From positions 90,567 to 154,566 of the forward strand of contig JALUYA010000032.1 in NCBI GenBank assembly GCA_027018875.1: DNA of 64,000 nt, read 5' to 3'. Positions 1 through 64,000 of the stretch are shown here, one piece after another. Position numbers and translations under genes: made by a program. Origin of the DNA: Gammaproteobacteria bacterium (GTDB lineage: Bacteria; Pseudomonadota; Gammaproteobacteria; JAKDMP01). Position 1 is the first letter of the stretch, and each line of letters starts with the position of its first letter. The notes under the pieces are model-generated. The model ran no database searches. It had not been told where the DNA came from and saw nothing but the letters and a program-made list of their open reading frames with translations.

Positions 1-7
1 GCGGTTC

Positions 8-1036
8 CTAACCCTTCAGGCCGCGACGTTTCAACTTCTCCACCAGGGTGGTTCGGCGGATGCCCAACAGCCGAGCGGCGCGAGCGATCACCCCACCCGT
101 TTCCTCTAGGGCCATGCGGATCAGGTCTTCCTCAATCAGTCCCAAGTGACGCTTGAGATCGAAGCCTTCGCCGAAGCCGGGATTCGCACAGACAAATTCC
201 GGGCGCGATTCCTCCGGCGACGGCGTCTTGCCGGCATTTCCGGTGATCTCCTCGGGCAACCGGGCCGGATCCACCACCTCGCCCGGATAAAGAACCGCCA
301 AACGCTCGATAATATTGTTCAACTGCCGGACATTGCCGGGCCAGTGATACGCCAGCAGGCTGTCAAGTGCCTCGGGGGTGAGGTGAACCGGCGCCAGCCC
401 GCGCCGCTCAAGTCGCTGGGATACCCGTTCGATCATGATAGGCACATCTTCGCTCCGCTCTCGCAAGGGCGGCAGCTCGATCGGCAGTACATTCAACCGA
501 TAATAAAGATCCTCCCGAAACCGTCCCTCGCGAACCAGCTCCCGCAGATCACGATGCGTCGCGGCAATAATCCGGGCCTCTACGGTGAGCGCTCCGCCCT
601 GACCACCCAGGCGCTCAAACTTTCGCTCTTGGATGACACGCAAGAGCTTGATCTGCATGTCGGGGCTCATTTCACCGATCTCATCCAGCATCAGGGTGCC
701 GCGACCGGCAAGCTCGAACCGGCCTTTACGCCGGACTACGGCTCCCGTAAAGGCCCCGCGCTCGTGACCAAACAACTCGGATGCCAGGAGATCCGCCGGG
801 ATTGCGCCACAATTGACGGGGACGAAAGGTTCCCGCGCACGCAGGGATCGCGCGTGGATTTGCCGCGCGGTCACCTCCTTCCCGGTTCCGGATGCGCCGA
901 GAATCAAGACGGTAGTATCGACACAGGCGACCCGCTCGACCAATTCCCGTACCCGGATCATGGCCCGGCTGTTCCCCAGCAGGCCCTCCTCCCAGGCAGG
1001 CGTGTCTTCCTCGGCCACCTCCGCATTTATTCCCAT
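8..1036 (-). CDS. FleQ-like sigma-54-dependent activator lacking the N-terminal domain
   Basis: Transcription activator that should open sigma-54 promoters of flagellar genes. The 342-residue protein is essentially an AAA+ domain (about residues 18-260) plus a C-terminal Fis-type helix-turn-helix (about 305-342). The Walker A is GASGTGKE (residues 47-54; the usual second residue is Glu), GAFTGA, the sigma-54 contact loop, is at 94-99, and a LMLDEIGE Walker B follows. Only about 17 residues precede the AAA+ domain, so the receiver-like regulatory domain of FleQ/FlrA (about 480-500 residues in total) is missing. It lies at the motor end of the cluster, after ycgR, whereas fleQ usually sits beside fleS. 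No good ribosome binding site precedes the ATG at 1036. It could be a second, truncated paralogue, with the full-length FleQ elsewhere. Confidence 0.85.
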   Translation of the reverse strand: MGINAEVAEEDTPAWEEGLLGNSRAMIRVRELVERVACVDTTVLILGASGTGKEVTARQIHARSLRAREPFVPVNCGAIPADLLASELFGHERGAFTGAVVRRKGRFELAGRGTLMLDEIGEMSPDMQIKLLRVIQERKFERLGGQGGALTVEARIIAATHRDLRELVREGRFREDLYYRLNVLPIELPPLRERSEDVPIMIERVSQRLERRGLAPVHLTPEALDSLLAYHWPGNVRQLNNIIERLAVLYPGEVVDPARLPEEITGNAGKTPSPEESRPEFVCANPGFGEGFDLKRHLGLIEEDLIRMALEETGGVIARAARLLGIRRTTLVEKLKRRGLKG

Positions 1037-1142
1037 TATTGATTTAACATCTTATTTTACTTGCTATTGTATGACTTCCACAGCGACATAGTACAGTTCT
1101 CACCCGTTTCGCCCCTGCGGCAATAGCAATGCATTCCAATAG

Positions 1143-1168
1143 CCGGGCGGGAACCGGTCCCCGCCCGG
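1143..1168 (-). terminator. Strong GC hairpin after ycgR, possible terminator
   Basis: A perfect 9-bp inverted repeat (CCGGGCGGG / CCCGCCCGG) with an 8-base loop lies in the gap between the ycgR stop and the FleQ-like gene. A second GC-rich dyad (GGCCGGCCG) is close to the ycgR stop. No T-run follows on the minus strand, so intrinsic termination is only a possibility; the hairpin may instead protect an RNA end. Confidence 0.4.
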
Positions 1169-1204
1169 GGTGAGTCTCCGGCCGGAATCCCGCGGCCGGC
1201 CGCT

Positions 1205-1963
1205 TCAGAAACCGCGTTCCTTGCGCCTGACTTCGCGCTCCCGTTCGCGCACATAACGGCAAATCGCCTGCTCATCCGCGGCCGTGAGCGCATCGAACTC
1301 GATCCCCAGGATCACCCGGTCGTGCCGCAGCGGAGAGGCCCGCCTGAGGTTGGCGACCCGGCCCCGGCAGGCGATTTTAGTGCCATCCTGCAACTTGAAC
1401 CGCACGGCGCTCAGGCGCTCACCCGGTTGTGGCAGATCCTCCTCCTGCGCCGTATCCACATTCAAGAGCCCGCCGAACCCGCCGATACTGAGATCGATCA
1501 CCCGCGCCCGGAATGTTCGACTTCGAGAATCGATCAGCGTGCAATCGGGCCTTTTCATCAACGGTAAGTCCACGCGATAATAGCGCCGTTGCTGCAACAG
1601 CCAGAACCGCTCGCCGAAATCGCAGCGGTAGGCTCCGGCCCCCCGCCACTCGAGTGGCTCGATAAAATGGGCCTTGAACCCCACATACAGCCTTCGATTA
1701 CGCCCGACCAGGGATAACATGGCCCCAGGAACAAGCCAGGCCAGGTCATGGCCATCGTCGGTAAATTCATCGATCAACACGGACTTCCGATCCACATCCA
1801 GCGCAATAATCGTGGTGACATAAACTGCCGCCCCCTGCTCTGGATATACGGAAAGTATCTGGTTCCGATCGCGCAAGTCCTTCAAAACATGGCGCATCCG
1901 GGCAGAGCCGCCGATCCGATAGGAATTATCGAAAATTTTTTTCAGTAGCCACTGTTCGCTCAT
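1205..1963 (-). CDS. ycgR: YcgR-like flagellar brake protein (YcgR_N + PilZ)
   Basis: Cyclic-di-GMP-responsive flagellar brake. The 252-residue protein has an N-terminal YcgR-type beta domain (about 1-120) and a C-terminal PilZ domain (about 125-245). The c-di-GMP signature is intact: an arginine-rich RRYYR box opens the PilZ domain, and DLSIGGFGG matches the D/N-x-S-x-x-G motif. Known homologues bind c-di-GMP, then contact the stator or switch complex to slow the motor. Its position directly after motC-motD fits that role. A sigma-28-like promoter lies in the 46-base gap upstream. Start: ATG at 1963, giving an N-terminus of the usual length. Confidence 0.85.
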   Translation of the reverse strand: MSEQWLLKKIFDNSYRIGGSARMRHVLKDLRDRNQILSVYPEQGAAVYVTTIIALDVDRKSVLIDEFTDDGHDLAWLVPGAMLSLVGRNRRLYVGFKAHFIEPLEWRGAGAYRCDFGERFWLLQQRRYYRVDLPLMKRPDCTLIDSRSRTFRARVIDLSIGGFGGLLNVDTAQEEDLPQPGERLSAVRFKLQDGTKIACRGRVANLRRASPLRHDRVILGIEFDALTAADEQAICRYVREREREVRRKERGF

Positions 1964-1984
1964 GCCCGGCCATTCTCGCAGACT

Positions 1985-2012
1985 TTATCGGGCAACGTAC
2001 AGCCCGGTCTTA
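1985..2012 (-). promoter_or_regulatory. Candidate sigma-28 (FliA) promoter of ycgR
   Basis: On the minus strand a TAAG (-35 like, overlapping the motD stop) is followed 16 bases later by CCCGATAA. The flagellar sigma-28 consensus is TAAA-N15-GCCGATAA, so the -10 matches at 7 of 8 positions, with spacing off by one. Start of transcription would fall about 15 bases before the ycgR ATG. ycgR is a known FliA-dependent late gene in enterics, which supports the reading. Confidence 0.5.
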
Positions 2013-2861
2013 GGGCAAGGGGGAAAATCCCGTAGCCGGAATCAGCGGTTGAATCGCCCGCTTCCGCCAGGAGTTCGCTAAAATAACAATATCCACGCGC
2101 CGGTTCCGGGACCTTCCCAGCGCCGTTTTATTGCTGGCAATGGGGTGGTACTTGCCATATCCCGCCGCCACCATCCGCCGCGGATCGACTCCAAGCACCT
2201 TGAATAACTGCAATATGGTGACGGCACGGGCCACGCTGAGAGACCAGTTGCTGGAAAACTCCCGGCTGTGAATCGCCCGGTTGTCCGTGTACCCCTGGAT
2301 CTGGACCGGGTTGGGGATCGCCTGCAAGACCAGTCCCAGCCGCGACAATATGGGAATGGCATTCACGCTCAACAAGGCTTTTGCCGTGGGAAACAGTATA
2401 TCCGCCTTGATATGAATAACGATTCCCAATCGACTCTGACTCACACTGACTTCACCGCGCTTGATCATCCGGGCGAGCGCCTGGCGAACGCTGATCAAGA
2501 TGGGCTGTAAGCTATTGGTTCCTTGCATCTGCAGGGGGCGGGAGACGATCTGGGGAACATTGGGTCCGACTTTAACCGGGCTTACCGGCGAGGCGGTGCT
2601 GGAATGCCTGGCCAAACGGATCGGCTGAGTCGAGGTCGGAACATGGGTGAACACGCTCATCAGCGTCTGGCTCAGCACTCGGTACTTCCCCTCATTGACA
2701 CTCGAAATGGCATACATCACCACGAAAAAAGCCACCAGCAAGGTCATGAAATCGCTGTAGGAGATGAGCCAGCGCTCCAGATCCTCCTTCTCTTCCGCTT
2801 TTTTGTGTCGTCTGCCTGTCACTACCGTCTCCTCCGTCGACCCCTGAGGGGCCGATTCCAT
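2010..2861 (-). CDS. motD: Flagellar motor stator protein MotD (MotB family)
   Basis: Peptidoglycan-anchored half of the flagellar stator, working with MotC. It is 283 residues long: a short basic cytoplasmic start, one transmembrane helix (about residues 32-52) containing the proton-carrying Asp in the SYSDFMTLL motif, a plug/linker region, and a C-terminal OmpA-like peptidoglycan-binding domain (about 140-265) with a GYTDNR motif and an NRRVDIVI ending. The gene follows motC with adjacent stop and start. In Pseudomonas this MotCD pair is the second stator set; no MotAB set is seen here. Confidence 0.9.
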   Translation of the reverse strand: MESAPQGSTEETVVTGRRHKKAEEKEDLERWLISYSDFMTLLVAFFVVMYAISSVNEGKYRVLSQTLMSVFTHVPTSTQPIRLARHSSTASPVSPVKVGPNVPQIVSRPLQMQGTNSLQPILISVRQALARMIKRGEVSVSQSRLGIVIHIKADILFPTAKALLSVNAIPILSRLGLVLQAIPNPVQIQGYTDNRAIHSREFSSNWSLSVARAVTILQLFKVLGVDPRRMVAAGYGKYHPIASNKTALGRSRNRRVDIVILANSWRKRAIQPLIPATGFSPLP

Positions 2862-3605
2862 TTACCGGGCGAGATAACCCCGCAATCGTGATTCGATCAC
2901 CCGCGGGTGCTCACCGTTGGCTATTGCCAGCAGGCCCTCTATGATCAATTCATGATAGAGACTGCGTTCACCCGCAAGATCCTTGAGCTTGTTGCCGATG
3001 GGTAAAAAGATGACATTGGCCGATCCGACTCCGTACACCGTGGCGACAAAGGCCGTGGCAATGCCTTCGCCCAGCTTGGAGGGATCCGCCAGGTTGGCCA
3101 TCACGTGTATCAGCCCCAACACGGCACCGAGAATACCTATGGTCGGGGCATAACCTCCCGCCGATTCATAGACCTTGGCGGCGGAATTATTCGCCCGCTC
3201 GTAGGCCTCCAGCTCCACCATCAGGCTGGCCCGCAATGTTTCGGGCTCGGAGCCGTCCACCAGCATCTGTAATCCCTTCTGTATGAACGGATCGGAAATA
3301 CCCTCGATCGCCGCCTCAAGCGTCAACAGCCCACCCTTGCGCGCCATGTCTCCCCACTCCATCAGTCGGGTAATGGCGGCCTCATGATCGAATTTGGGCG
3401 GGAACATGACCCAGAGAAACATTTTGAGCGCCTTGAGAAAGACCGGAAGGCGATATTGCACCATGACCGCCCCGGTGGTGCCCCCCATCACGATCAGGAA
3501 TGCGGTCAGCTGAACGATCGAGGCTAATTTACCGCCTTCGATCAGCATTCCGGAGAGAATCCCCCCGAAGGCGACCAAAATCCCGAGAATGGTCATAATA
3601 TCCAA
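2862..3605 (-). CDS. motC: Flagellar motor stator protein MotC (MotA family)
   Basis: Proton-channel subunit of the stator. Four transmembrane segments (pairs near the N-terminus and around residues 145-205) flank a cytoplasmic loop, as in MotA/TolQ/ExbB proteins. The reading frame is open from a GTG at 3632, but I prefer the TTG at 3605. An AGAAGGGA Shine-Dalgarno sequence lies 8 bases before it, and the resulting 247-residue protein starts at the same point as Pseudomonas MotC. The gene lies directly after fliA, where cheY-cheZ-cheA-cheB would be expected in this gene order. Confidence 0.88.
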   Translation of the reverse strand: MDIMTILGILVAFGGILSGMLIEGGKLASIVQLTAFLIVMGGTTGAVMVQYRLPVFLKALKMFLWVMFPPKFDHEAAITRLMEWGDMARKGGLLTLEAAIEGISDPFIQKGLQMLVDGSEPETLRASLMVELEAYERANNSAAKVYESAGGYAPTIGILGAVLGLIHVMANLADPSKLGEGIATAFVATVYGVGSANVIFLPIGNKLKDLAGERSLYHELIIEGLLAIANGEHPRVIESRLRGYLAR

Positions 3606-3652
3606 GGTTCGAATCCCTTCTCGTATCGGCACGTGGCGTTATAGTAGTTACG

Positions 3653-4399
3653 TCACCCGGAGCGTCGATCTTGAGCATCCGGTTCCACCCAGCCGCTCAG
3701 GTAGCCACGAAGGCGTAACGAGGCCTGGCGCAGAATCTGGCTGACCCGCGACTCACTGACCCCCAAAAGGTTACCAATCTCCTTAAGATTCATCTCTTCC
3801 TGGTAATAAAGCGCCAATACCCCGCGTTCCCGTTCCGGCAACCGCTCGATACACTCGGCCAGGGCCGCCTGAAACCGCTCATCCTCCAACCGCTCCAGCG
3901 GCTCCGGGTTCCCAACACATGGAAAAGGGGCAAGCGGCCCCTCCATGCCCTGCTCGAAATCTTCTATATGGAGTACCTGGGCCGCATTGGCGTCGCGTAA
4001 CAAGGCATGGTATTCCTCCAGCGTGATCCGGAGCCGGGCGGCGATTTCCCGCTCGTCCGGAGGGTGCCCCAGTGCCTGCTCCAGGTTATTGAGAGCCGCC
4101 TGGGCGCGGCGCAACCGGGCCCGGGTACGCCGCGGCATGGGATCGATCGCGCGTAGTGCGTCGATCATCGCTCCACGGATCCGCAGACTGGCATAGCGCT
4201 CGAAGCGTGGTTCCAGCTCGGGCTCGGGAACCTTATCCAGCGCATCGAGCAAGCCCATAAACCCGGCCTGAATCAGGTCATCCACCTCGACCGAGGGCGG
4301 AACCCGCACCTGCAGATGATAGGCAATGCGCCGCACCAGCGGAATATAGCGGGCGATCAGGGCCTTTTCAGGCCCCTGCCGATAGGGACCGGGATCCAC
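3653..4399 (-). CDS. fliA: RNA polymerase sigma factor FliA (sigma-28)
   Basis: Sigma factor for late flagellar genes (flagellin, motor, brake). Region 2 (VRRIAYHLQVRVPP, then DDLIQAGFMGLLDAL) and region 4 (LKEIGNLLGVSESRVSQILRQA portion) are both clear. The frame is open to 4519, but that long form would overlap fleN by 119 bases. The GTG at 4399, one base after the fleN stop, gives 248 residues, the normal length for FliA. An anti-sigma flgM is not present in the window. Confidence 0.9.
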   Translation of the reverse strand: MDPGPYRQGPEKALIARYIPLVRRIAYHLQVRVPPSVEVDDLIQAGFMGLLDALDKVPEPELEPRFERYASLRIRGAMIDALRAIDPMPRRTRARLRRAQAALNNLEQALGHPPDEREIAARLRITLEEYHALLRDANAAQVLHIEDFEQGMEGPLAPFPCVGNPEPLERLEDERFQAALAECIERLPERERGVLALYYQEEMNLKEIGNLLGVSESRVSQILRQASLRLRGYLSGWVEPDAQDRRSG

Positions 4400-4400
4400 C

Positions 4401-5234
4401 TCAGCCCGAGCCCCCACCCACCGAGCCGGCCTGGCGCAGGAGAAACCCGTCTTCGAAGCCCCGCGGCGGCGGCCAGGACAACACTTCGGCGGCCAGTTTC
4501 TCAAAAGCGGCAACCGCACGGCTCATCGGGGCGACCTCCGCCAGGGGCCGGCGGGTACGGGCGGCCCGGACCAGGGCGGGATCGCTGGGAATCGCCCCGG
4601 CATATTCCAGCGCGACATCCAGAAACCGGTCCGTCACTCCGGAGAAATGCCGATATAGGCTCAGCCCCTCGCGCTCGCTCGCAACCTGGTTGGCCACGAT
4701 TACGAAATCACGCCGGCCATGATCCCGGGAAAGAACCTTGACCAACCCATAGGCATCGGTCAGCGCTGCGGGCTCATTGGCCAGAACCAACAAAATGTTA
4801 TGTGAGGCCAGGCTGAAACCGATGACATTGTTGCTCATGCCGGCCGCGGTGTCCACAATCAAAAACTCCCGCCGAATCGCCAATTCTCCGACTGCATCGA
4901 TCAATCCCGCCCGGTCCTGCGCGCTCATGTTGACCATCGCCGAAACCCCGTTGGCAGCGGGCAGAATCTGCAACCCTCCCGGCCCCTCCAGCAACACCTC
5001 TTCCAGGCGACGTTGGGCGCGAATCACATGCCCCAGGTTGTAGCGCGGATTGAGCCCCAACAGTACATCCACGTTACCCAGGCCCAGATCGGCATCGAGT
5101 AACAGCACACGGCGGCCCGCCCGGGTGAGGGCCAAGGCGAGATTCAGCGCAACACTCGTTTTCCCCACCCCACCCTTGCCGCCGGTAACCGCGATGGTCC
5201 GGGTCGATGACATTGTAATATCGGTCATATTCAC
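4401..5234 (-). CDS. fleN: Flagellar number regulator FlhG/FleN (MinD-like ATPase)
   Basis: MinD/ParA-family ATPase that limits flagellar number, in Pseudomonas by antagonising FleQ. The deviant Walker A KGGVGKTS lies near residue 20, followed by the DADLGLGNVD switch and a VDTAAG Walker B. The length of 277 residues is typical. It starts on the base after the flhA stop (GTG at 5234); an in-frame ATG six bases on is an alternative start. The GTPase FlhF, normally encoded between flhA and fleN and the usual partner of FleN in polar placement, is absent here. Confidence 0.92.
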   Translation of the reverse strand: MNMTDITMSSTRTIAVTGGKGGVGKTSVALNLALALTRAGRRVLLLDADLGLGNVDVLLGLNPRYNLGHVIRAQRRLEEVLLEGPGGLQILPAANGVSAMVNMSAQDRAGLIDAVGELAIRREFLIVDTAAGMSNNVIGFSLASHNILLVLANEPAALTDAYGLVKVLSRDHGRRDFVIVANQVASEREGLSLYRHFSGVTDRFLDVALEYAGAIPSDPALVRAARTRRPLAEVAPMSRAVAAFEKLAAEVLSWPPPRGFEDGFLLRQAGSVGGGSG

Positions 5235-7322
5235 CTACTCTGTACCCAGGGTCGCAACGACCCGTATGGTTTTATTGTCCGGAATCTCCTCATACGATAA
5301 CACCCGCAACCGGTGGGCCGCTCGGGATAGAAAGCGTGAAATCAGCGGCCTCAGATTTTGGCTGGTCACCACAACGGCCGGCAACCCGCGGGCCTCCAGT
5401 TCTCCCATGATGCGTCGGGCCTGAACCAGGAGCCTCTCGGCCAGGCCCGGCTCCAAAGCCGGTTCGGTTCCATTTTCGGTCGCCTGCAGATGTTCATTGA
5501 GCAATCTTTCCAGCCCGGGATCCAGTGTCGCCACCTGCAACTCGGGAGCATTGGCATAAAGACGCTGGACGATAAAGGGGCCCAGTCGGCGCCTGGCGGC
5601 CTCGGCCAGCACGACCGGATCCTGCGTCACCCCCGCATGCATGAGCAGGGTTTCGGTAATAGTGCGTATATCCCGAATGGGAACTCCCTCCTCCAGCAAG
5701 CGCTGGAGCACTTGCTGAATAACCACCACGGGCAACTGCTTAGTCAGCTCCTCGACCAGCTTGGAAGCCTGGGAACGCAGGCGCTCCAGCAATGCATCCA
5801 CCTCGGGCTGCCCCAGCAGTTCCGCCGCATGGTGCTCAAAAATTTGGCCTAAATGCGTGGCCACCACCGTCGCGGCATCCACGACCGTATACCCGCCGGC
5901 CTGCGCCTTATCCCGTTCACCCGGGTCGATCCACATGGCCGGCAACCCGAAGGCGGGATCGTGAGTAGCCGTTCCCGTCAACTCCACGCTAACTCCGCCC
6001 GGGTTGATGGCCAACAACAGATCGGGAAGCACTTCCCCCGAGGCCACCTCGACATCTTTCAAAAGCAACCGATACCCGTTGGGCCGCAGTTCCAGGTTAT
6101 CCCGAATATGTACCGCAGGGATCAGAAAACCCAGGTCCTTGGCAAACTTGCGCCGGGTTCCCCGGATGCGGGCCAGCAACTCCCCTTTTTGTTGGTTGTC
6201 CACCAGGGGAATCAGCCGATAGCCCACCTCAAGCCCCAGGGGGTCGACCGACTCGATATCCGCCCAGGTCACATCGGTGCTCTCCCCCTCCGGCTTCGGG
6301 GCCGGTTGCGCTGCGGCCTCGGCCTCCACCTTGGCCCGCTCATCACCGCGGGAGCGATACCACGCAAACCCGGCAAACAGTGCACCGATCCCGATAAATA
6401 CCGTATGCGGCATGCCCGGGATCAACCCCAGCCCCATCATGATCGCGGCGACAATGACCAGCACCCCGGGCCGGTGCAAGAGTTGCGCCATCATTTGCCG
6501 CCCCAGATCGACGTCTTCATGGCTCACGCGGCTGACCACGATACCCGCCGCCGTCGAAATAACCAGGGCCGGGATCTGGGCCACCAATCCATCGCCAATC
6601 GTCAACAGGGTATAACGGCCCGCCGCTGCCGCAAGAGACATATTATGCTGGGCCACCCCGATGATCAGCCCGCCGACGATGTTGATGACCAGAATCAGGA
6701 TAGCGGCGATAGCATCCCCGCGCACGAACTTGCTGGCCCCGTCCATGGCACCAAAAAACTCCGCCTCCAGCGAGACTTCCCGGCGCCGGCGGCGGGCCTC
6801 TTCTTCACCTACCAGGCCCGCATTCAAATCGGCGTCAATGGCCATTTGCTTCCCCGGCATGGCATCCAGGGTAAACCGGGCCGCCACCTCGGCGATGCGT
6901 GTAGCCCCCTTGGTCACTACCACGAAATTGATGATGATGAAAATCGCAAATACCACCAGCCCTACGGTATAGCTGCCCCCCACCACAAACTTGCCGAACG
7001 ACTCAATGACATGCCCGGCGGCGTAGGGCCCGGTATAACCATGAAGCAAGATAACCCGCGTGGAAGCCACATTGAGGGCCAAACGTAACAAGGTCGTTAT
7101 CAGTAACACGCTCGGAAATACCGAAAAATCGAGCACCTTCGCCGTGTAGAGACTGACCAGCATGACGACCAGTGAAAGGGTAATGTTAAAGGTGAACAGA
7201 ATGTCCAAGCCGAAGGGCGGCAATGGGACAATCATCATCATCAGAATCAGGATGATCAAAAGCGGCCCGGCAATTCCGCTCAGGTTGTGCCGTGAGAATC
7301 GGGATAGCCTCGAACCTGCCAT
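5235..7322 (-). CDS. flhA: Flagellar export gate protein FlhA
   Basis: Ring-forming component of the flagellar type III export gate. It has 695 residues: about eight transmembrane helices over residues 1-330 with the conserved FHIPEP-type cytoplasmic loop (TRIAEVAARFTLDAMPGKQMAID region), then a large cytoplasmic domain that docks export substrates and chaperones. The length is usual for the family. The ATG shares one base with the flhB stop (TGATG), indicating coupled translation; fleN follows with no gap. Confidence 0.95.
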   Translation of the reverse strand: MAGSRLSRFSRHNLSGIAGPLLIILILMMMIVPLPPFGLDILFTFNITLSLVVMLVSLYTAKVLDFSVFPSVLLITTLLRLALNVASTRVILLHGYTGPYAAGHVIESFGKFVVGGSYTVGLVVFAIFIIINFVVVTKGATRIAEVAARFTLDAMPGKQMAIDADLNAGLVGEEEARRRRREVSLEAEFFGAMDGASKFVRGDAIAAILILVINIVGGLIIGVAQHNMSLAAAAGRYTLLTIGDGLVAQIPALVISTAAGIVVSRVSHEDVDLGRQMMAQLLHRPGVLVIVAAIMMGLGLIPGMPHTVFIGIGALFAGFAWYRSRGDERAKVEAEAAAQPAPKPEGESTDVTWADIESVDPLGLEVGYRLIPLVDNQQKGELLARIRGTRRKFAKDLGFLIPAVHIRDNLELRPNGYRLLLKDVEVASGEVLPDLLLAINPGGVSVELTGTATHDPAFGLPAMWIDPGERDKAQAGGYTVVDAATVVATHLGQIFEHHAAELLGQPEVDALLERLRSQASKLVEELTKQLPVVVIQQVLQRLLEEGVPIRDIRTITETLLMHAGVTQDPVVLAEAARRRLGPFIVQRLYANAPELQVATLDPGLERLLNEHLQATENGTEPALEPGLAERLLVQARRIMGELEARGLPAVVVTSQNLRPLISRFLSRAAHRLRVLSYEEIPDNKTIRVVATLGTE

Positions 7323-8443
7323 CAGGCAGCACCTCGTTGGAGATCGTCCGGTATCTCGAGTTCACCCAAGGGGCCGGGATCCGTCCCCATCTTCAACTGG
7401 TAAACATAGGCGAGAACCTGGGCCACCGCCTGATACAGCGTGCCCGGAACCTCGGCCTCCAGATCGACGTGGCGGTACAACGCCCGGGCCAAGCCGGGCG
7501 CTTCCAGAACCGGGACATGATGCTCGCGGGCCAGTTTGCGAATGCGCTCGGCGATCCGGTTGGCTCCCTTGGCCACGACGACCGGAGCCAACCGGCGGGT
7601 CGGCTCATACCGCAAGGCTACCGCGTAATGCGTGGGATTGGTAATCACCACATCCGCATGCGGCACTCGTGCCATCATGCGGACCCGGGCCCGTTCCTGC
7701 TGCAATTGGCGAATCCGCCGGCGCACCTCCGGATGACCCTCGGTCTCCTTCATCTCTTCCTTGACTTCCTGGGGAGTCATGCGCAACTGCTTAGCGTACT
7801 GGCGGATCTGGAACGGCACGTCAAAAATCAGAACCAGAACGGTCGCCGCGGCAATATAAAGAAAGAAATGAGCAAAAAGGATACCCGCCTGAAGCAAGGC
7901 GGTTCGGGGCGCATCATTGAGCAGGCCGAACACCTCCCCTCTTTCCGCCCACAAAGCCGCCGCGGCCGCACCGGCAACCACCGTCAGCTTGATGATTGCC
8001 TTGGCCATCTCGCCCCCTCCCTGCATCGAGAATATTTTCTTGATGCCTTCGCCGGGGTTTATGCGGTTGAAGTCGGCCTGCAGGGGAACCCCTGAAAAGC
8101 TCCACCCACCGACGGCAACTCCCCCCAGAATACCGGCAAAGACCACCACCGCAAACAGCGGGAACAACATCCGGGCGGCGGTGAGGTAGATTTGTTTCAC
8201 CGCTTCCAGCATGGACTCCGTGTTATAGGTTTCGATAGGAGTCAGGGCAAGCCCACCGGCCATCAGGCTCCGCGCCGTCTGATACAGATGTTCGCCGGCC
8301 AGCAAAAAGAGCCCGGCGGCGCCCAGGAGCACGGCGGTGGATGCCAGCTCCTTTGAGCGTAACACCTGGCCCCGTTCGCGCGCCTTGCGCAGCTTGTGCG
8401 GTGTTGCCGGAAGGGTGCGTTCCTGAGCCGGAGATTCAGCCAC
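7322..8443 (-). CDS. flhB: Flagellar export switch protein FlhB
   Basis: Export-gate component that switches substrate class from rod/hook to filament by self-cleavage. The 373-residue protein has four transmembrane helices, and the cytoplasmic domain carries the NPTH autocleavage motif (VITNPTHYA). The N-terminus (ATPHKLRKARERGQV) is the conserved FlhB/YscU start. It begins with GTG 12 bases after fliR. With fliK present, hook-length control should work in the standard way. Confidence 0.95.
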   Translation of the reverse strand: MAESPAQERTLPATPHKLRKARERGQVLRSKELASTAVLLGAAGLFLLAGEHLYQTARSLMAGGLALTPIETYNTESMLEAVKQIYLTAARMLFPLFAVVVFAGILGGVAVGGWSFSGVPLQADFNRINPGEGIKKIFSMQGGGEMAKAIIKLTVVAGAAAAALWAERGEVFGLLNDAPRTALLQAGILFAHFFLYIAAATVLVLIFDVPFQIRQYAKQLRMTPQEVKEEMKETEGHPEVRRRIRQLQQERARVRMMARVPHADVVITNPTHYAVALRYEPTRRLAPVVVAKGANRIAERIRKLAREHHVPVLEAPGLARALYRHVDLEAEVPGTLYQAVAQVLAYVYQLKMGTDPGPLGELEIPDDLQRGAA

Positions 8444-8455
8444 AAGGGATCCCTC

Positions 8456-9241
8456 TCACCGGGCCCCGACCAGCAGGCCCGTCACTCGCAAGCCACCCTG
8501 CAAGGCGCTCAGCATGGCCTGGCCCATCAACGGGGCGGCCAGGTACAGTCCGGCGAGTCCGAGCAGCAGCAGGACGGGGAATCCAACCACGAAAATATTG
8601 AGCTGCGGCGCCACCTTCGCTAGAACACCCAGGGCGAGATTGGCCGCAACCAGAAGGGTCAACACCGGCAACGCCATGGCCAGGCCCAGCAGAAACAACT
8701 GTCCTCCCCACCGGACAAGCGCATACCAAGTATCCGCTCCATAGTGCCAAGTCAATCCCACCGGCGCCACCCCGAAACTTTTTGCAAAGGCGACAATCAG
8801 AATCAGGTGTCCATTCATGGCGAGAAATATAAGCACCCCGAACAAGGCCAGAAAACTCGATAGTGTAGGGACCTTGACTCCATTCTGCGGGTCGAAAAGC
8901 GTGGCAAACCCCAGGCCCATTTCCAAACCGATTACCGCACCGGCAAAGTTTACCGCCGCAAAGGCTATGCGCACCGCGAAACCCAGAATAACCCCGACCA
9001 ACACCTGTTGCAACGAGAGCATCAAGAATAGCGCCCAGGAATTCCGGGCCGATGCCGCCATATTCGGAAGCAACGGCTGGATCACAACGGCCAGGAAAAT
9101 CGCCAGCCCGATTCGCAATCGCTTCGGCACATCCGGCGAGCTGAAAACGGGTGCCGTACTGAGCAACGAAAGCGCCCGCAGAAAGGGCCACCACAGTGCG
9201 GCGATCCACACTCCAAGCCGGACCGAGCCGATATCGATCAT
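8456..9241 (-). CDS. fliR: Flagellar export protein FliR
   Basis: Integral membrane part of the FliPQR export pore. It has 261 residues with five to six predicted membrane segments. Conserved features include PVFSSPDVPKRLRIGLA near residue 30-45 and the FAAVNFAGAVIG segment around residue 95. The start overlaps the fliQ stop by four bases (ATGA), so the two are probably translationally coupled. Confidence 0.93.
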   Translation of the reverse strand: MIDIGSVRLGVWIAALWWPFLRALSLLSTAPVFSSPDVPKRLRIGLAIFLAVVIQPLLPNMAASARNSWALFLMLSLQQVLVGVILGFAVRIAFAAVNFAGAVIGLEMGLGFATLFDPQNGVKVPTLSSFLALFGVLIFLAMNGHLILIVAFAKSFGVAPVGLTWHYGADTWYALVRWGGQLFLLGLAMALPVLTLLVAANLALGVLAKVAPQLNIFVVGFPVLLLLGLAGLYLAAPLMGQAMLSALQGGLRVTGLLVGAR

Positions 9242-9510
9242 CCACTGATAACCCCGGGTATGCTCCGCACCAAGTTGGCCGTAAAGTCCATCAGGATATG
9301 CAGCATCCAGGAACCGGCCAGCAGCAGAACGACCCCCATAACGAAAATTTTCGGGATGAAAGACAGGGTCAATTCATTGATTTGCGTAGCCGCCTGGAGA
9401 ATGCTGATTACCAGCCCCGCCACCAGCCCCGCCACCAGCAGGGGTGCCGCAACCAGCATAGTGACCAGCAGCGCCTGCTGCCCGATAGACATAATTTCGG
9501 AAACATGCAT
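9238..9510 (-). CDS. fliQ: Flagellar export protein FliQ
   Basis: Small two-helix component of the FliPQR pore. The frame is open to 9555, but the ATG at 9510 overlaps the fliP stop as TGATG and gives 90 residues, the normal length. The hallmark segment is IGQQALLVTMLVAAPLL followed by a second hydrophobic helix and a QAATQINE loop. It is coupled on both sides to fliP and fliR. Confidence 0.93.
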   Translation of the reverse strand: MHVSEIMSIGQQALLVTMLVAAPLLVAGLVAGLVISILQAATQINELTLSFIPKIFVMGVVLLLAGSWMLHILMDFTANLVRSIPGVISG

Positions 9511-10265
9511 CAGTGATAAAAACTCCCTACCAGAGAACCGATCGTCAAGGTCCAACCATTGACGAGTACGAAGAGCATGAGCTTGAACGGCAATGAAATG
9601 GTGACGGGGGACAACATCAACATCCCCAGCGCCATCAACACCGAGGCAACGACCATGTCGATGATCAGAAAGGGAATGAACAGCAGAAAACCAATCTGGA
9701 ATGCCGTCTTAAGTTCCGAGGTCACGAAGGCGGGAATCAGCACCAGCATCGGCACGGGTTCCGTTTTCTTGATCATCCCTTTTCCGGAAAGTCGTATGAA
9801 CAATCTCAAGTCGGCGCGGCGCGTCTGCCGCAGCATGAAGCTGCGCATGGGCCCGGCCCCCCGTTCAAGCGCCTGGGTCATGCTGATCCGGTTTGCCAAC
9901 AGCGGTTTAAGCGCCTGTTGATTAATCTTGCTCAGGGTAGGCGCCATGACAAACAAGGTAAGAAACAGGGCCAGACCGATCAAGATCTGATTGCTGGGAA
10001 CCTGGATGGCACCCAGGGCCTGGCGTAACAGCGCCAGGACAATGATAATGCGGGTAAACGCCGACATCATGAGCACGGCGGCCGGCAGCAACACCAGCGC
10101 CGTCATGAGCAACAGGGTCTGGATGGGAAGGCTGTAGGTCTGGCCGCCATGCGCGGCGGAGCTCGAGATAAATAGCGGTAACGTGCCCTGGGCCTGGGCC
10201 GCAGAACTAATCGTGACGAGAAGAATTCCCGCCGCCAGTCCCCGTAACGCTATTCTCCTGTTCAT
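9510..10265 (-). CDS. fliP: Flagellar export protein FliP
   Basis: Core of the export pore. It has 251 residues with a cleavable N-terminal signal (hydrophobic residues 8-24, then AQA) and four membrane helices. The family-specific LPAAVLMMSAFTRIIIVL segment is near residues 80-97, and the FLLFIPFLIIDMVVASVLM segment is near the C-terminus. Its start lies inside the end of fliO, a 59-base overlap, so fliO and fliP are tightly linked. Confidence 0.93.
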   Translation of the reverse strand: MNRRIALRGLAAGILLVTISSAAQAQGTLPLFISSSAAHGGQTYSLPIQTLLLMTALVLLPAAVLMMSAFTRIIIVLALLRQALGAIQVPSNQILIGLALFLTLFVMAPTLSKINQQALKPLLANRISMTQALERGAGPMRSFMLRQTRRADLRLFIRLSGKGMIKKTEPVPMLVLIPAFVTSELKTAFQIGFLLFIPFLIIDMVVASVLMALGMLMLSPVTISLPFKLMLFVLVNGWTLTIGSLVGSFYH

Positions 10266-10740
10266 GCTCCGTCGTTTTCCCCTGTTGCAGACTCTGCATC
10301 AGCCGTTCCATAAAAACGGCATCGCGGGAAGGGGGGGGCTCGCTGTCCGGCGCCGCATCGATTCGGCCAAGTAATTCCACCCGCTGAGCACTGACACCGA
10401 TCAAAAACTGCACCCCGCCTGCTTCTACTAGCAAGAGCCGTGCCCGGTTGCCCAATGGCAGACTGGAGAGGATCCGTAGATTCCCCCGGACCGGACGCAG
10501 CGACGTCCCGCCGAAACGCTTAAAAAGCCATAACCCCACAAAAAGCAAGGCGAGAACCAGGCCGAGACCCCCGAAAACCCGAAAGATCTGGCCGGCCGAA
10601 ATCGGCGCGGCGGAGGCCGCGCCCCCCCCGGCCCAAACCAAGGTAGGGGTAAACAACAAAATGGGAATGACAAGCCACTGACATACTGACGCGCGACCCG
10701 TCATTCTTATGACGCTACGCCAGGCCGGCATGCTCTTCAT
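10207..10740 (-). CDS. fliO: Flagellar biosynthesis protein FliO
   Basis: Bitopic membrane protein that assists FliP assembly. After an N-terminal hydrophobic stretch it has one transmembrane helix (VFGGLGLVLALLFVGLWLF) and a cytoplasmic domain with the conserved LPLGNRARLLLVEAGG motif. The open frame extends back to 10857 inside fliN; I place the start at the ATG at 10740, just after fliN. An ATG nine bases further on (10731) is at better distance from a GGAAG sequence, so the start is uncertain by three codons. The 3' end overlaps fliP. Confidence 0.82.
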   Translation of the reverse strand: MKSMPAWRSVIRMTGRASVCQWLVIPILLFTPTLVWAGGGAASAAPISAGQIFRVFGGLGLVLALLFVGLWLFKRFGGTSLRPVRGNLRILSSLPLGNRARLLLVEAGGVQFLIGVSAQRVELLGRIDAAPDSEPPPSRDAVFMERLMQSLQQGKTTEHEQENSVTGTGGGNSSRHD

Positions 10741-10762
10741 CTTCCGCACTCGACCGGGCCGC

Positions 10763-11221
10763 TCATGATACAGATTGCAAACGCTCGGCCCGATCGACCG
10801 TATCCAGCAAGCGAATGCCGAATTTATCATTGACCACCACGACTTCCCCGTGCGCAATCAAATAGCCATTGACCAGCAGGTCGAGGGGTTCCCCGGCCGC
10901 ACGGTCCAGGCTGATGACGGATCCCCGGGCCAACTCCAGCAAATCACCCACCCGAATTTTCGTTCGCCCCAGTTCCACCGAACAAGTGACCGGGATCTCC
11001 ATCACCAAGGCCAGGTTGCGATGATCGGCCGGGGATTCATGGTTCTCCGTTAATGGGGAAAACTCAGCCGCTTGCGCCTCGGGAATAGCTTGCGCCACGG
11101 TATCGTCAATCGGGGGAGCCGCGGCTTGCGCCGCAGAACCCATATCGGGGTTCACCGTCGGTTCGTGCGCCGAATCCGGGCTGCTCGCATCGCCTATAGT
11201 CGGTTTGTCATGATTTGCCAT
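10763..11221 (-). CDS. fliN: Flagellar switch protein FliN
   Basis: C-ring component. It has 152 residues: an acidic, Ala/Pro-rich disordered N-terminal part (about 1-70), then the conserved SpoA domain with IPVTCSVELGRTKI and GEVVVVNDKFGIRL. The N-terminal extension contains no FliM-like CheY-binding motif, so this is not a FliM-FliN fusion. A GAGG ribosome binding site lies nine bases before the ATG. The upstream neighbour is fliL at 32 bases, whereas fliM is normally between these two genes. Confidence 0.92.
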   Translation of the reverse strand: MANHDKPTIGDASSPDSAHEPTVNPDMGSAAQAAAPPIDDTVAQAIPEAQAAEFSPLTENHESPADHRNLALVMEIPVTCSVELGRTKIRVGDLLELARGSVISLDRAAGEPLDLLVNGYLIAHGEVVVVNDKFGIRLLDTVDRAERLQSVS

Positions 11222-11253
11222 GGTGTATGCCTCGGGAATAAAACCTAGATGGC

Positions 11254-11835
11254 CTATTGCACCACAAAAGCGGTGAAATAGACTCCACTGATGGGTCCCG
11301 TCATAACGCCTCCCGATGATACCGCTACAGCTGGTGTCGCCGATGTCGCCGACGTCGCCGACGTCGCCGGTACCGTCCCGGCGCGTGCCGCCGTGGCGGC
11401 CGTTGCCGTGGCGCCAGGTCCGGATCCCAGGATGGCGTTGATCACATGCAGAATTTTTCCTCTTAGTGCCTGACGCCCCTGCGGGCGGATAACCTGAAAC
11501 AGGTTTTGCTCGGCCAGAATGTTCAAAATCGCATTGCGGATTTCCGGGCGCCGGGCGGCAACCTTGGCCGCGGCATCCGGATCCCGGGTTTTCAACTCGA
11601 TGGTCACCTGGATATAGTGCAGTTCGCTGGTCGAGGTCAGGTTGCTGACGAACGGATCAAGCGTAATGTAATGCGGCGGGGGCAATGCCGTTTTTTTCGC
11701 TACCGGTCCCCGCCCGTGCATAAATACATAGCCGCCACCCGCCAACACGATTACCAGCCCCCCGCCCAGGGCCAACCACAACCACAACGGCTTGCGTTTT
11801 TTCTTGACTTCTACCGTTTCCTCGGAATCAGCCAT
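11254..11835 (-). CDS. fliL: Flagellar basal-body protein FliL with low-complexity insertion
   Basis: Single-pass inner membrane protein that surrounds the stator. A basic KKKRK start leads into one transmembrane helix (about residues 15-35) and a periplasmic SPFH-like domain with the LDPFVSNLT and YIQVTIELKTRDP segments. The canonical end, VYFTAFVVQ, is present, but about 40 Ala/Thr/Ser-rich residues are inserted before it, where most FliL proteins go straight from the last helix to this strand. The insertion overlaps a short DNA repeat. The ATG at 11835, with a GGAAGGG site four bases upstream, is preferred over the TTG at 11859. Confidence 0.88.
   Translation of the reverse strand: MADSEETVEVKKKRKPLWLWLALGGGLVIVLAGGGYVFMHGRGPVAKKTALPPPHYITLDPFVSNLTSTSELHYIQVTIELKTRDPDAAAKVAARRPEIRNAILNILAEQNLFQVIRPQGRQALRGKILHVINAILGSGPGATATAATAARAGTVPATSATSATSATPAVAVSSGGVMTGPISGVYFTAFVVQ
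11336..11371. repeat. Short 9-bp tandem repeat inside fliL
   Basis: About four near-identical copies of a 9-base unit (GTCGCCGAC with one C/T variant), encoding repeated Ser-Ala-Thr triplets in FliL. A 9-base unit keeps the frame, so copy number could vary without breaking the gene. Confidence 0.6.
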
Positions 11836-11855
11836 GACCCTTCCCGTGTAAACCC

Positions 11856-13205
11856 TCAAACATAGGTGTTAATGATACCCCGCGCTGCCCGGTTGCCCAT
11901 CCCCGGATAAGAGGTGAACTCCACGGCCCCCGGCCCCGTCACTCCCGGTAAGGGAAGCGCACGGATAAATCGCCGCGTATTTCCATCCGATGAAGCATCT
12001 CTTCGCCCGCCATCCGCCACGAACGCGCCGGCCAGCGCCACGCCTTGTTGGGCGAGAGCCTGGCGCAGTGCGGGCAATGCCGCCTCCAAGGCTTGGCGCA
12101 CATCGGGATAGGGGGAAACGAACAAGGCGTTGAGATTCTGCCGGGTAGTGGAAAGATGAACCTGCAAATGTCCCAAATGCGGTGGATCCAGACTCAGTAT
12201 GGCCTCGTGTTGGTTTTGTCCCACCATGATCAGGAGGTGTTGGCCTATGGCCTTGGTAAACCGCGAACTCCCCGCCAAGGCTGCTCCATACGTCTTGCCG
12301 GTCGCCACGGGCTTCGGTATGGACAATGCCGACATGAATTGAGTCAATACGGTCGGCAATCCCTGAGACGATTCACCTTTCCTTCGCGTCACTGGACCTA
12401 AACGATGAGTCGAAGTTTTTTTCGTTGCCGCCGCGTCCCGAGGATCCCGAGACCGCTCCATTTCCCGTAACACCGTAACAACGGCTCTTTCCGGCCTCCC
12501 GGGTTTCACGTTTTTCCCCTCACCCACCGCCGCCGCCGGCGGTAATGCCGCAAGCGGAGGTAGCGTCAAGCCTTGCCCTACCCCGCCTACCCGGGGCAAA
12601 GCAAGAGTCGAATCGGCCGCCTTTCCCCGACCGGGTCCGGAACTTACCGTTGATTTTCGAACCGAGGAGGGGACCGGAGCCGGGGCCACGTCGAAGTTCA
12701 CCGTCGCCGGTGTCAAAAGCCGTCTTTTCCAGCTATTCGTCACCTCCTCCGCGACCCGATCCGAAGCCTCCGGTGCTGTCGCCGCCACCACGGAGGGCCG
12801 TTGTTTCGCCCCGCCCTCCCTGGAAAACGAATCTCTTCGGCCTCCCCGCCCGGCGTCATATCCCGACTCGACATCGCGGTTTCCCGCAGCCGTGACAGAC
12901 GAGAAAGCCACTGTGCCGTTCAGGAAATACACCCCCGGTAATCCCCCAGGCCCGATCTTTTTGGCAGGCATCACTTTTTTGCCCCGCAAGCCCGCTCGGG
13001 AAAGCTCCGGCGGCAAAGATTTGCCCTCGGTGCGGCTTGAACCGGCCGCCGGGGCGGTGCGTGATCTCATTTGCCGTAGCAGTTCATGGAAACCCTTACC
13101 GCTGCCGCCGTGAGTACTGCCAGCCGGTAACGTGCCCGCCCTCCGAGCCCCCTCCGGCGGCGACTGGACCCGGGCAATGGAGAGACGAGGAACTGCGGTA
13201 CTCAT
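11856..13205 (-). CDS. fliK: Flagellar hook-length control protein FliK
   Basis: Secreted molecular ruler that sets hook length and triggers the FlhB switch. It has 449 residues, mostly Ala/Pro/Gly/Ser-rich and poorly conserved over residues 1-330. The C-terminal hook-length domain (about 335-420) is recognisable by LSLDPPHLGHLQVHL and the following ALEAALPALRQALAQQGV. Its position between fliJ and fliL is standard. Identification rests on the C-terminal domain and gene order. Confidence 0.88.
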   Translation of the reverse strand: MSTAVPRLSIARVQSPPEGARRAGTLPAGSTHGGSGKGFHELLRQMRSRTAPAAGSSRTEGKSLPPELSRAGLRGKKVMPAKKIGPGGLPGVYFLNGTVAFSSVTAAGNRDVESGYDAGRGGRRDSFSREGGAKQRPSVVAATAPEASDRVAEEVTNSWKRRLLTPATVNFDVAPAPVPSSVRKSTVSSGPGRGKAADSTLALPRVGGVGQGLTLPPLAALPPAAAVGEGKNVKPGRPERAVVTVLREMERSRDPRDAAATKKTSTHRLGPVTRRKGESSQGLPTVLTQFMSALSIPKPVATGKTYGAALAGSSRFTKAIGQHLLIMVGQNQHEAILSLDPPHLGHLQVHLSTTRQNLNALFVSPYPDVRQALEAALPALRQALAQQGVALAGAFVADGGRRDASSDGNTRRFIRALPLPGVTGPGAVEFTSYPGMGNRAARGIINTYV

Positions 13206-13213
13206 GAAAAAAG

Positions 13214-13663
13214 TCAGCCAATCCTCAGGGCCGTTTTCCTGGCCCGTTGTGCATAATCATCCATCTTCCGCTGCAAATCCGCCAGCGCCCGACACTGTTG
13301 TTCGGTTTCCAGCCGCACCTGCAAGGTTTCATAGGCCAATTTCCGCTTCCGGGCCGCCATCCAACGCTCGCGCAAGACGCCGACCTGACGCCGATGTTCG
13401 CTCAAGGCCGAATCCTGAGACAGGATCGCACGCCCAAGCTGGCCCATGAAGGCCAGGTAGGTACGCGATCCAGCCCCGGAAAGGCCTTCCTTCAGGGCTT
13501 GATCGAGCCGCTCTTGATATTCCTTGGCATAGCTTTGCAGCAATTCCAGCTTGGTATTCGCCGCATCGATCCGGCGCTGGGCATCCGCGAGTTGTACCGC
13601 GATGGCCTGCATCCGTTCTTCGGACCAGTCCACCAGCTTGTCCACCGTTTTCTTACGATTCAT
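13214..13663 (-). CDS. fliJ: Flagellar export chaperone FliJ
   Basis: Small coiled-coil protein that links the FliI ATPase ring to FlhA and escorts chaperones. Its 149 residues are nearly all predicted helix with heptad-like spacing, rich in Gln, Arg, Leu and Glu, as expected. The start overlaps the fliI stop by 11 bases. Sequence conservation in this family is low, so gene position carries much of the call. Confidence 0.88.
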   Translation of the reverse strand: MNRKKTVDKLVDWSEERMQAIAVQLADAQRRIDAANTKLELLQSYAKEYQERLDQALKEGLSGAGSRTYLAFMGQLGRAILSQDSALSEHRRQVGVLRERWMAARKRKLAYETLQVRLETEQQCRALADLQRKMDDYAQRARKTALRIG

Positions 13664-15038
13664 GTTCGATTACTCCTTCCGGGGTCATGTCAGCTTGAGC
13701 GGGGCACAGCTTCAACAAGTGCTCGTGCGCCTCATCCAAGTCAACAGCAAGATCCATGCCTTGTTGCAGAAACCCATTGAGTTCGGCATGCTTGCGGATG
13801 GATTCATCGACCACGGGGTCGGAACCGGAAACATAGGCCCCGATATTAATAAGATCCCGATTTTCCTGGTAAACGGTAACCAATTGTTTGAACCGTTGCA
13901 TCGCCCGATAATGTTCCGGCGTTACCAGGGAGGGCATTACCCGACTGATCGAGGCGCCGACATCGATAGCCGGATAATGCCCGGCTTCGGCCAAGGCTCG
14001 CGACAAAACGATCTGCCCGTCAAGAATGGACCGGGCGGCATCCCCTACCGGGTCATTCTGATCATCGCCCTCGATTAGAACCGTATAGATCGCGGTGATG
14101 CTACCCGTCCCCGCCGGGCCATTGCCCGCACGCTCCACCAGCTCGGTCAAGCGGGCAAAAACCGAGGGCGGATAGCCTCGCGTCGCGGGGGGTTCGCCAA
14201 CGGCAAGCGCCAGTTCGCGCTGGGCCATGGCATAACGGGTCAGGGAGTCCATCAGCAACAAGACCCGCCGACCCCGGTCACGAAAATATTCGGCTACCGC
14301 CGTGGCCAACATGGCTCCGCGCAGGCGTTGCAACGCCGGGGCATCGGCCGGGGCGGCCACCACCACGGCGCGTACCAGCCCCGCGGGGCCCAGGATCTGC
14401 TCGATAAACTCCTTGACCTCGCGTCCCCGCTCCCCGATCAGCCCGACGACGATGACCTCGGCATTCGTGTAACGCGCCATCATGCCTAGAAGCACGCTCT
14501 TGCCAACCCCGCTCCCCGCGACCAGGCCGATCCTTTGCCCCTCTCCCAGGGTAAACAGGCCATTGATCGAGCGCACCCCCACATCGAGCGGCCGGGTTAC
14601 CGCGGCCCGCTCCAGGGGATTGACGGGCCGCCCACCGAGGGGGTGAACTTCCCGGGTACGCAGCGGACCGAGTCCATCCAACGCATGGCCGTTCCCGTCC
14701 ACGACCCGCCCCAGCAAGGCCTCGCCTACCGCGACTTCCGCCGCCCTGCCGGTAGGAATAACCCGGGCACCCGGGGACAGGCCATGCACATTGCCGGATG
14801 TCATCAACTGGATCCGGCCACCGGAAAAGCCAACCACCTCCGCATCCAGATGCCACCCCACATCGCCTTCAATCAGGCAACGTTGACCCACGGTCGCCGG
14901 GAATCCCTCCGCCTCCAGCACCAACCCGACCGTGCGTACCAGCCGGCCGGAGAGCACGATGGCGGAAGGATTCAACTCCTGCAGCCGGTGTTCAAGTTCC
15001 TCAAGATATTGCGCCGCCGCCGGCATGGTGACGGTCAC
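13653..15038 (-). CDS. fliI: Flagellar export ATPase FliI
   Basis: Hexameric ATPase of the export apparatus, related to the F1 beta subunit. It has 461 residues. The Walker A is AGSGVGKS near residue 175, with LIGERGREVKEF after it and a LLLMDSLTRYAMAQRE Walker B region. The ending (YVSGSDPVVDESI) is typical. A GTG start overlaps the fliH stop as GTGA. Confidence 0.95.
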   Translation of the reverse strand: MTVTMPAAAQYLEELEHRLQELNPSAIVLSGRLVRTVGLVLEAEGFPATVGQRCLIEGDVGWHLDAEVVGFSGGRIQLMTSGNVHGLSPGARVIPTGRAAEVAVGEALLGRVVDGNGHALDGLGPLRTREVHPLGGRPVNPLERAAVTRPLDVGVRSINGLFTLGEGQRIGLVAGSGVGKSVLLGMMARYTNAEVIVVGLIGERGREVKEFIEQILGPAGLVRAVVVAAPADAPALQRLRGAMLATAVAEYFRDRGRRVLLLMDSLTRYAMAQRELALAVGEPPATRGYPPSVFARLTELVERAGNGPAGTGSITAIYTVLIEGDDQNDPVGDAARSILDGQIVLSRALAEAGHYPAIDVGASISRVMPSLVTPEHYRAMQRFKQLVTVYQENRDLINIGAYVSGSDPVVDESIRKHAELNGFLQQGMDLAVDLDEAHEHLLKLCPAQADMTPEGVIEHES

Positions 15039-15730
15039 TGGATCAGATCCTCATCGAACAGGGCCGCCAGAACCTGGCGCCAACGCCGTTCCACGCGCCC
15101 ATCCACTTCGGTGAGCACCTGCCCTTCGCGTTGCCGCCAACGCCGATCCGCACGAATCGGTTCCTTCTCGAGCACTTCGAGAACACACCCACCCCGCGAC
15201 AGGGAAGAATCCGCCACCCAGGACAAATTCTTACCGGATAGCTCTTCACGGCGCTCTTCGATAATTGCCAAATCCTGGGGATGCAGGCGCAAACGCAAAG
15301 GACCGTGCGGGATGGGAACTCGGCGCAGCGTCTCGCGAACGACCCCGATTAGCGTGTCCGGTTCCACCGTGATCTCGCGTAAAACCACGCGGCGGGCGAT
15401 TTCAAGCGCCAAGGCCACCAGGGCGGACTCCACGCGCGGCTCCAGTTCGACGAGGGACTCGCTCAGGCGCCGGACAATCCGCCGTAAGTCTTCCGCCGCC
15501 CGCTCTGCTGCGATAATTCCCGCCCGCCGACCTTCTTCATACCCCACCGAATAGGCTTCGGAATGCACCCGCTGCCGCAATTGCTCCAGTTCATCCCGCC
15601 ACTCGGGAGGCAGCCCGGACAGTGCCTCGGCGGGAGCCCGATCCGCGCCCCGCTCGCGGCCGCCGGGGCGCTCGGAGCGATTGAGATCCGGCGGCTTCCA
15701 GGTCCGGGGAGGCGGGGAGGCGCGGCTCAA
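15035..15730 (-). CDS. fliH: Flagellar export regulator FliH
   Basis: Negative regulator and stalk-like partner of FliI. It has 231 residues: a Pro/Arg-rich N-terminus, a long helix containing YSVGYEEGRRAGIIAAERAA (a small-xxx-small pattern common in FliH), and a C-terminal globular domain with LVALALEIARRVV and VSRGGCVLE-like segments. It begins with TTG overlapping the fliG stop as TTGA. Confidence 0.9.
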   Translation of the reverse strand: MSRASPPPRTWKPPDLNRSERPGGRERGADRAPAEALSGLPPEWRDELEQLRQRVHSEAYSVGYEEGRRAGIIAAERAAEDLRRIVRRLSESLVELEPRVESALVALALEIARRVVLREITVEPDTLIGVVRETLRRVPIPHGPLRLRLHPQDLAIIEERREELSGKNLSWVADSSLSRGGCVLEVLEKEPIRADRRWRQREGQVLTEVDGRVERRWRQVLAALFDEDLIQ

Positions 15731-16752
15731 ATCATCTCTTCCGAGCCGCTTTTAAGGATCAACTGCCCTTGTTCCGCCAGGTTCCGCGCCGCGCGCAAAA
15801 TTTCCTTTTGCGCCATTTCCACCTCATGCAACCTAACCGGCCCGTGGGCCTCCAAATCATCCCGGAGTATCTCGGCGGCACGCTTGGACATATTGTGGAA
15901 TATCTTTTCGCGCAACTCCTCCGAGGCCCCCCTTATCGCAATCAGCAAGGTGGCGGACTCCACCTCGCGCAGCAGCACCTGCATGCCGCGGTCATCTAGC
16001 TCTATCAGATCGGCGAACACGAACATGAAATCCTCGACCTTTTCCGCCAGGTCCGGATCACTCTCCTTGAGCCGCCCGAGCATCCGCTCCGTCCGCTTGG
16101 CATCGAGGCGATTTAAAACTTCCGCCGTCGTCTCTATCCCGCCGAATGAATTCATATTCAAGGCGTCCTGATTGCCACTGGATTGCTCATTGAGCGCCTC
16201 GGCCAACTCCCGCAAGGCCCCGGGCTGCACGCTCCCGATGGTGGCCATCCGTTCCAGGGCTTCATAGGCCAGATCCTCCGGGAGCATTCCCACGACTTCC
16301 CCCGCCTGGTCGCTGTCAAGCAACGCCAGGATCATGGCCACGACCTGGGGGTGTTCGTTGCGCATCAACTCGGTAATCGAGCGGGCATCCATCCATTTCA
16401 GGTTGCTCAAACCCGCACCGATACCTTCCAGCGAATCACTGGAACTCGGCACGATTTTCGCCAACATGGCCTCCCCCTGGCGCTTTCCTAGGGCCTCGGT
16501 AAGCACCTTGCGCAGATACTCGGATGAGCCGGCAACGACTCCCGAGCGGGTCCGGGAGGAAAACTGTTCCAAGGCCTCGGCGACCTTATCCATCGACACC
16601 GAACGCATCGCGGCCATCGCCGAACTCAGACTGCGAACTTCGCGCACATCGAGATGCCGCATTACCTTGGCGGCGCGCTCCTCGCCGATCGCCAGCAAAA
16701 ACACGGCACAGCGCTCCAGCCCGCCGCGTACCTGGGTTTCATCTGCACTCAT
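15727..16752 (-). CDS. fliG: Flagellar switch protein FliG
   Basis: C-ring component that receives torque from the stator. It is full length (341 residues), with N-, middle and C-terminal armadillo-like domains. The EHPQ motif (NEHPQVVA) and the charged torque helix near MFVFADLIELDDRGMQ are intact. The frame is open to a GTG at 16764, but the ATG at 16752 overlaps the fliF stop as ATGA and is the better start. FliG normally contacts FliM, which is not encoded here. Confidence 0.94.
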   Translation of the reverse strand: MSADETQVRGGLERCAVFLLAIGEERAAKVMRHLDVREVRSLSSAMAAMRSVSMDKVAEALEQFSSRTRSGVVAGSSEYLRKVLTEALGKRQGEAMLAKIVPSSSDSLEGIGAGLSNLKWMDARSITELMRNEHPQVVAMILALLDSDQAGEVVGMLPEDLAYEALERMATIGSVQPGALRELAEALNEQSSGNQDALNMNSFGGIETTAEVLNRLDAKRTERMLGRLKESDPDLAEKVEDFMFVFADLIELDDRGMQVLLREVESATLLIAIRGASEELREKIFHNMSKRAAEILRDDLEAHGPVRLHEVEMAQKEILRAARNLAEQGQLILKSGSEEMI

Positions 16753-18347
16753 TTGGACAGCCACTCCCGCATCACTTCAGCGGCACCACTCGGGTCTTTG
16801 TCGATGACCTCGCGCGCCGCATGGATTTGCCTTGACAAACCGGCCTCGGAAGTCGCAATCCGCTGCGCTTCCGCCTGGGCCATCGCGGCTTCCTCCGGCA
16901 CCGCCCGGGCTCCGGCCGCATGCGCCTCGATTCGTTTGAGAGCCGCCTTCAAAATCGGGCGGATCAGCAGGAACCAAAGCAACAGAAAGCCCAGCACCGC
17001 CACTAAATAACGTAACGCCACCGGTACCAGGGGGGAATGCCACCAGGGAAGCGGCGGGACTGCAACCGGGGCCTGCTTGGATGCAAACGGCATGCTGACC
17101 ACGCTGATGCCGTCGCCGCGGGCCGCGTTAAAACCGACGGCGTTTTTGACCAATGTCGTAATGCGGGTGATTTCCGCCGCCGGTAAGGGCATGGACTTGG
17201 TCTTGCCCTTGGCCCCCTTCACGCTGCGGTAATCGAGTAATACGGCAATGCTCAGGCGTTTCACCACCCCGGGAGTAATCGTCAAATCTTTGACGACCCG
17301 GTCGTTCTGGTAATTAACCGTGCTGGAGGACTGTTGCGAGCCGGAACGGGAAATTCCTGAACCCGTCTGCGAGGATGGCGCCTGCACCAGGGGTGCCGCC
17401 GCCGCACCGGGCGGCGTATTGGACAGGGCTCCGGGAATCCCCACGGCTCGAGTCGACAATCCGTTTTTGCTCAGCCGCGCCTGCTTGCTGAGCACGTGCC
17501 CCTTGCCATAAGTAACCGAAGCGGTTCGGCCCTTGCTAAAAGCAATGTCTGCCGCCACACTGACTTTCACATGTCCTACGCCGACGATAGGCGAAAGCAG
17601 CCCCACGATCTGCATCTCCAGGCCCTGTTCCACCTTGTTTTGATAGCTCAATTGCGCCGGTCCCGCCACCGCGCCCTCCAATCCGGCGCCGCTAAGCAGA
17701 TTGCCGTTCTGATCGATGATCGAAACATTCCGATCATCGAGCCCCGTCACCGCCGCCGCCACCAGGTGCTCGATTCCCATCACCTGCATGGCCGACAACG
17801 TCTCTCCCGGGTTCAGTACCAGCAACACCGAGGCCGTGGGCTTACGGTTATCATCCATAAAAACCGGCGGCGGCGGAATGGCCAGATTCACTTGCGCGGA
17901 GTGCACCGCGGACAATGAATCGATCGTGCGCGCCAGAGCTCCGGCCAGGGCTCTTTGATACTGGACCCGTTGCACGAACTGGCTGGTTCCAAGGGGTTGC
18001 TTGGAAAGGCTTGCAAAGCTGATCTCACCGGTACTGGGAAGCCCCTCGGCAGCCAGTTTCAATCTCAATGAATCGACCCGTCCGGCGGGGACCTCGATAA
18101 TGGATCCTCCGCCACTTACCCGGTAAGGAACATTCAATTTTCCCAGCGCGGCGATAACCTCACCACCCGAACGGAGGGAAAGACCGGAATACAGGGGCTG
18201 AAAGGCGGGAGAATTGGCCCACATGACACTGACAATCGCGGCGCTGATAAACAGGGCCAAGGCCGCCATCGCCCCGACTCTCTGCCCCTGGCTCATGCCC
18301 TTCCAGGCCGCCGCGGGATCGGCCAAGGCTTGCCTCAAGCCGGCCAT
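16749..18347 (-). CDS. fliF: Flagellar MS-ring protein FliF
   Basis: Forms the MS ring in the inner membrane. It has 532 residues with an N-terminal transmembrane helix (about 24-45), the ring-building motif domains (PLYSGLSLRSGGEV, then the AAAVTGLDDRNVSIIDQNG segment), a periplasmic collar and a C-terminal helix (about 445-465). The cytoplasmic tail ending MREWLSK is the FliG-binding region. Length and order are standard. Confidence 0.95.
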   Translation of the reverse strand: MAGLRQALADPAAAWKGMSQGQRVGAMAALALFISAAIVSVMWANSPAFQPLYSGLSLRSGGEVIAALGKLNVPYRVSGGGSIIEVPAGRVDSLRLKLAAEGLPSTGEISFASLSKQPLGTSQFVQRVQYQRALAGALARTIDSLSAVHSAQVNLAIPPPPVFMDDNRKPTASVLLVLNPGETLSAMQVMGIEHLVAAAVTGLDDRNVSIIDQNGNLLSGAGLEGAVAGPAQLSYQNKVEQGLEMQIVGLLSPIVGVGHVKVSVAADIAFSKGRTASVTYGKGHVLSKQARLSKNGLSTRAVGIPGALSNTPPGAAAAPLVQAPSSQTGSGISRSGSQQSSSTVNYQNDRVVKDLTITPGVVKRLSIAVLLDYRSVKGAKGKTKSMPLPAAEITRITTLVKNAVGFNAARGDGISVVSMPFASKQAPVAVPPLPWWHSPLVPVALRYLVAVLGFLLLWFLLIRPILKAALKRIEAHAAGARAVPEEAAMAQAEAQRIATSEAGLSRQIHAAREVIDKDPSGAAEVMREWLSK

Positions 18348-18380
18348 GGTTCAAGCTCGCTGTTCATGGGCATGACCTTT

Positions 18381-18698
18381 TCATACCTGTAGATTCATGA
18401 TTTCCTGATAAGCGCTGACCAGCTTGTTGCGCACCTCCACCATGGCCTGGAAGGAAAGATCCGCCTTCTCCAGGGCCACCATGACCTGGCTGATATTGAT
18501 ATCCGAATTCCCACCGGCCACGGCATTGCTCAAGCCCGTGGCGACCTGCTGTTGTTGGTTCACCGTGTCGATGGCGCTACGCAACGTGGCGGCAAAATCC
18601 GTTCCCGCCACGGTAGGCGCCCTGGCCGGGGGCTCGCCGGCCATCGCGGCCGTTGCCTTCAACTGATTCAGTACCGATTCAAGCGCCTTGCTGTTCAT
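18381..18698 (-). CDS. fliE: Flagellar hook-basal body protein FliE
   Basis: Connects the MS ring to the rod and is the first export substrate. It has 105 residues. The C-terminal part shows the conserved sequence LEKADLSFQAMVEVRNKL followed by AYQEIMNLQV. It lies 22 bases after fleR and 33 bases before fliF, so it probably belongs to one transcript with them. Confidence 0.92.
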   Translation of the reverse strand: MNSKALESVLNQLKATAAMAGEPPARAPTVAGTDFAATLRSAIDTVNQQQQVATGLSNAVAGGNSDINISQVMVALEKADLSFQAMVEVRNKLVSAYQEIMNLQV

Positions 18699-18720
18699 GG
18701 GTTCCTCGTCGATCTAACCT

Positions 18721-20031
18721 TTATTCAAAAATTGGCGTGCCCGCATCACGGAATTGCTTGAGTTTATGCCGCAGGGTCCGGGGGCTGATCCCCAGCCGCT
18801 GGGCCGCCTCGCCCCGCAGTCCATTGGCGGCCCGCAGGGCCGAAGTGATTCGTTCCCGCTCATGCTGCTTCATCTGCCCGCTAAGCCCTACGGCGTTTCC
18901 CCCGGGGGCTCCGCCGGCCAGCCCCAGGGCCGCCGCGGCTATTTCACTGCCATTGGTGAGCACAATGGCCCGCTGCATGACGTTTTCCAGCTCGCGCACG
19001 TTTCCCGGCCAGGAATAGGCGAGCAGGGCCTCGCGCGCGGGCCCGGACAAGGTGGCCGGCGCCTCGCCATAAGCCGTGCGCCAACGCCACAGAACCGCCT
19101 CGGCCAGGGGCACGATATCTTCCCGCCTGTCGCTCAATCGGGGTAACGTCAAGGGAAAAACATTGATTCGGTAATACAGATCCTCCCGCAACGTGCCGTC
19201 GTGTACCGCCGCCTCCAGGTCCTTGTTGCTGGTAGCCAGAATCCGCACATCGAGCGCAATCCGCCGCTGCGATCCGATCCGCTCGACCTCCCGTTCCTGC
19301 AACACCCGCAGCAGCTTGGCCTGCAAGCCCACCGGCATTTCGGTGATCTCATCCAGCAGCAGCGTCCCTTTCTGGGCCTGCTCAAATTTACCCGGGCTGG
19401 AGCGGATAGCCCCGGTAAAGGCCCCCTTTTCGTGTCCCATCAGCGTGGCCTCCAACAGGGCCTCGGGAATGGCCGCGCAATTAATCGCCACGAAAGGCCC
19501 CTGGGCCCGGTCCGAGAACTCGTGAATGAACCGCGCCACCACCTCTTTCCCGGTCCCGCTGTCCCCGCGGATCATCACCGACACATCCGTACGCGCAACC
19601 CGCCGCGCCAGTTCGATCACCTGCCGAAAACCGGGCGAGACGGCCACCAGGTTACCTGGAGGCAGGGGCAGAATATTGCGCGCCACCTTGGCAAGCAGGG
19701 TCTTGGCATCGAAGGGCTTTTCCAGGTAGTCCCGGGCCCCGCCGTGCAGCGCGGCCACCGCCTCGGCAATGGTTCCATAGGCCGTCATCATCACCACCGG
19801 CAGACCCGGATGCTTTTGCCGCAGCCACGCCAGCAATTCATAGCCGTCCATCGGCTGCATCCGGACATCACTGAGCACCAGTTGCACGCTCGAACGCCCG
19901 AGCACGGCCACCGCCTCGGTGCCATCGCGGACCCGCTCCAGCGCATAGCCCGCCCGTGTCAGCGTCGCCGCCAGCGCCTCGGCCAGATCCGCATCGTCTT
20001 CCACGATCAATATTTTCGACTCTCCGACCAT
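18721..20031 (-). CDS. fleR: Flagellar response regulator FleR/FlrC (NtrC family)
   Basis: Sigma-54-dependent response regulator for the basal-body and hook genes. It has 436 residues: a receiver domain (1-120) with the phosphoacceptor in VLSDVRMQ, an AAA+ domain (about 130-370) with GDSGTGKE and GAFTGA, and a Fis-type helix-turn-helix ending in RTLRHKLKQF. It is paired with the sensor FleS upstream. A GGGAGG ribosome binding site sits before the ATG, and a strong sigma-54 promoter lies about 50 bases upstream. Confidence 0.93.
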   Translation of the reverse strand: MVGESKILIVEDDADLAEALAATLTRAGYALERVRDGTEAVAVLGRSSVQLVLSDVRMQPMDGYELLAWLRQKHPGLPVVMMTAYGTIAEAVAALHGGARDYLEKPFDAKTLLAKVARNILPLPPGNLVAVSPGFRQVIELARRVARTDVSVMIRGDSGTGKEVVARFIHEFSDRAQGPFVAINCAAIPEALLEATLMGHEKGAFTGAIRSSPGKFEQAQKGTLLLDEITEMPVGLQAKLLRVLQEREVERIGSQRRIALDVRILATSNKDLEAAVHDGTLREDLYYRINVFPLTLPRLSDRREDIVPLAEAVLWRWRTAYGEAPATLSGPAREALLAYSWPGNVRELENVMQRAIVLTNGSEIAAAALGLAGGAPGGNAVGLSGQMKQHERERITSALRAANGLRGEAAQRLGISPRTLRHKLKQFRDAGTPIFE

Positions 20032-20085
20032 CCATCCTCCCGGCTAGCGCAAGAGCGTTACCGAATCAAAAAGATCCATCCAAAC

Positions 20086-21234
20086 CTAAGCAAGTTCTGT
20101 GCCAGTTAAGCCGACCCCGATTTGGATCCGGCACCCACCCCGGGACGAATTAGCTGCCGAGATGCGTCCCCCCAAACTCTCGACGTAGTCCCGCACAATG
20201 CTTAACCCAAGTCCCGTACCATCCGTTCGCGTGGTAAAAAAAGGCTCGAATAAACGCGATTCGGCCTCCACTTCAAGGCCGGTCCCTTCATCTTCCACGG
20301 TCATTTCGACCCCCTTGGAAACGGCCACCACCCGCAGAATAACCTTGCGTCCACCGGGGGTAAAGTAAAGCGCATTGGCCAACAGGTTGCCCAGCACCGC
20401 CTCCCAACCTTCCAAGGTGCCCGGCAAACGCAATGACGGCGGAACGGTGATTTCCAAGGCGACATTTTTTTGACGGAACAACGGGAGTTGAGCTCTCCTC
20501 AGGGCGGCAACCAGATCCCCGGTGCAAACGCTTCGTCCCCGGTCATCCCCGTCCCGGACATGGCGCAAGGTGTCCCTGACCAACTGCTCGAGCCGCCGCA
20601 GGCGCTCCACCGCCCGCGATTGATACTGGATTCGCTGCTCGGGTGACAGATCCTCGGCATCGAGTTGCGACAGGTACAGAAGCGCCGTGGCCAGGGGGGT
20701 GCGCAGTTGATGCGCCAAATTGGCGGCCATGCGGCCCATCTCGGTCAGCCGCTCGCGGCGGCGGCGCTCCAGTTCCCGCTCCCGCGCCGCGGTTATATCG
20801 GTAAATAGCAAGATTTCGCCGCCCGGCGCGGGGCGCTTACTCCGGGTCAAGGCCAGATGCCGAATCCCGGCGAGGGTTTCCAGGAGAAACTCATCCTGTT
20901 CCTCCGCCACGGCCGGGCGCGTTGCGAGCGCCTCACCCCAGGGTTTTCCATAGGCAATGGCGCCGAACAAGGCCTCGGCCCGGTCATTCGCGCCCTCCAC
21001 GCAGCCGTTCGTATCCAGCACCAATACCGCTCCGGGCAGCAGGTTTAAAAGCTGTTCCCGCTGCTTCAACTCGGCCTCCAGGCGCTGATACGCCTCGGCC
21101 AGCTCCCGATTCAACCGCCGGGCCTCGTCCTGCAACGCATCATAGCTGGCTGCCAGATCGCCGGAACTGCGCCGAAACAGGTCGAAGGCACGGCGCAGAG
21201 CCGCGAATTCCTCGGGTCCGGGCCGGCTACTCAT
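20086..21234 (-). CDS. fleS: Flagellar sensor histidine kinase FleS/FlrB
   Basis: Cytoplasmic kinase that phosphorylates FleR. It has 382 residues from the ATG at 21234: an N-terminal coiled coil, a PAS domain (about 65-150), a HisKA domain with the phosphoacceptor in LAHQLRTPLA and a HATPase_c domain with the G1 box (DEGTGLE) and G2 box (GTGLGLSIV). No transmembrane helix is present. The frame remains open upstream to 21357, but that extra sequence looks non-coding and the family starts near the chosen ATG. Confidence 0.9.
   Translation of the reverse strand: MSSRPGPEEFAALRRAFDLFRRSSGDLAASYDALQDEARRLNRELAEAYQRLEAELKQREQLLNLLPGAVLVLDTNGCVEGANDRAEALFGAIAYGKPWGEALATRPAVAEEQDEFLLETLAGIRHLALTRSKRPAPGGEILLFTDITAARERELERRRRERLTEMGRMAANLAHQLRTPLATALLYLSQLDAEDLSPEQRIQYQSRAVERLRRLEQLVRDTLRHVRDGDDRGRSVCTGDLVAALRRAQLPLFRQKNVALEITVPPSLRLPGTLEGWEAVLGNLLANALYFTPGGRKVILRVVAVSKGVEMTVEDEGTGLEVEAESRLFEPFFTTRTDGTGLGLSIVRDYVESLGGRISAANSSRGGCRIQIGVGLTGTELA
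20089..20104 (-). promoter_or_regulatory. Sigma-54 promoter before fleR
   Basis: On the minus strand the sequence reads TGGCACAGAACTTGCT. It matches the sigma-54 consensus TGGCACG-N4-TTGCW at all but one position, including the invariant GG and GC at the right spacing. It lies within the last codons of fleS. Transcription would start near 20078, leaving a leader of about 47 bases with a good ribosome binding site before fleR. It would drive fleR and probably the fliE-fliF operon. Confidence 0.78.
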
Positions 21235-21754
21235 AACCGCGGGGATGGACAAGCAAAATAGATACCTCGCAGATAAAATCCCCGTTGTGGCGAGCCACCG
21301 GCACCCGCAACCGGTGGCGGCAACAATTGCGGTCCCGGTACCCGGACCGGTACGCACCGCGCCCGGGCCCGAACCACGGAGCCGGGAAAAACCGCTTTAA
21401 GTTCAATCGAGCCATCTATCCCTCCGCGGCAAGGCGGCTGGTGGAAAGGTCCCGATTGCTTCGCCGGCGCCGATCAATCCACCATGCCTCGCTCCCGCTG
21501 GAGCCGAAACAATCTCCCGGGCACGCCTGCGGGCCGCACCGAGATAATTTTACGGTAACCCATTTCGGGCAACTCCGCTAGTGCTCAACCTCCCGGGGAC
21601 AACCAGCTCCACCCCGGCGGCCATGCACTCGGGCGAACACGGGCCAATGCAGGCCCGCCATTGCCTCCATCCACCCGGCGAATCTTCCTCCGGGCAAGGC
21701 CGCACGGTCCTTTCATTCCGGTTACTTGGCGGAGATCGAGCCGGGACATAACGT
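21235..21754. other. Intergenic region, no gene recognised
   Basis: About 520 GC-rich bases between the fleS start and the end of yjbQ. The only short frames (for example 21227-21415 minus) have no recognisable product or ribosome binding site. A promoter for fleS should lie here, but I could not place it with confidence. Confidence 0.5.
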
Positions 21755-22180
21755 CTAGGCACGGGTACCGAACACGGTCACGATAAACTCGCGTCGCCGC
21801 CCCTCGCGGCGGTGCTCCCAGGCGAAGAGGCCCTGCCAACGACCCAGCGCCAGGCGGCCCCGCGTAACCGGCACCAGGGTTTCCGCTCCCGCAAGCAGCA
21901 CCCGGGCATGAGCCGGCATATCGTCGGGGCCCTCGGCCCGGTGCCGGAACCGCCCCCAGCCGTCCGGGACCAGCTGCGTCATCCAGCGCTCAAGATCCTC
22001 GCCTACCGTGGGGTCGGCGTTTTCGGCAAGGATCACCCCGGCACTCGTATGCCGGGAAAAAACCTGGCACAGGCCGCTCGCGATGCCCGCGCCGGAGACG
22101 ACTTCACCCACCTCGTGGGTGATCTCGCGCATCCCTCGTCCGCGGGTAAGTATCTCCAGCGTCCGCTGAGCAACGATCAT
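21755..22180 (-). CDS. yjbQ: YjbQ/UPF0047 family protein
   Basis: Small trimeric protein of the YjbQ (UPF0047) family, annotated in databases as secondary thiamine-phosphate synthase because some members show that weak activity; its physiological role is unclear. It has 141 residues. Conserved features visible here are the FSRHTSAGVILAENADP segment, a histidine in the RFRHRAEGPDDMPAH stretch and the QGLFAWEHR segment near the end. It is divergent from metG, with a 240-base gap. Confidence 0.88.
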   Translation of the reverse strand: MIVAQRTLEILTRGRGMREITHEVGEVVSGAGIASGLCQVFSRHTSAGVILAENADPTVGEDLERWMTQLVPDGWGRFRHRAEGPDDMPAHARVLLAGAETLVPVTRGRLALGRWQGLFAWEHRREGRRREFIVTVFGTRA

Positions 22181-22420
22181 GGAAGCCCCGCCGATCTATT
22201 TACCGGCGAGCCGGCAAGTACAATCCGCCGCGCGCCCCGGCGCCGGGCGCGGCCCCGTGGGCGCGCTCGCATCACGGCGTCGATAAGCCGGAACCCGGCC
22301 GGCGAACTCCTTTCCGGGATTCATTAAAGTCTCCTCCTGCGGCGTATTATCTGCGCCGACAAATTATCACCGCCCCGGGGCTGTGGCAAACTATATTCCC
22401 GCCTCAACAGCCGAAACCAA

Positions 22421-24502
22421 ATGTCTCGCCGGATTCTGGTGACCGCGGCGCTGCCCTACGCCAACGGATCGATTCACCTCGGACACCTGCTCGAATACAT
22501 TCAGTCCGATATCTGGGCTCGCTTCCAGCGCCTGCGCGGACGGGAATGCTTTTACGTGTGTGCCGACGACGCTCATGGCACCCCGATCATGCTCCGGGCG
22601 CGTGCGGAAGGCAGTACCCCCGAGGCCCTGATCGAGCGGATGCAGGCCGAACATCAGCGCGATTTCACCGCCTTTCACATCGGCTTCGATCATTATCACA
22701 GCACCCATTCGCCCGAAAACCGTGAACTGGCCGAATATATCTACTCGCAGCTGCAGGCGGGCGGCCACATCGCCCGGCGCAGCATCACCCAGGCCTACGA
22801 CGCCCGGGCCGGCATGTTTCTGCCCGACCGCTTCATCCGCGGCACCTGTCCCCGCTGCGGCGCCCCGCAGCAGTACGGTGATACCTGCGAGATCTGCGGC
22901 GCCACTTATTCCCCGGCGGAACTAAAGGACGCGATATCCGTCGTTTCCGGCGCCCCGCCGGAAAAACGCAACAGCGAGCATGACTTCTTCAAACTCGGCG
23001 ATTTCACGGCCTGGCTGCACCAATGGACCCGCGGGCGGGATCCCGGTGCCATCCAGCCACACGTCGATCCCGCGGTCGCCAACAAGCTCGAGGAGTGGTT
23101 CACGGCCGGGCTCAAGGACTGGGATATTTCCCGTGATGCCCCCTATTTCGGTTTTGCAATCCCCGGCGCTCCCGGAAAATATTTTTACGTCTGGCTGGAC
23201 GCGCCGATCGGCTACATGGCCAGTTTCCGCCATTTTTGCAAACTCCATCCCGAAATCGATTTCGACGCCTTCTGGCAGGCGGACCGGGCAACGGCGGAGC
23301 AAACCGAACTGTATCACTTCATCGGTAAAGACATCACCTACTTTCACACCCTGTTCTGGCCGGCCATGCTCCACGGCGCCGGGCTGCGCACCCCCACGGC
23401 GGTGTTCGTGCATGGTTTCGTGACCGTCAACGGGCGCAAGATGTCCAAGTCGCGCGGCACCTTCATCAACGCCCATACCTGGATCGAGCACCTCGACCCC
23501 GAATACCTGCGCTACTACTACGCGGCCAAGCTCGGAGCCGGGATAGAAGATATCGATCTGAACTTCGATGACTTCATCCAGCGCATCAACGCCGACCTGG
23601 TGGGCAAGTACGTCAACATCGCCAGCCGCACGGCCCGGCTCCTGAACCGGCATTGCGGAGGCCGGCTCGCCGACCCGTCCCGGGCGTCGATGGCCGTGCC
23701 GCAAGACCCCGCCCGGCGTAGCGCGCTTGCGGCCATCGTATCCGCAATGGCGGAACTGATCGCCCAAGCCTACGAATCGCGCCAATACAGCCTGGCGGTC
23801 CGCCAGATCATGAAACTCGCCGACCTGGTCAACCGGTTTATAGATCAATACAAACCGTGGGAACTGGCGCAAGCGGCCCGTTACGATGCCCTGCAGGAGG
23901 CCTGCAGCGCGGCCCTGGACGCCTTCCGCGTCCTGACGATCTACCTCAAGCCGATCCTGCCGGCGCTCACCGCGAAGGCCGAGCGGTTCCTGCATCTCGA
24001 GCCGCTGAGCTGGGCGGATCTGGCGACCCCGCTCGCGCCCGGGCATCGCATCCGCCCCTACGAGCACCTCATGACGCGCGTGAACCCCGCCAGCGTCAAG
24101 GCCATCCTCGCCGCCTCAGAGGAATCACTCCAGTCCCAATCCATGAAAAAGGAATCGCCCATGAACCCGATCGCCCCCGAAATCACGATTGACGACTTCT
24201 CCCGGATCGACCTGCGCGTGGCCCGCGTGGTGCGCGCGGAGCAGGTCGAAGGCGCCGACAAGCTGCTGCGCCTCGAAGTCGATCTCGGCGACCAGACCCG
24301 CCAGGTCTTCGCCGGCATCAAGGCGGCTTACGAACCCGGGGAACTCGCGGGCAAGCTGGTGGTGGTGGTCGCCAACCTCGCCCCCCGCAAGATGCGTTTC
24401 GGGATTTCGGCGGGAATGGTGCTTGCCGCCGGCCCCGGGGGTCAAGAGGTTTTCCTGGTCTCGCCGGACTCCGGCGCCACGCCGGGCATGAAAGTGAAGT
24501 GA
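22421..24502 (+). CDS. metG: Methionyl-tRNA synthetase with C-terminal tRNA-binding domain
   Basis: Charges tRNA-Met, including the initiator. It has 693 residues. The class I signatures are present: a HIGH-like motif (SIHLGHL near residue 18) and KMSKS (about residue 340). A zinc knuckle with CPRCG and CEICG pairs lies around 145-165. After the anticodon-binding domain comes a short linker and a C-terminal EMAP-type dimerisation/tRNA-binding domain (about 585-693) starting at [13 protein letters not shown]. The linker contains a MKKESPMNP stretch, where separate domain genes begin in some bacteria, but here the frame is continuous. Confidence 0.95.
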
Positions 24503-25149
24503 GGCCCGACGTCGAGGCCATCGACGCCCGGCTGCCGCAACACCAGTGCGGGCGTTGCGGCTATGCCGGCTGCCGTCCCTATGCCGAGGCCATCGCCGCC
24601 GGAACCGCCGAAATCAACCGCTGTCCGCCGGGCGGCAACCTCGTTATCACTCGCCTGGCCCGGTATCTCGGGCGCGAACCCCTGCCGCTCGATCCCGCAT
24701 GCGGCGGCATCGAGCCCGCCCGCGTCGCGCGTATCGATCCCCGGCGCTGCATCGGCTGCACCAAGTGCCTGCCGGCCTGCCCGGTAGATGCCATCGTCGG
24801 GGCGGCCAAGCGGCTGCACGAGGTCATCGCAGTCGAATGCACCGGTTGCGGCCTGTGCGTTGCTCCCTGTCCGCTCGATTGCATCCGCCTCGAGCCCATC
24901 GAGACGCCCGCCGCGGCCCGGCGCCGCCTCGATCCTCCGCCGGCGTTGCGCCGCGAAGCCGGGCGCCGCCTCGAACGACAGGCCGAGATACTGCGGCAAC
25001 GCTACCACCGGCACCGCCGCCGGCTGGCCGGGCGCCGCCGCCGCCAGCGCCACGGCCTGGACACGGCCGATGCCGGGAATCTCGCCGCCCGCCGGGCCGA
25101 GATCGCCGCCGCCCTCGCCCGGGTGAAAGCCCGGCGAGCCCGACGATGA
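24499..25149 (+). CDS. RnfB-like ferredoxin without membrane anchor
   Basis: Iron-sulfur protein. It has 216 residues: an N-terminal Fe-S domain with C-x2-C-x4-C-x16-C (about residues 17-42), then two [4Fe-4S] ferredoxin motifs ([12 protein letters not shown] and [12 protein letters not shown]), and a strongly basic Arg-rich C-terminal tail of about 60 residues. RnfB of the Rnf complex starts with a transmembrane helix; that helix is absent here, and no rnfACDGE genes are nearby. It overlaps metG by GTGA and nth by ATGA. Orphan rnfB-like genes next to nth are common in proteobacteria; their electron partner is uncertain. Confidence 0.85.
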
Positions 25150-25814
25150 CGCCGCAACGCCGCCGGGCCATCTTTTGCCGGCTGCAGAAGCTCGATCCCG
25201 AGCCCCGCACCGAACTGGCGTACACGACACCTTTCGAGCTACTTGTAGCGGTCATGCTCTCGGCCCAGGCAAACGACAAAAGCGTCAACGAAGCCACGGC
25301 CCGGCTTTTCGCCGCGGCCGCCACTCCCGCGGCCCTGGCCGCACTCGGCGAGTCGGGCATCCAGCCTTATATCCGCCGCATCGGCCTGTTCCGCACCAAG
25401 GCACGCAACCTCGCCGCCACCGCGCAAATTCTCCTCGAGCGCCACGGCGGCGAAGTGCCCCGCGAGCGCAAGGCGCTGGAGGCCCTGCCCGGCGTCGGGC
25501 GCAAGACCGCCAGCGTGGTGCTCAACACCGCCTTCGGCCATCCCGTGATCGGCGTCGATACCCACATCTTCCGCGTTGCCAACCGCGTGGGCCTCGCCCG
25601 GGGTAAAACCCCCCGCGCGGTGGAAGACCAACTGACCCGGACCACCCCGACGCAGTTCCTGCACCAGGCCCACCACTGGCTGATCCTGCACGGCCGCTAC
25701 ATCTGTAAGGCGCGCCGTCCGGAGTGCTGGCGCTGCCCCATCGCCGATCTGTGCGCCTACCCCGACAAGACCCCGGCCACCCGCTCCGCCGCGGCTCGCC
25801 CTAAGCAGACGTAG
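25146..25814 (+). CDS. nth: Endonuclease III
   Basis: DNA glycosylase/AP lyase that removes oxidised pyrimidines in base excision repair. It has 222 residues. The helix-hairpin-helix LPGVGRKTA contains the catalytic Lys, and VDTHIFRV supplies the catalytic Asp. The C-terminal [4Fe-4S] cluster ligands follow C-x6-C-x2-C-x5-C. The frame extends upstream within rnfB, but the ATG at 25146 overlaps its stop (ATGA) and gives the normal length. Confidence 0.95.
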
Positions 25815-26106
25815 CGAAAAATAACGGGAAAAGGCTCAAGGATAGTTCGCTTTCTGACATTCCACTATTTTCTCGTTAACGGCAAACCTAATGATGCGCA
25901 TTCAAGTGATAAACGCAACCCGCAACTCGTGGCTGTGCGCGAGGTTTCGCGGATCGCGGGATTCCCTTCTTGCCTGCAAGGTGCCGCCACCGCGGTGGGC
26001 TCCATTGCGGGCGGTTTTGTAGTGACTCCGACAGGAGGGCGAGCCACGCGATCCCGCTCCCCGCCCCGGGTGGCGCCGGTGGGCTCGCGCCGCATCTTGC
26101 CCTGGT
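25815..26106. other. Intergenic region, no intact gene
   Basis: Nothing recognisable follows nth. On the minus strand, a few codons beyond the transposase remnant (IDQGKMRRE) still resemble the transposase in yet another frame to about 26075, after which the resemblance ends. Confidence 0.5.
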
Positions 26107-26399
26107 CTATGCCAGCGGCTCCACCTGGACACCGCAGCCAGGACAGTCGAGCCGCCGGGGGGCATAAAGGAAAAACACCTTGTTGCCCCACACCGGGATA
26201 AATTCAAAGCGCCGCTCCGCCAATCTGTCATATCCCGGCCTTTTCCGCCTGCAGAGCCACTGCCCGCCACTCGGCTGTTTGCACGTGGCTTGATCTCCAC
26301 CTCAAGTGTGGGAACACAGGCCCCTTTCGTCCAACGGAGCGCTCCATGCACAAATGATTTGAATTTCTGCACGCGATTTAGGATAGTCTTACTTTGCAC
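26107..26399 (-). pseudogene. Decayed N-terminal part of an ISL3-family transposase
   Basis: The first frame begins at the GTG at 26399 with QSKTILNRVQKFKSFVHGA and continues through TLEVEIKPRANSR. The rest continues in the +2 frame as RKRPGYDRLAERRFEFIPV, then VFFLYAPRRLDCPGCGV, and hits TAG at 26107. Both halves match the start and zinc-binding region of ISL3-family transposases as I know them. At least one frameshift, a stop where the family has Trp (LA-stop for LAW) and the loss of the catalytic domain show it is dead. Confidence 0.75.
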
Positions 26400-26525
26400 C
26401 CTGCCCCTTTTTCTCTGACTAATGGTTGTCTCGTAGCTCCCATTTTCTCAGGCCAGGGGCAGGATGCTCCCCCTCCCAAGTGCTGGAAAACTATCCTCAT
26501 TTGTCACAATTTCACCATATTTTTA

Positions 26526-26554
26526 CCCACTAATTTTCCTGAAGAGCCCTCTAT
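26526..26554 (-). repeat. Candidate terminal repeat of the ISL3 remnant
   Basis: Read on the minus strand, GGGCTCTTCAGGAAAATTAG and the following bases resemble the GGCTCTT start of ISL3-family inverted repeats. They lie about 130-150 bases upstream of the transposase start, where the left end should be. No matching right end was seen near nth, consistent with truncation. Confidence 0.35.
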
Positions 26555-26724
26555 CTTAGTCCGTGGCCCGATTTTTCGGGGGTCCGCTATAGAGGGATTT
26601 TCGGGCACGATTTTTTTATTTCGACTCTGCCCCGGTAAGGCACAGGAGACGCACCGGATCGGTCTCTCCTCGTAGCCGGGTTGTTGCCGCAGCCGCGGTC
26701 CCCACGGCTGGAGCCTGGCGCCGA

Positions 26725-27690
26725 ATGGCGGTTTCCGCTAATCTGGACTCCGGGAAACCATCCTTCGAGACGAGCATGGCAGCCGGCGAGCCGGAACCCC
26801 GTCGCCCCAATTTATTCCTGGCGGGAGCCCCCAAATGCGGCACGACCGCCCTCAGCCGGGCGCTAGCCGGGCACCCACAGGTTTACCTGAGCGAACAGGC
26901 CGGGCTGAAAGAGCCGAATTTCTTCAATAGCGACGAAGTCCTGCATTGGCCCCGGTGCGAATCGATGGAGGAATATTTGGATCTATTCACCGCGGCCCCG
27001 GCCGCATGTCGTTACCTGGGCGAAGCCTCTGTGCTTTACCTGTACTCCGAAGTCGCCATTCCCCGGCTGTTCGACTTCAATCCCGAAGCCAAGATTATTT
27101 GCATGCTGCGTAACCCCCTGGAGATGATTGCCGCCCTGTTCAATCAACACGTGCGCGCCAACGCCGAGAACGTAGGTAGCCTCGAGCGGGCCTGGCGCTT
27201 GCAGTCGGCGCGCCGCCGCGGCAAGGTGCTACCTCCGGGCTGGCGAAATGCCCGATTGTTGCAGTACGGCACCGTCTGCCGGGTGGGCGAACAGATCGAG
27301 CGCCTGCTGGATGTTTTCCCCCGCGAGCAGATACACATCCTGGTGCACGAAGATTTTCTTGCCGACCCGCGAGGGTGTTGGCTCGAGCTGCTGGATTTCC
27401 TCGATCTGGACGATGATCTCCAGCGGGAGTTCCCCACCGCCAATCCAAGTATTCATTATCGCTCGGGCAACGCGCAGAACCTGATCAACTCCCTACGCCG
27501 GGCCCGTGACCGCTTGGGTATTCCCGGGGGCTGGGGCTTGAATGATTGGCTCGTTCGCGCCAACCGGACCCGGCGAAAAAAGCCGGCCCTATCCCCCGCT
27601 TTCCGCGCCGAACTCGTGGCCTGGTTCGCCCCCGATGTGGCGCGCCTCGAATCTCTGCTCGAGCGGGATCTTTCGCATTGGCTTCGGTGA
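26725..27690 (+). CDS. PAPS-dependent sulfotransferase family protein
   Basis: Predicted transfer of sulfate from PAPS to an unknown acceptor. It has 321 residues. The 5'-phosphosulfate loop is clear (APKCGTTALSRAL, about residues 36-48), and the 3'-phosphate region CMLRNPLEMIAALFNQH follows at about 120. The C-terminal half is Arg-rich. An in-frame ATG at 26776 would trim 17 residues that look non-conserved; neither start has a strong ribosome binding site. It lies next to the transposase remnant and may be an acquired gene; the acceptor cannot be inferred, although the polysaccharide cluster at the other end of the window is a conceivable source. Confidence 0.8.
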   Translation: MAVSANLDSGKPSFETSMAAGEPEPRRPNLFLAGAPKCGTTALSRALAGHPQVYLSEQAGLKEPNFFNSDEVLHWPRCESMEEYLDLFTAAPAACRYLGEASVLYLYSEVAIPRLFDFNPEAKIICMLRNPLEMIAALFNQHVRANAENVGSLERAWRLQSARRRGKVLPPGWRNARLLQYGTVCRVGEQIERLLDVFPREQIHILVHEDFLADPRGCWLELLDFLDLDDDLQREFPTANPSIHYRSGNAQNLINSLRRARDRLGIPGGWGLNDWLVRANRTRRKKPALSPAFRAELVAWFAPDVARLESLLERDLSHWLR

Positions 27691-27783
27691 CAACCCCGAA
27701 CGGCTCAAGCCGAGATACCTCGTGAATCTCTCGGAAAAATCGCACTAGCCGCCGCTTTCCATGTCACTGCGAAACGAAAATCA

Positions 27784-28266
27784 GTGGATAATAATGCCAC
27801 CCCAACCTCGCGGCCCGAACTCCCGATGAGCCATACCGCTCCTCCCGTCCCCGACGAACCAACCCGGACCATAGGCGCCGTGGCTCGGGACGCCGGGGTC
27901 AACTTGCAAACCGTGCGTTATTACCAGCGCCGCGGCCTGCTGCCGATTCCACCAAAACCGGTAGTCGGCTATCGCCGTTATCCGCTCGCGACCGTGAGCC
28001 GCATCCGCTTTATCAAACGCGCCCAGGCGCTCGGATTCTCCCTGCGCGAGATCCGCCAGTTGCTGGATCTCGCCGACCGGAAATGCGCCGAGGTACGCCC
28101 TCTCGCCGAGGCCAGACGCGCGGATATCGCCCGGCGCCTGGCCGATCTGGAGGCCATGGCCGGAGTGCTCGATCAGGTCATCGCCGCCTGTCGCAAGGGG
28201 GATCCCGAAGCTCACTGCCCGCTACTCGACACCCTTTCCGGTCCTGTCGACCAGTCCCGGCAATAG
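27784..28266 (+). CDS. MerR-family regulator of the mercury/heavy metal type
   Basis: One-component transcription regulator. It has 160 residues: an N-terminal winged helix (AGVNLQTVRYYQRRGLL), a long dimerisation helix and a C-terminal metal site. The three cysteines that bind Hg(II) in MerR are all conserved in context: one in DRKCAEVRPLAE, one in VIAACRKG and one in AHCPLL. No mer transport or reductase gene is in the window, and no mer-type operator was seen upstream. The first start is GTG; an ATG at 27826 would remove 14 poorly conserved residues. Confidence 0.82.
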   Translation: MDNNATPTSRPELPMSHTAPPVPDEPTRTIGAVARDAGVNLQTVRYYQRRGLLPIPPKPVVGYRRYPLATVSRIRFIKRAQALGFSLREIRQLLDLADRKCAEVRPLAEARRADIARRLADLEAMAGVLDQVIAACRKGDPEAHCPLLDTLSGPVDQSRQ

Positions 28267-28278
28267 CAAAAGATTGGG

Positions 28279-28314
28279 GCGGGCACTCGAGGGAGCAAAA
28301 TACGAAGTGCCCGC
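28279..28314 (+). terminator. Inverted repeat after the MerR-type gene
   Basis: A perfect 9-bp dyad, GCGGGCACT / AGTGCCCGC, with an 18-base loop lies 13 bases after the stop codon. No T-run follows, so it may be a weak or factor-dependent terminator. Confidence 0.4.
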
Positions 28315-28674
28315 TCAAATCAAGCACCGGATCTTCCATGCCGACATCCCCCTGCGGAGATGCATTTATGCCTAGAACCGCGCCAGGGCCACCCGAGAAA
28401 GGATCTGTCCAGCACTTGTCCCAAGAGCCTATCGATCCCGACAGCCCTCTACTGTGTTGGCAAACTCACTAGTTTTAGTGCGATGTGGCGAAGTAAAACA
28501 TGCAAGGCTACCGCCCCAACAGGCCTGCAACTTGGCGCTGGGGCGGCGTCACGGCAAGGCTCTGCCCCACATTGGAGATAGGGTGTCGTCCCCTCTATCC
28601 GCCACCGAAACCAGCTGCTCCGGCCGTACTGCCGACACCGAACCCCGTACATCCGGCCGGAGCAGAGAGGATAG
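28315..28674. other. Intergenic region with no recognised gene
   Basis: Several short open frames exist on both strands, but none gives a recognisable protein. The region ends with a long inverted repeat next to the end of the Bax-inhibitor-like gene. With the nearby IS remnant, it may hold decayed accessory sequence. Confidence 0.45.
28615..28665 (-). repeat. 12-bp inverted repeat beside the Bax-inhibitor-like gene
   Basis: Arms CTGCTCCGGCCG (28615-28626) and CGGCCGGAGCAG (28654-28665) are perfectly complementary around a 27-base loop that itself contains a GTAC...GTAC pair. It starts ten bases after the stop of the minus-strand gene, so it could act in termination. Confidence 0.5.
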
Positions 28675-29448
28675 CTATCTTCTAGTGGCCGCTAGCAGGC
28701 GTAGGATTTCCAGGTACAGCCAGACCAGCGTTACCGTCAACGCAAAGGCTCCGTACCATTCCATGTAGCGCGCAAGCCCCTGGGATGCGCCCTGTTCGAT
28801 GAAATGGAAATCAAGTACCAGGTTCAAGGCGGCAATCACGACAATCACCAGACTGATACCGATCGAAAGCGTACTGTGACCGAATAAAGAGGAGGTATCC
28901 ACATTAAACAGGCCGAGCAACCAGGTGGCTCCATAAAAAAGCAATACCCCGAACGTCGCCGCCATCACCCCGCGCTGAAACGCTGGCGTCACCTTGATCA
29001 GGCCGGTACGGTAAATCAGGAGCATGCCGAACGCCACCGCGAAGGTCAGTCCAACCGCCTGGAGGACGATACCCGGATAGGTATTATTGAGCAACGCCGA
29101 GATCGCACCCACAAAAAAACCTTCGAGAACGGCGTAGACCGGCGCAGTAAAGTGAGCCCAAGTCGGCTTGAACACGGTGGCTATGGCAAGTACGAGTCCG
29201 CCGATAACACCCACGATAAGATAGCCGGAGACCGCTTTACCCGCAACTTCGGCTCCCGCCGGCAGCGCCGCCGCATAACGGCTCCACACCCAGCCCGCGG
29301 CGATCACCACCAGTGCGATCATGGTAATGGTCTTGTTGATCGTCCCCGAGACGCTCATCGTCCCTTCCCCGGCAACGGCCCGGGACAGGCCCCGCGCGTT
29401 CAGGGCACGTAAGGCGGGATTACTGGTGCGGATTTTCTGTGGTTCCAT
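28675..29448 (-). CDS. Bax inhibitor-1/YccA family membrane protein
   Basis: Multi-pass inner membrane protein. It has 257 residues with about seven predicted transmembrane helices after a 35-residue polar N-terminus. The family pattern is visible in FEGFFVGAIS-like, NNTYPGIVLQAVGLTFAVAFGM and the C-terminal YMEWYGAFALTVTLVWLYLEILRLL segments. Relatives bind or modulate FtsH or act as pH-sensitive calcium leak channels; which applies here cannot be said. It is divergent from the 5'-nucleotidase gene. Confidence 0.82.
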   Translation of the reverse strand: MEPQKIRTSNPALRALNARGLSRAVAGEGTMSVSGTINKTITMIALVVIAAGWVWSRYAAALPAGAEVAGKAVSGYLIVGVIGGLVLAIATVFKPTWAHFTAPVYAVLEGFFVGAISALLNNTYPGIVLQAVGLTFAVAFGMLLIYRTGLIKVTPAFQRGVMAATFGVLLFYGATWLLGLFNVDTSSLFGHSTLSIGISLVIVVIAALNLVLDFHFIEQGASQGLARYMEWYGAFALTVTLVWLYLEILRLLAATRR

Positions 29449-29514
29449 GTAGATTGAACTCCGAAACGGCTTTAAACGATAGTATTATGACCTAAATTCA
29501 GGCAGGCAGTTCAC

Positions 29515-30423
29515 GTGGTAACCTCCCCCGGCAGCGCTCCCGGTCGACCTCTCACCGTAGCCATCTCCTCCCGTGCCTTGTTCGACCTGGAGGAGAGCCA
29601 CCACATCTTTGTCAAGCAGGGATTAGAAGCCTACGCTCACTACCAGATCGAGCACGAAGAAGATCTACTTGAACCCGGTGTCGCCTTCGCCCTGGTTCAC
29701 AAACTGCTGCGCCTGAACGCGGAATCGATCCGCCGGGTCAACGTAATTTTGCTGTCTCACAACAGCGCGGATACGGGGCTGCGAATTTTCCGTGCGATCG
29801 AGCATTACGGACTCGATATCACCCAGGCGGCCTTTACCAATGGCCGCTCTCCATACCGCTATGTCAAACCCTTCGCCGCCGATCTGTTCCTCTCCGCCGA
29901 GCCCGGCGATGTTGCCCGCGCGCTAACCGAAGGAACCGCCGCTGCCACCATTATCCCCAAGCGGGTGGAGCCTCTTCCCGGAGAGGAACTGCGCATCGCC
30001 TTCGATGGTGATGCGGTTCTGTTTTCCGACGAGGCCGAACGCGTCTTCCGCGACAGTGGCCTGAGCGCATTCTCCCAGAGCGAGCGCCACGCCGCCCGCG
30101 AGCCCCTCGCGGGCGGACCATTTAAAAATTTTCTCGTCGCATTGCACCGGATCCAGACAGATTACCCCATTGAGCGCGCGCCGATCCGAACGGCATTGGT
30201 TACCGCACGCTCGGCCCCCGCCCACGAGCGGGCCGTGCGCACCCTCCGCGCCTGGAATATCCGCGTCGATGAAGCCCTGTTTCTGGGCGGTCTGAGCAAG
30301 GGACCCTTTCTAAAAACCTTTGGAGCGGACATCTTCTTTGATGACCAGCAGGCTCATTGCGAAAATGCCGCCGGGCTGGTCGCAACCGGTCACGTGCCTC
30401 ACGGGGTCGCCAACGAATCCTGA
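29515..30423 (+). CDS. 5'-nucleotidase (cN-I family)
   Basis: Predicted cytoplasmic dephosphorylation of nucleoside 5'-monophosphates. It has 302 residues. It shows the features of the cytosolic 5'-nucleotidase 1 family: AISSRALFDLEESH near the N-terminus, VILLSHNSADTGLRIF, the RIAFDGDAVLFSDEAE motif in the middle with catalytic-type aspartates, and GADIFFDDQQAHCENA towards the end. The start is GTG at 29515, 66 bases from the divergent neighbour. A strong hairpin follows the stop. Confidence 0.85.
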   Translation: MVTSPGSAPGRPLTVAISSRALFDLEESHHIFVKQGLEAYAHYQIEHEEDLLEPGVAFALVHKLLRLNAESIRRVNVILLSHNSADTGLRIFRAIEHYGLDITQAAFTNGRSPYRYVKPFAADLFLSAEPGDVARALTEGTAAATIIPKRVEPLPGEELRIAFDGDAVLFSDEAERVFRDSGLSAFSQSERHAAREPLAGGPFKNFLVALHRIQTDYPIERAPIRTALVTARSAPAHERAVRTLRAWNIRVDEALFLGGLSKGPFLKTFGADIFFDDQQAHCENAAGLVATGHVPHGVANES

Positions 30424-30460
30424 ATTGCGCCCGCCGGGCGCTTGCCGTATACCCCCAAAA

Positions 30461-30490
30461 GCCACTGCGGGTTAATCGAACCGCAGTGGC
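30461..30490. terminator. Bidirectional terminator hairpin
   Basis: Perfect 10-bp stem, GCCACTGCGG / CCGCAGTGGC, extendable inward through GTT/AA, between two convergent genes. A run of four A precedes it on the plus strand, giving U residues for the minus-strand transcript; the plus side has only a weak TTCG. It most likely ends transcription from both sides. Confidence 0.75.
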
Positions 30491-30514
30491 TTCGAGGTTA
30501 CTCCCGCAGCCGAT

Positions 30515-32524
30515 CTACCAAATTTGACAGAATGAGCGATGCCGCATTGCCGCCCCGCGGGGAATATTGAAACTTTTCCAGAATGTGGGCACATTCGCCA
30601 GCGTCCCATTTACCCGGTACACGGCCGGGGGATGCGGATCCCGGCTGACTTGCAGGCGCTCTGCCGCCGGGCGGATATTAGCAGCCCACACATGGGCAAA
30701 GCCGAGGAAAAACAGCTGGCTCGGGCTAAAATTATCATAGGTTTTACCGGATCGCGCCGCCGGTAATTTCTCGAATGCCCGGTAGGCCAAGGTGACCCCA
30801 CCCAGATCGGCAATCGCCTCACCGGTCACGAGCTTGCCGTTAACGTGCTCCCCTCCGGCCACGGTATAGCCACTAAATTGGCGGGTAATACAGTTCGCCC
30901 GCGACTCGAAACGCTTGGCATCGGCCTTGGTCCACCAGTCCTTCAGGTTGCCCTCGGCATCAAAATGCCGACCCTGGTCATCAAACCCATGAGTAATCTC
31001 ATGTCCCATGACGGCACCCACCGCACCGTAATTCAATGCCAGCGGCGCCTTGGGGTTATAGAAGGGCGGTTGCAGAATGGCCGCCGGAAAAACGATCTGG
31101 TTCGTAGATGGGTCGTAATAAGCATTGACGGTCTGCGGTGTCATGTACCAAATCGATCGATCTGTCGGTTTACCGATCAGCGCCAAATCCCAAGCGGAAT
31201 TAAACCGGGCCGCCCGCATGATATTCAGCACATAGGGGCCACGATTGATTTCAAGCCCCTTGTAGGTTCGCCAGTGATCGGGGTAGCCGATCATCGGTTT
31301 GAGCTTGGCCAATTTCTTAAGCGCCGCCTTGCGGGTCTTGGCGCTCATCCAGGCCAAGTGGCGAATGGTCGCGGCAAGGGCCGCACGCACATTAGCTAGT
31401 ATGGACTCTACCGCGGCCTTCTCCCGCGGTGGAAAATATCGCTTAACATACAGCTTACCCAGGGCAAAGCCGACGGCTCCATTTTCCGCCGCCAACACCC
31501 GCATCCACCGCGGTCGCGGGCGTTTCTGCCCGGTAAGCACGGAAATATAGGCAAACCGGGCACGCTCGAAATTTTCCGAGAGAAAGGGTGAAGCAGCCAT
31601 CAATAAATGCCATTCAAGATATGTTTTGACGGCAGGTAGTGGCCGGTGCTTGACCAGCCGTGAAACCGCGGTAAAAAACTTAGGCTCGGCAATGTTCAGA
31701 CTCTTCATGGAAGCGACATTGCGGATCGAAAAATAGCCATTCCAGTCGATCCCGGGCGCCAGGGCGCGCAATCTTTTCAGCGTTCCCGGATGCCAAATAG
31801 CATAGGGGTTTCTTCGTGCCACCCGGGATAGAGAGGCCTTGGCCAGCACGGTTTCAATCGACATCACCTCCTCGGCGGCCCGTTGCGCCTCGGACTTGGT
31901 CCTTCCGGCAAGGACAAACGACTCGATTATGAATTTTCGGTAGGCTGCTCGCACCTTGCGGTTGCGGGCGCTATTTTTCAAGTAATAGTCCCGGTCGGGC
32001 AGGCCCAGCCCACCCTGGCTGATGCCCCCGATGGTCCGCGTGCTGTTATCCCGGCTCACCTCGGATCCGAAGCGGAAAAACACGTTCACCCCCCGGGCCT
32101 GAAGCCGGGCCAACACGGCGGCCAGCTCTTTCCGGTCGTGAATTTTGGCGATTTCCTCGATTTGGGGTAGAAGCGGGCGAATCCCTGCCCGGTTGATGGC
32201 TTGCAGATTCATGCCGCTGGCATAGAAATCCCCCACCATCTGGGCTTCGCTTCCGGGCTTGCGGCCTGGCTCTTTGCTCACCTCTTCAACCAGCTTTTTC
32301 AGCCGCTGCTGGTTCTTCACGTGCAACAGGGTGAATGTTCCCCAACGGCTGTAATCGGGAGGAATGGGGTGACTCTTCTGCCACCCACCGTTAGCAAATT
32401 GATAAAAATTCTGTGCCGGGGATACGCTGCGATCCAGGTCAGCGGGATTGAACCCCGGAGAAGAGGCGGCAACGGCCGCACCCGCAATAGCCAAAGCGGC
32501 CAAAACAGCAAAATATCGCAACAT
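30515..32524 (-). CDS. M13 family metallo-endopeptidase (PepO-like)
   Basis: Zinc endopeptidase of the neprilysin family, predicted periplasmic or secreted. It has 669 residues with a signal peptide (hydrophobic residues 4-20, Ala-x-Ala end). The zinc site is intact: HEITH within VMGHEITHGFDDQG and the downstream GEAIADLGG supplying the third ligand. The C-terminus ends in the conserved Trp (CQIW). The full family length is present, with no sign of damage. Confidence 0.93.
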   Translation of the reverse strand: MLRYFAVLAALAIAGAAVAASSPGFNPADLDRSVSPAQNFYQFANGGWQKSHPIPPDYSRWGTFTLLHVKNQQRLKKLVEEVSKEPGRKPGSEAQMVGDFYASGMNLQAINRAGIRPLLPQIEEIAKIHDRKELAAVLARLQARGVNVFFRFGSEVSRDNSTRTIGGISQGGLGLPDRDYYLKNSARNRKVRAAYRKFIIESFVLAGRTKSEAQRAAEEVMSIETVLAKASLSRVARRNPYAIWHPGTLKRLRALAPGIDWNGYFSIRNVASMKSLNIAEPKFFTAVSRLVKHRPLPAVKTYLEWHLLMAASPFLSENFERARFAYISVLTGQKRPRPRWMRVLAAENGAVGFALGKLYVKRYFPPREKAAVESILANVRAALAATIRHLAWMSAKTRKAALKKLAKLKPMIGYPDHWRTYKGLEINRGPYVLNIMRAARFNSAWDLALIGKPTDRSIWYMTPQTVNAYYDPSTNQIVFPAAILQPPFYNPKAPLALNYGAVGAVMGHEITHGFDDQGRHFDAEGNLKDWWTKADAKRFESRANCITRQFSGYTVAGGEHVNGKLVTGEAIADLGGVTLAYRAFEKLPAARSGKTYDNFSPSQLFFLGFAHVWAANIRPAAERLQVSRDPHPPAVYRVNGTLANVPTFWKSFNIPRGAAMRHRSFCQIW

Positions 32525-32633
32525 GAGGGCCTCTGAAAATTATCGACCGGTAGGAGTATGCCCTATTTTGCAATCGATCCACAATAGCTTCAGCTGCCCG
32601 GGGCGAAATTCCGCCACCGACAGATATCTCGAA

Positions 32634-33779
32634 CTAACGTGGAACCCGGCAGCCTCCGGGCACACCCCTGGGCGAAAGAAGCAGCTGGAATAACTGGTTC
32701 TCCCGGGCCCGAAATGCGCCGGCGGACAACAATAGGTAGAGCCGCCACATGCGATGAAACCGCTCGTCGTAATCACTCGCAAGCTGCGGCCAGGAAGATT
32801 CGAATTTTCTGTGCCAGGCCATCAGAGTTGGATCATAGTCAGCCCCGAAATTATGCCAATCTTCGAGTATAAACAAGCCCTCGTAGCCACGGTCGATCTG
32901 GCGCGCGGAAGGGGTCATGGAATTGGGGAAAATATATTTCTCGATCCACGGATCCGTCCGACTCAGGGAGATATTGGATCCGATGGTATGCAACAAGAAC
33001 AGCCCATCCGCAACGAGAAGCCGACGCACACTGCGGAAGTAAGTGCGATAGTTGCGCTGCCCCACGTGCTCGAACATACCGATCGAGACGATCCGGTCAT
33101 ACTCGCCTCGATGCGCCCGGTAATCCTCAAGACGAATTTCGATGGGAAGTCCGGCACAATGGCTACGGGCATATCCGGCCTGCTCGCGCGAGACCGTCAG
33201 ACCAACTACCTGAACCCCATATTTCTCCGCGGCAAAACGGGCCATACCGCCCCAGCCACAGCCGATATCCAGCAGCCGCATGCCGGGCTCCAGGCCCAGC
33301 TTACGGCAACATAGATCCAGCTTGGCCTCCTGGGCCTCATCAAGCGTCCGGGCCTCTTTCCAATAACCGCAACTGTAGTTCATGCGCTTGTCAAGCATCA
33401 GCTCGAACAGTCGATTACCCTTGTCATAGTGACGCTTGCCGATCTCGAACGCCCGGTGGACAGTTTGCAGGTTAAGCAGTTTTCCGATGGCCCATCGCGC
33501 CGCCCTTTGTAATACCATGATGCGTTGATCCAACTTCGCCAGCAGGATGCGATAAAAAAATTCATCGAGCCGTTCCACATCCCACCAACCGTCCATGTAG
33601 GCCTCGCCCAACCCCAACGAACCCCGGCTGAATACCCGGGCATAGAGGCGTGGGTCATGCACCGTGATATCCCACGGCCGCGAACCGCCTATCTCAATAT
33701 CGGCCAGTGCCAATAGACGCGCCGCCTTGGCCTCAAGGCGTCCCCCGCCGCGTGATTGCGTATTTATCATGGTATCCAT
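32634..33779 (-). CDS. cfa: Cyclopropane-fatty-acyl-phospholipid synthase
   Basis: Adds a methylene group from S-adenosylmethionine across double bonds of membrane phospholipid acyl chains, a modification linked to acid and stationary-phase tolerance. It has 381 residues. The SAM-binding motif LLDIGCGWGGMA is at about 175, RIVSIGMFEHVG follows, and the N-terminal FSRGSLGLGEAYMDGWW and MNYSCGYW segments are typical of Cfa. It is divergent from the S10 peptidase gene, with an 83-base gap. Confidence 0.95.
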   Translation of the reverse strand: MDTMINTQSRGGGRLEAKAARLLALADIEIGGSRPWDITVHDPRLYARVFSRGSLGLGEAYMDGWWDVERLDEFFYRILLAKLDQRIMVLQRAARWAIGKLLNLQTVHRAFEIGKRHYDKGNRLFELMLDKRMNYSCGYWKEARTLDEAQEAKLDLCCRKLGLEPGMRLLDIGCGWGGMARFAAEKYGVQVVGLTVSREQAGYARSHCAGLPIEIRLEDYRAHRGEYDRIVSIGMFEHVGQRNYRTYFRSVRRLLVADGLFLLHTIGSNISLSRTDPWIEKYIFPNSMTPSARQIDRGYEGLFILEDWHNFGADYDPTLMAWHRKFESSWPQLASDYDERFHRMWRLYLLLSAGAFRARENQLFQLLLSPRGVPGGCRVPR

Positions 33780-33862
33780 GAATGCCTATAATACACCTTA
33801 CCCCCCTGTCCCCGGCCCACCGATTGCAGTAAATTGATAACCACTTCAGCCGGAAGATTCGT

Positions 33863-35425
33863 ATGCATGCCAGGAATTGGATTCTTGCTTCCAGCCTACT
33901 GCTTTTGGCACCGATGCCACTGTACGCGGCCGGTACCGCTCAAGCTACCTCCCAGGCGGCAAAGAATGTAGCCCCGCATCCCCAATTCGCAGTCACACAT
34001 CACAGCATTCGCCTCGGCGGAGAAACCATCCGGTTTACCGCCACGGCCGGAAGCCTGGTCCTCAAGAACCCCAAAAACCAGCCGGCCGCCACCATGTTTT
34101 TCGTGGCCTTCACCCAGGATGGCGTTCGCAACGCCGCCTCGCGCCCGATTACTTTCCTCTACAACGGCGGTCCCGGCTCGTCCTCGATTTGGCTGGAACT
34201 TGGCGCCTTCGGCCCAATCCGCATCGTCACCACCAATGCCACCCAAACCCCACCTCCGCCCTACCGGCTGGAGTCCAACCCCTACAGCCTGCTCGACAAG
34301 ACGGACCTGGTATTCATCGACGCGCCGGGCACGGGCTTCAGCCACCTGCTCCCCGACGGGAAACCCGCCGAATTCTACGGTGTAGATCAGGACGGCAATG
34401 CATTCGCACAGTTTATCCGCCGCTACCTGAACAAATATCACCGCTGGAATTCACCGAAATTTTTGTTCGGTGAAAGCTACGGAACCACCCGCTCGGCGGT
34501 ACTCGCCAATATTCTCGAGCACAAGGGGATCGCCCTCAATGGCGTGATCCTGCTCTCTTCGATCCTGGATTTCGAAACGGCTGGCTTCACCCCGGGAAAC
34601 GACCTGCCCTACATCCTGTACCTGCCATCCTATGCCGCGGTCGCCTGGTACCACAAGGCCTTGCCGGCGCGACCAAAGGCACTCAAGCCCTTCCTTGAGG
34701 AGGTCGAGCAATTCGCCACCACCCAATACGCCCATGCCCTGCTCAAGGGCAGCCGGCTCTCGCCCGCCACGCGCAGCGCCGTACTGAAAAAACTTCATCA
34801 ATACACGGGACTCCCCGAGAGCTACTGGGCCAAGGCCAATCTGCGGGTAAACAACTCGCAATTCGAGAAGGAACTGCTGCGTAACCGTGACGAGGTGACC
34901 GGCAGGCTGGATGCCCGCTTTACCGGCTGGAGCATGGATCTTCTCGGCGAATACCAGAACTGGGATCCGATGATGGGAGCCATTTCCCCGGCCTTCACCG
35001 CGGCCTTTCATCATTACCTGAGCAGCTACCTGGATTACCGGCCACGGCGTAAATACGAGGTGCTCAACATGAAGGTCAATCGCAGCTGGAACTGGAAACA
35101 CCGGGTCGCGGGCCTGGGTAAAAAGTCCTGGCCCGGATTTACCAATGTCGCACCGGACCTGGCCTTCGCCATGATCCAGAACAAGTACCTGCAGGTGATG
35201 GTCAATAGCGGTTACTTCGACCTGGGAACCCCCTTCTTCGCCACCGACTATACCTTTGACCACCTGTTCGACCCGGTAGCCGGAACCGCCCGGCTGATGC
35301 AACGGGTACACAAGTTTTATTACCAGTCCGGGCACATGGTTTACCTGCACCCGGCCTCACTCAGGGTCTTTAAGGATAATGTCGCCCGGTTTATCGAGCA
35401 AACACTGGCTGGCGATCGGAAATAG
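33863..35425 (+). CDS. Secreted S10 family serine carboxypeptidase
   Basis: Predicted exported carboxypeptidase that trims C-terminal residues from peptides. It has 520 residues with a signal peptide (about 1-22). The serine is in FGESYGT (about residue 205); the oxyanion region YNGGPGSSSIWLELGAFGP lies upstream, and the catalytic His is in SGHMVYLHP near the C-terminus. A terminator hairpin follows the gene. Confidence 0.92.
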   Translation: MHARNWILASSLLLLAPMPLYAAGTAQATSQAAKNVAPHPQFAVTHHSIRLGGETIRFTATAGSLVLKNPKNQPAATMFFVAFTQDGVRNAASRPITFLYNGGPGSSSIWLELGAFGPIRIVTTNATQTPPPPYRLESNPYSLLDKTDLVFIDAPGTGFSHLLPDGKPAEFYGVDQDGNAFAQFIRRYLNKYHRWNSPKFLFGESYGTTRSAVLANILEHKGIALNGVILLSSILDFETAGFTPGNDLPYILYLPSYAAVAWYHKALPARPKALKPFLEEVEQFATTQYAHALLKGSRLSPATRSAVLKKLHQYTGLPESYWAKANLRVNNSQFEKELLRNRDEVTGRLDARFTGWSMDLLGEYQNWDPMMGAISPAFTAAFHHYLSSYLDYRPRRKYEVLNMKVNRSWNWKHRVAGLGKKSWPGFTNVAPDLAFAMIQNKYLQVMVNSGYFDLGTPFFATDYTFDHLFDPVAGTARLMQRVHKFYYQSGHMVYLHPASLRVFKDNVARFIEQTLAGDRK

Positions 35426-35448
35426 GCGTTTAACCGAAAGGCTGACAC

Positions 35449-35471
35449 AGGGCCGGGATCTTCCCGGCCCT
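35449..35471 (+). terminator. Rho-independent terminator of the S10 peptidase gene
   Basis: A perfect 10-bp stem AGGGCCGGGA / TCCCGGCCCT with a 3-base loop, followed by an A/T-rich ATTGAATTTT tail. Confidence 0.8.
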
Positions 35472-35527
35472 ATTGAATTTTCCCGGCTCCGCTCAGAGAG
35501 AGCATGTAAGGATTGGGAGGCGAGGGC

Positions 35528-35881
35528 TTAAACCTTACCGGCCGCAGAATTCGTATGCGCCTTGCTCGATTCTGCATCCTCCGCCAGTTGCGCCATCAAG
35601 GTCAACTTTCCCTGTACGGGCAGGCGCGCCAGCAGGTAGGCGGCGCTCTCCGGGCTCAACTTCAGCGCCTTGGCAATGATGCTTTCCGGGCTTGGCCAGG
35701 ATGGCAAATACTTCCTTTCTCTTTCCATCCAGCCATTCGCTGAACAAAGCGTGCAACTCGGGGGGTGCAAAGGTGTCCATTGATGCCGTTTTCTTGGCGG
35801 AAGAAGTCGTATCCTTGAACATCTGATAGAATCGTTACCTTCCCCGCCACCCATCATTTTCTGCATCATCTCCATCCCCAT
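35528..35881 (-). pseudogene. Small frameshifted gene of unknown function
   Basis: Protein-like sequence alternates between two frames. MGMEMMQKMMGGGEG begins in one frame (ATG at 35881), KKTASMDTFAPPELHALFSE through KRKEVFAILAKPG follows in a second frame (ATG at 35822), and ESIIAKALKLSPESAAYLLA to the end returns to the first frame. Joined, they give a protein of about 110 residues whose middle looks like a helical domain. The second switch sits at GGAAAGC, a short A-run. Either indels have broken it, or frameshifting restores it. I do not recognise the family. Confidence 0.5.
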
Positions 35882-36116
35882 TCCGGGGGGTGTGTACCAT
35901 GCTTTCTGTAAATTGGCCTGAGGCCAAGCAAGTGACAGGCCGTGGCGCACCAACCAAACGAAAGGAGTGCCGAATTTACAGAACGGGGGTTGCTTTCTCC
36001 TTAACCGGATCGGGACCACCGCCCCCTCCGAAGTGCGAAAAATGCGCTACCTTATTTCCGCCTTACAGAATCCACATGAATTCACCGCGCTGGGCTGTAG
36101 ATATCCGCCGTGCACA

Positions 36117-37769
36117 TCAGAAGTGCAGCACATTGCCGACAATGATCTCATAGCTAGAAACCCCGGAGCCCCGCACCAGGGGAAAGGCTACGGTGGCATA
36201 AATCACCTGGCTGAAAGCACCGCGCAGGTTGCCGATGCGAAAACCGGCACCGAGATCGGCATACCAGTGGCTCCAACCCGCCGGGGAGACGCGCTCGATC
36301 CGCGCCGCATCGAGAAACGCCACGTAGCCGAGCTGAAAGGTATGGAACAGGACTGTCGGGGTTACGATGCGGTCAGCCAGCGTGATCCGTACCCGGCGGG
36401 TTCCGGCAAGAAAGAAGTTCGGATAGCCGCGAAGCGCCTGGAAACCGCCTATATAGAGCAGATTTTCAGGATCCGGGCGGATCACGGAGGCGTAGTCCAG
36501 GTGCCCCACCAGGGTTTGCCGGGGAAGCGACTGGTCATAGGCCGTGATCGAGCCGGAAAAGATCAGGTTGCGCCACCGGCCACGGCTGTAGCGACCCGAC
36601 AGCAAGGTGTTCGTGCGCAGTAGCAAGCCGGGGTACGGGAGCAAGCCGCGGCTTGCCGTAAGCGTCAACGCCGGGCCGGAGGCGCTCGCCCCGAGCCCCG
36701 GTGCATCGAGCAGTAGCGTGCCGTTCACCTGCCAGCCGAGGTCGTAGTCTTCCACGTGGCCCATGGTCTGGATGTCGTAGAAGTTGGCGTACCGATCCTG
36801 GTAGAGATTGAAGGCGGGGCCGACTCCGGCTAGGATCCGCCCGGGCGCCGCTGGCGCGGGCAGAAATTGAGGCGCAACCGCAACCAAGGTACCGTAGCGG
36901 TAGCGCGCGTAGCGCGCGGCGAACCCCGCTCGCAGCGCGGTGGCGCCGGACCAGCCAAGGAGGCGCAGCCACTGCAGACCGTAGCGCTGTTCCCGCACCG
37001 GCAGTTGCCAGGCCTGGGTTCCGTCATTGTAGAAGTAAAGGTTTTTATTTTGATCGAGCAGCTCGAGCCTGGCGGACCAGGATGCGGTATCCAGCAGGAA
37101 CGGGTGCGCCAGCGTGAGCGCCTTGCGTTGGCCGTCAGAGAGCTTGGCGTATTCGGCGCTCAGCGACCATGGGGTGCCACCGAGACTGGGCGAAGCGAAC
37201 TGTATCAGGTTTTCGCTGCGTTCCAGTGTGGACACATGACCGATGGCGAAGGTCCGCCCGGTGCCGAGAAAGTCGGTGTCCTTGAACTTGAACCGGGTTT
37301 GGCTGGCGCCGCCGGCATGGGCGAAGCGGAAGTCGAACTTCAGCGTCCAGGCATCCTTGATCGTGACCAGCGTTTCCACCCGCCCGGCGCGGCAGGCGTG
37401 CGGGCGGATGCTCACCGCCCGCAGAAATTGCCGCGAGCGCAGGCGGCGTTCGGATTCGTACACCCGGCGGGCATTCACCGGCTCGCCGGGGGCGATAAGA
37501 AGCAGCTGGCGAATCACCCAGGGATGGGTCTTGATGTGGATGAAGTCGGCCGTTCGCCCGTACCAGGTATCTTCCCCGGGGTGCGCCAGATCGTAGACGT
37601 TGAGGATGCGGATGCGAATGCGCCCGTAGCGCAACCCCGCCCGCTGCAGGGCCAGCCAATCGGCCTCTCCGGCCCAACGCGGATGTGCCAGCGGCAGCGG
37701 CACCGGACAGGCGGCCTGGGCCACGGCGGGGGTGGCCAGGACAAGTGCCGCGAACGCGATCTGCCTCAG
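36117..37769 (-). CDS. Outer membrane beta-barrel protein (BamA/TamA-like)
   Basis: Predicted outer membrane barrel of the Omp85/surface-antigen type. A small POTRA-like domain (VNARRVYESERRLRSRQFLR, about residues 95-115) precedes a long beta-strand-rich barrel ending in aromatic-rich IIVGNVLHF with a terminal Phe. The first ordinary start codon (GTG at 37724) would begin inside a signal peptide. The frame upstream reads LRQIAFAALVLATPAVAQA, a classic signal sequence, and a CTG at 37769 overlaps the aguB stop as CTGA. I therefore place the start there. Function is unknown; it is shorter than BamA. Confidence 0.75.
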   Translation of the reverse strand: MRQIAFAALVLATPAVAQAACPVPLPLAHPRWAGEADWLALQRAGLRYGRIRIRILNVYDLAHPGEDTWYGRTADFIHIKTHPWVIRQLLLIAPGEPVNARRVYESERRLRSRQFLRAVSIRPHACRAGRVETLVTIKDAWTLKFDFRFAHAGGASQTRFKFKDTDFLGTGRTFAIGHVSTLERSENLIQFASPSLGGTPWSLSAEYAKLSDGQRKALTLAHPFLLDTASWSARLELLDQNKNLYFYNDGTQAWQLPVREQRYGLQWLRLLGWSGATALRAGFAARYARYRYGTLVAVAPQFLPAPAAPGRILAGVGPAFNLYQDRYANFYDIQTMGHVEDYDLGWQVNGTLLLDAPGLGASASGPALTLTASRGLLPYPGLLLRTNTLLSGRYSRGRWRNLIFSGSITAYDQSLPRQTLVGHLDYASVIRPDPENLLYIGGFQALRGYPNFFLAGTRRVRITLADRIVTPTVLFHTFQLGYVAFLDAARIERVSPAGWSHWYADLGAGFRIGNLRGAFSQVIYATVAFPLVRGSGVSSYEIIVGNVLHF

Positions 37770-38650
37770 CGTGGCGGTGCCTCGATCGTTGCGACGGGAC
37801 TCGCGAGGCCGCGGTAGAGCTCGGGACGACGGTCGCGGAAAACGCCCCAGTCGGCGCGCAACGAGGCGGTGGCATCGAGATCGAATTCCGCGTACAGGAT
37901 GCTCTCTTCATCGCGTCCGGCCCGGGCGACGAGGCCTCCGGTGGGATCGGTGATGAACGAGCTACCGTAGAAAGTCACCGTGGCGTCCCGCCCCGGTTCT
38001 TCGCCGATACGATTGGCGGCGGCGAGCGGGACGAGATTGGCCGCGGCGTGCCCCTGCATCACCCGGCGCCAATGGTCGGCGGAGTCGAGTTCCGGTGCCG
38101 CCGGCTCCGATCCGATGGCGCTTGGGTAAAGCAGAATCTCCGCCCCTTTCAGCGCCAACAGCCGGGCCGGCTCCGGGAACCACTGGTCCCAGCAAACGAG
38201 TGCACCGATGCGCCCGACCGCGGTGTCCACGGGCCTAAAGGGGGTGTCTCCGGGCGCGAAGTAGAACTTTTCCTGGTACCCGGGGCCATCGGGAATATGC
38301 GCCTTGCGGTAGATACCGATCCGCCGGCCGTCGGCGTCGATCAGGGCCAGGCTGTTGAAAAAGGCGTTGCCATCGCGCTCGAAAAAAGACACGGGCAATA
38401 CCACGCGCAGTTCGTGCGCCAGCGCGGCGAACCGCCGCAGCAGCGGATGTTTCCGCGCGCTTTCCGCGAGGGAAAAATACCGGGGATCCCGGTCCTTGGC
38501 GAAGTAGCGGTGGGAGAACAGCTCGGGCAGTAGCACCAGGCGGGCGCCGGCGCGCGCGGCCCGGCGCACTAGGCTCTCGGCCTTGGCGATATTGCGCGCC
38601 TCGTCGGCACTCATGGCCATCTGGATCACGGCCAGCTTCAGGATACGCAC
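37766..38650 (-). CDS. aguB: N-carbamoylputrescine amidase
   Basis: Hydrolyses N-carbamoylputrescine to putrescine, ammonia and CO2, the second step of agmatine use. It is a nitrilase-superfamily protein of 294 residues. The Glu-Lys-Cys catalytic set is visible: LPELFSHRYF, YRKAHIPDG and LVCWDQWFPE. The frame is open to 38950 inside aguA; the GTG at 38650 overlaps the end of aguA by 13 bases and gives the family length. Confidence 0.92.
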   Translation of the reverse strand: MRILKLAVIQMAMSADEARNIAKAESLVRRAARAGARLVLLPELFSHRYFAKDRDPRYFSLAESARKHPLLRRFAALAHELRVVLPVSFFERDGNAFFNSLALIDADGRRIGIYRKAHIPDGPGYQEKFYFAPGDTPFRPVDTAVGRIGALVCWDQWFPEPARLLALKGAEILLYPSAIGSEPAAPELDSADHWRRVMQGHAAANLVPLAAANRIGEEPGRDATVTFYGSSFITDPTGGLVARAGRDEESILYAEFDLDATASLRADWGVFRDRRPELYRGLASPVATIEAPPR

Positions 38651-39723
38651 GGCAGGGGCTCCTCGTGGGTAATGCAATGCAGGCCGCCACCACCGGCGGC
38701 TATGGCGAGCGCGGGCAGAGTAAGCGCCCGTCGGCGGGGAAACTGCTCGGCAATGATGGCCCTGGCATCGGCATCGCGGCGGAGGTCGCCGTAGCCGGGC
38801 ACCAGTACCACCTCGTTGCCCAGGTAATAGTTGACGTAGGAGAGTGCGAGGCGAAGCCCATTTCCGTGGCGGGGGCGCGGCTGCGGCAACCGAACCAATT
38901 CCAGGTGCCGTTGCGCGGCATCGAGTTCCGCCTCGATCCGGTGGGCACATTCGCGAAGAACCGGGTAATTGCCGTCGCTCGGGTTGTCTTCGCTTAAAAC
39001 CAGGACCCGTCCGGGCGCGACGAAGGCAACCAGGTTATCCGCGTGGCCGTCGGTGTCATCGTTGCGAAGCCCGGCGGGCAACCAGATCGTTTTCCGGATT
39101 CCCAGCAGTTCCTGGAACAGCGCCTCGGCATGCGCCGGATCCAGCCGGGGATTGCGGTTGGGGTTGAGAATGACGCTCCGGGTGGTAACCAGGGTGCCGG
39201 TGCCATCGCCGACCAAGGCCCCTCCTTCGCAGATGATGGGCGCGGCGATACGCTCCAGCCCGAGATGCGACAAGATACGCCCGGCGATTCGGGCATCGTC
39301 GCCATAACCGGTCTCACCGCGTCCATCCTTGTCGCCATAGTCGTTAAATCCCCAGTCGACTCCCACGAGCACACCCCCGGGGGCATGGATAAAGCTCGGC
39401 GCGATGTCTCGCATCCAGGCATCGTTGAGCGGCCAGATGAGGCGTTCGATTGCCGAGGAAAGCCGCCTTCGGGCCGACTTCTCTTGCCCCGGCGCCACAA
39501 CCATCACCACCGGCTCAAACTCCGAAAGCCGGTTGGCAACCGCGGCATAGGCCGCCCGGGCTTCATCGACGATGCCCGCAAAAGTATCGGGGTGTCCGGG
39601 CCAGGCCATCCAGGTTCGGGCATGAGGCTCCCAGGCGGCGGGCAACCGGTATTGTCCGGCCGTGGATTCCGGGGGTTTTTTGAGGCTCGGAGCGGCATCG
39701 GCCCGGTGGCTCGGTAAACTCAT
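38638..39723 (-). CDS. aguA: Agmatine deiminase
   Basis: Converts agmatine to N-carbamoylputrescine and ammonia. It has 361 residues of the guanidino-group-modifying family. The catalytic cysteine lies near the C-terminus in GGGGLHCITHEEP; the N-terminal TWMAWPGHPDTF and NDAWMRDIAPSF segments are typical of substrate binding. It is followed by aguB with a 13-base overlap. A 46-codon frame upstream ends on its start codon (ATGA). Confidence 0.95.
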   Translation of the reverse strand: MSLPSHRADAAPSLKKPPESTAGQYRLPAAWEPHARTWMAWPGHPDTFAGIVDEARAAYAAVANRLSEFEPVVMVVAPGQEKSARRRLSSAIERLIWPLNDAWMRDIAPSFIHAPGGVLVGVDWGFNDYGDKDGRGETGYGDDARIAGRILSHLGLERIAAPIICEGGALVGDGTGTLVTTRSVILNPNRNPRLDPAHAEALFQELLGIRKTIWLPAGLRNDDTDGHADNLVAFVAPGRVLVLSEDNPSDGNYPVLRECAHRIEAELDAAQRHLELVRLPQPRPRHGNGLRLALSYVNYYLGNEVVLVPGYGDLRRDADARAIIAEQFPRRRALTLPALAIAAGGGGLHCITHEEPLPCVS

Positions 39724-39860
39724 GGCAAGGTGATCCTCAAGAAGCCTGGGGTCTCATGCAGGGAGAACGCGAGGCGGCCCAATTCGATGATCACAGCGGC
39801 TTCAACTGCGGCAATCTGAATCGGCCGATCGGTCAACCCGGTGCAGTAAGACGGGATCAT
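39720..39860 (-). CDS. Possible small protein upstream of aguA
   Basis: A 46-codon frame from the ATG at 39860, with a GGCGGG sequence five bases upstream. It ends with a TGA that overlaps the aguA start as ATGA, the same coupling used throughout this window. Its middle, IQIAAVEAAVIIELGRLAF, has an amphipathic-helix character. No family is recognised. It could equally be the remnant of a larger gene. Confidence 0.35.
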   Translation of the reverse strand: MIPSYCTGLTDRPIQIAAVEAAVIIELGRLAFSLHETPGFLRITLP

Positions 39861-39919
39861 GATACCCGCCAACGGCTTGTCGGATTAATACCCGGTTGAT
39901 GCCAGCCGGAAAATTGCGC

Positions 39920-40630
39920 TTAAAGGCCGGGGGTTCCGGCCTCGATTCCGTCAAGCCACTCTTCGAGGCAACGCCGGGCCGGGGCTACCAGGGCCTTGCA
40001 GCGGATTCGGGACTCGATCCGGAAGGCGGGAATCGGGCGACCCAAGGCCGCAAGCTGGAGGGCATGGCCGATCAGCCAGCGCTCGAATTCCGGCCACTGA
40101 ACTTCCGGGTGAAACTGCAGCCCGAGCCCGTACGATCCGAACGCAAAGGCCTGGTTGGGAGTTGTCGGCGTCAGCGCCAACCGGTCGGCGCCCGGCGGCA
40201 ATGCAAAGGCATCGCCATGCCAGTGCAGTACCGGAACTCCGGCCAGGTGCCGCAACGGCCCGGCCAGGCCCCGTGGGGTCAGCTCGAGCCGGGACCAACC
40301 GATCTCGCTCGTTGCCGGCCCGACGCGCGCCCCCAGCGCGGCCGCCATGATTTGGGCCCCGAGGCAGATTCCCAGGGTGGGGCGCCCGGCCTCCAGGCGG
40401 TGACGGAGCAGGGAAATCTCCTCCCCGAGCCAGGGATAATCCTCCTGCTGGTACACGCCGATCGGCCCGCCCAGAACCACCAGCAGATCCGGTTCCGGGA
40501 GGTCCGTCCCCACCGCGGCATCCACCCCGGCATCGCGGTACGTGACCCGGTATCCGCGGTGATTCAGGACGGCAACGAGGCTACCCAGGTCCTCGAAAGC
40601 GAGATGACGGATGACGGTTACCCGCTTCAT
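39920..40630 (-). CDS. Class I glutamine amidotransferase-like protein
   Basis: It has 236 residues with the complete class I triad: nucleophile Cys in LGICLGAQ, and His and Glu in LQFHPEV. Free-standing members of this family include GMP-synthase-like amidotransferases of unknown substrate and gamma-glutamyl hydrolases. No synthetase partner lies beside it, and it overlaps the symporter gene by four bases, so a hydrolase acting on an imported gamma-glutamyl compound is possible but unproven. Confidence 0.85.
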   Translation of the reverse strand: MKRVTVIRHLAFEDLGSLVAVLNHRGYRVTYRDAGVDAAVGTDLPEPDLLVVLGGPIGVYQQEDYPWLGEEISLLRHRLEAGRPTLGICLGAQIMAAALGARVGPATSEIGWSRLELTPRGLAGPLRHLAGVPVLHWHGDAFALPPGADRLALTPTTPNQAFAFGSYGLGLQFHPEVQWPEFERWLIGHALQLAALGRPIPAFRIESRIRCKALVAPARRCLEEWLDGIEAGTPGL

Positions 40631-42084
40631 GCTCGGGCCTCCGGGTGGCGGCGTACGAGCGTTTGCTCAAGGCCCGCGACGAGGGCCAGGCAGAACAGGT
40701 TGACGATCAGCGCCGCCACTCCATCGTTTAATCCCGCAAGGCCCGCCGGAAGGAACGGCAGCAGGGTGGTGACATGCTGATGCGTCAGCGTCAAGAGGCT
40801 GACGAACACGACGCCGGCACCGATTCCGGCAAAGGCGGCTCCCCGGCTGATCAGCCGGGGAGCCAGAAATGACAGCGCCAGGGCCGGGAAAAGTTGGGTG
40901 ATGTAACTGTAGCCCAGGAGCAGCAGCCCGACGATTCCGGCTCCCCCGGTCATGGCGAAGGCCGCCGCCGCGACGGCCACCGGGATTACCAGCAGGCGGG
41001 CGGCAAGCGCGATGCGTTTTTCTTGCCCGGCAAAGGCCGGGAGCAGGGCAAGCCCGTTCTTGGACAACAGCGCCGAAGTGACGATGATCAACAACGAGCC
41101 CGGCACCAGGGCGGCAAGCACCCCGGCACCGCCGACAATGCCCAGTACCCAGGCCGGCAGTGTCGCCGCGGTGGCGGCAAGCAGTGCCAGATCCGGCTTG
41201 GCGAGTCCCGGTACGATACCGATTGCCGCGAAGCCGACAAAAAACACGAATAACAGGATGAGCTGGTAAAGCGGCAGCAAGATAGCGTTGCACCTGAAAG
41301 CACGTTCGCCACGGGCCGAGAAAGTGTAGGCGAATGCGTGGGGCCACATCCAGAAGCCCAGGGTCGAAATCAACATGGTGGAGATGAACCAAACCAAGCC
41401 TTGCGAGCCGTGGAGAATAAACAGCTCGGGGCGCTGGGCCAGCAGCCGGTGGAACATGGGTCCTATGCCGCCGTAGGCCCGGTGGGGCAGGTAGATACCG
41501 AGAAACACCACCACCCCGAGCACCAGGAGATCCTTGGCCACCGCGGTCCAGGCCGAGGCATGAATTCCCGAGACGCTGACATAGACCACCAGGCCCGCGG
41601 TGCCGATGAGAATGGCGGCGTGCGCGCCGATGCCTCCGCCGGTTGCAATCTCGACGATCAGGCCCAGTCCCTCGAGCTGGAGCGCGAGATAGGGCAGCAT
41701 CGCCAATACGCCGAGCAGTCCGACGGCGATTCCCAGTCCGCGGCTGCCGAAACGATGGGCGAAGAAGTCGGCCTGGGTGATCAACGCATGGGTCTTGGCG
41801 TAGCGCCAGATCGGCGGCAACAGCCAATATCCCAGGACATAGGCCAGCGCGCCGTAGCCGAGAATGTAGAAAGCGGGGGCACCGCGCCCGTAGGCGTAGC
41901 CGCTCGCACCGAGAAAGGTAAAGGTGGTGTAGATCTCTCCCGCCATGAGCAGAAACACGATCGCGGTGCCAAAGCCGCGCCGCCCGATGGTCCACTGCTC
42001 GAGATCCATGGATTTGCCGATCCGGGAGGCAAGGCCGAGGCCAAGTGCCAGGGCAAAGGCAAGCGCAATCAGGGCAATGGCCAT
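40627..42084 (-). CDS. Sodium:solute symporter family protein
   Basis: Secondary transporter of the SSF family. It has 485 residues with about 13 predicted transmembrane helices, including EIYTTFTFLGASGYAYGRG near the N-terminus, in the helix that carries ion-site residues in this family. The substrate is unknown; placement between a gamma-glutamyltransferase and an amidotransferase suggests an amino-acid-like or gamma-glutamyl substrate. The small DUF3311 protein upstream is its usual partner. Confidence 0.88.
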   Translation of the reverse strand: MAIALIALAFALALGLGLASRIGKSMDLEQWTIGRRGFGTAIVFLLMAGEIYTTFTFLGASGYAYGRGAPAFYILGYGALAYVLGYWLLPPIWRYAKTHALITQADFFAHRFGSRGLGIAVGLLGVLAMLPYLALQLEGLGLIVEIATGGGIGAHAAILIGTAGLVVYVSVSGIHASAWTAVAKDLLVLGVVVFLGIYLPHRAYGGIGPMFHRLLAQRPELFILHGSQGLVWFISTMLISTLGFWMWPHAFAYTFSARGERAFRCNAILLPLYQLILLFVFFVGFAAIGIVPGLAKPDLALLAATAATLPAWVLGIVGGAGVLAALVPGSLLIIVTSALLSKNGLALLPAFAGQEKRIALAARLLVIPVAVAAAAFAMTGGAGIVGLLLLGYSYITQLFPALALSFLAPRLISRGAAFAGIGAGVVFVSLLTLTHQHVTTLLPFLPAGLAGLNDGVAALIVNLFCLALVAGLEQTLVRRHPEARA

Positions 42085-42087
42085 TGC

Positions 42088-42291
42088 TTACCGGCCCTTG
42101 CGGGAGGACTTGGCTTCCAGGGCGTACACCAGGGCCATGATCGGTGCGGTGAGCACGACCCACAATGCGATCCAGAAGTACAGCAACGGCAGTCCGAGCA
42201 CGACAGGTTCCCCACGGTTGGTGAAAAAGGCGCCGCCCAGCATGCCGGCGAAAGGCAACAAGGTGAGGAAAACCTGTAGCAAGCGCCGCAT
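42088..42291 (-). CDS. DUF3311 family membrane protein
   Basis: It has 67 residues with two predicted transmembrane helices and a basic C-terminus (SSRKGR). PLLYFWIALWVVLTAPIMALVY is typical of DUF3311, short proteins encoded just upstream of SSF-type symporters. It starts one base after the gamma-glutamyltransferase stop and ends three bases before the symporter start, so it probably forms a complex with that symporter. Confidence 0.85.
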   Translation of the reverse strand: MRRLLQVFLTLLPFAGMLGGAFFTNRGEPVVLGLPLLYFWIALWVVLTAPIMALVYALEAKSSRKGR

Positions 42292-43872
42292 TCAGTAGCC
42301 CAGGGCGGCACCGTCGGCGCGGCCATCGGAGCCGGCGACATAGCCATTCGCATGGCGCAGGATTATTTGCCCGCAGCCGAATCCGGCGGTGGACGCGGCA
42401 TACTCCATGTCATGTCCACGCCGGGCCAGCGCCACGGCCAGCGCGGTATCGAAACCGGGTTCGGCGAGCACCTTGTGGCCTCCGAGGAAACGCCAGCGTG
42501 GGGCCTGCAGCGCCGCCTGCGGATCGAGCCCCGCGTCGATCAGGCGGCGCAACACCTGAACGTGCCCCTGCGGCTGCATGTACCCGCCCATCACGCCAAA
42601 CGGTCCCAGGGGACACCCTTCGGCGTCGGCAAGCAGGCCGGGAATTATGGTGTTGTAGGGGCGCCGTGCCGGATGGGGTGCATTGGGATGCCCATGCGCG
42701 GGGGCAAAACATAACGCCCGGTTGGCAAGGGATATGCCCGTCCCCGGCACGACAACGTGACTGCCGAAGCCCATGAAATTAGACTGGATCATGCTGACCA
42801 GCAGGCCGTCGCCATCGGCCGCGGCCAAGTATACTGTGCCTCCCTCGAGGCGGGTGCTCTCGGGCCCGGGGGCGGCGGCCGTGGCGATTCCCTTGGCGGC
42901 CCCGCCAAGCATGCCCGGGGTCAGGGTTGCGCCGAGCCAGGCCCGGGCCTCCTCGCCATCGGCGATCACTTCCAGGGCCGCAGTGAAGGCTCGCTTGATC
43001 GCTTCGATCGACCAATGCGCCGCCTCCACCACATCTTGCGTCGGCCCCAGGGCCTGCAAAAGTCCGAGCGCCATAAGTGCGACTCCACCCTGCGTCGGCG
43101 GCGGCAATTCGAACACCCGATAGCCACGGAATGAAACCGCCTGGGGCTGGATCCACTCCCCGGCATGGGTGGCCAGATCTTGCGCGCGCAGCCAGCCCCC
43201 GGTATCGCGGCTGAAGCGAGTGATACGCTCGGCCAGGGCGCCGGTGTAAAAATCTTCCGCCCGGCTCGCGGCGATGCTCCGCAGCGTTGCCGCCAGATCC
43301 GGATTGGTGAAACGGGCTCCGGGAGCCGCGACAAATCCCGTCGGAGCGAAGGTGGGTATGAAACCGGCAAATTCGGGACGGGTTGCCGGGCGCATCTCCT
43401 CTACTGCGCGGGCCCAGCCGGCGGCGATCAGCGGCGACAGCGGGAACCCCTCCTGGGCATAGTGAATCGCCGGGGCGAGCAGTCTCTCCAGCGGGAGTCG
43501 CCCGTAGCGTGTGGCCAGGTCGGCCCAGGCGCGCGGCGCGGCGGGGACGGTGACTCCGTGCCACCCCCGGGGGCTCTGGCGAGCCGTAAAGGCACCCGGA
43601 TTGAATCCGGCGGGAGTCCGCCCCGAGCCGATATAGCCCTCGATTCCGGCCGGACCGGCGATGATGGCCATCAGGTCCGACCCCAGGCCGCAACCGGTAG
43701 GCTCGACCACCGTCAGGGTCGCCGCCATGGTGATCGCGGCATCCACGGCGTTGCCACCGTCGCGCAGAACCTCAAGCCCCGCCGCAGCCGCAAGAGGTTG
43801 CGAGGTCGCCACCATCGCAGTAGGGGCATATAAGGCCTGGCGCCGCGGAATACGCTGAATTACCGGGTTCAA
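42292..43872 (-). CDS. Gamma-glutamyltransferase family protein without signal peptide
   Basis: Ntn-hydrolase expected to cleave gamma-glutamyl bonds. It has 526 residues. Conserved N-terminal features are the MVATSQPLAAAAGLEVLRDG and GNAVDAAI segments. The self-cleavage/nucleophile Thr is in LEGGTVYLAAADGDG (about residue 355), followed by MIQSNFMGFGSHVVVPGTGI. The N-terminus is polar and basic with no export signal, so the enzyme should be cytoplasmic, unlike classical periplasmic Ggt. The TTG start overlaps the SDR stop (TTGA). Confidence 0.88.
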   Translation of the reverse strand: MNPVIQRIPRRQALYAPTAMVATSQPLAAAAGLEVLRDGGNAVDAAITMAATLTVVEPTGCGLGSDLMAIIAGPAGIEGYIGSGRTPAGFNPGAFTARQSPRGWHGVTVPAAPRAWADLATRYGRLPLERLLAPAIHYAQEGFPLSPLIAAGWARAVEEMRPATRPEFAGFIPTFAPTGFVAAPGARFTNPDLAATLRSIAASRAEDFYTGALAERITRFSRDTGGWLRAQDLATHAGEWIQPQAVSFRGYRVFELPPPTQGGVALMALGLLQALGPTQDVVEAAHWSIEAIKRAFTAALEVIADGEEARAWLGATLTPGMLGGAAKGIATAAAPGPESTRLEGGTVYLAAADGDGLLVSMIQSNFMGFGSHVVVPGTGISLANRALCFAPAHGHPNAPHPARRPYNTIIPGLLADAEGCPLGPFGVMGGYMQPQGHVQVLRRLIDAGLDPQAALQAPRWRFLGGHKVLAEPGFDTALAVALARRGHDMEYAASTAGFGCGQIILRHANGYVAGSDGRADGAALGY

Positions 43873-44582
43873 AATCGTTCCAGGTGCGGGCGCAGATCCA
43901 GCTCCAGCGTCCAGGCGCTGGGGGGCTGCCGGTAAACCTGCCAGTAAGCTTCGGCAACGGCGTGCGGATTGAGACAGGTTGCGGCTGCACGCCCGGGTTG
44001 ACGCTCATGCAGGGCGGGCGAATCGATCTGGCCATCGATCACGCAATGGGCGACATGAATGCCACGGGGGCCGAATTCGTGAGCCAGAGATTGGGCCAGG
44101 GCACGGAGGCCGAATTTACCCACCGCGAGCCCGGCAAACCCGGCGCTTCCACGCCGTGAGGCGGTTGCCCCGGTAAACAGCAGGCGGCCGCACTCGCGTT
44201 GCAGCATGGCGGGGAGAACTTCGCGGGCGGCTAGAAAGGCACCCAGGCAATTCACCCGCCAAGCGGTCTCGAAGCGTTGACCATCGAGTTCGAGAATGCC
44301 TCCCGGCATGTAGCTTCCGGCAGTGTAGATCAGCCCGGTCGGATGGCCCAGGGTGTTACGAATCCGTGCGAAGGCGGCGGCAATCGAGGCCGGATCCGCG
44401 GCATCACAATCGTACCCTTGCGCCGTCGCGCCCCGAGTGCGAATGGTTGCGGCTAAAGCCCGATGATGGCGTGCCGAGCGCGAGAGCAGGGCCAGGGCAT
44501 GGCCCGCTGCGGCAAAGCGTTCGGCCACGGCGGCCGACAACCCCGGCCCAACCCCAAGTATTACGGTAACTTCTGGTTCCAT
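43869..44582 (-). CDS. Short-chain dehydrogenase/reductase-like protein lacking the catalytic Tyr
   Basis: Rossmann-fold protein of 237 residues. The nucleotide-binding Gly motif (GVGPGLSAAVAERF) and the strand TGLIYTAGSY are clear. At the active site, where SDR enzymes have Y-x3-K, the sequence reads FAGLAVGKFGLR: the Lys is kept but Tyr is not. Family relatives with FAxFA-x-K and the VIDGxID segment are known, so this is probably a genuine subfamily. The frame is open to 44621, but the ATG at 44582 starts at the beginning of the fold. Confidence 0.8.
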   Translation of the reverse strand: MEPEVTVILGVGPGLSAAVAERFAAAGHALALLSRSARHHRALAATIRTRGATAQGYDCDAADPASIAAAFARIRNTLGHPTGLIYTAGSYMPGGILELDGQRFETAWRVNCLGAFLAAREVLPAMLQRECGRLLFTGATASRRGSAGFAGLAVGKFGLRALAQSLAHEFGPRGIHVAHCVIDGQIDSPALHERQPGRAAATCLNPHAVAEAYWQVYRQPPSAWTLELDLRPHLERF

Positions 44583-44691
44583 GGGTTCCCCGGCCTCGAT
44601 CCTGGCCCCGTCAGGGAACATCTTAACTCGGTTATTTCACCCGGATGGGGGGAACACACAAGCGGAACTTGCCGGTGCCGGGATTCCCCCT

Positions 44692-46014
44692 TCAATTCGA
44701 TGGGTCCAGGTACCTGATCTCGCGGGATATTTTCGGTGCCCGCCACTGGGGTGGTGCGCCCGCGCGGATCGCCTCGAGCAACCGCCGGCGTTGCATCGGC
44801 GCCAGCCGATCGAGTCCCGCGTGAACGGCGACCGCAGCGCCATGGCCATCCCTGAGCAGGCGCACGATCAGTTGCGCCGCCGCCGGTTCGCCGGAAGCCG
44901 CAAGAACTCGCGCGGTTGCCCGGCGTACCGCCGGGTCGGCATGTCGGGCGAGAACCTGGGCCACCGGACCGGGGGGCAAGATCGTGCATTCGCGTAGCGC
45001 GAGCAGTAGCAGCGGTATGGGAAGATGGGCGATTTCGTCCCCGCCCGCCACATGGGCGGCGTTGACGGTACGCAGAATTACACCTGCCAGAGGCGCCCGG
45101 GCCACATCCGTCAACGGGTGCGGGTCGCCGTAATAATCCGGCACGGTTTCCAGTTCAAGCGTTTTTGTTCCCGTCCTTGCCAGAATTTCGGGTGGGAGTG
45201 AAGCCAGGGCGTCAAGGCAGCGCCGGGCCAGTGCCGTCTCGGGCAACAACGCCCCGCGGCTGAGGGCATAGGCCCGACGTTCGAGCTCGCCGGTGCTGTC
45301 CGTGACCCGTAACGCCAGGGCAGTGGCGGCGGCAAGCGCGGGATGAGGATGATCGAGCAGCCGGCGGACTCCATATAGGGAGGCCTGGCTCCCCACCGTG
45401 GCAAGAATATCCATGGCGCTGATTTGCCGCCGCAGGTTCGCTTTGCCCACCCTCTTCTCCTCCAGCACCGCAAGCAACGCCGGGACGGCGGCCTTGCCGA
45501 AGTACTCGAGCGCCTTTTGGGCGGCATTGCCCAGGCTGTCATCGTCGAGGGCGGAGATCAGGCTGGGTATGTGTTCCACGCGCCCGAATCGAGCCGCGGC
45601 CTCGGCGGCGGCGGGAAGGCGCGCGACTTCGAGTCCATAGGCGATTTCGGCGCCCGGATCGCCCTTGAGTCGGTGGGTAAGCGCCCCCAGGGCGGTATTT
45701 TTAACAATCTGTTCGGCATGTGCCAAATCCGGCGAAAGGGTGCGAAGATCATGGTGGTACAGCGCGTGGCGCAGGGCCTCTGTCGCGGCTTCACCGGGGA
45801 TTGCCGCCAGCATTTCTACCGCGAAAACCCGGCCTTGAGGGATGGATTCGGCATTGCCGTTGAGATAGGCCGAAAGTTCGGGGACCGCCCGTTCTCCCAG
45901 CGCCAGGATGGCTTCACTGGCGGCCTGGTGCCGGGAAAGATCACGGATCAAGGCCTGGATATCGACCTCACCGGTTTCCATCCCCGGGTTGCCGGAAGAC
46001 GGTTTTTTACCCAT
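44692..46014 (-). CDS. HEAT-repeat protein
   Basis: It has 440 residues built almost entirely of paired helices with HEAT/armadillo-like spacing, for example VPALLAVLEEKRVGKANLRR, ATALALRVTDSTGELERRAY and PAVRRATARVLAASGEPAAAQLIVRLL. No signal peptide, membrane helix or catalytic motif is visible. Such proteins are usually binding scaffolds. It heads the minus-strand operon that continues into the SDR and gamma-glutamyltransferase genes, 109 bases ahead of them, so a role in that locus is possible. Confidence 0.7.
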   Translation of the reverse strand: MGKKPSSGNPGMETGEVDIQALIRDLSRHQAASEAILALGERAVPELSAYLNGNAESIPQGRVFAVEMLAAIPGEAATEALRHALYHHDLRTLSPDLAHAEQIVKNTALGALTHRLKGDPGAEIAYGLEVARLPAAAEAAARFGRVEHIPSLISALDDDSLGNAAQKALEYFGKAAVPALLAVLEEKRVGKANLRRQISAMDILATVGSQASLYGVRRLLDHPHPALAAATALALRVTDSTGELERRAYALSRGALLPETALARRCLDALASLPPEILARTGTKTLELETVPDYYGDPHPLTDVARAPLAGVILRTVNAAHVAGGDEIAHLPIPLLLLALRECTILPPGPVAQVLARHADPAVRRATARVLAASGEPAAAQLIVRLLRDGHGAAVAVHAGLDRLAPMQRRRLLEAIRAGAPPQWRAPKISREIRYLDPSN

Positions 46015-46393
46015 GATTCGGGTGTATTTCGGAACGGAGGGTCTTGGTGGGCGGGCCGTCTCCGCCGCCGGAGGTATTGCTCATGCGTAAACCGCGTAAG
46101 TATGCGCAGGAGTCGGGCAGGAAGAAATGGATTCCCGGCGCCGGAGCGGGTGCCGCGTCGTGTGCATCAATGCGGGCTTGGCCTGACCTCCCAATCATAT
46201 TGACTACTATAAGCCGTATGCACGGGACGGGAAACAACTGGAGCGTTCGGTTACGGGGCAAACGCTGCGGGGGCGGAAGGAAGGTGCGCCGCCTGGCGGC
46301 GGAGGCCAAGCATCGCGGGAAGTGGCTGCCAAATGGCCAAACCCGATGGGCCTCGATAAGTTCGCCGTGCCTCTCCATCATGGGGCCGCGGGA
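46015..46393. other. Divergent intergenic region
   Basis: About 380 bases between the HEAT-repeat gene (minus) and the 5-oxoprolinase gene (plus). It must carry promoters for both directions. A TTGACT occurs at 46199-46204 without a convincing -10 partner. The short open frames here (for example 46044-46397 plus) have no recognisable product. Confidence 0.5.
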
Positions 46394-49300
46394 GTGAGCA
46401 CCCGCTGGCGCTTCTGGATCGACCGCGGTGGGACCTTTACCGATGTCATCGGGTGCACGGGCGAGGGCCGGCTACACACCCTGAAACTGCTCTCCAATGA
46501 TCCCACTCGTGACGAGGATGCCGCGCTCGCCGGTATTCGCCGCCTGCTGGGAGTCGGTGCCGGGCCGCTGCCGGTCGAGGTCATCGAGGAGGTCCGGATC
46601 GGCACCACGGTGGCAACCAATGCCCTGCTGGAGCGCAAGGGAGCCCCCACCCTGTTCGTTACCAACGCCGGGTTTGAAGATGCATTGTTGATCCGCGACC
46701 AGGCCCGTCCCCGGCTTTTCGATCTCGATATCCGCCGCCCGGCGCCCCTGTATGACCGGGTATTGGGGGTTAGGTTACGTGTAGATTCCGCCGGGCACGA
46801 ACTGGCTTCGCTAGACGAGGCCGAGACCCGGCGTCGGTTACAAGCCGCCGGAGACGCCGGATTACGCGCCTGCGCCATCTGCCTGTTGCACGCCTGGCGA
46901 TTCCCCGAACAAGAAAAACGCCTCGCCCGCCTCGCCCGCGCGGCGGGGTTTGCAACGGTGGTGACCTCGCACGAGGTGAGCCCGCTCATCCGCTACTTGC
47001 CGCGGGCGGAAACCGTCGTGATCGAGGCCTATTTGCAGGCGCTCGTGTGGCGCTACACCCGTCACCTGGCCGCGGCGCTGCCGGGTGTGCGGCTGTTGTT
47101 CATGAAATCCGATGGCGGGTTGGCCGCGCCCGGTGCCTTCGATGCCCGCCAGGCGTTGCTCTCCGGTCCCGCGGGTGGGGTTCTCGCCGTGGCCAAGACC
47201 GCGGTCGAGGCGGGATTCCAGCGGGCCATCGGCTTCGATATGGGCGGCACTTCGACCGATGTGTGCCATTATGCCGGGAACTACGAACACAACCGTGAAA
47301 CCGTGGTCGGCGGCCATCGGCTTGCAACACCGGCCCTGGCGCTGGAGACGGTCGCCGCCGGCGGCGGCTCGATCGTCGCCTTCGACGGCACCCGCCTGAC
47401 GGTGGGGCCACACTCCGCCGGTGCCGAGCCCGGACCCGCCTGCTACCGCCGCGGCGGACCTCTGACCATAACCGACTGCAACCTCCTGCTCGGGCGTATT
47501 CGTCCGGCGTATTTCCCCCGGGTCTTCGGGATAAACGGCGATCAACCGCTGGATATCGAAGCGGTTCGTAATGGATTCTCGGACCTGGCCGCCGAGGTGG
47601 CCGCGGCCACGGGAAACGTGCCGGCGGCGGAGGAGCTTGCCGACGGGGCGATCGAGATCGCCGTGGAGCACATGGCGGCGGCCATCAAGCGTATCTCCAT
47701 CGCCCGGGGGCATGATCCAACCCGTTGCGTGCTCAATTGCTTCGGCGGTGCGGGGGGGCAACTCGCTTGCCGTGTGGCCGATGCCCTGGGCATGGAAACC
47801 GTGCTGATCCACCCCCATGCCGGCGTGCTGTCGGCCTTCGGTATAGGGCGGGGCGCAATCTCGACCCTGCGCGAGCGCAGTCTCGAGCGTGCTCTTGCGG
47901 GGGGCCTGGCGGCGGCGCACAAGCTGGCGCAAACCCTGGAGGCCGAGGCCCGCGCCGCGGTATATAAGCAAGGGGCGATGCCGGCGGCGGTGACCATACA
48001 GCGGGTTGCGCTGCTGCGCTATGCCGACAGCGAAACGGCGATTCCCGTGCCCCTCGATAAAGCAGAGGCAATGGGCGCGGCTTTCACGCAAGCCCACCGG
48101 CGACGTTTCGGGTTCGTGCTCCCGGGCCGGGAGCAGGTCATCGCCTCGGTACGGGTCGAGGCGCGCATGGCAGTCGAACCATCCCCGAATCCGGCCCCGC
48201 CCCGGGGGGACGGCCTGGCACCGGCGGAAGCCACCGCGGCGGCCTGGTTCGGAGGATCCTGGCGCAAGACGGCACTGTACCGGCGCGAGAACCTCGCCGG
48301 CGGCAGCCATATCCGCGGGCCCGCCATCGTCATCGAGGCAACCGCCACCAGTGTCATCGAGCCCGGCTGGGAAGCCATGGTGCATTCCGGGGGAGAACTG
48401 CTGCTGAGCCGTGCGGTGCGCCGGGCACGCAAGCGCCTCGGCACCCGCCGCGACCCCGTGGCGCTGGAGATCATGGGCAGCCTGTTCATGTCCGCTGCGG
48501 AACAGATGGGAGAGGCGTTGCGCCAGTCGGCGCAATCGGTCAACGTGCGCGAACGCCTGGACTTTTCCTGCGCTCTGTTCGCCCCGGATGGCAAGCTGGT
48601 CGCCAACGCGCCGCATGTTCCGGTACACCTGGGCGCCATGAGCGCAACGGTTCGGACCCTCATCGCGCGCCAGGCCATGAAACCCGGCGAGGCATGGGTC
48701 ACCAATGACCCATACTCGGGGGGAACGCATCTGCCCGACATAACGGTCGTGACCCCGATCTTTTTTCGCAAGGGGGGGCGAGACCCGGATTTTTTCGTCG
48801 CCTCGCGGGCGCATCATGCCGATCTTGGAGGGATCACGCCGGGCTCGATGCCCCCGGACAGCCGGCGCATCGAAGACGAGGGGATATTGATCCGACCGCT
48901 GCGGCTCGTATCCAACGGGTACTTTAACGAGCAGGCGATACTTCGTGTTCTCGCCGACAGCCCTCATCCGGCCCGCCGCCCGGAACAAAACCTGGCCGAC
49001 CTTCGCGCCCAGGTGGCCGCCAACGAACGTGGCCGGCGGGAACTCGAGCGACTGGTGCGCCAATATGGGCTGAGAACCGTGCGCACCTACATGGCTTACG
49101 TCAACGAGCAGGCCGCCGCCGCCGTGCGCCGCCTGCTGCGGCGCCTTCCGACCCGGGGACAATACACGATAGAGATGGACAACGGGGCCATCATCCGGGC
49201 CAGCCTCGAAGTAAATATCGAGCGCGAGTGCATCATAGTGGACTTTGACGGTACCAGCGCAACCGGGCACGATAACTTCAACGCGCCGCCTGCGGTCGTG

Positions 49301-49993
49301 CGCGCCGCCGTGATCTACGTGCTGCGAAGCCTGGTGGAGGAGGAAGTTCCCCTCAATGATGGTTGCCTTGAAAACGTAGAAATTCGCGTGCCCCCGGGGA
49401 ACCTGCTCGCGCCCGGGTATCCCGCGGCGGTGGTCGCCGGAAATGTCGAGGTGAGCCAGTGCCTGTGCGACGCCCTCTACGCTGCGACCGGCACGCTCGC
49501 CGCCTCCCAGGGCACGATGAATAATCTTTCCTTCGGTAACGCCCGGTTTCAGCACTACGAAACCCTGGCCGGCGGCGCGGGTGCGGGCCCGGGGTTCCCC
49601 GGGGCGAGCGCGGTGCATACGCACATGACCAACAGCCGTCTGACCGATCCCGAGATCCTCGAGTTCCGCTACCCGATACGGGTGGAATGCTTTTCGGTGC
49701 GCCGGGGAACCGGCGGGGCGGGGCAATGGCACGGCGGCGACGGCCTGGTTCGGCGGCTGCGTCTGCTCGAACCGATGACGCTGGCGATCCTGTCCAATCG
49801 CCGCCGGACCCTACCGTTCGGACTGGGTGGCGGCAGCGCCGGCCGGCCCGGAGTGAACCGCCTGATCCGTGGCGATGGCCGCATCGTGACGCTGAAGTAC
49901 GCGGATCGCGTGGAGGCTGAAGCCGGCGATGCCATCGAGATTCTCACTCCGGGCGGCGGCGGGTATGGGCCACCTCAAGGCACGGCTTCGTGA
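46394..49993 (+). CDS. 5-oxoprolinase (fused HyuA-HyuB type)
   Basis: ATP-dependent hydrolysis of 5-oxoproline to glutamate. About 1,200 residues combine a hydantoinase A-like half and a hydantoinase B-like half. In the first half, WIDRGGTFTDVIG opens the actin-like ATPase domain, with GTTVATNALLERKGA and GFDMGGTSTDVC further on. The second half starts near DPVALEIMGSLFMSAAEQMG and includes AWVTNDPYSGGTHLPD. The frame is open from an ATG at 46322; the GTG at 46394 gives the family N-terminus, and a GCGGGA lies just upstream. The start remains uncertain. It would complete gamma-glutamyl recycling with the nearby gamma-glutamyltransferase. Confidence 0.92.
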   Translation: MSTRWRFWIDRGGTFTDVIGCTGEGRLHTLKLLSNDPTRDEDAALAGIRRLLGVGAGPLPVEVIEEVRIGTTVATNALLERKGAPTLFVTNAGFEDALLIRDQARPRLFDLDIRRPAPLYDRVLGVRLRVDSAGHELASLDEAETRRRLQAAGDAGLRACAICLLHAWRFPEQEKRLARLARAAGFATVVTSHEVSPLIRYLPRAETVVIEAYLQALVWRYTRHLAAALPGVRLLFMKSDGGLAAPGAFDARQALLSGPAGGVLAVAKTAVEAGFQRAIGFDMGGTSTDVCHYAGNYEHNRETVVGGHRLATPALALETVAAGGGSIVAFDGTRLTVGPHSAGAEPGPACYRRGGPLTITDCNLLLGRIRPAYFPRVFGINGDQPLDIEAVRNGFSDLAAEVAAATGNVPAAEELADGAIEIAVEHMAAAIKRISIARGHDPTRCVLNCFGGAGGQLACRVADALGMETVLIHPHAGVLSAFGIGRGAISTLRERSLERALAGGLAAAHKLAQTLEAEARAAVYKQGAMPAAVTIQRVALLRYADSETAIPVPLDKAEAMGAAFTQAHRRRFGFVLPGREQVIASVRVEARMAVEPSPNPAPPRGDGLAPAEATAAAWFGGSWRKTALYRRENLAGGSHIRGPAIVIEATATSVIEPGWEAMVHSGGELLLSRAVRRARKRLGTRRDPVALEIMGSLFMSAAEQMGEALRQSAQSVNVRERLDFSCALFAPDGKLVANAPHVPVHLGAMSATVRTLIARQAMKPGEAWVTNDPYSGGTHLPDITVVTPIFFRKGGRDPDFFVASRAHHADLGGITPGSMPPDSRRIEDEGILIRPLRLVSNGYFNEQAILRVLADSPHPARRPEQNLADLRAQVAANERGRRELERLVRQYGLRTVRTYMAYVNEQAAAAVRRLLRRLPTRGQYTIEMDNGAIIRASLEVNIERECIIVDFDGTSATGHDNFNAPPAVVRAAVIYVLRSLVEEEVPLNDGCLENVEIRVPPGNLLAPGYPAAVVAGNVEVSQCLCDALYAATGTLAASQGTMNNLSFGNARFQHYETLAGGAGAGPGFPGASAVHTHMTNSRLTDPEILEFRYPIRVECFSVRRGTGGAGQWHGGDGLVRRLRLLEPMTLAILSNRRRTLPFGLGGGSAGRPGVNRLIRGDGRIVTLKYADRVEAEAGDAIEILTPGGGGYGPPQGTAS

Positions 49994-50052
49994 ATCAAAC
50001 ACAAGCCCCGGCGATCGGCGACAATATGCATACCCGCGTCGTTTAACGGCTC

Positions 50053-51807
50053 ATGACCGAGAACAATCATGCTGTAACGGCAAAACATTGGTTGAATCAC
50101 GAGGCACGCGCCGTGCGCTTCCCACTTGTGACCGCCATCGCGAGCGGCTCGATAAACGGCGGCTTGCTGATCGCACAGGCATTCTTACTCGCGCATCTGG
50201 TTGACCACACGATCTTTAAGCACCAATCGGTTGCCTCGCAACTGGTACCCTTTGCAGCCCTGCTCGGCGTCTTTCTGCTACGCGCAATCTGCGTCTACGC
50301 CGGCACCCGGGCGTCCATGCGAGCGGGACTTGCAATCAAGGTCCGCACACGCGCGGCGCTTCTCACCCACATTCATAAACTCGGCCCGGTGTGGAGCATG
50401 GCACGCGAGCCGGGCGAACTCGCCAATACCGTGGTAGACGGTGTTGAGGCGCTGCACAATTACTACGCACAATATCTTCCACAAGCGAGCCTTGCGGTTA
50501 TCGTGCCTCTTGCCATCCTCGTCGTGGTATTTCCAATAGATTGGATCTCGGGCCTGATCCTGGCCGGTACCGCACCGCTTATCCCCCTGTTCATGGTGCT
50601 GCTGGGAAAAGGGGCCGCGGCACTCAACCAGCGCCAGTGGTCCCGCCTGAGGCGACTGTCGGCGCACTTTCTGGAAGTGCTTGCCGGACTCGGCACGCTC
50701 AAGGCCTTCGGTGCGGCACGCGCCGAGGTCAAATTGGTCGAAAAATTGTCCGAAGCCTACCGCAAAAGCACCATGAACGTGCTGCGCATCGCTTTCCTGT
50801 CCTCGTTTGCGCTCGAATTCCTCGCTACCGTGAGCATTGCGATGGTAGCCGTACTGGTCGGCTTTCGCCTGCTGTGGGGTGAGGTTCCCTTCAGTGCGGG
50901 ACTCACGGCGCTGTTGCTGGCGCCCGAGTTTTATCTCCCGCTGCGCAATCTCGGAAACGCCTATCACGCGCGCCTCGGCGCGGTCGCCGCAGCCGAGCAG
51001 ATCGCCGCTATTCTTGCCACGCCGGTGCCCGCGTGGGCAGGCACCCGGAGGTTTCGGCCCGGCGCCGCCTTCACGCTGGAGTTCGAGTGCGTGAGCTTTT
51101 CCTACGCCACGGGACCGCCCGTGCTACGCCGGATCAGCTTCGAGATTCCGGCGGGAAACCATATTGCCATCATCGGCCCTTCGGGCGCCGGCAAAAGCAC
51201 GCTGCTTTATCTCCTACTCGGGTTCGTACAGCCTGCGGAGGGCCGGATTCTCGTCGACGGACAGGCGCTAGAGACGCTTTCCCTGGCCGACTGGCGCCGC
51301 GACATCGCCTGGGTACCGCAACGCACCCACCTGTTCGCGGGCACCATTGCGCAGAACATCGCGCTAGGCGCCCCGGGCGCCGGGCGCGCAGCCATCATCG
51401 CCGCCGCGGAACAAGCACACGCCGATGAGTTCATTGCCGCCCTGCCGCGCGACTACGATACGCCGGTAGGCGAGGACGGCGCCGGGCTTTCGGGCGGCGA
51501 AATCCAACGTATCGCCCTCGCCCGCGCGTTTCTACGCGATGCGCCGCTCGTTGTGCTCGACGAGCCGAGCGCGAGCCTCGACATGGCAAGCGAAGCGGCG
51601 GTCGGCGCCGCGCTCAAAACATTGGCCCGTGGACGCACGATAGTCACCGTTGCCCATCGTCTGCATACGGTACGCCAAGCGAATCGCATCGTAATGTTAG
51701 AAGCCGGGCGTATCGTCGCCATGGGCACACACAACACCCTGGTCGGGCACGAGGGTCCGTACCGGCGCCTACTCGATGCCGCGCCGGCACTCGTGGATCC
51801 GGCATGA
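50053..51807 (+). CDS. cydD: Thiol reductant ABC exporter subunit CydD
   Basis: Half-transporter that, with CydC, moves glutathione/cysteine or a heme-related ligand across the inner membrane and is needed to assemble cytochrome bd. It has 584 residues: six-helix membrane domain (about 20-330), then an ABC domain with GPSGAGKST, a complete LSGGEIQRIALARA signature and a VVLDEPSASLD Walker B. It overlaps cydC as ATGA. This copy has canonical ATPase motifs. Confidence 0.93.
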   Translation: MTENNHAVTAKHWLNHEARAVRFPLVTAIASGSINGGLLIAQAFLLAHLVDHTIFKHQSVASQLVPFAALLGVFLLRAICVYAGTRASMRAGLAIKVRTRAALLTHIHKLGPVWSMAREPGELANTVVDGVEALHNYYAQYLPQASLAVIVPLAILVVVFPIDWISGLILAGTAPLIPLFMVLLGKGAAALNQRQWSRLRRLSAHFLEVLAGLGTLKAFGAARAEVKLVEKLSEAYRKSTMNVLRIAFLSSFALEFLATVSIAMVAVLVGFRLLWGEVPFSAGLTALLLAPEFYLPLRNLGNAYHARLGAVAAAEQIAAILATPVPAWAGTRRFRPGAAFTLEFECVSFSYATGPPVLRRISFEIPAGNHIAIIGPSGAGKSTLLYLLLGFVQPAEGRILVDGQALETLSLADWRRDIAWVPQRTHLFAGTIAQNIALGAPGAGRAAIIAAAEQAHADEFIAALPRDYDTPVGEDGAGLSGGEIQRIALARAFLRDAPLVVLDEPSASLDMASEAAVGAALKTLARGRTIVTVAHRLHTVRQANRIVMLEAGRIVAMGTHNTLVGHEGPYRRLLDAAPALVDPA

Positions 51808-53534
51808 AACTTCTGCTGCGCCTCCTGGCCCTCGCTCGCCCAACCCGCTGGAGTTTCGCACTGGGTGCGCTACTTACGCTCATCGTCGTGCTTGCCAACG
51901 TGGCGCTGCTCGGGCTTGCCGGCTGGTTCATCGCGGCGATGGCCGCGGCGGGCCTCGCCGGCGCCAGCATCAACTATTTCACCCCGGCCGCGGGCATTCG
52001 CGCATTCGCGATTCTGCGTACCGTCGGGCGCTACCTCGAGCGGCTGATCAATCACGATGCGACGCTGCGCCTGTTGAGCCGCTTGCGGATCTGGGTGTAC
52101 CGTCGCATCGAACCGCTGGCACCGGCCGTGCTCAGCCGTTATCGCCGCGGCGACGTGCTCACGCGCCTGGTGGCCGACGTCGACACGCTCGACAACGCCT
52201 GGCTGCGGGTGTTTTCGCCAGCCCTGGTGGCGGTCTTCTCCACCGCCGCCATGATCGTTTTCCTGTTTTTCCTCTCCGCGCGGATCGCTTTCCTGGACCT
52301 CGGCTTGCTAGCCATAGTCGGGATCGTATTTCCATTTCTAACGCACCGGCTCGGGCGACACTCCGCGGGCCGCGCCACGGCCACCGCCGGGCGGATCAAG
52401 GCCGCGCTGGTGGAGGATTTTTCCGGGCTCGCCGAGCTCCAGGCACTCGGGGCCGATACCGCCCGGCGCGAGGCCGCCGTGCGGCACAACCGCGGGCTGG
52501 CACAGGAGCAGGATCGCGGACTTCGGATCGAGGCCATCGCGCTCGGCCTGATCGTGCTCGCAACCGGGACCGCGCTCGGCCTGACCTGGCTGCTCGTCGC
52601 CCCGGATGCGGCCCGCGGACACATGGATCCGCTCTACTTGCCGCTACTCGTGTTCTTTGTGCTCGCCAGCCTGGAAGCCGTGCAGGGGCTGCCCGGCGCC
52701 TTCCGCGCCCTCGGTGACACCTTGGCCGCCGCCGAGCGGGTATTCGAAATCGCCGACGAAACGCCTATCGTCACCGAATCCGTCCTGCCGGTCAACATGG
52801 TAGAGAACCACGACCTCGCCTTCGATTCTGTGCGCCTGCGTTACGCCCCGGGGCTAGGCTGGGCGCTGGATGGCGTGAGCTTCGAGCTGAGCGCCGGGGC
52901 CGCCATCGCCGTGGTCGGCCCCTCGGGTGCCGGCAAGAGTTCACTGGCCCACCTGTTACTACGGTTCCGGGACGCCGATGCGGGTACGATCAGCCTCGGC
53001 GGGCACGCGATCGGCGACTATGGCCTGGAAATATTGCGCGCGCAATTCGCCTGGTCCGCCCAGTCTACGCGCCTGTTCAGCACCACGCTCCGGGAAAACC
53101 TCCGCCTCGCTCGCCCCGCGGCAGATGACCAGGAGCTGTGGGCGGCGCTCGACACCGTCGGCCTCGCAACCGAGGCGCACGGGTTCGAGCGCGGACTGGA
53201 CAGTTTCGTTGGAGCCGGCGGCATGATGCTCTCGGCCGGCCAGGCCCGGCGCCTGATACTCGCCCGAGCCTGGCTCAGCGCCGCGCCGATCCTGCTGCTG
53301 GATGAACCCACCGAAGGGCTCGATGCGGCCAACGAGCGCGCTCTCATCCGCGCCTTGGCCGAGAACCGCGGGCAACGCAGCTTGCTTCTGATCACCCATC
53401 GCCTCGCCGGGCTCGAGCGGATGGACGAAATCATTGTCATGGATCGCGGCCGCGTGATCGAACGGGGTCACCACGATGAGTTGATTGCTCACGACGGTTT
53501 TTACCGCCGCATGGCGGATTATCTGCTCGCCTGA
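51804..53534 (+). CDS. cydC: Thiol reductant ABC exporter subunit CydC
   Basis: Partner of CydD. It has 576 residues with a six-helix membrane domain beginning LLRLLALARPTRWSFALGAL and an ABC domain with GPSGAGKSS and LLLDEPTEGLDA. The ABC signature reads LSAGQARRLILARA rather than LSGGQ, a small departure that may lower activity of one composite ATP site. It is followed 76 bases later by cydA. Confidence 0.93.
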   Translation: MKLLLRLLALARPTRWSFALGALLTLIVVLANVALLGLAGWFIAAMAAAGLAGASINYFTPAAGIRAFAILRTVGRYLERLINHDATLRLLSRLRIWVYRRIEPLAPAVLSRYRRGDVLTRLVADVDTLDNAWLRVFSPALVAVFSTAAMIVFLFFLSARIAFLDLGLLAIVGIVFPFLTHRLGRHSAGRATATAGRIKAALVEDFSGLAELQALGADTARREAAVRHNRGLAQEQDRGLRIEAIALGLIVLATGTALGLTWLLVAPDAARGHMDPLYLPLLVFFVLASLEAVQGLPGAFRALGDTLAAAERVFEIADETPIVTESVLPVNMVENHDLAFDSVRLRYAPGLGWALDGVSFELSAGAAIAVVGPSGAGKSSLAHLLLRFRDADAGTISLGGHAIGDYGLEILRAQFAWSAQSTRLFSTTLRENLRLARPAADDQELWAALDTVGLATEAHGFERGLDSFVGAGGMMLSAGQARRLILARAWLSAAPILLLDEPTEGLDAANERALIRALAENRGQRSLLLITHRLAGLERMDEIIVMDRGRVIERGHHDELIAHDGFYRRMADYLLA

Positions 53535-53610
53535 TTCCTAGAACCGGTCTAGGCGGAGGCCCTCAACATGATAAAGTAGACTAATTCCAATATAATTGGA
53601 GCACGCCGCA

Positions 53611-55194
53611 GTGGAACCCACTCAACTGGTCGTGGATCTCTCGAGGTGGCAATTTGCCATCACCGTCCTCTACCACTTCCTGTTCGTGCCACTCACAATC
53701 GGCCTCGCGGTGCTGATCGCGGCGATAGAGACCGTGTACGTGGTCACCGGCCGCGAAATATTTCGCGACATGGCGAAATTCTGGGGCAAGCTGTTCCTGA
53801 TCAACTTCGCTCTCGGCGTCGCCACCGGCCTCACGATGGAGTTCCAGTTCGGAACCAACTGGTCCTTTTACTCGTATTTCGTCGGCGACGTGTTCGGTGC
53901 GCCGCTTGCAATCGAAGGCCTGATGGCCTTTTTCCTCGAATCGACATTCGTCGGGCTCATGTTTTTCGGCTGGGACCGGCTATCACGCGGCAAGCACCTG
54001 TTCGTTACCTACATGGTTGCGCTGGGCTCGAATCTTTCCGCCTTGTGGATCCTGATCGCCAACGGTTTCATGCAGGCGCCGTCAGGCGCGCGCCTCGATC
54101 CGTTCACGATGCGGTTGCAGCTGTCGAGCTTCGCCAATCTCATCTTCAACCCCGATGCCCAAACCAAGTTCGTACACACGACGGCGGCCAGCTACGTGCT
54201 CGCGGCCGTTTTCGTGTGCGCGGTAAGCGCCTGGTACCTGTTGCGCAAGCGCCATGTCGAACTCGCGCGACGCTCCTTCCGCATGGCCGCGATCTTCGGG
54301 CTTTTCGCATCGCTCGCCGTGATCACCCTCGGCGATGCCTCCGGCTTCAAAGATGTTGGCGTCCAGCCGCCGAAGATCGCGGCCATGGAAGCCATGTGGC
54401 ACACGGAAAAAGCACCCGCCGGACTCAACCTGATCGCCTTCCCGAGCAGCCGGGAACAGAAGAACCTGTGGTCGCTCAGCGTGCCCTGGATCGGGGGAAT
54501 GATGCTCACGCATGCCTTCGACAAGCCCATCCCCGGCGTCTTCGAACTCGAAGCCCAGGCCCGGCGCCGAATCTACAATGGCATCCCGGCGCTACTGGCG
54601 CTGGAGCGATTGCAAAAAACCCCCGGCGACAACCGGGCGTTAACGACCTTCCGCCAACACGAAAAGGACATCGGTTACGCCTTCCTGCTGCAGCGCTACG
54701 CGCCGAATGTCGCAAAGGCCACGCCGGCTCAAGTCGAGCGCGCGGCCCGCAAGACCATTCCGTCGGTTCCGGTGGTTTTCTGGGCCTTCCACCTGATGGT
54801 GTACTTCGGCTTCACGATGCTCGCCTTTTTTGTGCTGGCGACGATGTTTTCGCTTATGCGCAGCGAGTACCGGCGCCGATGGTTCCTGCGCCTGTCCTTG
54901 TGGCTGCTCGTGCTGCCATATCTTACCGTGGAACTGGGCTGGATTACCGCCGAGATGGGGCGCCAACCGTGGACGGTGTACGGCATACTGCCCACGTGGC
55001 TTTCCGCCTCGACCCACAGCGTCGCGTACATGATCTTCTCGCTCGCGGGCTTCATCGGGCTTTACACGGTATTCATCGTAATCGAGATCTACCTAATGCG
55101 CCGCGCTATCATTGAAGGGCCCGCCACGGCGCCGGGAAAAGATGACAATACCCAGGCCCTGCCCACGTTCGTTCTCAAAGGAGGCTCCGCATGA
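53611..55194 (+). CDS. cydA: Cytochrome bd ubiquinol oxidase subunit I
   Basis: Quinol-oxidising, heme-bearing subunit of cytochrome bd, a high-affinity oxygen reductase. It has 527 residues. Heme ligands are visible in context: a His in the ITVLYHFLFVPL segment, a His in KFVHTTAASYVL, and a Met in FWAFHLMVYFG. The quinol loop (PPKIAAMEAMWHTEKAPAG) is the long E. coli-like form with Lys and Glu, and GRQPW is present. I choose the GTG at 53611, nine bases after GGAG, rather than the TTG at 53596. It overlaps the next gene by four bases. Confidence 0.95.
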   Translation: MEPTQLVVDLSRWQFAITVLYHFLFVPLTIGLAVLIAAIETVYVVTGREIFRDMAKFWGKLFLINFALGVATGLTMEFQFGTNWSFYSYFVGDVFGAPLAIEGLMAFFLESTFVGLMFFGWDRLSRGKHLFVTYMVALGSNLSALWILIANGFMQAPSGARLDPFTMRLQLSSFANLIFNPDAQTKFVHTTAASYVLAAVFVCAVSAWYLLRKRHVELARRSFRMAAIFGLFASLAVITLGDASGFKDVGVQPPKIAAMEAMWHTEKAPAGLNLIAFPSSREQKNLWSLSVPWIGGMMLTHAFDKPIPGVFELEAQARRRIYNGIPALLALERLQKTPGDNRALTTFRQHEKDIGYAFLLQRYAPNVAKATPAQVERAARKTIPSVPVVFWAFHLMVYFGFTMLAFFVLATMFSLMRSEYRRRWFLRLSLWLLVLPYLTVELGWITAEMGRQPWTVYGILPTWLSASTHSVAYMIFSLAGFIGLYTVFIVIEIYLMRRAIIEGPATAPGKDDNTQALPTFVLKGGSA

Positions 55195-55403
55195 CGACCT
55201 CGGAACTGCTGCGCTATGCCGGATGGTTCGCGCTTGCCCTATTAGCGCTCGCGGGTGCCGCGATATTGAGCTACTGGGCGCCGTGGTACTTTGCCTGGGT
55301 GGTCGGCACCGTCATGATCATCCTGATAACCGCCTTCGCCGGTGCGCTGTATGAGCGCCAGGCACGCGAGCAGGGCGCGCACGGCGAAGATCCTCTCAAA
55401 TGA
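55191..55403 (+). CDS. CydX-like small subunit with an extra N-terminal transmembrane helix
   Basis: A 70-residue, two-helix membrane protein encoded between cydA and cydB. Residues 32-40 read WYFAWVVGT, nearly the start of E. coli CydX (WYFAWILGT), and the following helix and charged tail (ALYERQAREQG) correspond to CydX as well. Residues 1-30 add a second hydrophobic helix that CydX (about 37 residues, one helix) does not have. The ATG has the strongest ribosome binding site in the operon, AAAGGAGG six bases upstream, and overlaps the cydA stop, so the long form should be translated. Known CydX stabilises the hemes of cytochrome bd and is usually encoded after cydB. Confidence 0.8.
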   Translation: MTTSELLRYAGWFALALLALAGAAILSYWAPWYFAWVVGTVMIILITAFAGALYERQAREQGAHGEDPLK

Positions 55404-55422
55404 CTAGACGCAAGGTGTAACG

Positions 55423-56577
55423 ATGGAAGCCTATGCTGTACTGAAAGTGATCTGGTGGCTGCTTCTGGGGGTCCTATTCATGGGTATCGGCATCATGATC
55501 GGCCAGGATATGGGAGTCGGCACCTCGCTGCGCTATCTTGGACGCACGGACCGGGAGCGTCGCGCGGTACTCAACATGATCGGCCCGCACTGGGACGGCA
55601 ACCAGGTCTGGTTTATCCTCGGCGGCGGAGCGATTTTCGCCGCATTCCCCACGGTCTACGCAACCCTGTTCTCGGGGCTCTATATCGTCATGCTGCTGCT
55701 GTTGTGGTCGATGATCATCCGCCCGCTGGGTTTCGAGTACCGCAGCAAGCTGGATTCGCCCCGATGGCGCGAGCGCTGGGATTGGGCATTATTCCTGAGC
55801 GGCTTCATTCCCATGCTTGTCTTTGGCACCGCCATCGGCAACGCGCTTAGGGGGTTCCCCTTCCGTTTCAACGAGATTATGCAGTCGTTCTACCCCCACG
55901 GATTTGGATTCTATACCCTGTTCAACCCCTTCTCGGTCCTCATCGGGGGGGGGATGGCGGTCGCGCTCTCGCTCTACCAGGCGGGCGCCATGGTTTCCCT
56001 GCGTTCCGAGGGCCTCATCCTCGCACGAGCAAAGCGCATGATGCGCGCCGCCGCAGTGCTCGCCATGGTGATTTTCACCATAGGCGGCATCTGGCTGAGC
56101 CAGCTGAACGGCTACGCGCCGAGCGGGACGATCGATCCGGCCATGCCGGCGAACCCCCTTGCGAGTTCGGCGATAATGGCAAAAGGCGCCTGGTTGCACA
56201 ATTTCTTTACGCACCCAGCACTTTTCATCGTACCCATCCTGGTGTACATCGCACTGCTGGCCGGATCCTGGTTTACCCGCCGCAACCGACCGCAATGGGC
56301 CTGGTGGTCGGGCGCTATTGCATGGATGGCGACCATAGGCACCTTGGGCGCCGCGATGTTCCCGATCCTTGCGCCTTCCTATGTGAACATCGATCAAAGC
56401 CTGACGGTGTGGAACGCGAGTTCTTCGCCGCGCACGCTGGCCTGGATGCTCGGCTTCGCCCTGGTCTTCATCCCGCTGATTCTCTTCTATACCGGTTGGG
56501 CCTTCCGGGTGATGCGCGGGAAAATTCGGCCGGAAGATATCGCCCAACGCGACAAGAAGGGCGAGGAAAGCTACTGA
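55423..56577 (+). CDS. cydB: Cytochrome bd ubiquinol oxidase subunit II
   Basis: Second large subunit of cytochrome bd. It has 384 residues with about eight or nine transmembrane helices. The N-terminal FMGIGIMIGQDMGVGT, IGPHWDGNQVWFILGGGAIFAAFP and PLGFEYRSK segments are typical, and the end matches proteobacterial CydB. It lies 19 bases after the CydX-like gene with an AAGGTG site, completing a cydDCAXB operon. No ybgE-like gene follows. Confidence 0.94.
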   Translation: MEAYAVLKVIWWLLLGVLFMGIGIMIGQDMGVGTSLRYLGRTDRERRAVLNMIGPHWDGNQVWFILGGGAIFAAFPTVYATLFSGLYIVMLLLLWSMIIRPLGFEYRSKLDSPRWRERWDWALFLSGFIPMLVFGTAIGNALRGFPFRFNEIMQSFYPHGFGFYTLFNPFSVLIGGGMAVALSLYQAGAMVSLRSEGLILARAKRMMRAAAVLAMVIFTIGGIWLSQLNGYAPSGTIDPAMPANPLASSAIMAKGAWLHNFFTHPALFIVPILVYIALLAGSWFTRRNRPQWAWWSGAIAWMATIGTLGAAMFPILAPSYVNIDQSLTVWNASSSPRTLAWMLGFALVFIPLILFYTGWAFRVMRGKIRPEDIAQRDKKGEESY

Positions 56578-56775
56578 AAAGGTTTTTCGCGTGACGCTCA
56601 AAGCCTCAAGCATGCGGGGGGTTGTTTGGATATTGGCTCCACTGGCGTTGGTAGATGCGAACCGTACCTCGAAGAGGTTCTCCTGATGAGCGGGCCGGGG
56701 CTTTTGGCGAACATGACGACAAAGTATTCCTTGGCGCCGAGGCCGCAGCCAAAGCCTAGAAGGCGGCGATCCGAT

Positions 56776-58428
56776 TCAACGCAAGGGACCCCGGGGTAAG
56801 TCCCGGCAGCCGGCGGTGAGCGGAGGCAAGGAGGCTATCCCAACATCCTTCAGCACCCGCCTCCAGTCGATCAATTGCTTGGCCCGGAGAATGGCGGCCA
56901 ATTTAGCGGGCATGGATACAGCGTATGCCCGGGATCCCCGCCCTTGTCCATAACGCCGGTTCCAGGCGGCCAGGCCCATCAAGCCGACCTTTTTCCCAAG
57001 CCCCAGATGGGGCCTGCCAGAGGCGTCGAGATAAACGTTGTTCCGGGCCATCGAGCCGGCGAGAGGCAATGGCAGGGTCAGCGCGGAACCCCGGTTCCAG
57101 GCCAGCAGGTTTGCGCAGACGAGAATTTTCTGCGGGGTCGTTGCCGCACCCCGGTTTTCGTTGAGGCTGATGATTCCGCCAAGGCCGTTGTCCGCGACCA
57201 GGTTACCCATGATCCGCAAGTTCCTGCTCGAGGCGAGAGAGATGCCGCGTTGGCCGTTTCCATAGACCCGGTTGCCCTCGATACGAATATCATGGCTTAC
57301 CTCGACGTGAATGCCGAAGCCGATGTTGTAGGCGCTGAGGGAATTCGTCAGCTTATCCCCGCGGTTTTTCCAGTCGAACCAGATGCCATCGCCATCATTG
57401 CCGATGGCCCGGAGGCGGGTGACAACCGAATCGCGCAATCCGCCGTTGCCGACAAACTTGAAACCGCCCGCCTCCCACCATTTGTTGAACCCCCGGGTGT
57501 TGTTATACGCGGCAAGATCATCGGCCAGGTAGACGCGGCGGCCGCGCACGTTGTAGCCCAGGCGGCCGGCCCGGATCACCCGGGTATGCACGATCCGGTT
57601 ATGATCCCCCGCCAGGGAGATCCCGGTGCTGTCCACCTGTTCGACGCGCAGGTGATCGAGGGTGATGTAGTTGCCGCTCAGGGTGATCGCGCCCGCTTGC
57701 GATACGGCCGAAGTATTGCTGTAACGGAAGCTCAGGCGGCGCACGGTCAGCCGATCCCAGCCGGAGGCAAAGAGGAGGTAGGGATGAACAGCGAACAAGA
57801 CCTGGAGATGATTGGGATTTTGCCCCCGGGGCAAGCGAAGATACAATCGTTGGCCGCTGCGATCATAAAAAAATTGGTGCGGCCGAAGGATTGAGGCATT
57901 GCCCGGGATTCTACCGGGCCAGATACCGCGAGGCACGCGAATCCGGGCCAGGTCACTTGCGGGATTTCCGGGATAGCCGCCCCAGATCAGGCCGCCGACC
58001 TGGATCAGGGGCTTACCGTCCACGAAGCCTTGTTGCGAATTGATTTTCCAGCCCGGGCGAACCCAGACACCGCGATCGAGCGGCTTCCAGCCGATTACGC
58101 GCCGCGCGCCGGACACGATTGCGCTGCCCCGGACCGGGCCTTCGATCCGGGTGGGCGGCGCCCGGGAGCCGATGGCACGAGCCCGGGAGTAACCCACGGC
58201 ACGGCGTAGATCGAGGGGTTGGCGATAGATTCCGGGGCGCAGGCGCAGGGTATCACCGGGGCGCAACTGTTGCAGCGCGGCCTTCAGGCCGCAAACGGGA
58301 GCCAGGGTGACCCCCGGTGAACTTTTGGTGCATTGCGCCGGCGGCTGCACGATAATCTCTCGTCCCTGCGCCACCAGGGTTATCAGCGTGCTTCCCAACA
58401 GGACCAGGTACGGGATCTTGCGGATCAT
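56776..58428 (-). CDS. Exported right-handed parallel beta-helix protein
   Basis: Predicted periplasmic or secreted carbohydrate-active or carbohydrate-binding protein. It has 550 residues with a signal peptide (hydrophobic residues 6-20). The GLKAALQQLRPGDTLRLRPGIY opening and the tandem coils through NRVYGNGQRGISLASSRNLRIMGN-type repeats (Asn ladders, about residues 230-450) define a pectate-lyase/epimerase-like beta-helix. No catalytic set could be assigned. Placement at the end of a polysaccharide cluster suggests it lyses, epimerises or binds that polymer. Confidence 0.8.
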   Translation of the reverse strand: MIRKIPYLVLLGSTLITLVAQGREIIVQPPAQCTKSSPGVTLAPVCGLKAALQQLRPGDTLRLRPGIYRQPLDLRRAVGYSRARAIGSRAPPTRIEGPVRGSAIVSGARRVIGWKPLDRGVWVRPGWKINSQQGFVDGKPLIQVGGLIWGGYPGNPASDLARIRVPRGIWPGRIPGNASILRPHQFFYDRSGQRLYLRLPRGQNPNHLQVLFAVHPYLLFASGWDRLTVRRLSFRYSNTSAVSQAGAITLSGNYITLDHLRVEQVDSTGISLAGDHNRIVHTRVIRAGRLGYNVRGRRVYLADDLAAYNNTRGFNKWWEAGGFKFVGNGGLRDSVVTRLRAIGNDGDGIWFDWKNRGDKLTNSLSAYNIGFGIHVEVSHDIRIEGNRVYGNGQRGISLASSRNLRIMGNLVADNGLGGIISLNENRGAATTPQKILVCANLLAWNRGSALTLPLPLAGSMARNNVYLDASGRPHLGLGKKVGLMGLAAWNRRYGQGRGSRAYAVSMPAKLAAILRAKQLIDWRRVLKDVGIASLPPLTAGCRDLPRGPLR

Positions 58429-59540
58429 CCCACAACCTCTTGCCGCAACAGCGTGAGGAAACCATTAATCACCGGGCTTTCCAGGCGCAGGCCACCATCC
58501 GCCTCGGCGTAGAAAAGCAAGACATCGAGCAGATAGGCGATCAACAACCCGCGCAGCACCGTCCGCGGAAAGTTCCGTGATGGTGACAGCCCCGCAAGAT
58601 AATCCGCCATCCCGGCGAGAACATGTTTGCGAGTCGATGGGTTGGGGAGGCGTCCGCGCACCACGGCCGAAAGCAGATGCCAGTGGAGAAAGTCCTGCAC
58701 GGGATTGCCGCTTTCGATGGCATATTCCCAGTCGAATACGAACAGTTGGTTGGCCTCGAGCACGGCGTTCCACGGGGCGAAGTCCCGATGCACCGGAGTG
58801 GCGGGAAGCGCCATGCCCACGAGTCGGGTACCGGCCGCCTCGATGCCCCGCCCGAGTAGTCCGCAAGAGACGGAATCGAGGTGCGGGCGCAGGCGCTTGA
58901 GCCCGGTTTCCAATCCCCTCCATCCCGCGGACTCGAGGTACCCCTCCCGGGGGCCGCTACCGGCCAGTGCCCATAGAAAGGCCGCCGCGGGGTGAATCCA
59001 GCGCCGCGGCGGCCGGGGTCCCGCCCGGACCGTTTGTACCAGGAATGCCCGGCCCCGGATTTGCCCTTCGGCGAGAAGGCGGGGAACTTGCTTCGCAAGT
59101 GCCGCGGTTTCCGCCAGGCGCCGCAGCCACTGCGCCTCGATCGCGATGCGTTCCTCCGCCCGAGAGCCCAGGGCGAGTTTGGCCACGACCAGTCGGCCAT
59201 CGGGCAGGTGCAGGGCCACGCTGATTTTTTGATAGGGACCGGGGGTTCCCACCAATACACCGGCAACCGTTGCCCCGGCCTCGGCCGCGAGCGCTGTAAC
59301 CCGGCATAGATGATCTTCCGGCAGCCGCCCGGTGGCCGGGCGAACCCGGGCGGCCAGGCCGATCAGGCTGCGATTCGCCCATTCCGGCACGAACAGGTCA
59401 AGGCCCGATTTTCGCGCCGGTGACGACGGCAGGTAGAGCGCCCGCAGCCGCGGCCATGGCATTCGGTACAGTAATAAATTCTCATTCATGCCGGAATGAG
59501 TTCCGTCCCGGTCTTGCAACCGCGCGGCAACCGGTTTCAT
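58425..59540 (-). CDS. Phosphotransferase (aminoglycoside/choline kinase-like)
   Basis: Small-molecule kinase of the protein-kinase-like fold. It has 371 residues. The catalytic loop H-x-D-x4-N is TPVHRDFAPWNAVL (about residue 255), and FDWEYA supplies the metal-binding Asp. Substrate is unknown; in polysaccharide clusters such proteins may phosphorylate sugars or act on exported glycans. The frame is open to 59906 inside the glycosyltransferase gene, but the ATG at 59540 overlaps that gene's stop as ATGA. Confidence 0.82.
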   Translation of the reverse strand: MKPVAARLQDRDGTHSGMNENLLLYRMPWPRLRALYLPSSPARKSGLDLFVPEWANRSLIGLAARVRPATGRLPEDHLCRVTALAAEAGATVAGVLVGTPGPYQKISVALHLPDGRLVVAKLALGSRAEERIAIEAQWLRRLAETAALAKQVPRLLAEGQIRGRAFLVQTVRAGPRPPRRWIHPAAAFLWALAGSGPREGYLESAGWRGLETGLKRLRPHLDSVSCGLLGRGIEAAGTRLVGMALPATPVHRDFAPWNAVLEANQLFVFDWEYAIESGNPVQDFLHWHLLSAVVRGRLPNPSTRKHVLAGMADYLAGLSPSRNFPRTVLRGLLIAYLLDVLLFYAEADGGLRLESPVINGFLTLLRQEVVG

Positions 59541-60370
59541 TCGGGAATATCCAGGCGATAACGCTCGGCGGCACGGATAACGCGTGCCGGGACACGGGCG
59601 GTATACCCCCCGGCCATGCCCTTTAACCCGATGCGGGCGAGCCGAGCCGCCGGACGCAGCACCAGTTTTTCCAGCTTCGGTGACCAGCCGTAGCCGTCCC
59701 GGGCCCGAATGCAGGCCTCCTCGCGTAGCGCCTGGGCGCGCAGGTTGCGGGTCTTCTGCTGTGGGTAATAACGCATGCAGGCGAGGTAGCCCGGCAGATG
59801 AGTGAAGCGCCCGACGCGGGCGATCCGGGACCACAGGTCGCCATCCATGGCCAGGTTGAAACCCCGATCGAGCCCCCCCGCCCGGCGGTAGATGCGCCGG
59901 CGCCAAAAGGTTGCCGGCTGGGGCAGGTAATTATGATCGTAGCGCAGCACCAGTCGGTTGAAACGCATTTCTTTTTTGGGGCGCAGCACCCGACCGTCGG
60001 CATCGATCCAGAGTGCATCGCCATACACCGCATCGATTCCGGGGTGGCGCCGGAAAAATCTCCCGATTTGCATCAAGGCGCCCGGGAGCAGCAGGTCATC
60101 GGAGCACAGCCAACCGAAGATTTCTCCCGTGGCGCGTTCAAACCCGTGGATCAGGGCATCGGTCTGGCCACCATCGGAGGCACTGCTCCAGAAGGCGAGA
60201 TGGGGCTCGAAACGGCGGATAACCTCTACGCTGCCGTCGTTGGAGCCCCCATCCATGACGAGAATCTCAAGATCCGGATATTGCTGCTCAACCAGGGATT
60301 TCAGCGTGGCTTCCAGATATCGCCGTTGTTGGAAAGAGGGCACAATCATGCTGATTTTCAGCGCCTTCAT
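59537..60370 (-). CDS. Family 2 glycosyltransferase
   Basis: Inverting glycosyltransferase of 277 residues, predicted cytoplasmic. KISMIVPSFQQRRYLEATLKSL opens the GT-A fold, with LVMDGGSNDGS and WLCSDDLLLPGAL giving the nucleotide-sugar and DxD-like acidic sites. The frame is open to 60628, but the ATG at 60370 shares a base with the ligase stop (TGATG). It adds one sugar to a surface polysaccharide whose identity is unknown. Confidence 0.9.
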   Translation of the reverse strand: MKALKISMIVPSFQQRRYLEATLKSLVEQQYPDLEILVMDGGSNDGSVEVIRRFEPHLAFWSSASDGGQTDALIHGFERATGEIFGWLCSDDLLLPGALMQIGRFFRRHPGIDAVYGDALWIDADGRVLRPKKEMRFNRLVLRYDHNYLPQPATFWRRRIYRRAGGLDRGFNLAMDGDLWSRIARVGRFTHLPGYLACMRYYPQQKTRNLRAQALREEACIRARDGYGWSPKLEKLVLRPAARLARIGLKGMAGGYTARVPARVIRAAERYRLDIPE

Positions 60371-61656
60371 CACTGCGGCTCCCGCGCCGGGGTTTGATGG
60401 GTATTTCCGGCGATCGCGGCAATTCCGAGCAACAGCCCCAGCGGGAACCACACGGTAAGGGCCTTGACCGGCTCGAGCAGGATGGGGTTGAAGCCATAGG
60501 TCATGATGGCGGCCAGGGAGATGACGGCCAGGGTATGGGCATAGGGGGTGTATGGGGTGGGCGACAGGCGGGGAGAGAGCACCCGGCGATAGGCAACGGT
60601 ACCGATTGCGGCAAGGCCGAAGAACCACAACGAAATTCCGAGCAATCCGCCATTTCCGAGGATATCCAGTATGCCGCTATGGGTAGGAAGTTCATTGTTT
60701 CCACGGCCGGTATTGAACAGGGTGAATCGGTCCACCGAGGGAACGGTATAGAAATTACCCCACAGGGGGGATTCCTTGAATCGGCCCAGCATCATCTCGT
60801 AGGTGTGCATGCGGTATTCCGGGTTGCCGCTGGGCAGGTAGTTGCTGCGGTAGATAAGCAGAAAGGCCGCGGCGATGATGACGGCAATGCCGAGCAGCGT
60901 CGCCAGGTAGGCGGTGAGAATGCGGGCGAAGGGAGCCCGCTGTTTGAACCAGGGCAAGCCCTTGAACCACAAGAGGTAGGCGGCGCTGACCAGCCCCGCC
61001 AGGTAGCCGGTATTCTTATCGGAAAACACGGTCCACAGGGCCAGCAGCATCAGCCCCGCCAGCAGGGTGGTTTTTTTGCGTGCGGCGAACAGGTAGTAGG
61101 CCATCGCCGGGATGAATAGAAACTCCAGCTCATGAAAGGGGGCGTAGGCTCGATACGGGATCTGGAACAGGCCCATGAACAACGAGACACCGACTATCCA
61201 GAGGGTGGCAACCCGCACGGCGCGCAGGGGATCGGCGCTTCGAACCAGCCAGGCTGCGATCGGCAGGAACAGCAGCATGTACCAGCCCATGAACAGGAAA
61301 CTCTGGTTGTCGTGGCGGAAGAAGCGTAGATAGGCGCCGCCGACGGTAATAAGAAAGGCGACCAGCGCGAGCGGCCAGGCGATGCGTCCCACGCCGGGAA
61401 CCGGGAGCGGGTGCATCTCGAGCCCCCGCCCGACGAAGGTCAGCAGGATACCGGTAACGAGTACAAACATCGGGATGTGTTTCGTCGCCGTGAACATATC
61501 GAGCGCAATGCCGCCTACCCCCGAGGGATGGATGGCAAGAAACAGCAGGGCCAGGGCAAATCCGGCCAGCACGAGACGATCCGAGAACAACAAGGCGGAC
61601 CGGGACCGGGTAACGTGGACCGTAGCGGGCCGCGGGCGGGCATTGGTCGCGGGCAT
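60370..61656 (-). CDS. O-antigen ligase/polymerase-like membrane protein
   Basis: It has 428 residues with about 11-12 predicted transmembrane helices and one larger periplasmic loop (around residues 270-320, containing YRMHTYEMMLGRFKESPLWG and THSGILDILGNGG). That loop pattern, with the LGRFKESPLWGxxF and H-S-x-x-D-x-L-x-x-x-G motifs, fits the Wzy_C/O-antigen ligase family. It is followed by a glycosyltransferase with a one-base overlap. Confidence 0.83.
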   Translation of the reverse strand: MPATNARPRPATVHVTRSRSALLFSDRLVLAGFALALLFLAIHPSGVGGIALDMFTATKHIPMFVLVTGILLTFVGRGLEMHPLPVPGVGRIAWPLALVAFLITVGGAYLRFFRHDNQSFLFMGWYMLLFLPIAAWLVRSADPLRAVRVATLWIVGVSLFMGLFQIPYRAYAPFHELEFLFIPAMAYYLFAARKKTTLLAGLMLLALWTVFSDKNTGYLAGLVSAAYLLWFKGLPWFKQRAPFARILTAYLATLLGIAVIIAAAFLLIYRSNYLPSGNPEYRMHTYEMMLGRFKESPLWGNFYTVPSVDRFTLFNTGRGNNELPTHSGILDILGNGGLLGISLWFFGLAAIGTVAYRRVLSPRLSPTPYTPYAHTLAVISLAAIMTYGFNPILLEPVKALTVWFPLGLLLGIAAIAGNTHQTPAREPQ

Positions 61657-61664
61657 GGGCCGGG

Positions 61665-62144
61665 TTATTCCTGCTTGTCCGGACCCGGGGCCTCGACCGG
61701 GGGGGTGATGCGTATGATCCGGTTGGCCCCCACCACCACCGCGCCCGGCGGAACGTCCTTAGTGACGACGGCATTGGCACCGACGACGGCACCGCGGCCG
61801 ACGGTGATGCCTCCCAGGATCTTGGCGCCCGCCCCGAGTACGACGTTAGCCTCGATCGTCGGTGCGGCATTGCCGGCATCCTTGGCGCCGATGGTCACCT
61901 GTTGCATGATCAGCACATTGCCCCCGATGCGCGAGGAGCCATGGATGATGATTCCGTAGGGATGCGGCATCCGGGTATCGGCCCGTATCGGACCATAGAT
62001 ATCGCAGTTCAGAAGCAGTTGCAGCAACTTGCAAACCAGCGGAATCCGGTGGTGACGGCACCCGATCAGCATCCGTGACGCCAAGGGATTGCGCCGCTCT
62101 GCCGAGGCGGCGAACCGTGCGGCTGGGCGTGCTGGATCGGTCAT
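61665..62144 (-). CDS. Hexapeptide-repeat acyltransferase (serine O-acetyltransferase-like)
   Basis: Left-handed beta-helix acyltransferase of 159 residues. Hexapeptide repeats are clear in RIGGNVLIMQQVTIGAKDAG, VVLGAGAKILGGITVGRGAV and AVVTKDVPPGAVVVGANRII. The IHGSSRIGGNV His resembles the catalytic position of CysE-type enzymes. It is shorter than CysE at the N-terminus and sits in a polysaccharide cluster, so O-acetylation of a sugar is more likely than cysteine synthesis. Confidence 0.85.
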   Translation of the reverse strand: MTDPARPAARFAASAERRNPLASRMLIGCRHHRIPLVCKLLQLLLNCDIYGPIRADTRMPHPYGIIIHGSSRIGGNVLIMQQVTIGAKDAGNAAPTIEANVVLGAGAKILGGITVGRGAVVGANAVVTKDVPPGAVVVGANRIIRITPPVEAPGPDKQE

Positions 62145-62355
62145 GGCTTGCCCTCCAGTGAAATCGTGGCGACAAGGCCCGGAGCCTCGCCTGAGGGGAA
62201 CGGAATACTCTTACCATAATCCGCAGCGGGGGGCCGTGTCACCTGCGGGGATCGGCTTCCCGGGAAAGCCCGGCTGCCGGTAACATCGCCAGCCAATGAA
62301 ACCGGTGCGGAATTGCGGCCGAACAGGGCGTTACGGTTCCAAGGCAGAATCGGGC

Positions 62356-63729
62356 TCACGCGTGTTTGCGGTCAGTGTGCCGCCTGCGTTCAAGACGCAC
62401 TTCCAGTCGACGCAAGACCCGATCGGCCAGATCGTTTGCTATGTCCGGTAGCGCCCGGGAGGCATCGAGTACCTTCATCTCCCGCTGCGTGGCCCAGCGT
62501 CGGTAGGCTTCGCGTTGCCGGTTGGATTCGGCCGCTTCGACTTCGCGCTTGCGCGCCTGCAGCACCGCGGCGGGCGCATCCAGCACAAAAGCCATGTCCG
62601 GGCGCGGAATGAGCACCAGGGCCAATCGTATCGCCCAGGTTGGACCCCCATAGCGGAATCGGCGGGGGTCGATCGCCAGGTCGTCCAGGTAGCGGTCGAA
62701 GACGACCAGGGTTGAACGCACCTTCCAGGGGCGTATGTGGACCAGCCAGCCGAGGTTGTAGTCCAGGACAAGGTAGAGCAGTTTAAAAAGTGAAGCCTGC
62801 GCCCCTCGCGAGGGCAAGGCATGGGGATCGGTCACGGCGGCGCCCGCGCCCCGGGCGCCGCCGAGCAGGCGCGGGCGCAGATGCACCACGCGAGTACGGC
62901 GGAAGGCGGGAGCAAGCAGGGCCTGGGCCGCCTCGATGACACTCGATTTCCCACTGCCGTCGGGACCAAGAACCACGATCACCCAGCCACTGGGCCGGCG
63001 CCACCGCCGCCACCGCCGTATCCATTCCCCCCCTCGCGCCCGGGCCTGGCGATATCGGGACACGCCGGGAGGATGCGTCTTGAGTAGTGCCCGCCGCAAG
63101 TCCGGCAACGCCGGGTAAAAGCGTTTACTGTCGGCGGACTCGAAGCATTCATGCAGCAGCCCGACCGATGCGTCCGGCCAGTAGCCTTTCAGCCGTCGCC
63201 GACAGGCCTCGGGCGCCTGCTGCCACAGGCGGCACAACCGGGCGAAGTGCTCGGGCCCGACGGCATTTTTATCGGTTCGCTTGATGAGGTAGTAAAGCAA
63301 GGCGTCCGCGGGAGCCGGGACACAGAATCCATGGGGGTTCGGTCGCCGCCGTGCCAGCAATTCCTCGGCATACAGCCAAAGCCGCCCCCGGCGGCGGTAG
63401 TCCCCCGTGACATCCAGTTCCAGGTAATCCGGCTTCCCGCCTTCGTCCCACCAGGCGAGTACGTAGTAACAGGCACCGACCTCGTGCTCCAGGGCCTGGA
63501 CCAGGTGCACGCCGTAGGCGGCGGCGAATGCGGGAAGAATTTGCCGCAACCCGGGAAGATCGGCCGGAGGGATCATAAAGTCGATATCGGAATCGATCGC
63601 GGTGGGATAGGCTTCGTGACCGGCGAGCAGGCAATAGGGGATCTTGCGGGTATCGAGAAACCGGAAGAATGCACGCAGCAGGGTGTTACGCCGATCGGGT
63701 TCCCCGGCGCCGGAGGAGCGGGAATTCAT
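62356..63729 (-). CDS. Nucleotidyltransferase-like and thymidylate-kinase-like fusion protein
   Basis: It has 457 residues in two parts. The N-terminal half has a nucleotidyltransferase-like active-site pattern (AIDSDIDFMI, two Asp spaced by one residue). The C-terminal half (from about 245) is a P-loop kinase-like domain with LGPDGSGKSSVIEAA and VVFDRYLDDLAIDPRRF, resembling thymidylate kinases. The frame is open to 63831, but the ATG at 63729 overlaps the upstream stop as ATGA. Such proteins occur in surface polysaccharide clusters; their substrate is not established. Confidence 0.78.
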   Translation of the reverse strand: MNSRSSGAGEPDRRNTLLRAFFRFLDTRKIPYCLLAGHEAYPTAIDSDIDFMIPPADLPGLRQILPAFAAAYGVHLVQALEHEVGACYYVLAWWDEGGKPDYLELDVTGDYRRRGRLWLYAEELLARRRPNPHGFCVPAPADALLYYLIKRTDKNAVGPEHFARLCRLWQQAPEACRRRLKGYWPDASVGLLHECFESADSKRFYPALPDLRRALLKTHPPGVSRYRQARARGGEWIRRWRRWRRPSGWVIVVLGPDGSGKSSVIEAAQALLAPAFRRTRVVHLRPRLLGGARGAGAAVTDPHALPSRGAQASLFKLLYLVLDYNLGWLVHIRPWKVRSTLVVFDRYLDDLAIDPRRFRYGGPTWAIRLALVLIPRPDMAFVLDAPAAVLQARKREVEAAESNRQREAYRRWATQREMKVLDASRALPDIANDLADRVLRRLEVRLERRRHTDRKHA

Positions 63730-64000
63730 TCCTTTTCTCCCGGTGCGTGGCGGCGCAGGATGCGGCGGCGCAGGGCCTGGCGCAACTCGCCCTGGGAGAT
63801 GTCCACCAGGTCCCGATACGGCCTCCCCCATCTTCGCCGGGGTAACCGCTGCAACAACTCCTCTCGCCGGTAACCCAGCTGCTCCAGGCGTTCATCGCCC
63901 AGCCAGGCAAGATAACGCCGGGCCCATCTTCGGCGCAGGGGGGAACTAAAACTCTCGATCCAGCCATCGACTGAAGCCCGGCGGAGTCGCTCCCGGTTCC
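63726..64000 (-). CDS. Partial gene of unknown function, leaving the window
   Basis: The last 90 or so codons of a minus-strand gene whose start lies beyond the window. It ends with a TGA that overlaps the next start (ATGA). Visible sequence is Arg-rich, with RRYLAWLGDERLEQLGYRR and WGRPYRDLVDISQGELR. I do not recognise the family. It appears to be the upstream member of the same polysaccharide operon. Confidence 0.65.
   Translation of the reverse strand, partial: NRERLRRASVDGWIESFSSPLRRRWARRYLAWLGDERLEQLGYRREELLQRLPRRRWGRPYRDLVDISQGELRQALRRRILRRHAPGEKE

Follow-up and report, generated by a model that had tools for sequence, protein, structure and literature searches.

The closest described arrangement to the locus analysed here is the canonical proteobacterial fliLMNOPQR operon. 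The order of fliK, fliL, fliN, fliO, fliP, fliQ and fliR is the same and FliM belongs to the same family (TIGR01397), whereas here fliM has been removed from between fliL and fliN. The GGXG loop of the FliM middle domain is known for its role in FliG binding. A different likeness is offered by the fla/che operon of Bacillus subtilis, in that fliM is transcribed with chemotaxis genes, in an order that we take to be fliM-fliY-cheY. There, however, the switch genes sit inside the flagellar operon, while here fliM alone has left. B. subtilis fliY is placed within the 27-kb, 32-gene fla/che operon (PMC6613710) and the presence of fliM in that operon is shown indirectly (PMC6613710, PMC12153297). 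According to PMC9126983, CheY-P binds a conserved EIDALL motif that FliM and FliY share.

The window, that is, the whole stretch of 64,000 nucleotides analysed (C32:90567-154566), belongs to a genome (G000) of 2,212,141 bases in 54 contigs that is 95.12% complete. Its minus-strand fliL and fliN genes (Table 1) are separated by only 32 bases (window 11222-11253). As the sequence-only reading had noted, no fliM lies between them and no remnant of it is left: the spacer holds a GAGG-type ribosome-binding site for fliN only and is too small for one. FliN itself carries a SpoA domain at residues 72-142 but no FliM middle domain, and scores 104 bits against the TIGR02480 cut-off of 84.05. The junction lies away from the contig ends, inside the 179,742-base contig C32; there is therefore no contig break, and the suspicion that the assembly had lost the gene at this point can be dismissed. 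By eye, fliL also contains an Ala/Thr/Ser-rich insertion of near-repeated codons (window 11330-11400).

A profile search of the whole genome found a single match to the FliM family (PF02154), stop-free, at C32:85190-85732 on the plus strand (E 2.7e-49), and FliMN_C in two places only, namely this FliM and the window FliN. The gene around the match is intact and single-copy; it shares a contig with the gap and lies 4.5 to 5.7 kb to the left of the window, on the strand opposite to fliL and fliN. Its product reaches 249.1 bits with the TIGR01397 equivalog model (cut-off 219.6), has the PF02154 middle domain (E 1.5e-48) and the PF01052 SpoA domain (E 1.5e-12), both above cut-off, and aligns over residues 64-379 with the FliM chain of PDB 8umd (its residues 4-320; E 3.5e-58). 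The CheY-binding box LSQDEIDTLL is kept. When this FliM was aligned with ten from other genomes, L66, Q68, D72, L74 and L75 of the box were invariant in all 11 sequences, and so were G193 and G196 of the GGSG loop (residues 193-196). Thus fliM is relocated, not lost, and the finding is a minor oddity of gene order. Of the outcomes that the sequence-only reading had put forward, a relocated gene proved right, whereas a genome without FliM is contradicted by the intact copy, and a motor that does not switch finds no support, given the CheY box, the full set of FliM domains and a CheY encoded immediately downstream. This removes the surprising claim of a flagellum without FliM.

Table 1. Chemotaxis genes to the left of the window and flagellar genes within it. 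L014 is the left-flank stretch of contig C32; coordinates without a prefix are window positions.
Feature	Coordinates	Strand	Remarks
cheB	L014:9376-10488		divergent from the operon
mcp	L014:10497-12230	+	
cheR	L014:12365-13237	+	
fliM	C32:84860-86041 = L014:13461-14642	+	393 aa, intact, single copy
cheY	L014:14639-15034	+	NF007901 above cut-off
cheA	L014:15081-16970	+	directly after cheY
parA-type gene	L014:16967-17749	+	
two ORFs	L014:17864-18208, 18244-18717	+	no Pfam match
cheW	L014:18669-19178	+	last 11 bases are window 1..11
fliP	9510..10265	-	ORF; reference gene, 49-68% identity with FliP in relatives
fliO	10207..10857	-	PF04347, E 9.5e-16; start uncertain, ORF as called overlaps fliN
fliN	10763..11221	-	152 aa; starts at 11221; PF01052 (FliMN_C), E 7.2e-25
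fliL	11254..11859	-	PF03748 (FliL), E 1.8e-20; stop at 11254
fliK	11856..13205	-	PF02120, E 2.9e-18
fliG (FliM partner)	15727..16764	-	PF14842, PF14841 and PF01706, all three domains; TIGR00207 above cut-off

The new neighbours of fliM are chemotaxis genes, in the plus-strand order mcp-cheR-fliM-cheY-cheA-parA-x-x-cheW. The fliM stop and the cheY start share the bases ATGA, an overlap that is a mild novelty. At the far end, cheW runs into the window as far as position 11, where its 3' end faces that of the window's first minus-strand ORF. The chemotaxis genes reported as missing had thus merely been cut off by the window edge, and the lesson is that operon genes which seem to be missing should be looked for just past it. 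MCP, CheA, CheW, CheY, CheR and CheB are all encoded. A single sigma-70-like site was found ahead of fliM (L014:13329-13358) against 0.6 expected, which is not significant. Upstream of cheB, a FliW-like protein is encoded at L014:8679-9353 (PF02623, E 2.4e-10, under the NCBIfam cut-offs).

We consider it highly probable that fliM moved cleanly from the fliL-fliM-fliN site to its place between cheR and cheY, in a chemotaxis operon which, on the other strand and at a distance of about 15 kb, is convergent with the flagellar operon, and that its product still serves a normal motor. From the gene arrangement we infer co-expression, in which FliM would be made together with CheY through the ATGA overlap. 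FliM would then assemble with FliG and FliN, which the flagellar operon supplies, into a normal C-ring, and CheY-P would bind the LSQDEIDTLL box and reverse the motor. A switching motor is to be expected, since FliM keeps the box and both domains, and FliG, FliN, CheY, CheA, CheB, CheR, CheW and an MCP are present. Counting against this account are the divergence of FliM, its unusual 5' extension and the lack of CheZ or CheC among the proteins found.

How rare is such an arrangement? Class-wide profile searches of 369 genomes each gave FliMN_C in 196 and FliM in 190; places were listed for 149 and 151 genomes, respectively, and for both in 123. Among these 123, fliN follows fliM within 1 kb and on the same strand in 120. 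Because fliN is so regularly found directly downstream of fliM, the missing gene is a genuine departure in gene order and not chance. The three exceptions among the 123 are the present genome, G249 and G220. In G249, 1,453 bases lie between the FliM and FliN domain matches of an otherwise canonical operon; nearly 1 kb separates the genes themselves (L054:3841-4812). G220, from another family of the same class, has fliL adjoining fliN at a distance of 16 bases (L052:9747-9762), and its fliM is on a different contig (L051:9295-10368) with no recognised flagellar neighbour. Since G220 also has fliL next to fliN and fliM elsewhere, relocation is rare but not unique; the sequence-only reading had proposed looking for the same gap in related genomes, and there it has arisen too. 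The genus-mates of G220, G104 and G319, likewise have their fliM apart from any recognised flagellar gene. In all three, the surroundings of fliM held nothing recognised as a flagellar or chemotaxis gene, whereas here fliM stands in a chemotaxis operon, against cheY. G001, the only other family member compared, has neither FliM nor FliN.

Named genomes were scanned twice. With FliM alone as the query there was no match, and with an alignment (A1) as the query there were 80 loci, which are best matches and not a random sample. The fliN gene is beside fliM in 79 of these 80, comprising 77 by the script's rule together with L099 and L111, where the fliN frame overlaps an over-long fliM frame; the remaining locus (L072) is cut off by the end of its contig. 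In none of the 80 loci does cheY lie within 700 bases of fliM, and searches of an open-access library turned up no paper that places fliM between cheR and cheY.

The relocated FliM also differs from its relatives at the N-terminus. Its CheY box starts at residue 66, after a lead of 65 residues where 4-7 are usual, the box being at residue 5-8 in relatives once over-long ORF readings are set aside. Apparent long N-termini in L065, L077, L099, L111 and L140 were rejected, being readings of the longest ORF; two of these loci, L065 and L077, show an ATG shortly before the motif. The extension in the present FliM, of some 60 residues, is basic. It is probably translated, because the reading frame offers no alternative ATG, GTG or TTG in the stretch that runs from 60 codons ahead of the called ATG to the box. 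By position-specific G+C, the arm (0.63, 0.55 and 0.68) looks less like coding sequence than the FliM body does (0.64, 0.41 and 0.78), which suggests that the arm is of recent origin or that the start call is in some doubt. The DNA of the CheY box is repeated inside the arm, 75 bases upstream, over 21 bases of which 20 are identical (L014:13581-13676), and the repeat pattern occurs in these two places only, genome-wide. None of 500 codon shuffles matched the observed length of 22, the longest shuffled value of 20 being near the observed one. The upstream copy reads LSQDETDQTV and is probably a degenerate duplicate of the CheY box, because its hydrophobic residues are gone. The extension with its degenerate second box is a mild novelty.

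On a more elaborate view, this lineage has bound its switch protein to the signalling operon: fliM and cheY would be translationally coupled, and FliM would have gained a basic, probably disordered arm ending in tandem CheY boxes, one of them degenerate. This view seems to us unlikely. If it were true, the arm could, with no CheZ detectable, alter how CheY is captured at the motor or in what stoichiometry. The coupling and the extended arm would make a natural variant for asking whether switching depends on the spacing or the number of copies of the CheY-binding peptide.

Searches of this 95.12% complete genome of 54 contigs found neither CheZ (PF04344) nor CheC (PF04509), which leaves CheY-P removal without a detected phosphatase of either type. 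A search of the genome with an FlhF model gave six candidates, the two strongest of which are FtsY and Ffh, and no FlhF was detected. A genome with FlhG and no FlhF is unusual. In the window, flhG comes directly after flhA (5234/5235), with no flhF between. In L052 flhF sits between the two, as it does on visual inspection of L016 and L017. The lack of detectable CheZ, CheC or FlhF is a mild novelty.

Several other explanations for the fliL-fliN junction have to be weighed against a clean relocation. Were FliM absent altogether, the motor could not switch, or the C-ring would consist of FliG and FliN only. The empty junction is what this would produce, but an intact fliM with its CheY box lies just outside the window with CheY and CheA encoded beside it, and, unless that gene is silent, we see next to no chance that this explanation is right. 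A mis-assembly, in which fliM was dropped from its operon and joined elsewhere, might be suspected in an incomplete draft of 54 contigs. Both places, however, are within one contig, and the tight junctions between genes, with 32 bases and a ribosome-binding site at one and the ATGA overlap at the other, are unlike a random join, which makes this extremely improbable. That the relocated gene is in decay or has become specialised, its product having ceased to be a normal switch protein, would fit the divergence of FliM, its 60-residue extension and the failure to find CheZ, CheC or FlhF. It is nevertheless very unlikely, given that the frame has no internal stop, the equivalog cut-off is passed, the motif columns are kept and G+C at third codon positions is much the same in the FliM body (0.78) and in cheY (0.80). 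Nor does the divergence show decay, because the FliM of L017 has diverged even further with its gene in the canonical place; for the same reason, relocation as the cause of the divergence was rejected as unsupported.

Deletion of the native fliM and its replacement by a foreign gene, which came with the chemotaxis operon or was inserted into it, is an unlikely alternative to relocation of the native gene. FliM has diverged further than would be expected from the export proteins, falling about 11 identity points under the FlhA-based prediction over 47 pairs, where the SD among pairs without the present genome is 9.6 points, and the closest matches to it share only 38-40% identity. For the trees, 49 organisms had all five proteins; leaving out L018, whose FliM is partial, and 22 Pseudomonas rows beforehand gave the 26 rows used. 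FliP, FliR, FlhB and FlhA group the present genome with Andreprevotia lacus at full support in these 26 rows, which include few betaproteobacteria, whereas FliM, on a very long branch, is left unplaced. As this long branch is not resolved, however, the conflict between the trees is not significant, and the best FliM matches (to E 9e-70) are all from the same class, with the best outside it at 1.9e-36, which makes a distant donor unlikely.

Elsewhere, at L015:10073-15963, between flagellin and flgL-type genes, we observed by eye two ORFs of 1525 and 438 aa that are glycosyltransferase-like and methyltransferase-like, respectively, suggesting that the flagellin is modified.

Follow-up and report, generated by a model that had tools for sequence, protein, structure and literature searches.

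The window (the whole 64,000-nucleotide stretch of DNA analysed here) contains a 70-codon open reading frame between cydA and cydB, and this locus raises the question of whether the frame encodes a CydX with an added transmembrane helix and, if so, where that helix would sit in the oxidase. The original prediction held that the protein is a new form of CydX, translated from the full-length start, with the extra helix in the site of CydH/CydY. We found support for a CydX with an added helix and a full-length start, but not for the newness of the form or for the CydH/CydY site. Specifically, the product of positions 55191-55403 is very probably a full-length two-helix CydX, the small third subunit of a long-Q-loop cytochrome bd-I oxidase.

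The gene cluster has the order cydD-cydC-cydA-cydX-cydB, a long-Q-loop bd-I operon, with all genes on the forward strand. The operon starts with cydD (50053..51807; TIGR02857, E 7.9e-192), which is overlapped by cydC (51804..53534; TIGR02868, E 3.5e-128) at an ATGA; both encode subunits of the thiol reductant ABC exporter and score above the family cut-offs. The cydA gene (53611..55194; PF01654, E 1.4e-162) has a GTG start at 53611 and an alternative TTG at 53596, and encodes a bd-I type protein with a long Q-loop. The best PDB matches of this CydA are E. coli AppC and CydA, its haem ligands (H19, H186, and M393) are kept, and its Q-loop segment has the same length as that of AppC (146 residues between the same markers). 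The cydB gene (55423..56577; TIGR00203, E 6.7e-110) begins 19 nt after the cydX stop.

The cydX gene (55191..55403) encodes the 70-residue protein MTTSELLRYAGWFALALLALAGAAILSYWAPWYFAWVVGTVMIILITAFAGALYERQAREQGAHGEDPLK. Its ATG and the cydA stop share an ATGA overlap, and a near-perfect Shine-Dalgarno sequence, AAAGGAGG, at 55177..55184 pairs with the anti-SD with a duplex energy of -11.6 kcal/mol. The Kyte-Doolittle profile has two maxima (~1.85 and ~2.24), indicating two separate hydrophobic segments, and the AF2 model (mean pLDDT 86, pTM 0.48) consists of helices at residues 3-29 and 31-63. The extra N-terminal helix (residues 3-29) corresponds to 55197..55277. The CydX core helix, WYFAWVVGTVMIILITAFAGALYE (residues 32-55; 55284..55355), is defined by the PF08173 stretch and the alignment with E. 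coli CydX, and WYFAWVVGT occupies residues 32-40. The predicted coordinates, length, WYFAW position, preceding hydrophobic segment, excellent ribosome binding site, coupling to cydA, and cydA-cydX-cydB order were all borne out.

The motif YxxWxxGx15E/D is present in 97% of CydX homologues (PMC4325964), and the window protein matches it exactly with Y33, W36, G39, and E55. Genome-wide, no stretch matches PF08173 better than this protein (E 0.018); it scores 17.4 bits versus the curated cut-off of 26.2 and reaches neither the Pfam nor the NCBIfam (TIGR02106) cut-off. Among the 19 family members of the aligned set, 12 and 13 matched PF08173 and TIGR02106, respectively, at E ≤ 0.01. E. coli CydX is the best PDB match (E 0.072), and alignment of the core with E. 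coli CydX gave a score of 60, compared with 22 ± 4.5 for shuffled sequences. At the sequence level, the assignment as CydX is carried by the motif and homology and not by a profile cut-off. The assignment also fits the operon because the window CydA is of the long-Q-loop type with the haem ligands kept, as expected for an operon that includes cydX. The window protein shares the motif residues Y, W, G, and E, the WYFAW start, and the operon role with E. coli CydX and AppX, whereas the latter two are 37 and 30 residues long with one helix and are encoded after cydB and appB, respectively.

The premise that known CydX proteins have 30-40 residues and one helix no longer holds. A form of CydX with a second helix at its N-terminus was reported as the "grey clade" (Allen 2014, PMC4325964) and again by Degli Esposti 2015 (PMC5322542), and it is common in acetic acid bacteria. 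The claim of novelty for the two-helix form therefore mostly fails, and what is new here is only where the gene lies, between cydA and cydB, together with the unusual linker. The window protein is 37-48% identical to seven aligned two-helix CydX members. It resembles the two-helix forms known from acetic acid bacteria and other organisms in length (~60-75 residues), in its two hydrophobic helices and WYFAW core, and in its association with a long-Q-loop CydA. It differs from them in that its gene does not follow cydB and in the linker, which is SYWAP instead of GDxGP. The locus is one more case of a subunit form already on record, and among the cases sampled it alone has this gene order and this linker. 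CydZ (DUF2474, PF10617) is likewise a small, hydrophobic subunit of bd oxidases that is extended at its N-terminus, but it belongs to short-Q-loop/CIO operons whereas the window operon is of the long-Q-loop type, and a profile search of the window gave no PF10617 match.

Relatives were collected from a scan of species genomes (12 loci) and from profile searches, which added further loci. The profile searches found relatives in 72 of the 299 genomes from one alphaproteobacterial order. They also occur in 22 of 31 genomes of one order in the class to which the window belongs, and as single cases elsewhere; a search for near relatives returned chance matches only. After removal of identical DNA, 63 sequences remained with the window included (~60 distinct relatives), and in many genomes the full-length relatives adjoin cydAB. 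With few exceptions they have a common plan, consisting of a basic N-terminal tail, a hydrophobic helix, a G-D-x-G-P linker, the WYFAW core, and an acidic tail. Helix 1 of the window protein can be aligned to the known two-helix subgroup, with tblastn matches over residues 5-67 at 41-51% identity. The pooled dN/dS values from 93 close pairs of relatives, which are not independent, were ~0.35 for helix 1 and ~0.12 for the core. The low value for helix 1 indicates translation and selection of this helix in the relatives; given the homology, the same most likely holds in the window. The database search suggested for long WYFAW-type CydX proteins thus led to a family in which the extra helix is conserved and under purifying selection.

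Two outlying matches were observed in these searches. A divergent two-helix relative (L062; G666:C1:704462-704644) has WYLIW in place of WYFAW, the linker GTLGK, and a GTG start, and is located after cydB. Searches of plasmids gave one partial match, a CydX-like ORF annotated as a hypothetical protein on a conjugative Thioclava plasmid (NZ_CP019439.1:105996-106118), which matches in the core only.

Gene order was mapped, as had been suggested, at 85 loci with a family match, some of the non-window ones being the same genome fetched twice. The order was cydA-cydB-X in 81 loci and cydB-X in one locus at a contig end, and cydX follows cydB in all of these 82. The order cydA-X-cydB was found in the remaining three, all from the window's own genome. 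The term "cydAXB" was not found in the literature. A position after cydB is typical for cydX and not defining, because orphan copies have been reported (PMC4325964). The G-D-x-G-P linker, a subgroup feature that was defined in the present analysis and not in the literature, is strongly conserved in the 63 sequences (G 98%, D 94%, G 98%, and P 94%). The window protein has SYWAP at this place, and it may therefore turn differently from its relatives. In comparisons of CydB, the window CydB takes a basal position, on a long branch, in the two-helix group and is separate from the two one-helix operons; this placement is unsure owing to the branch length. From this one case, the simplest reading looks like a single local gene move in the window lineage accompanied by a diverged linker. 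Relocation of cydX between cydA and cydB would bring it into translational coupling with cydA.

The two stretches, each membrane-spanning in length and hydrophobicity, most plausibly form a hairpin. The AF2 model of an Acetobacter relative is similar (helices at residues 2-27 and 29-62, pTM ~0.5); in both models a single residue separates the helices, which does not fix the inter-helix angle. A Foldseek search of the window model against the PDB gave no match. E. coli CydX binds TM1, 5, and 6 of CydA and has a cytoplasmic C-terminus (PMC6853902), and its N-terminus lies beside the periplasmic Q-loop in the E. coli structures, where Trp2 bonds the Q-loop residue Asp239 (PMC13189123). The topology assumed in earlier papers was the reverse of this. 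Dimerisation of E. coli bd-I and bd-II takes place at the outer face of CydX (PMC13189123, PMC8585947). The N-terminal tail is mostly basic and the linker is acidic in most relatives, and on the cryo-EM topology these features fit a helix 1 that starts inside and a periplasmic linker.

We infer the following arrangement from these comparisons. Helix 2 (residues 32-55) most likely sits where CydX does in E. coli, in the CydX groove of CydA (TM1/5/6), and from there would support the stability of the haems and the Q-loop. Helix 1 most likely begins in the cytoplasm and crosses outward, so that the linker would come to lie next to the Q-loop on the periplasmic side. Helix 1 would then lie against helix 2 on the side turned to the membrane, which in E. 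coli CydX serves for dimerisation, a placement whose chances we judge to be about even. There it would orient and anchor the CydX helix, and it may substitute for the dimer partner in ordering the Q-loop.

Three other readings of helix 1 were considered. Helix 1 might be a cleaved signal peptide that leaves a one-helix CydX as the mature subunit, since it is N-terminal and preceded by a basic residue; a signal role was suggested for the related DUF2474 extension (Degli Esposti 2015, PMC5322542), and cleavage would put the CydX N-terminus outside as in the E. coli structures. However, no AxA-like cleavage site is visible by eye ahead of WYFAW in the window protein, and the relatives conserve the GDxGP linker and helix 1 positions L-12, A-9, and V-8 beyond the needs of a discarded signal peptide, making this reading improbable.

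Occupation of the CydH/CydY site on CydA, the TM1/TM8-9 cleft, with helix 1 shielding haem b595 as the product of a fusion of two single-helix subunits, is highly improbable. In its favor, both CydX and CydH touch TM1 of CydA in E. coli, a PF08173 search found no ordinary second CydX in the genome, and one relative (L061) outscored nearly all shuffled sequences against CydH. However, CydH sits on the side of CydA opposite to CydX (PMC8951039), and its site appears out of reach because helix 1 is joined by a short turn, modelled as a one-residue break, while CydH lies across CydA. The reading of helix 1 as a CydH was rejected on sequence similarity, as the window helix scored 15 against a shuffle mean of 15.8, and the comparison was not significant in four of five relatives. 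The placement in the original prediction is not supported by these data. CydH/CydY (YnhF) of E. coli is also a single transmembrane helix of the bd-I oxidase, but it is encoded outside the cyd operon.

Translation from the internal TTG (55266) alone, which is in the right place to give an ordinary one-helix CydX of 45 residues, is hardly credible: its anti-SD pairing is weak (just -3.9 kcal/mol versus -11.6 kcal/mol at the full-length ATG), in the inspected relatives a start codon precedes helix 1, and conservation of helix 1 at the protein level in the ~60 distinct relatives with other gene positions, together with its purifying selection, makes such translation very unlikely.

Residues of CydA were compared across operons that included those of the window (53611-55194) and of loci L007-L018 and L127-L141. 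Asp239 is present in all 30 CydA proteins examined and in AppC. Tyr243 and Arg298 were described as conserved catalytic residues of long-Q-loop oxidases in a 2026 paper (PMC13189123), and both are present in the two one-helix operons sampled. In the two-helix operons, position 298 is His in 28 of 28, the window included, and position 243 is Phe in operons including that of the window, Arg in the acetic acid bacteria, or else Tyr. The two-helix group thus appears to depart from the reported conservation. A link between His at CydA-298 and helix 1 is only a lead, because His298 also occurs in E. coli AppC, whose partner AppX has one helix, and descent confounds the sample.

In E. coli bd-I, dimers are reported to form through CydX, and their formation is reported to order the quinol site. 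A two-helix CydX could conceivably replace the E. coli dimer partner, with helix 1 on the dimer face and the linker fixing Trp2 to the Q-loop, so that the monomer would be self-sufficient and its quinol site different, but we consider this combination rather unlikely. The two-helix group is without the free Met1-Trp2 start and CydA Arg298, both part of the E. coli mechanism, and for this reason it provides a natural test of the generality of quinol-site ordering by the CydX dimer.

The window genome has one bd oxidase match (PF01654) and two COX1-family matches (PF00115), and no cydB match was found in the other genome of the window's family (G001). Downstream of the operon, 13 nt past the cydB stop, a 31-residue ORF with a GTG start, MTLKASSMRGVVWILAPLALVDANRTSKRFS, occupies 56591-56686 on the forward strand; it is not CydX-like by eye and is probably a chance ORF.
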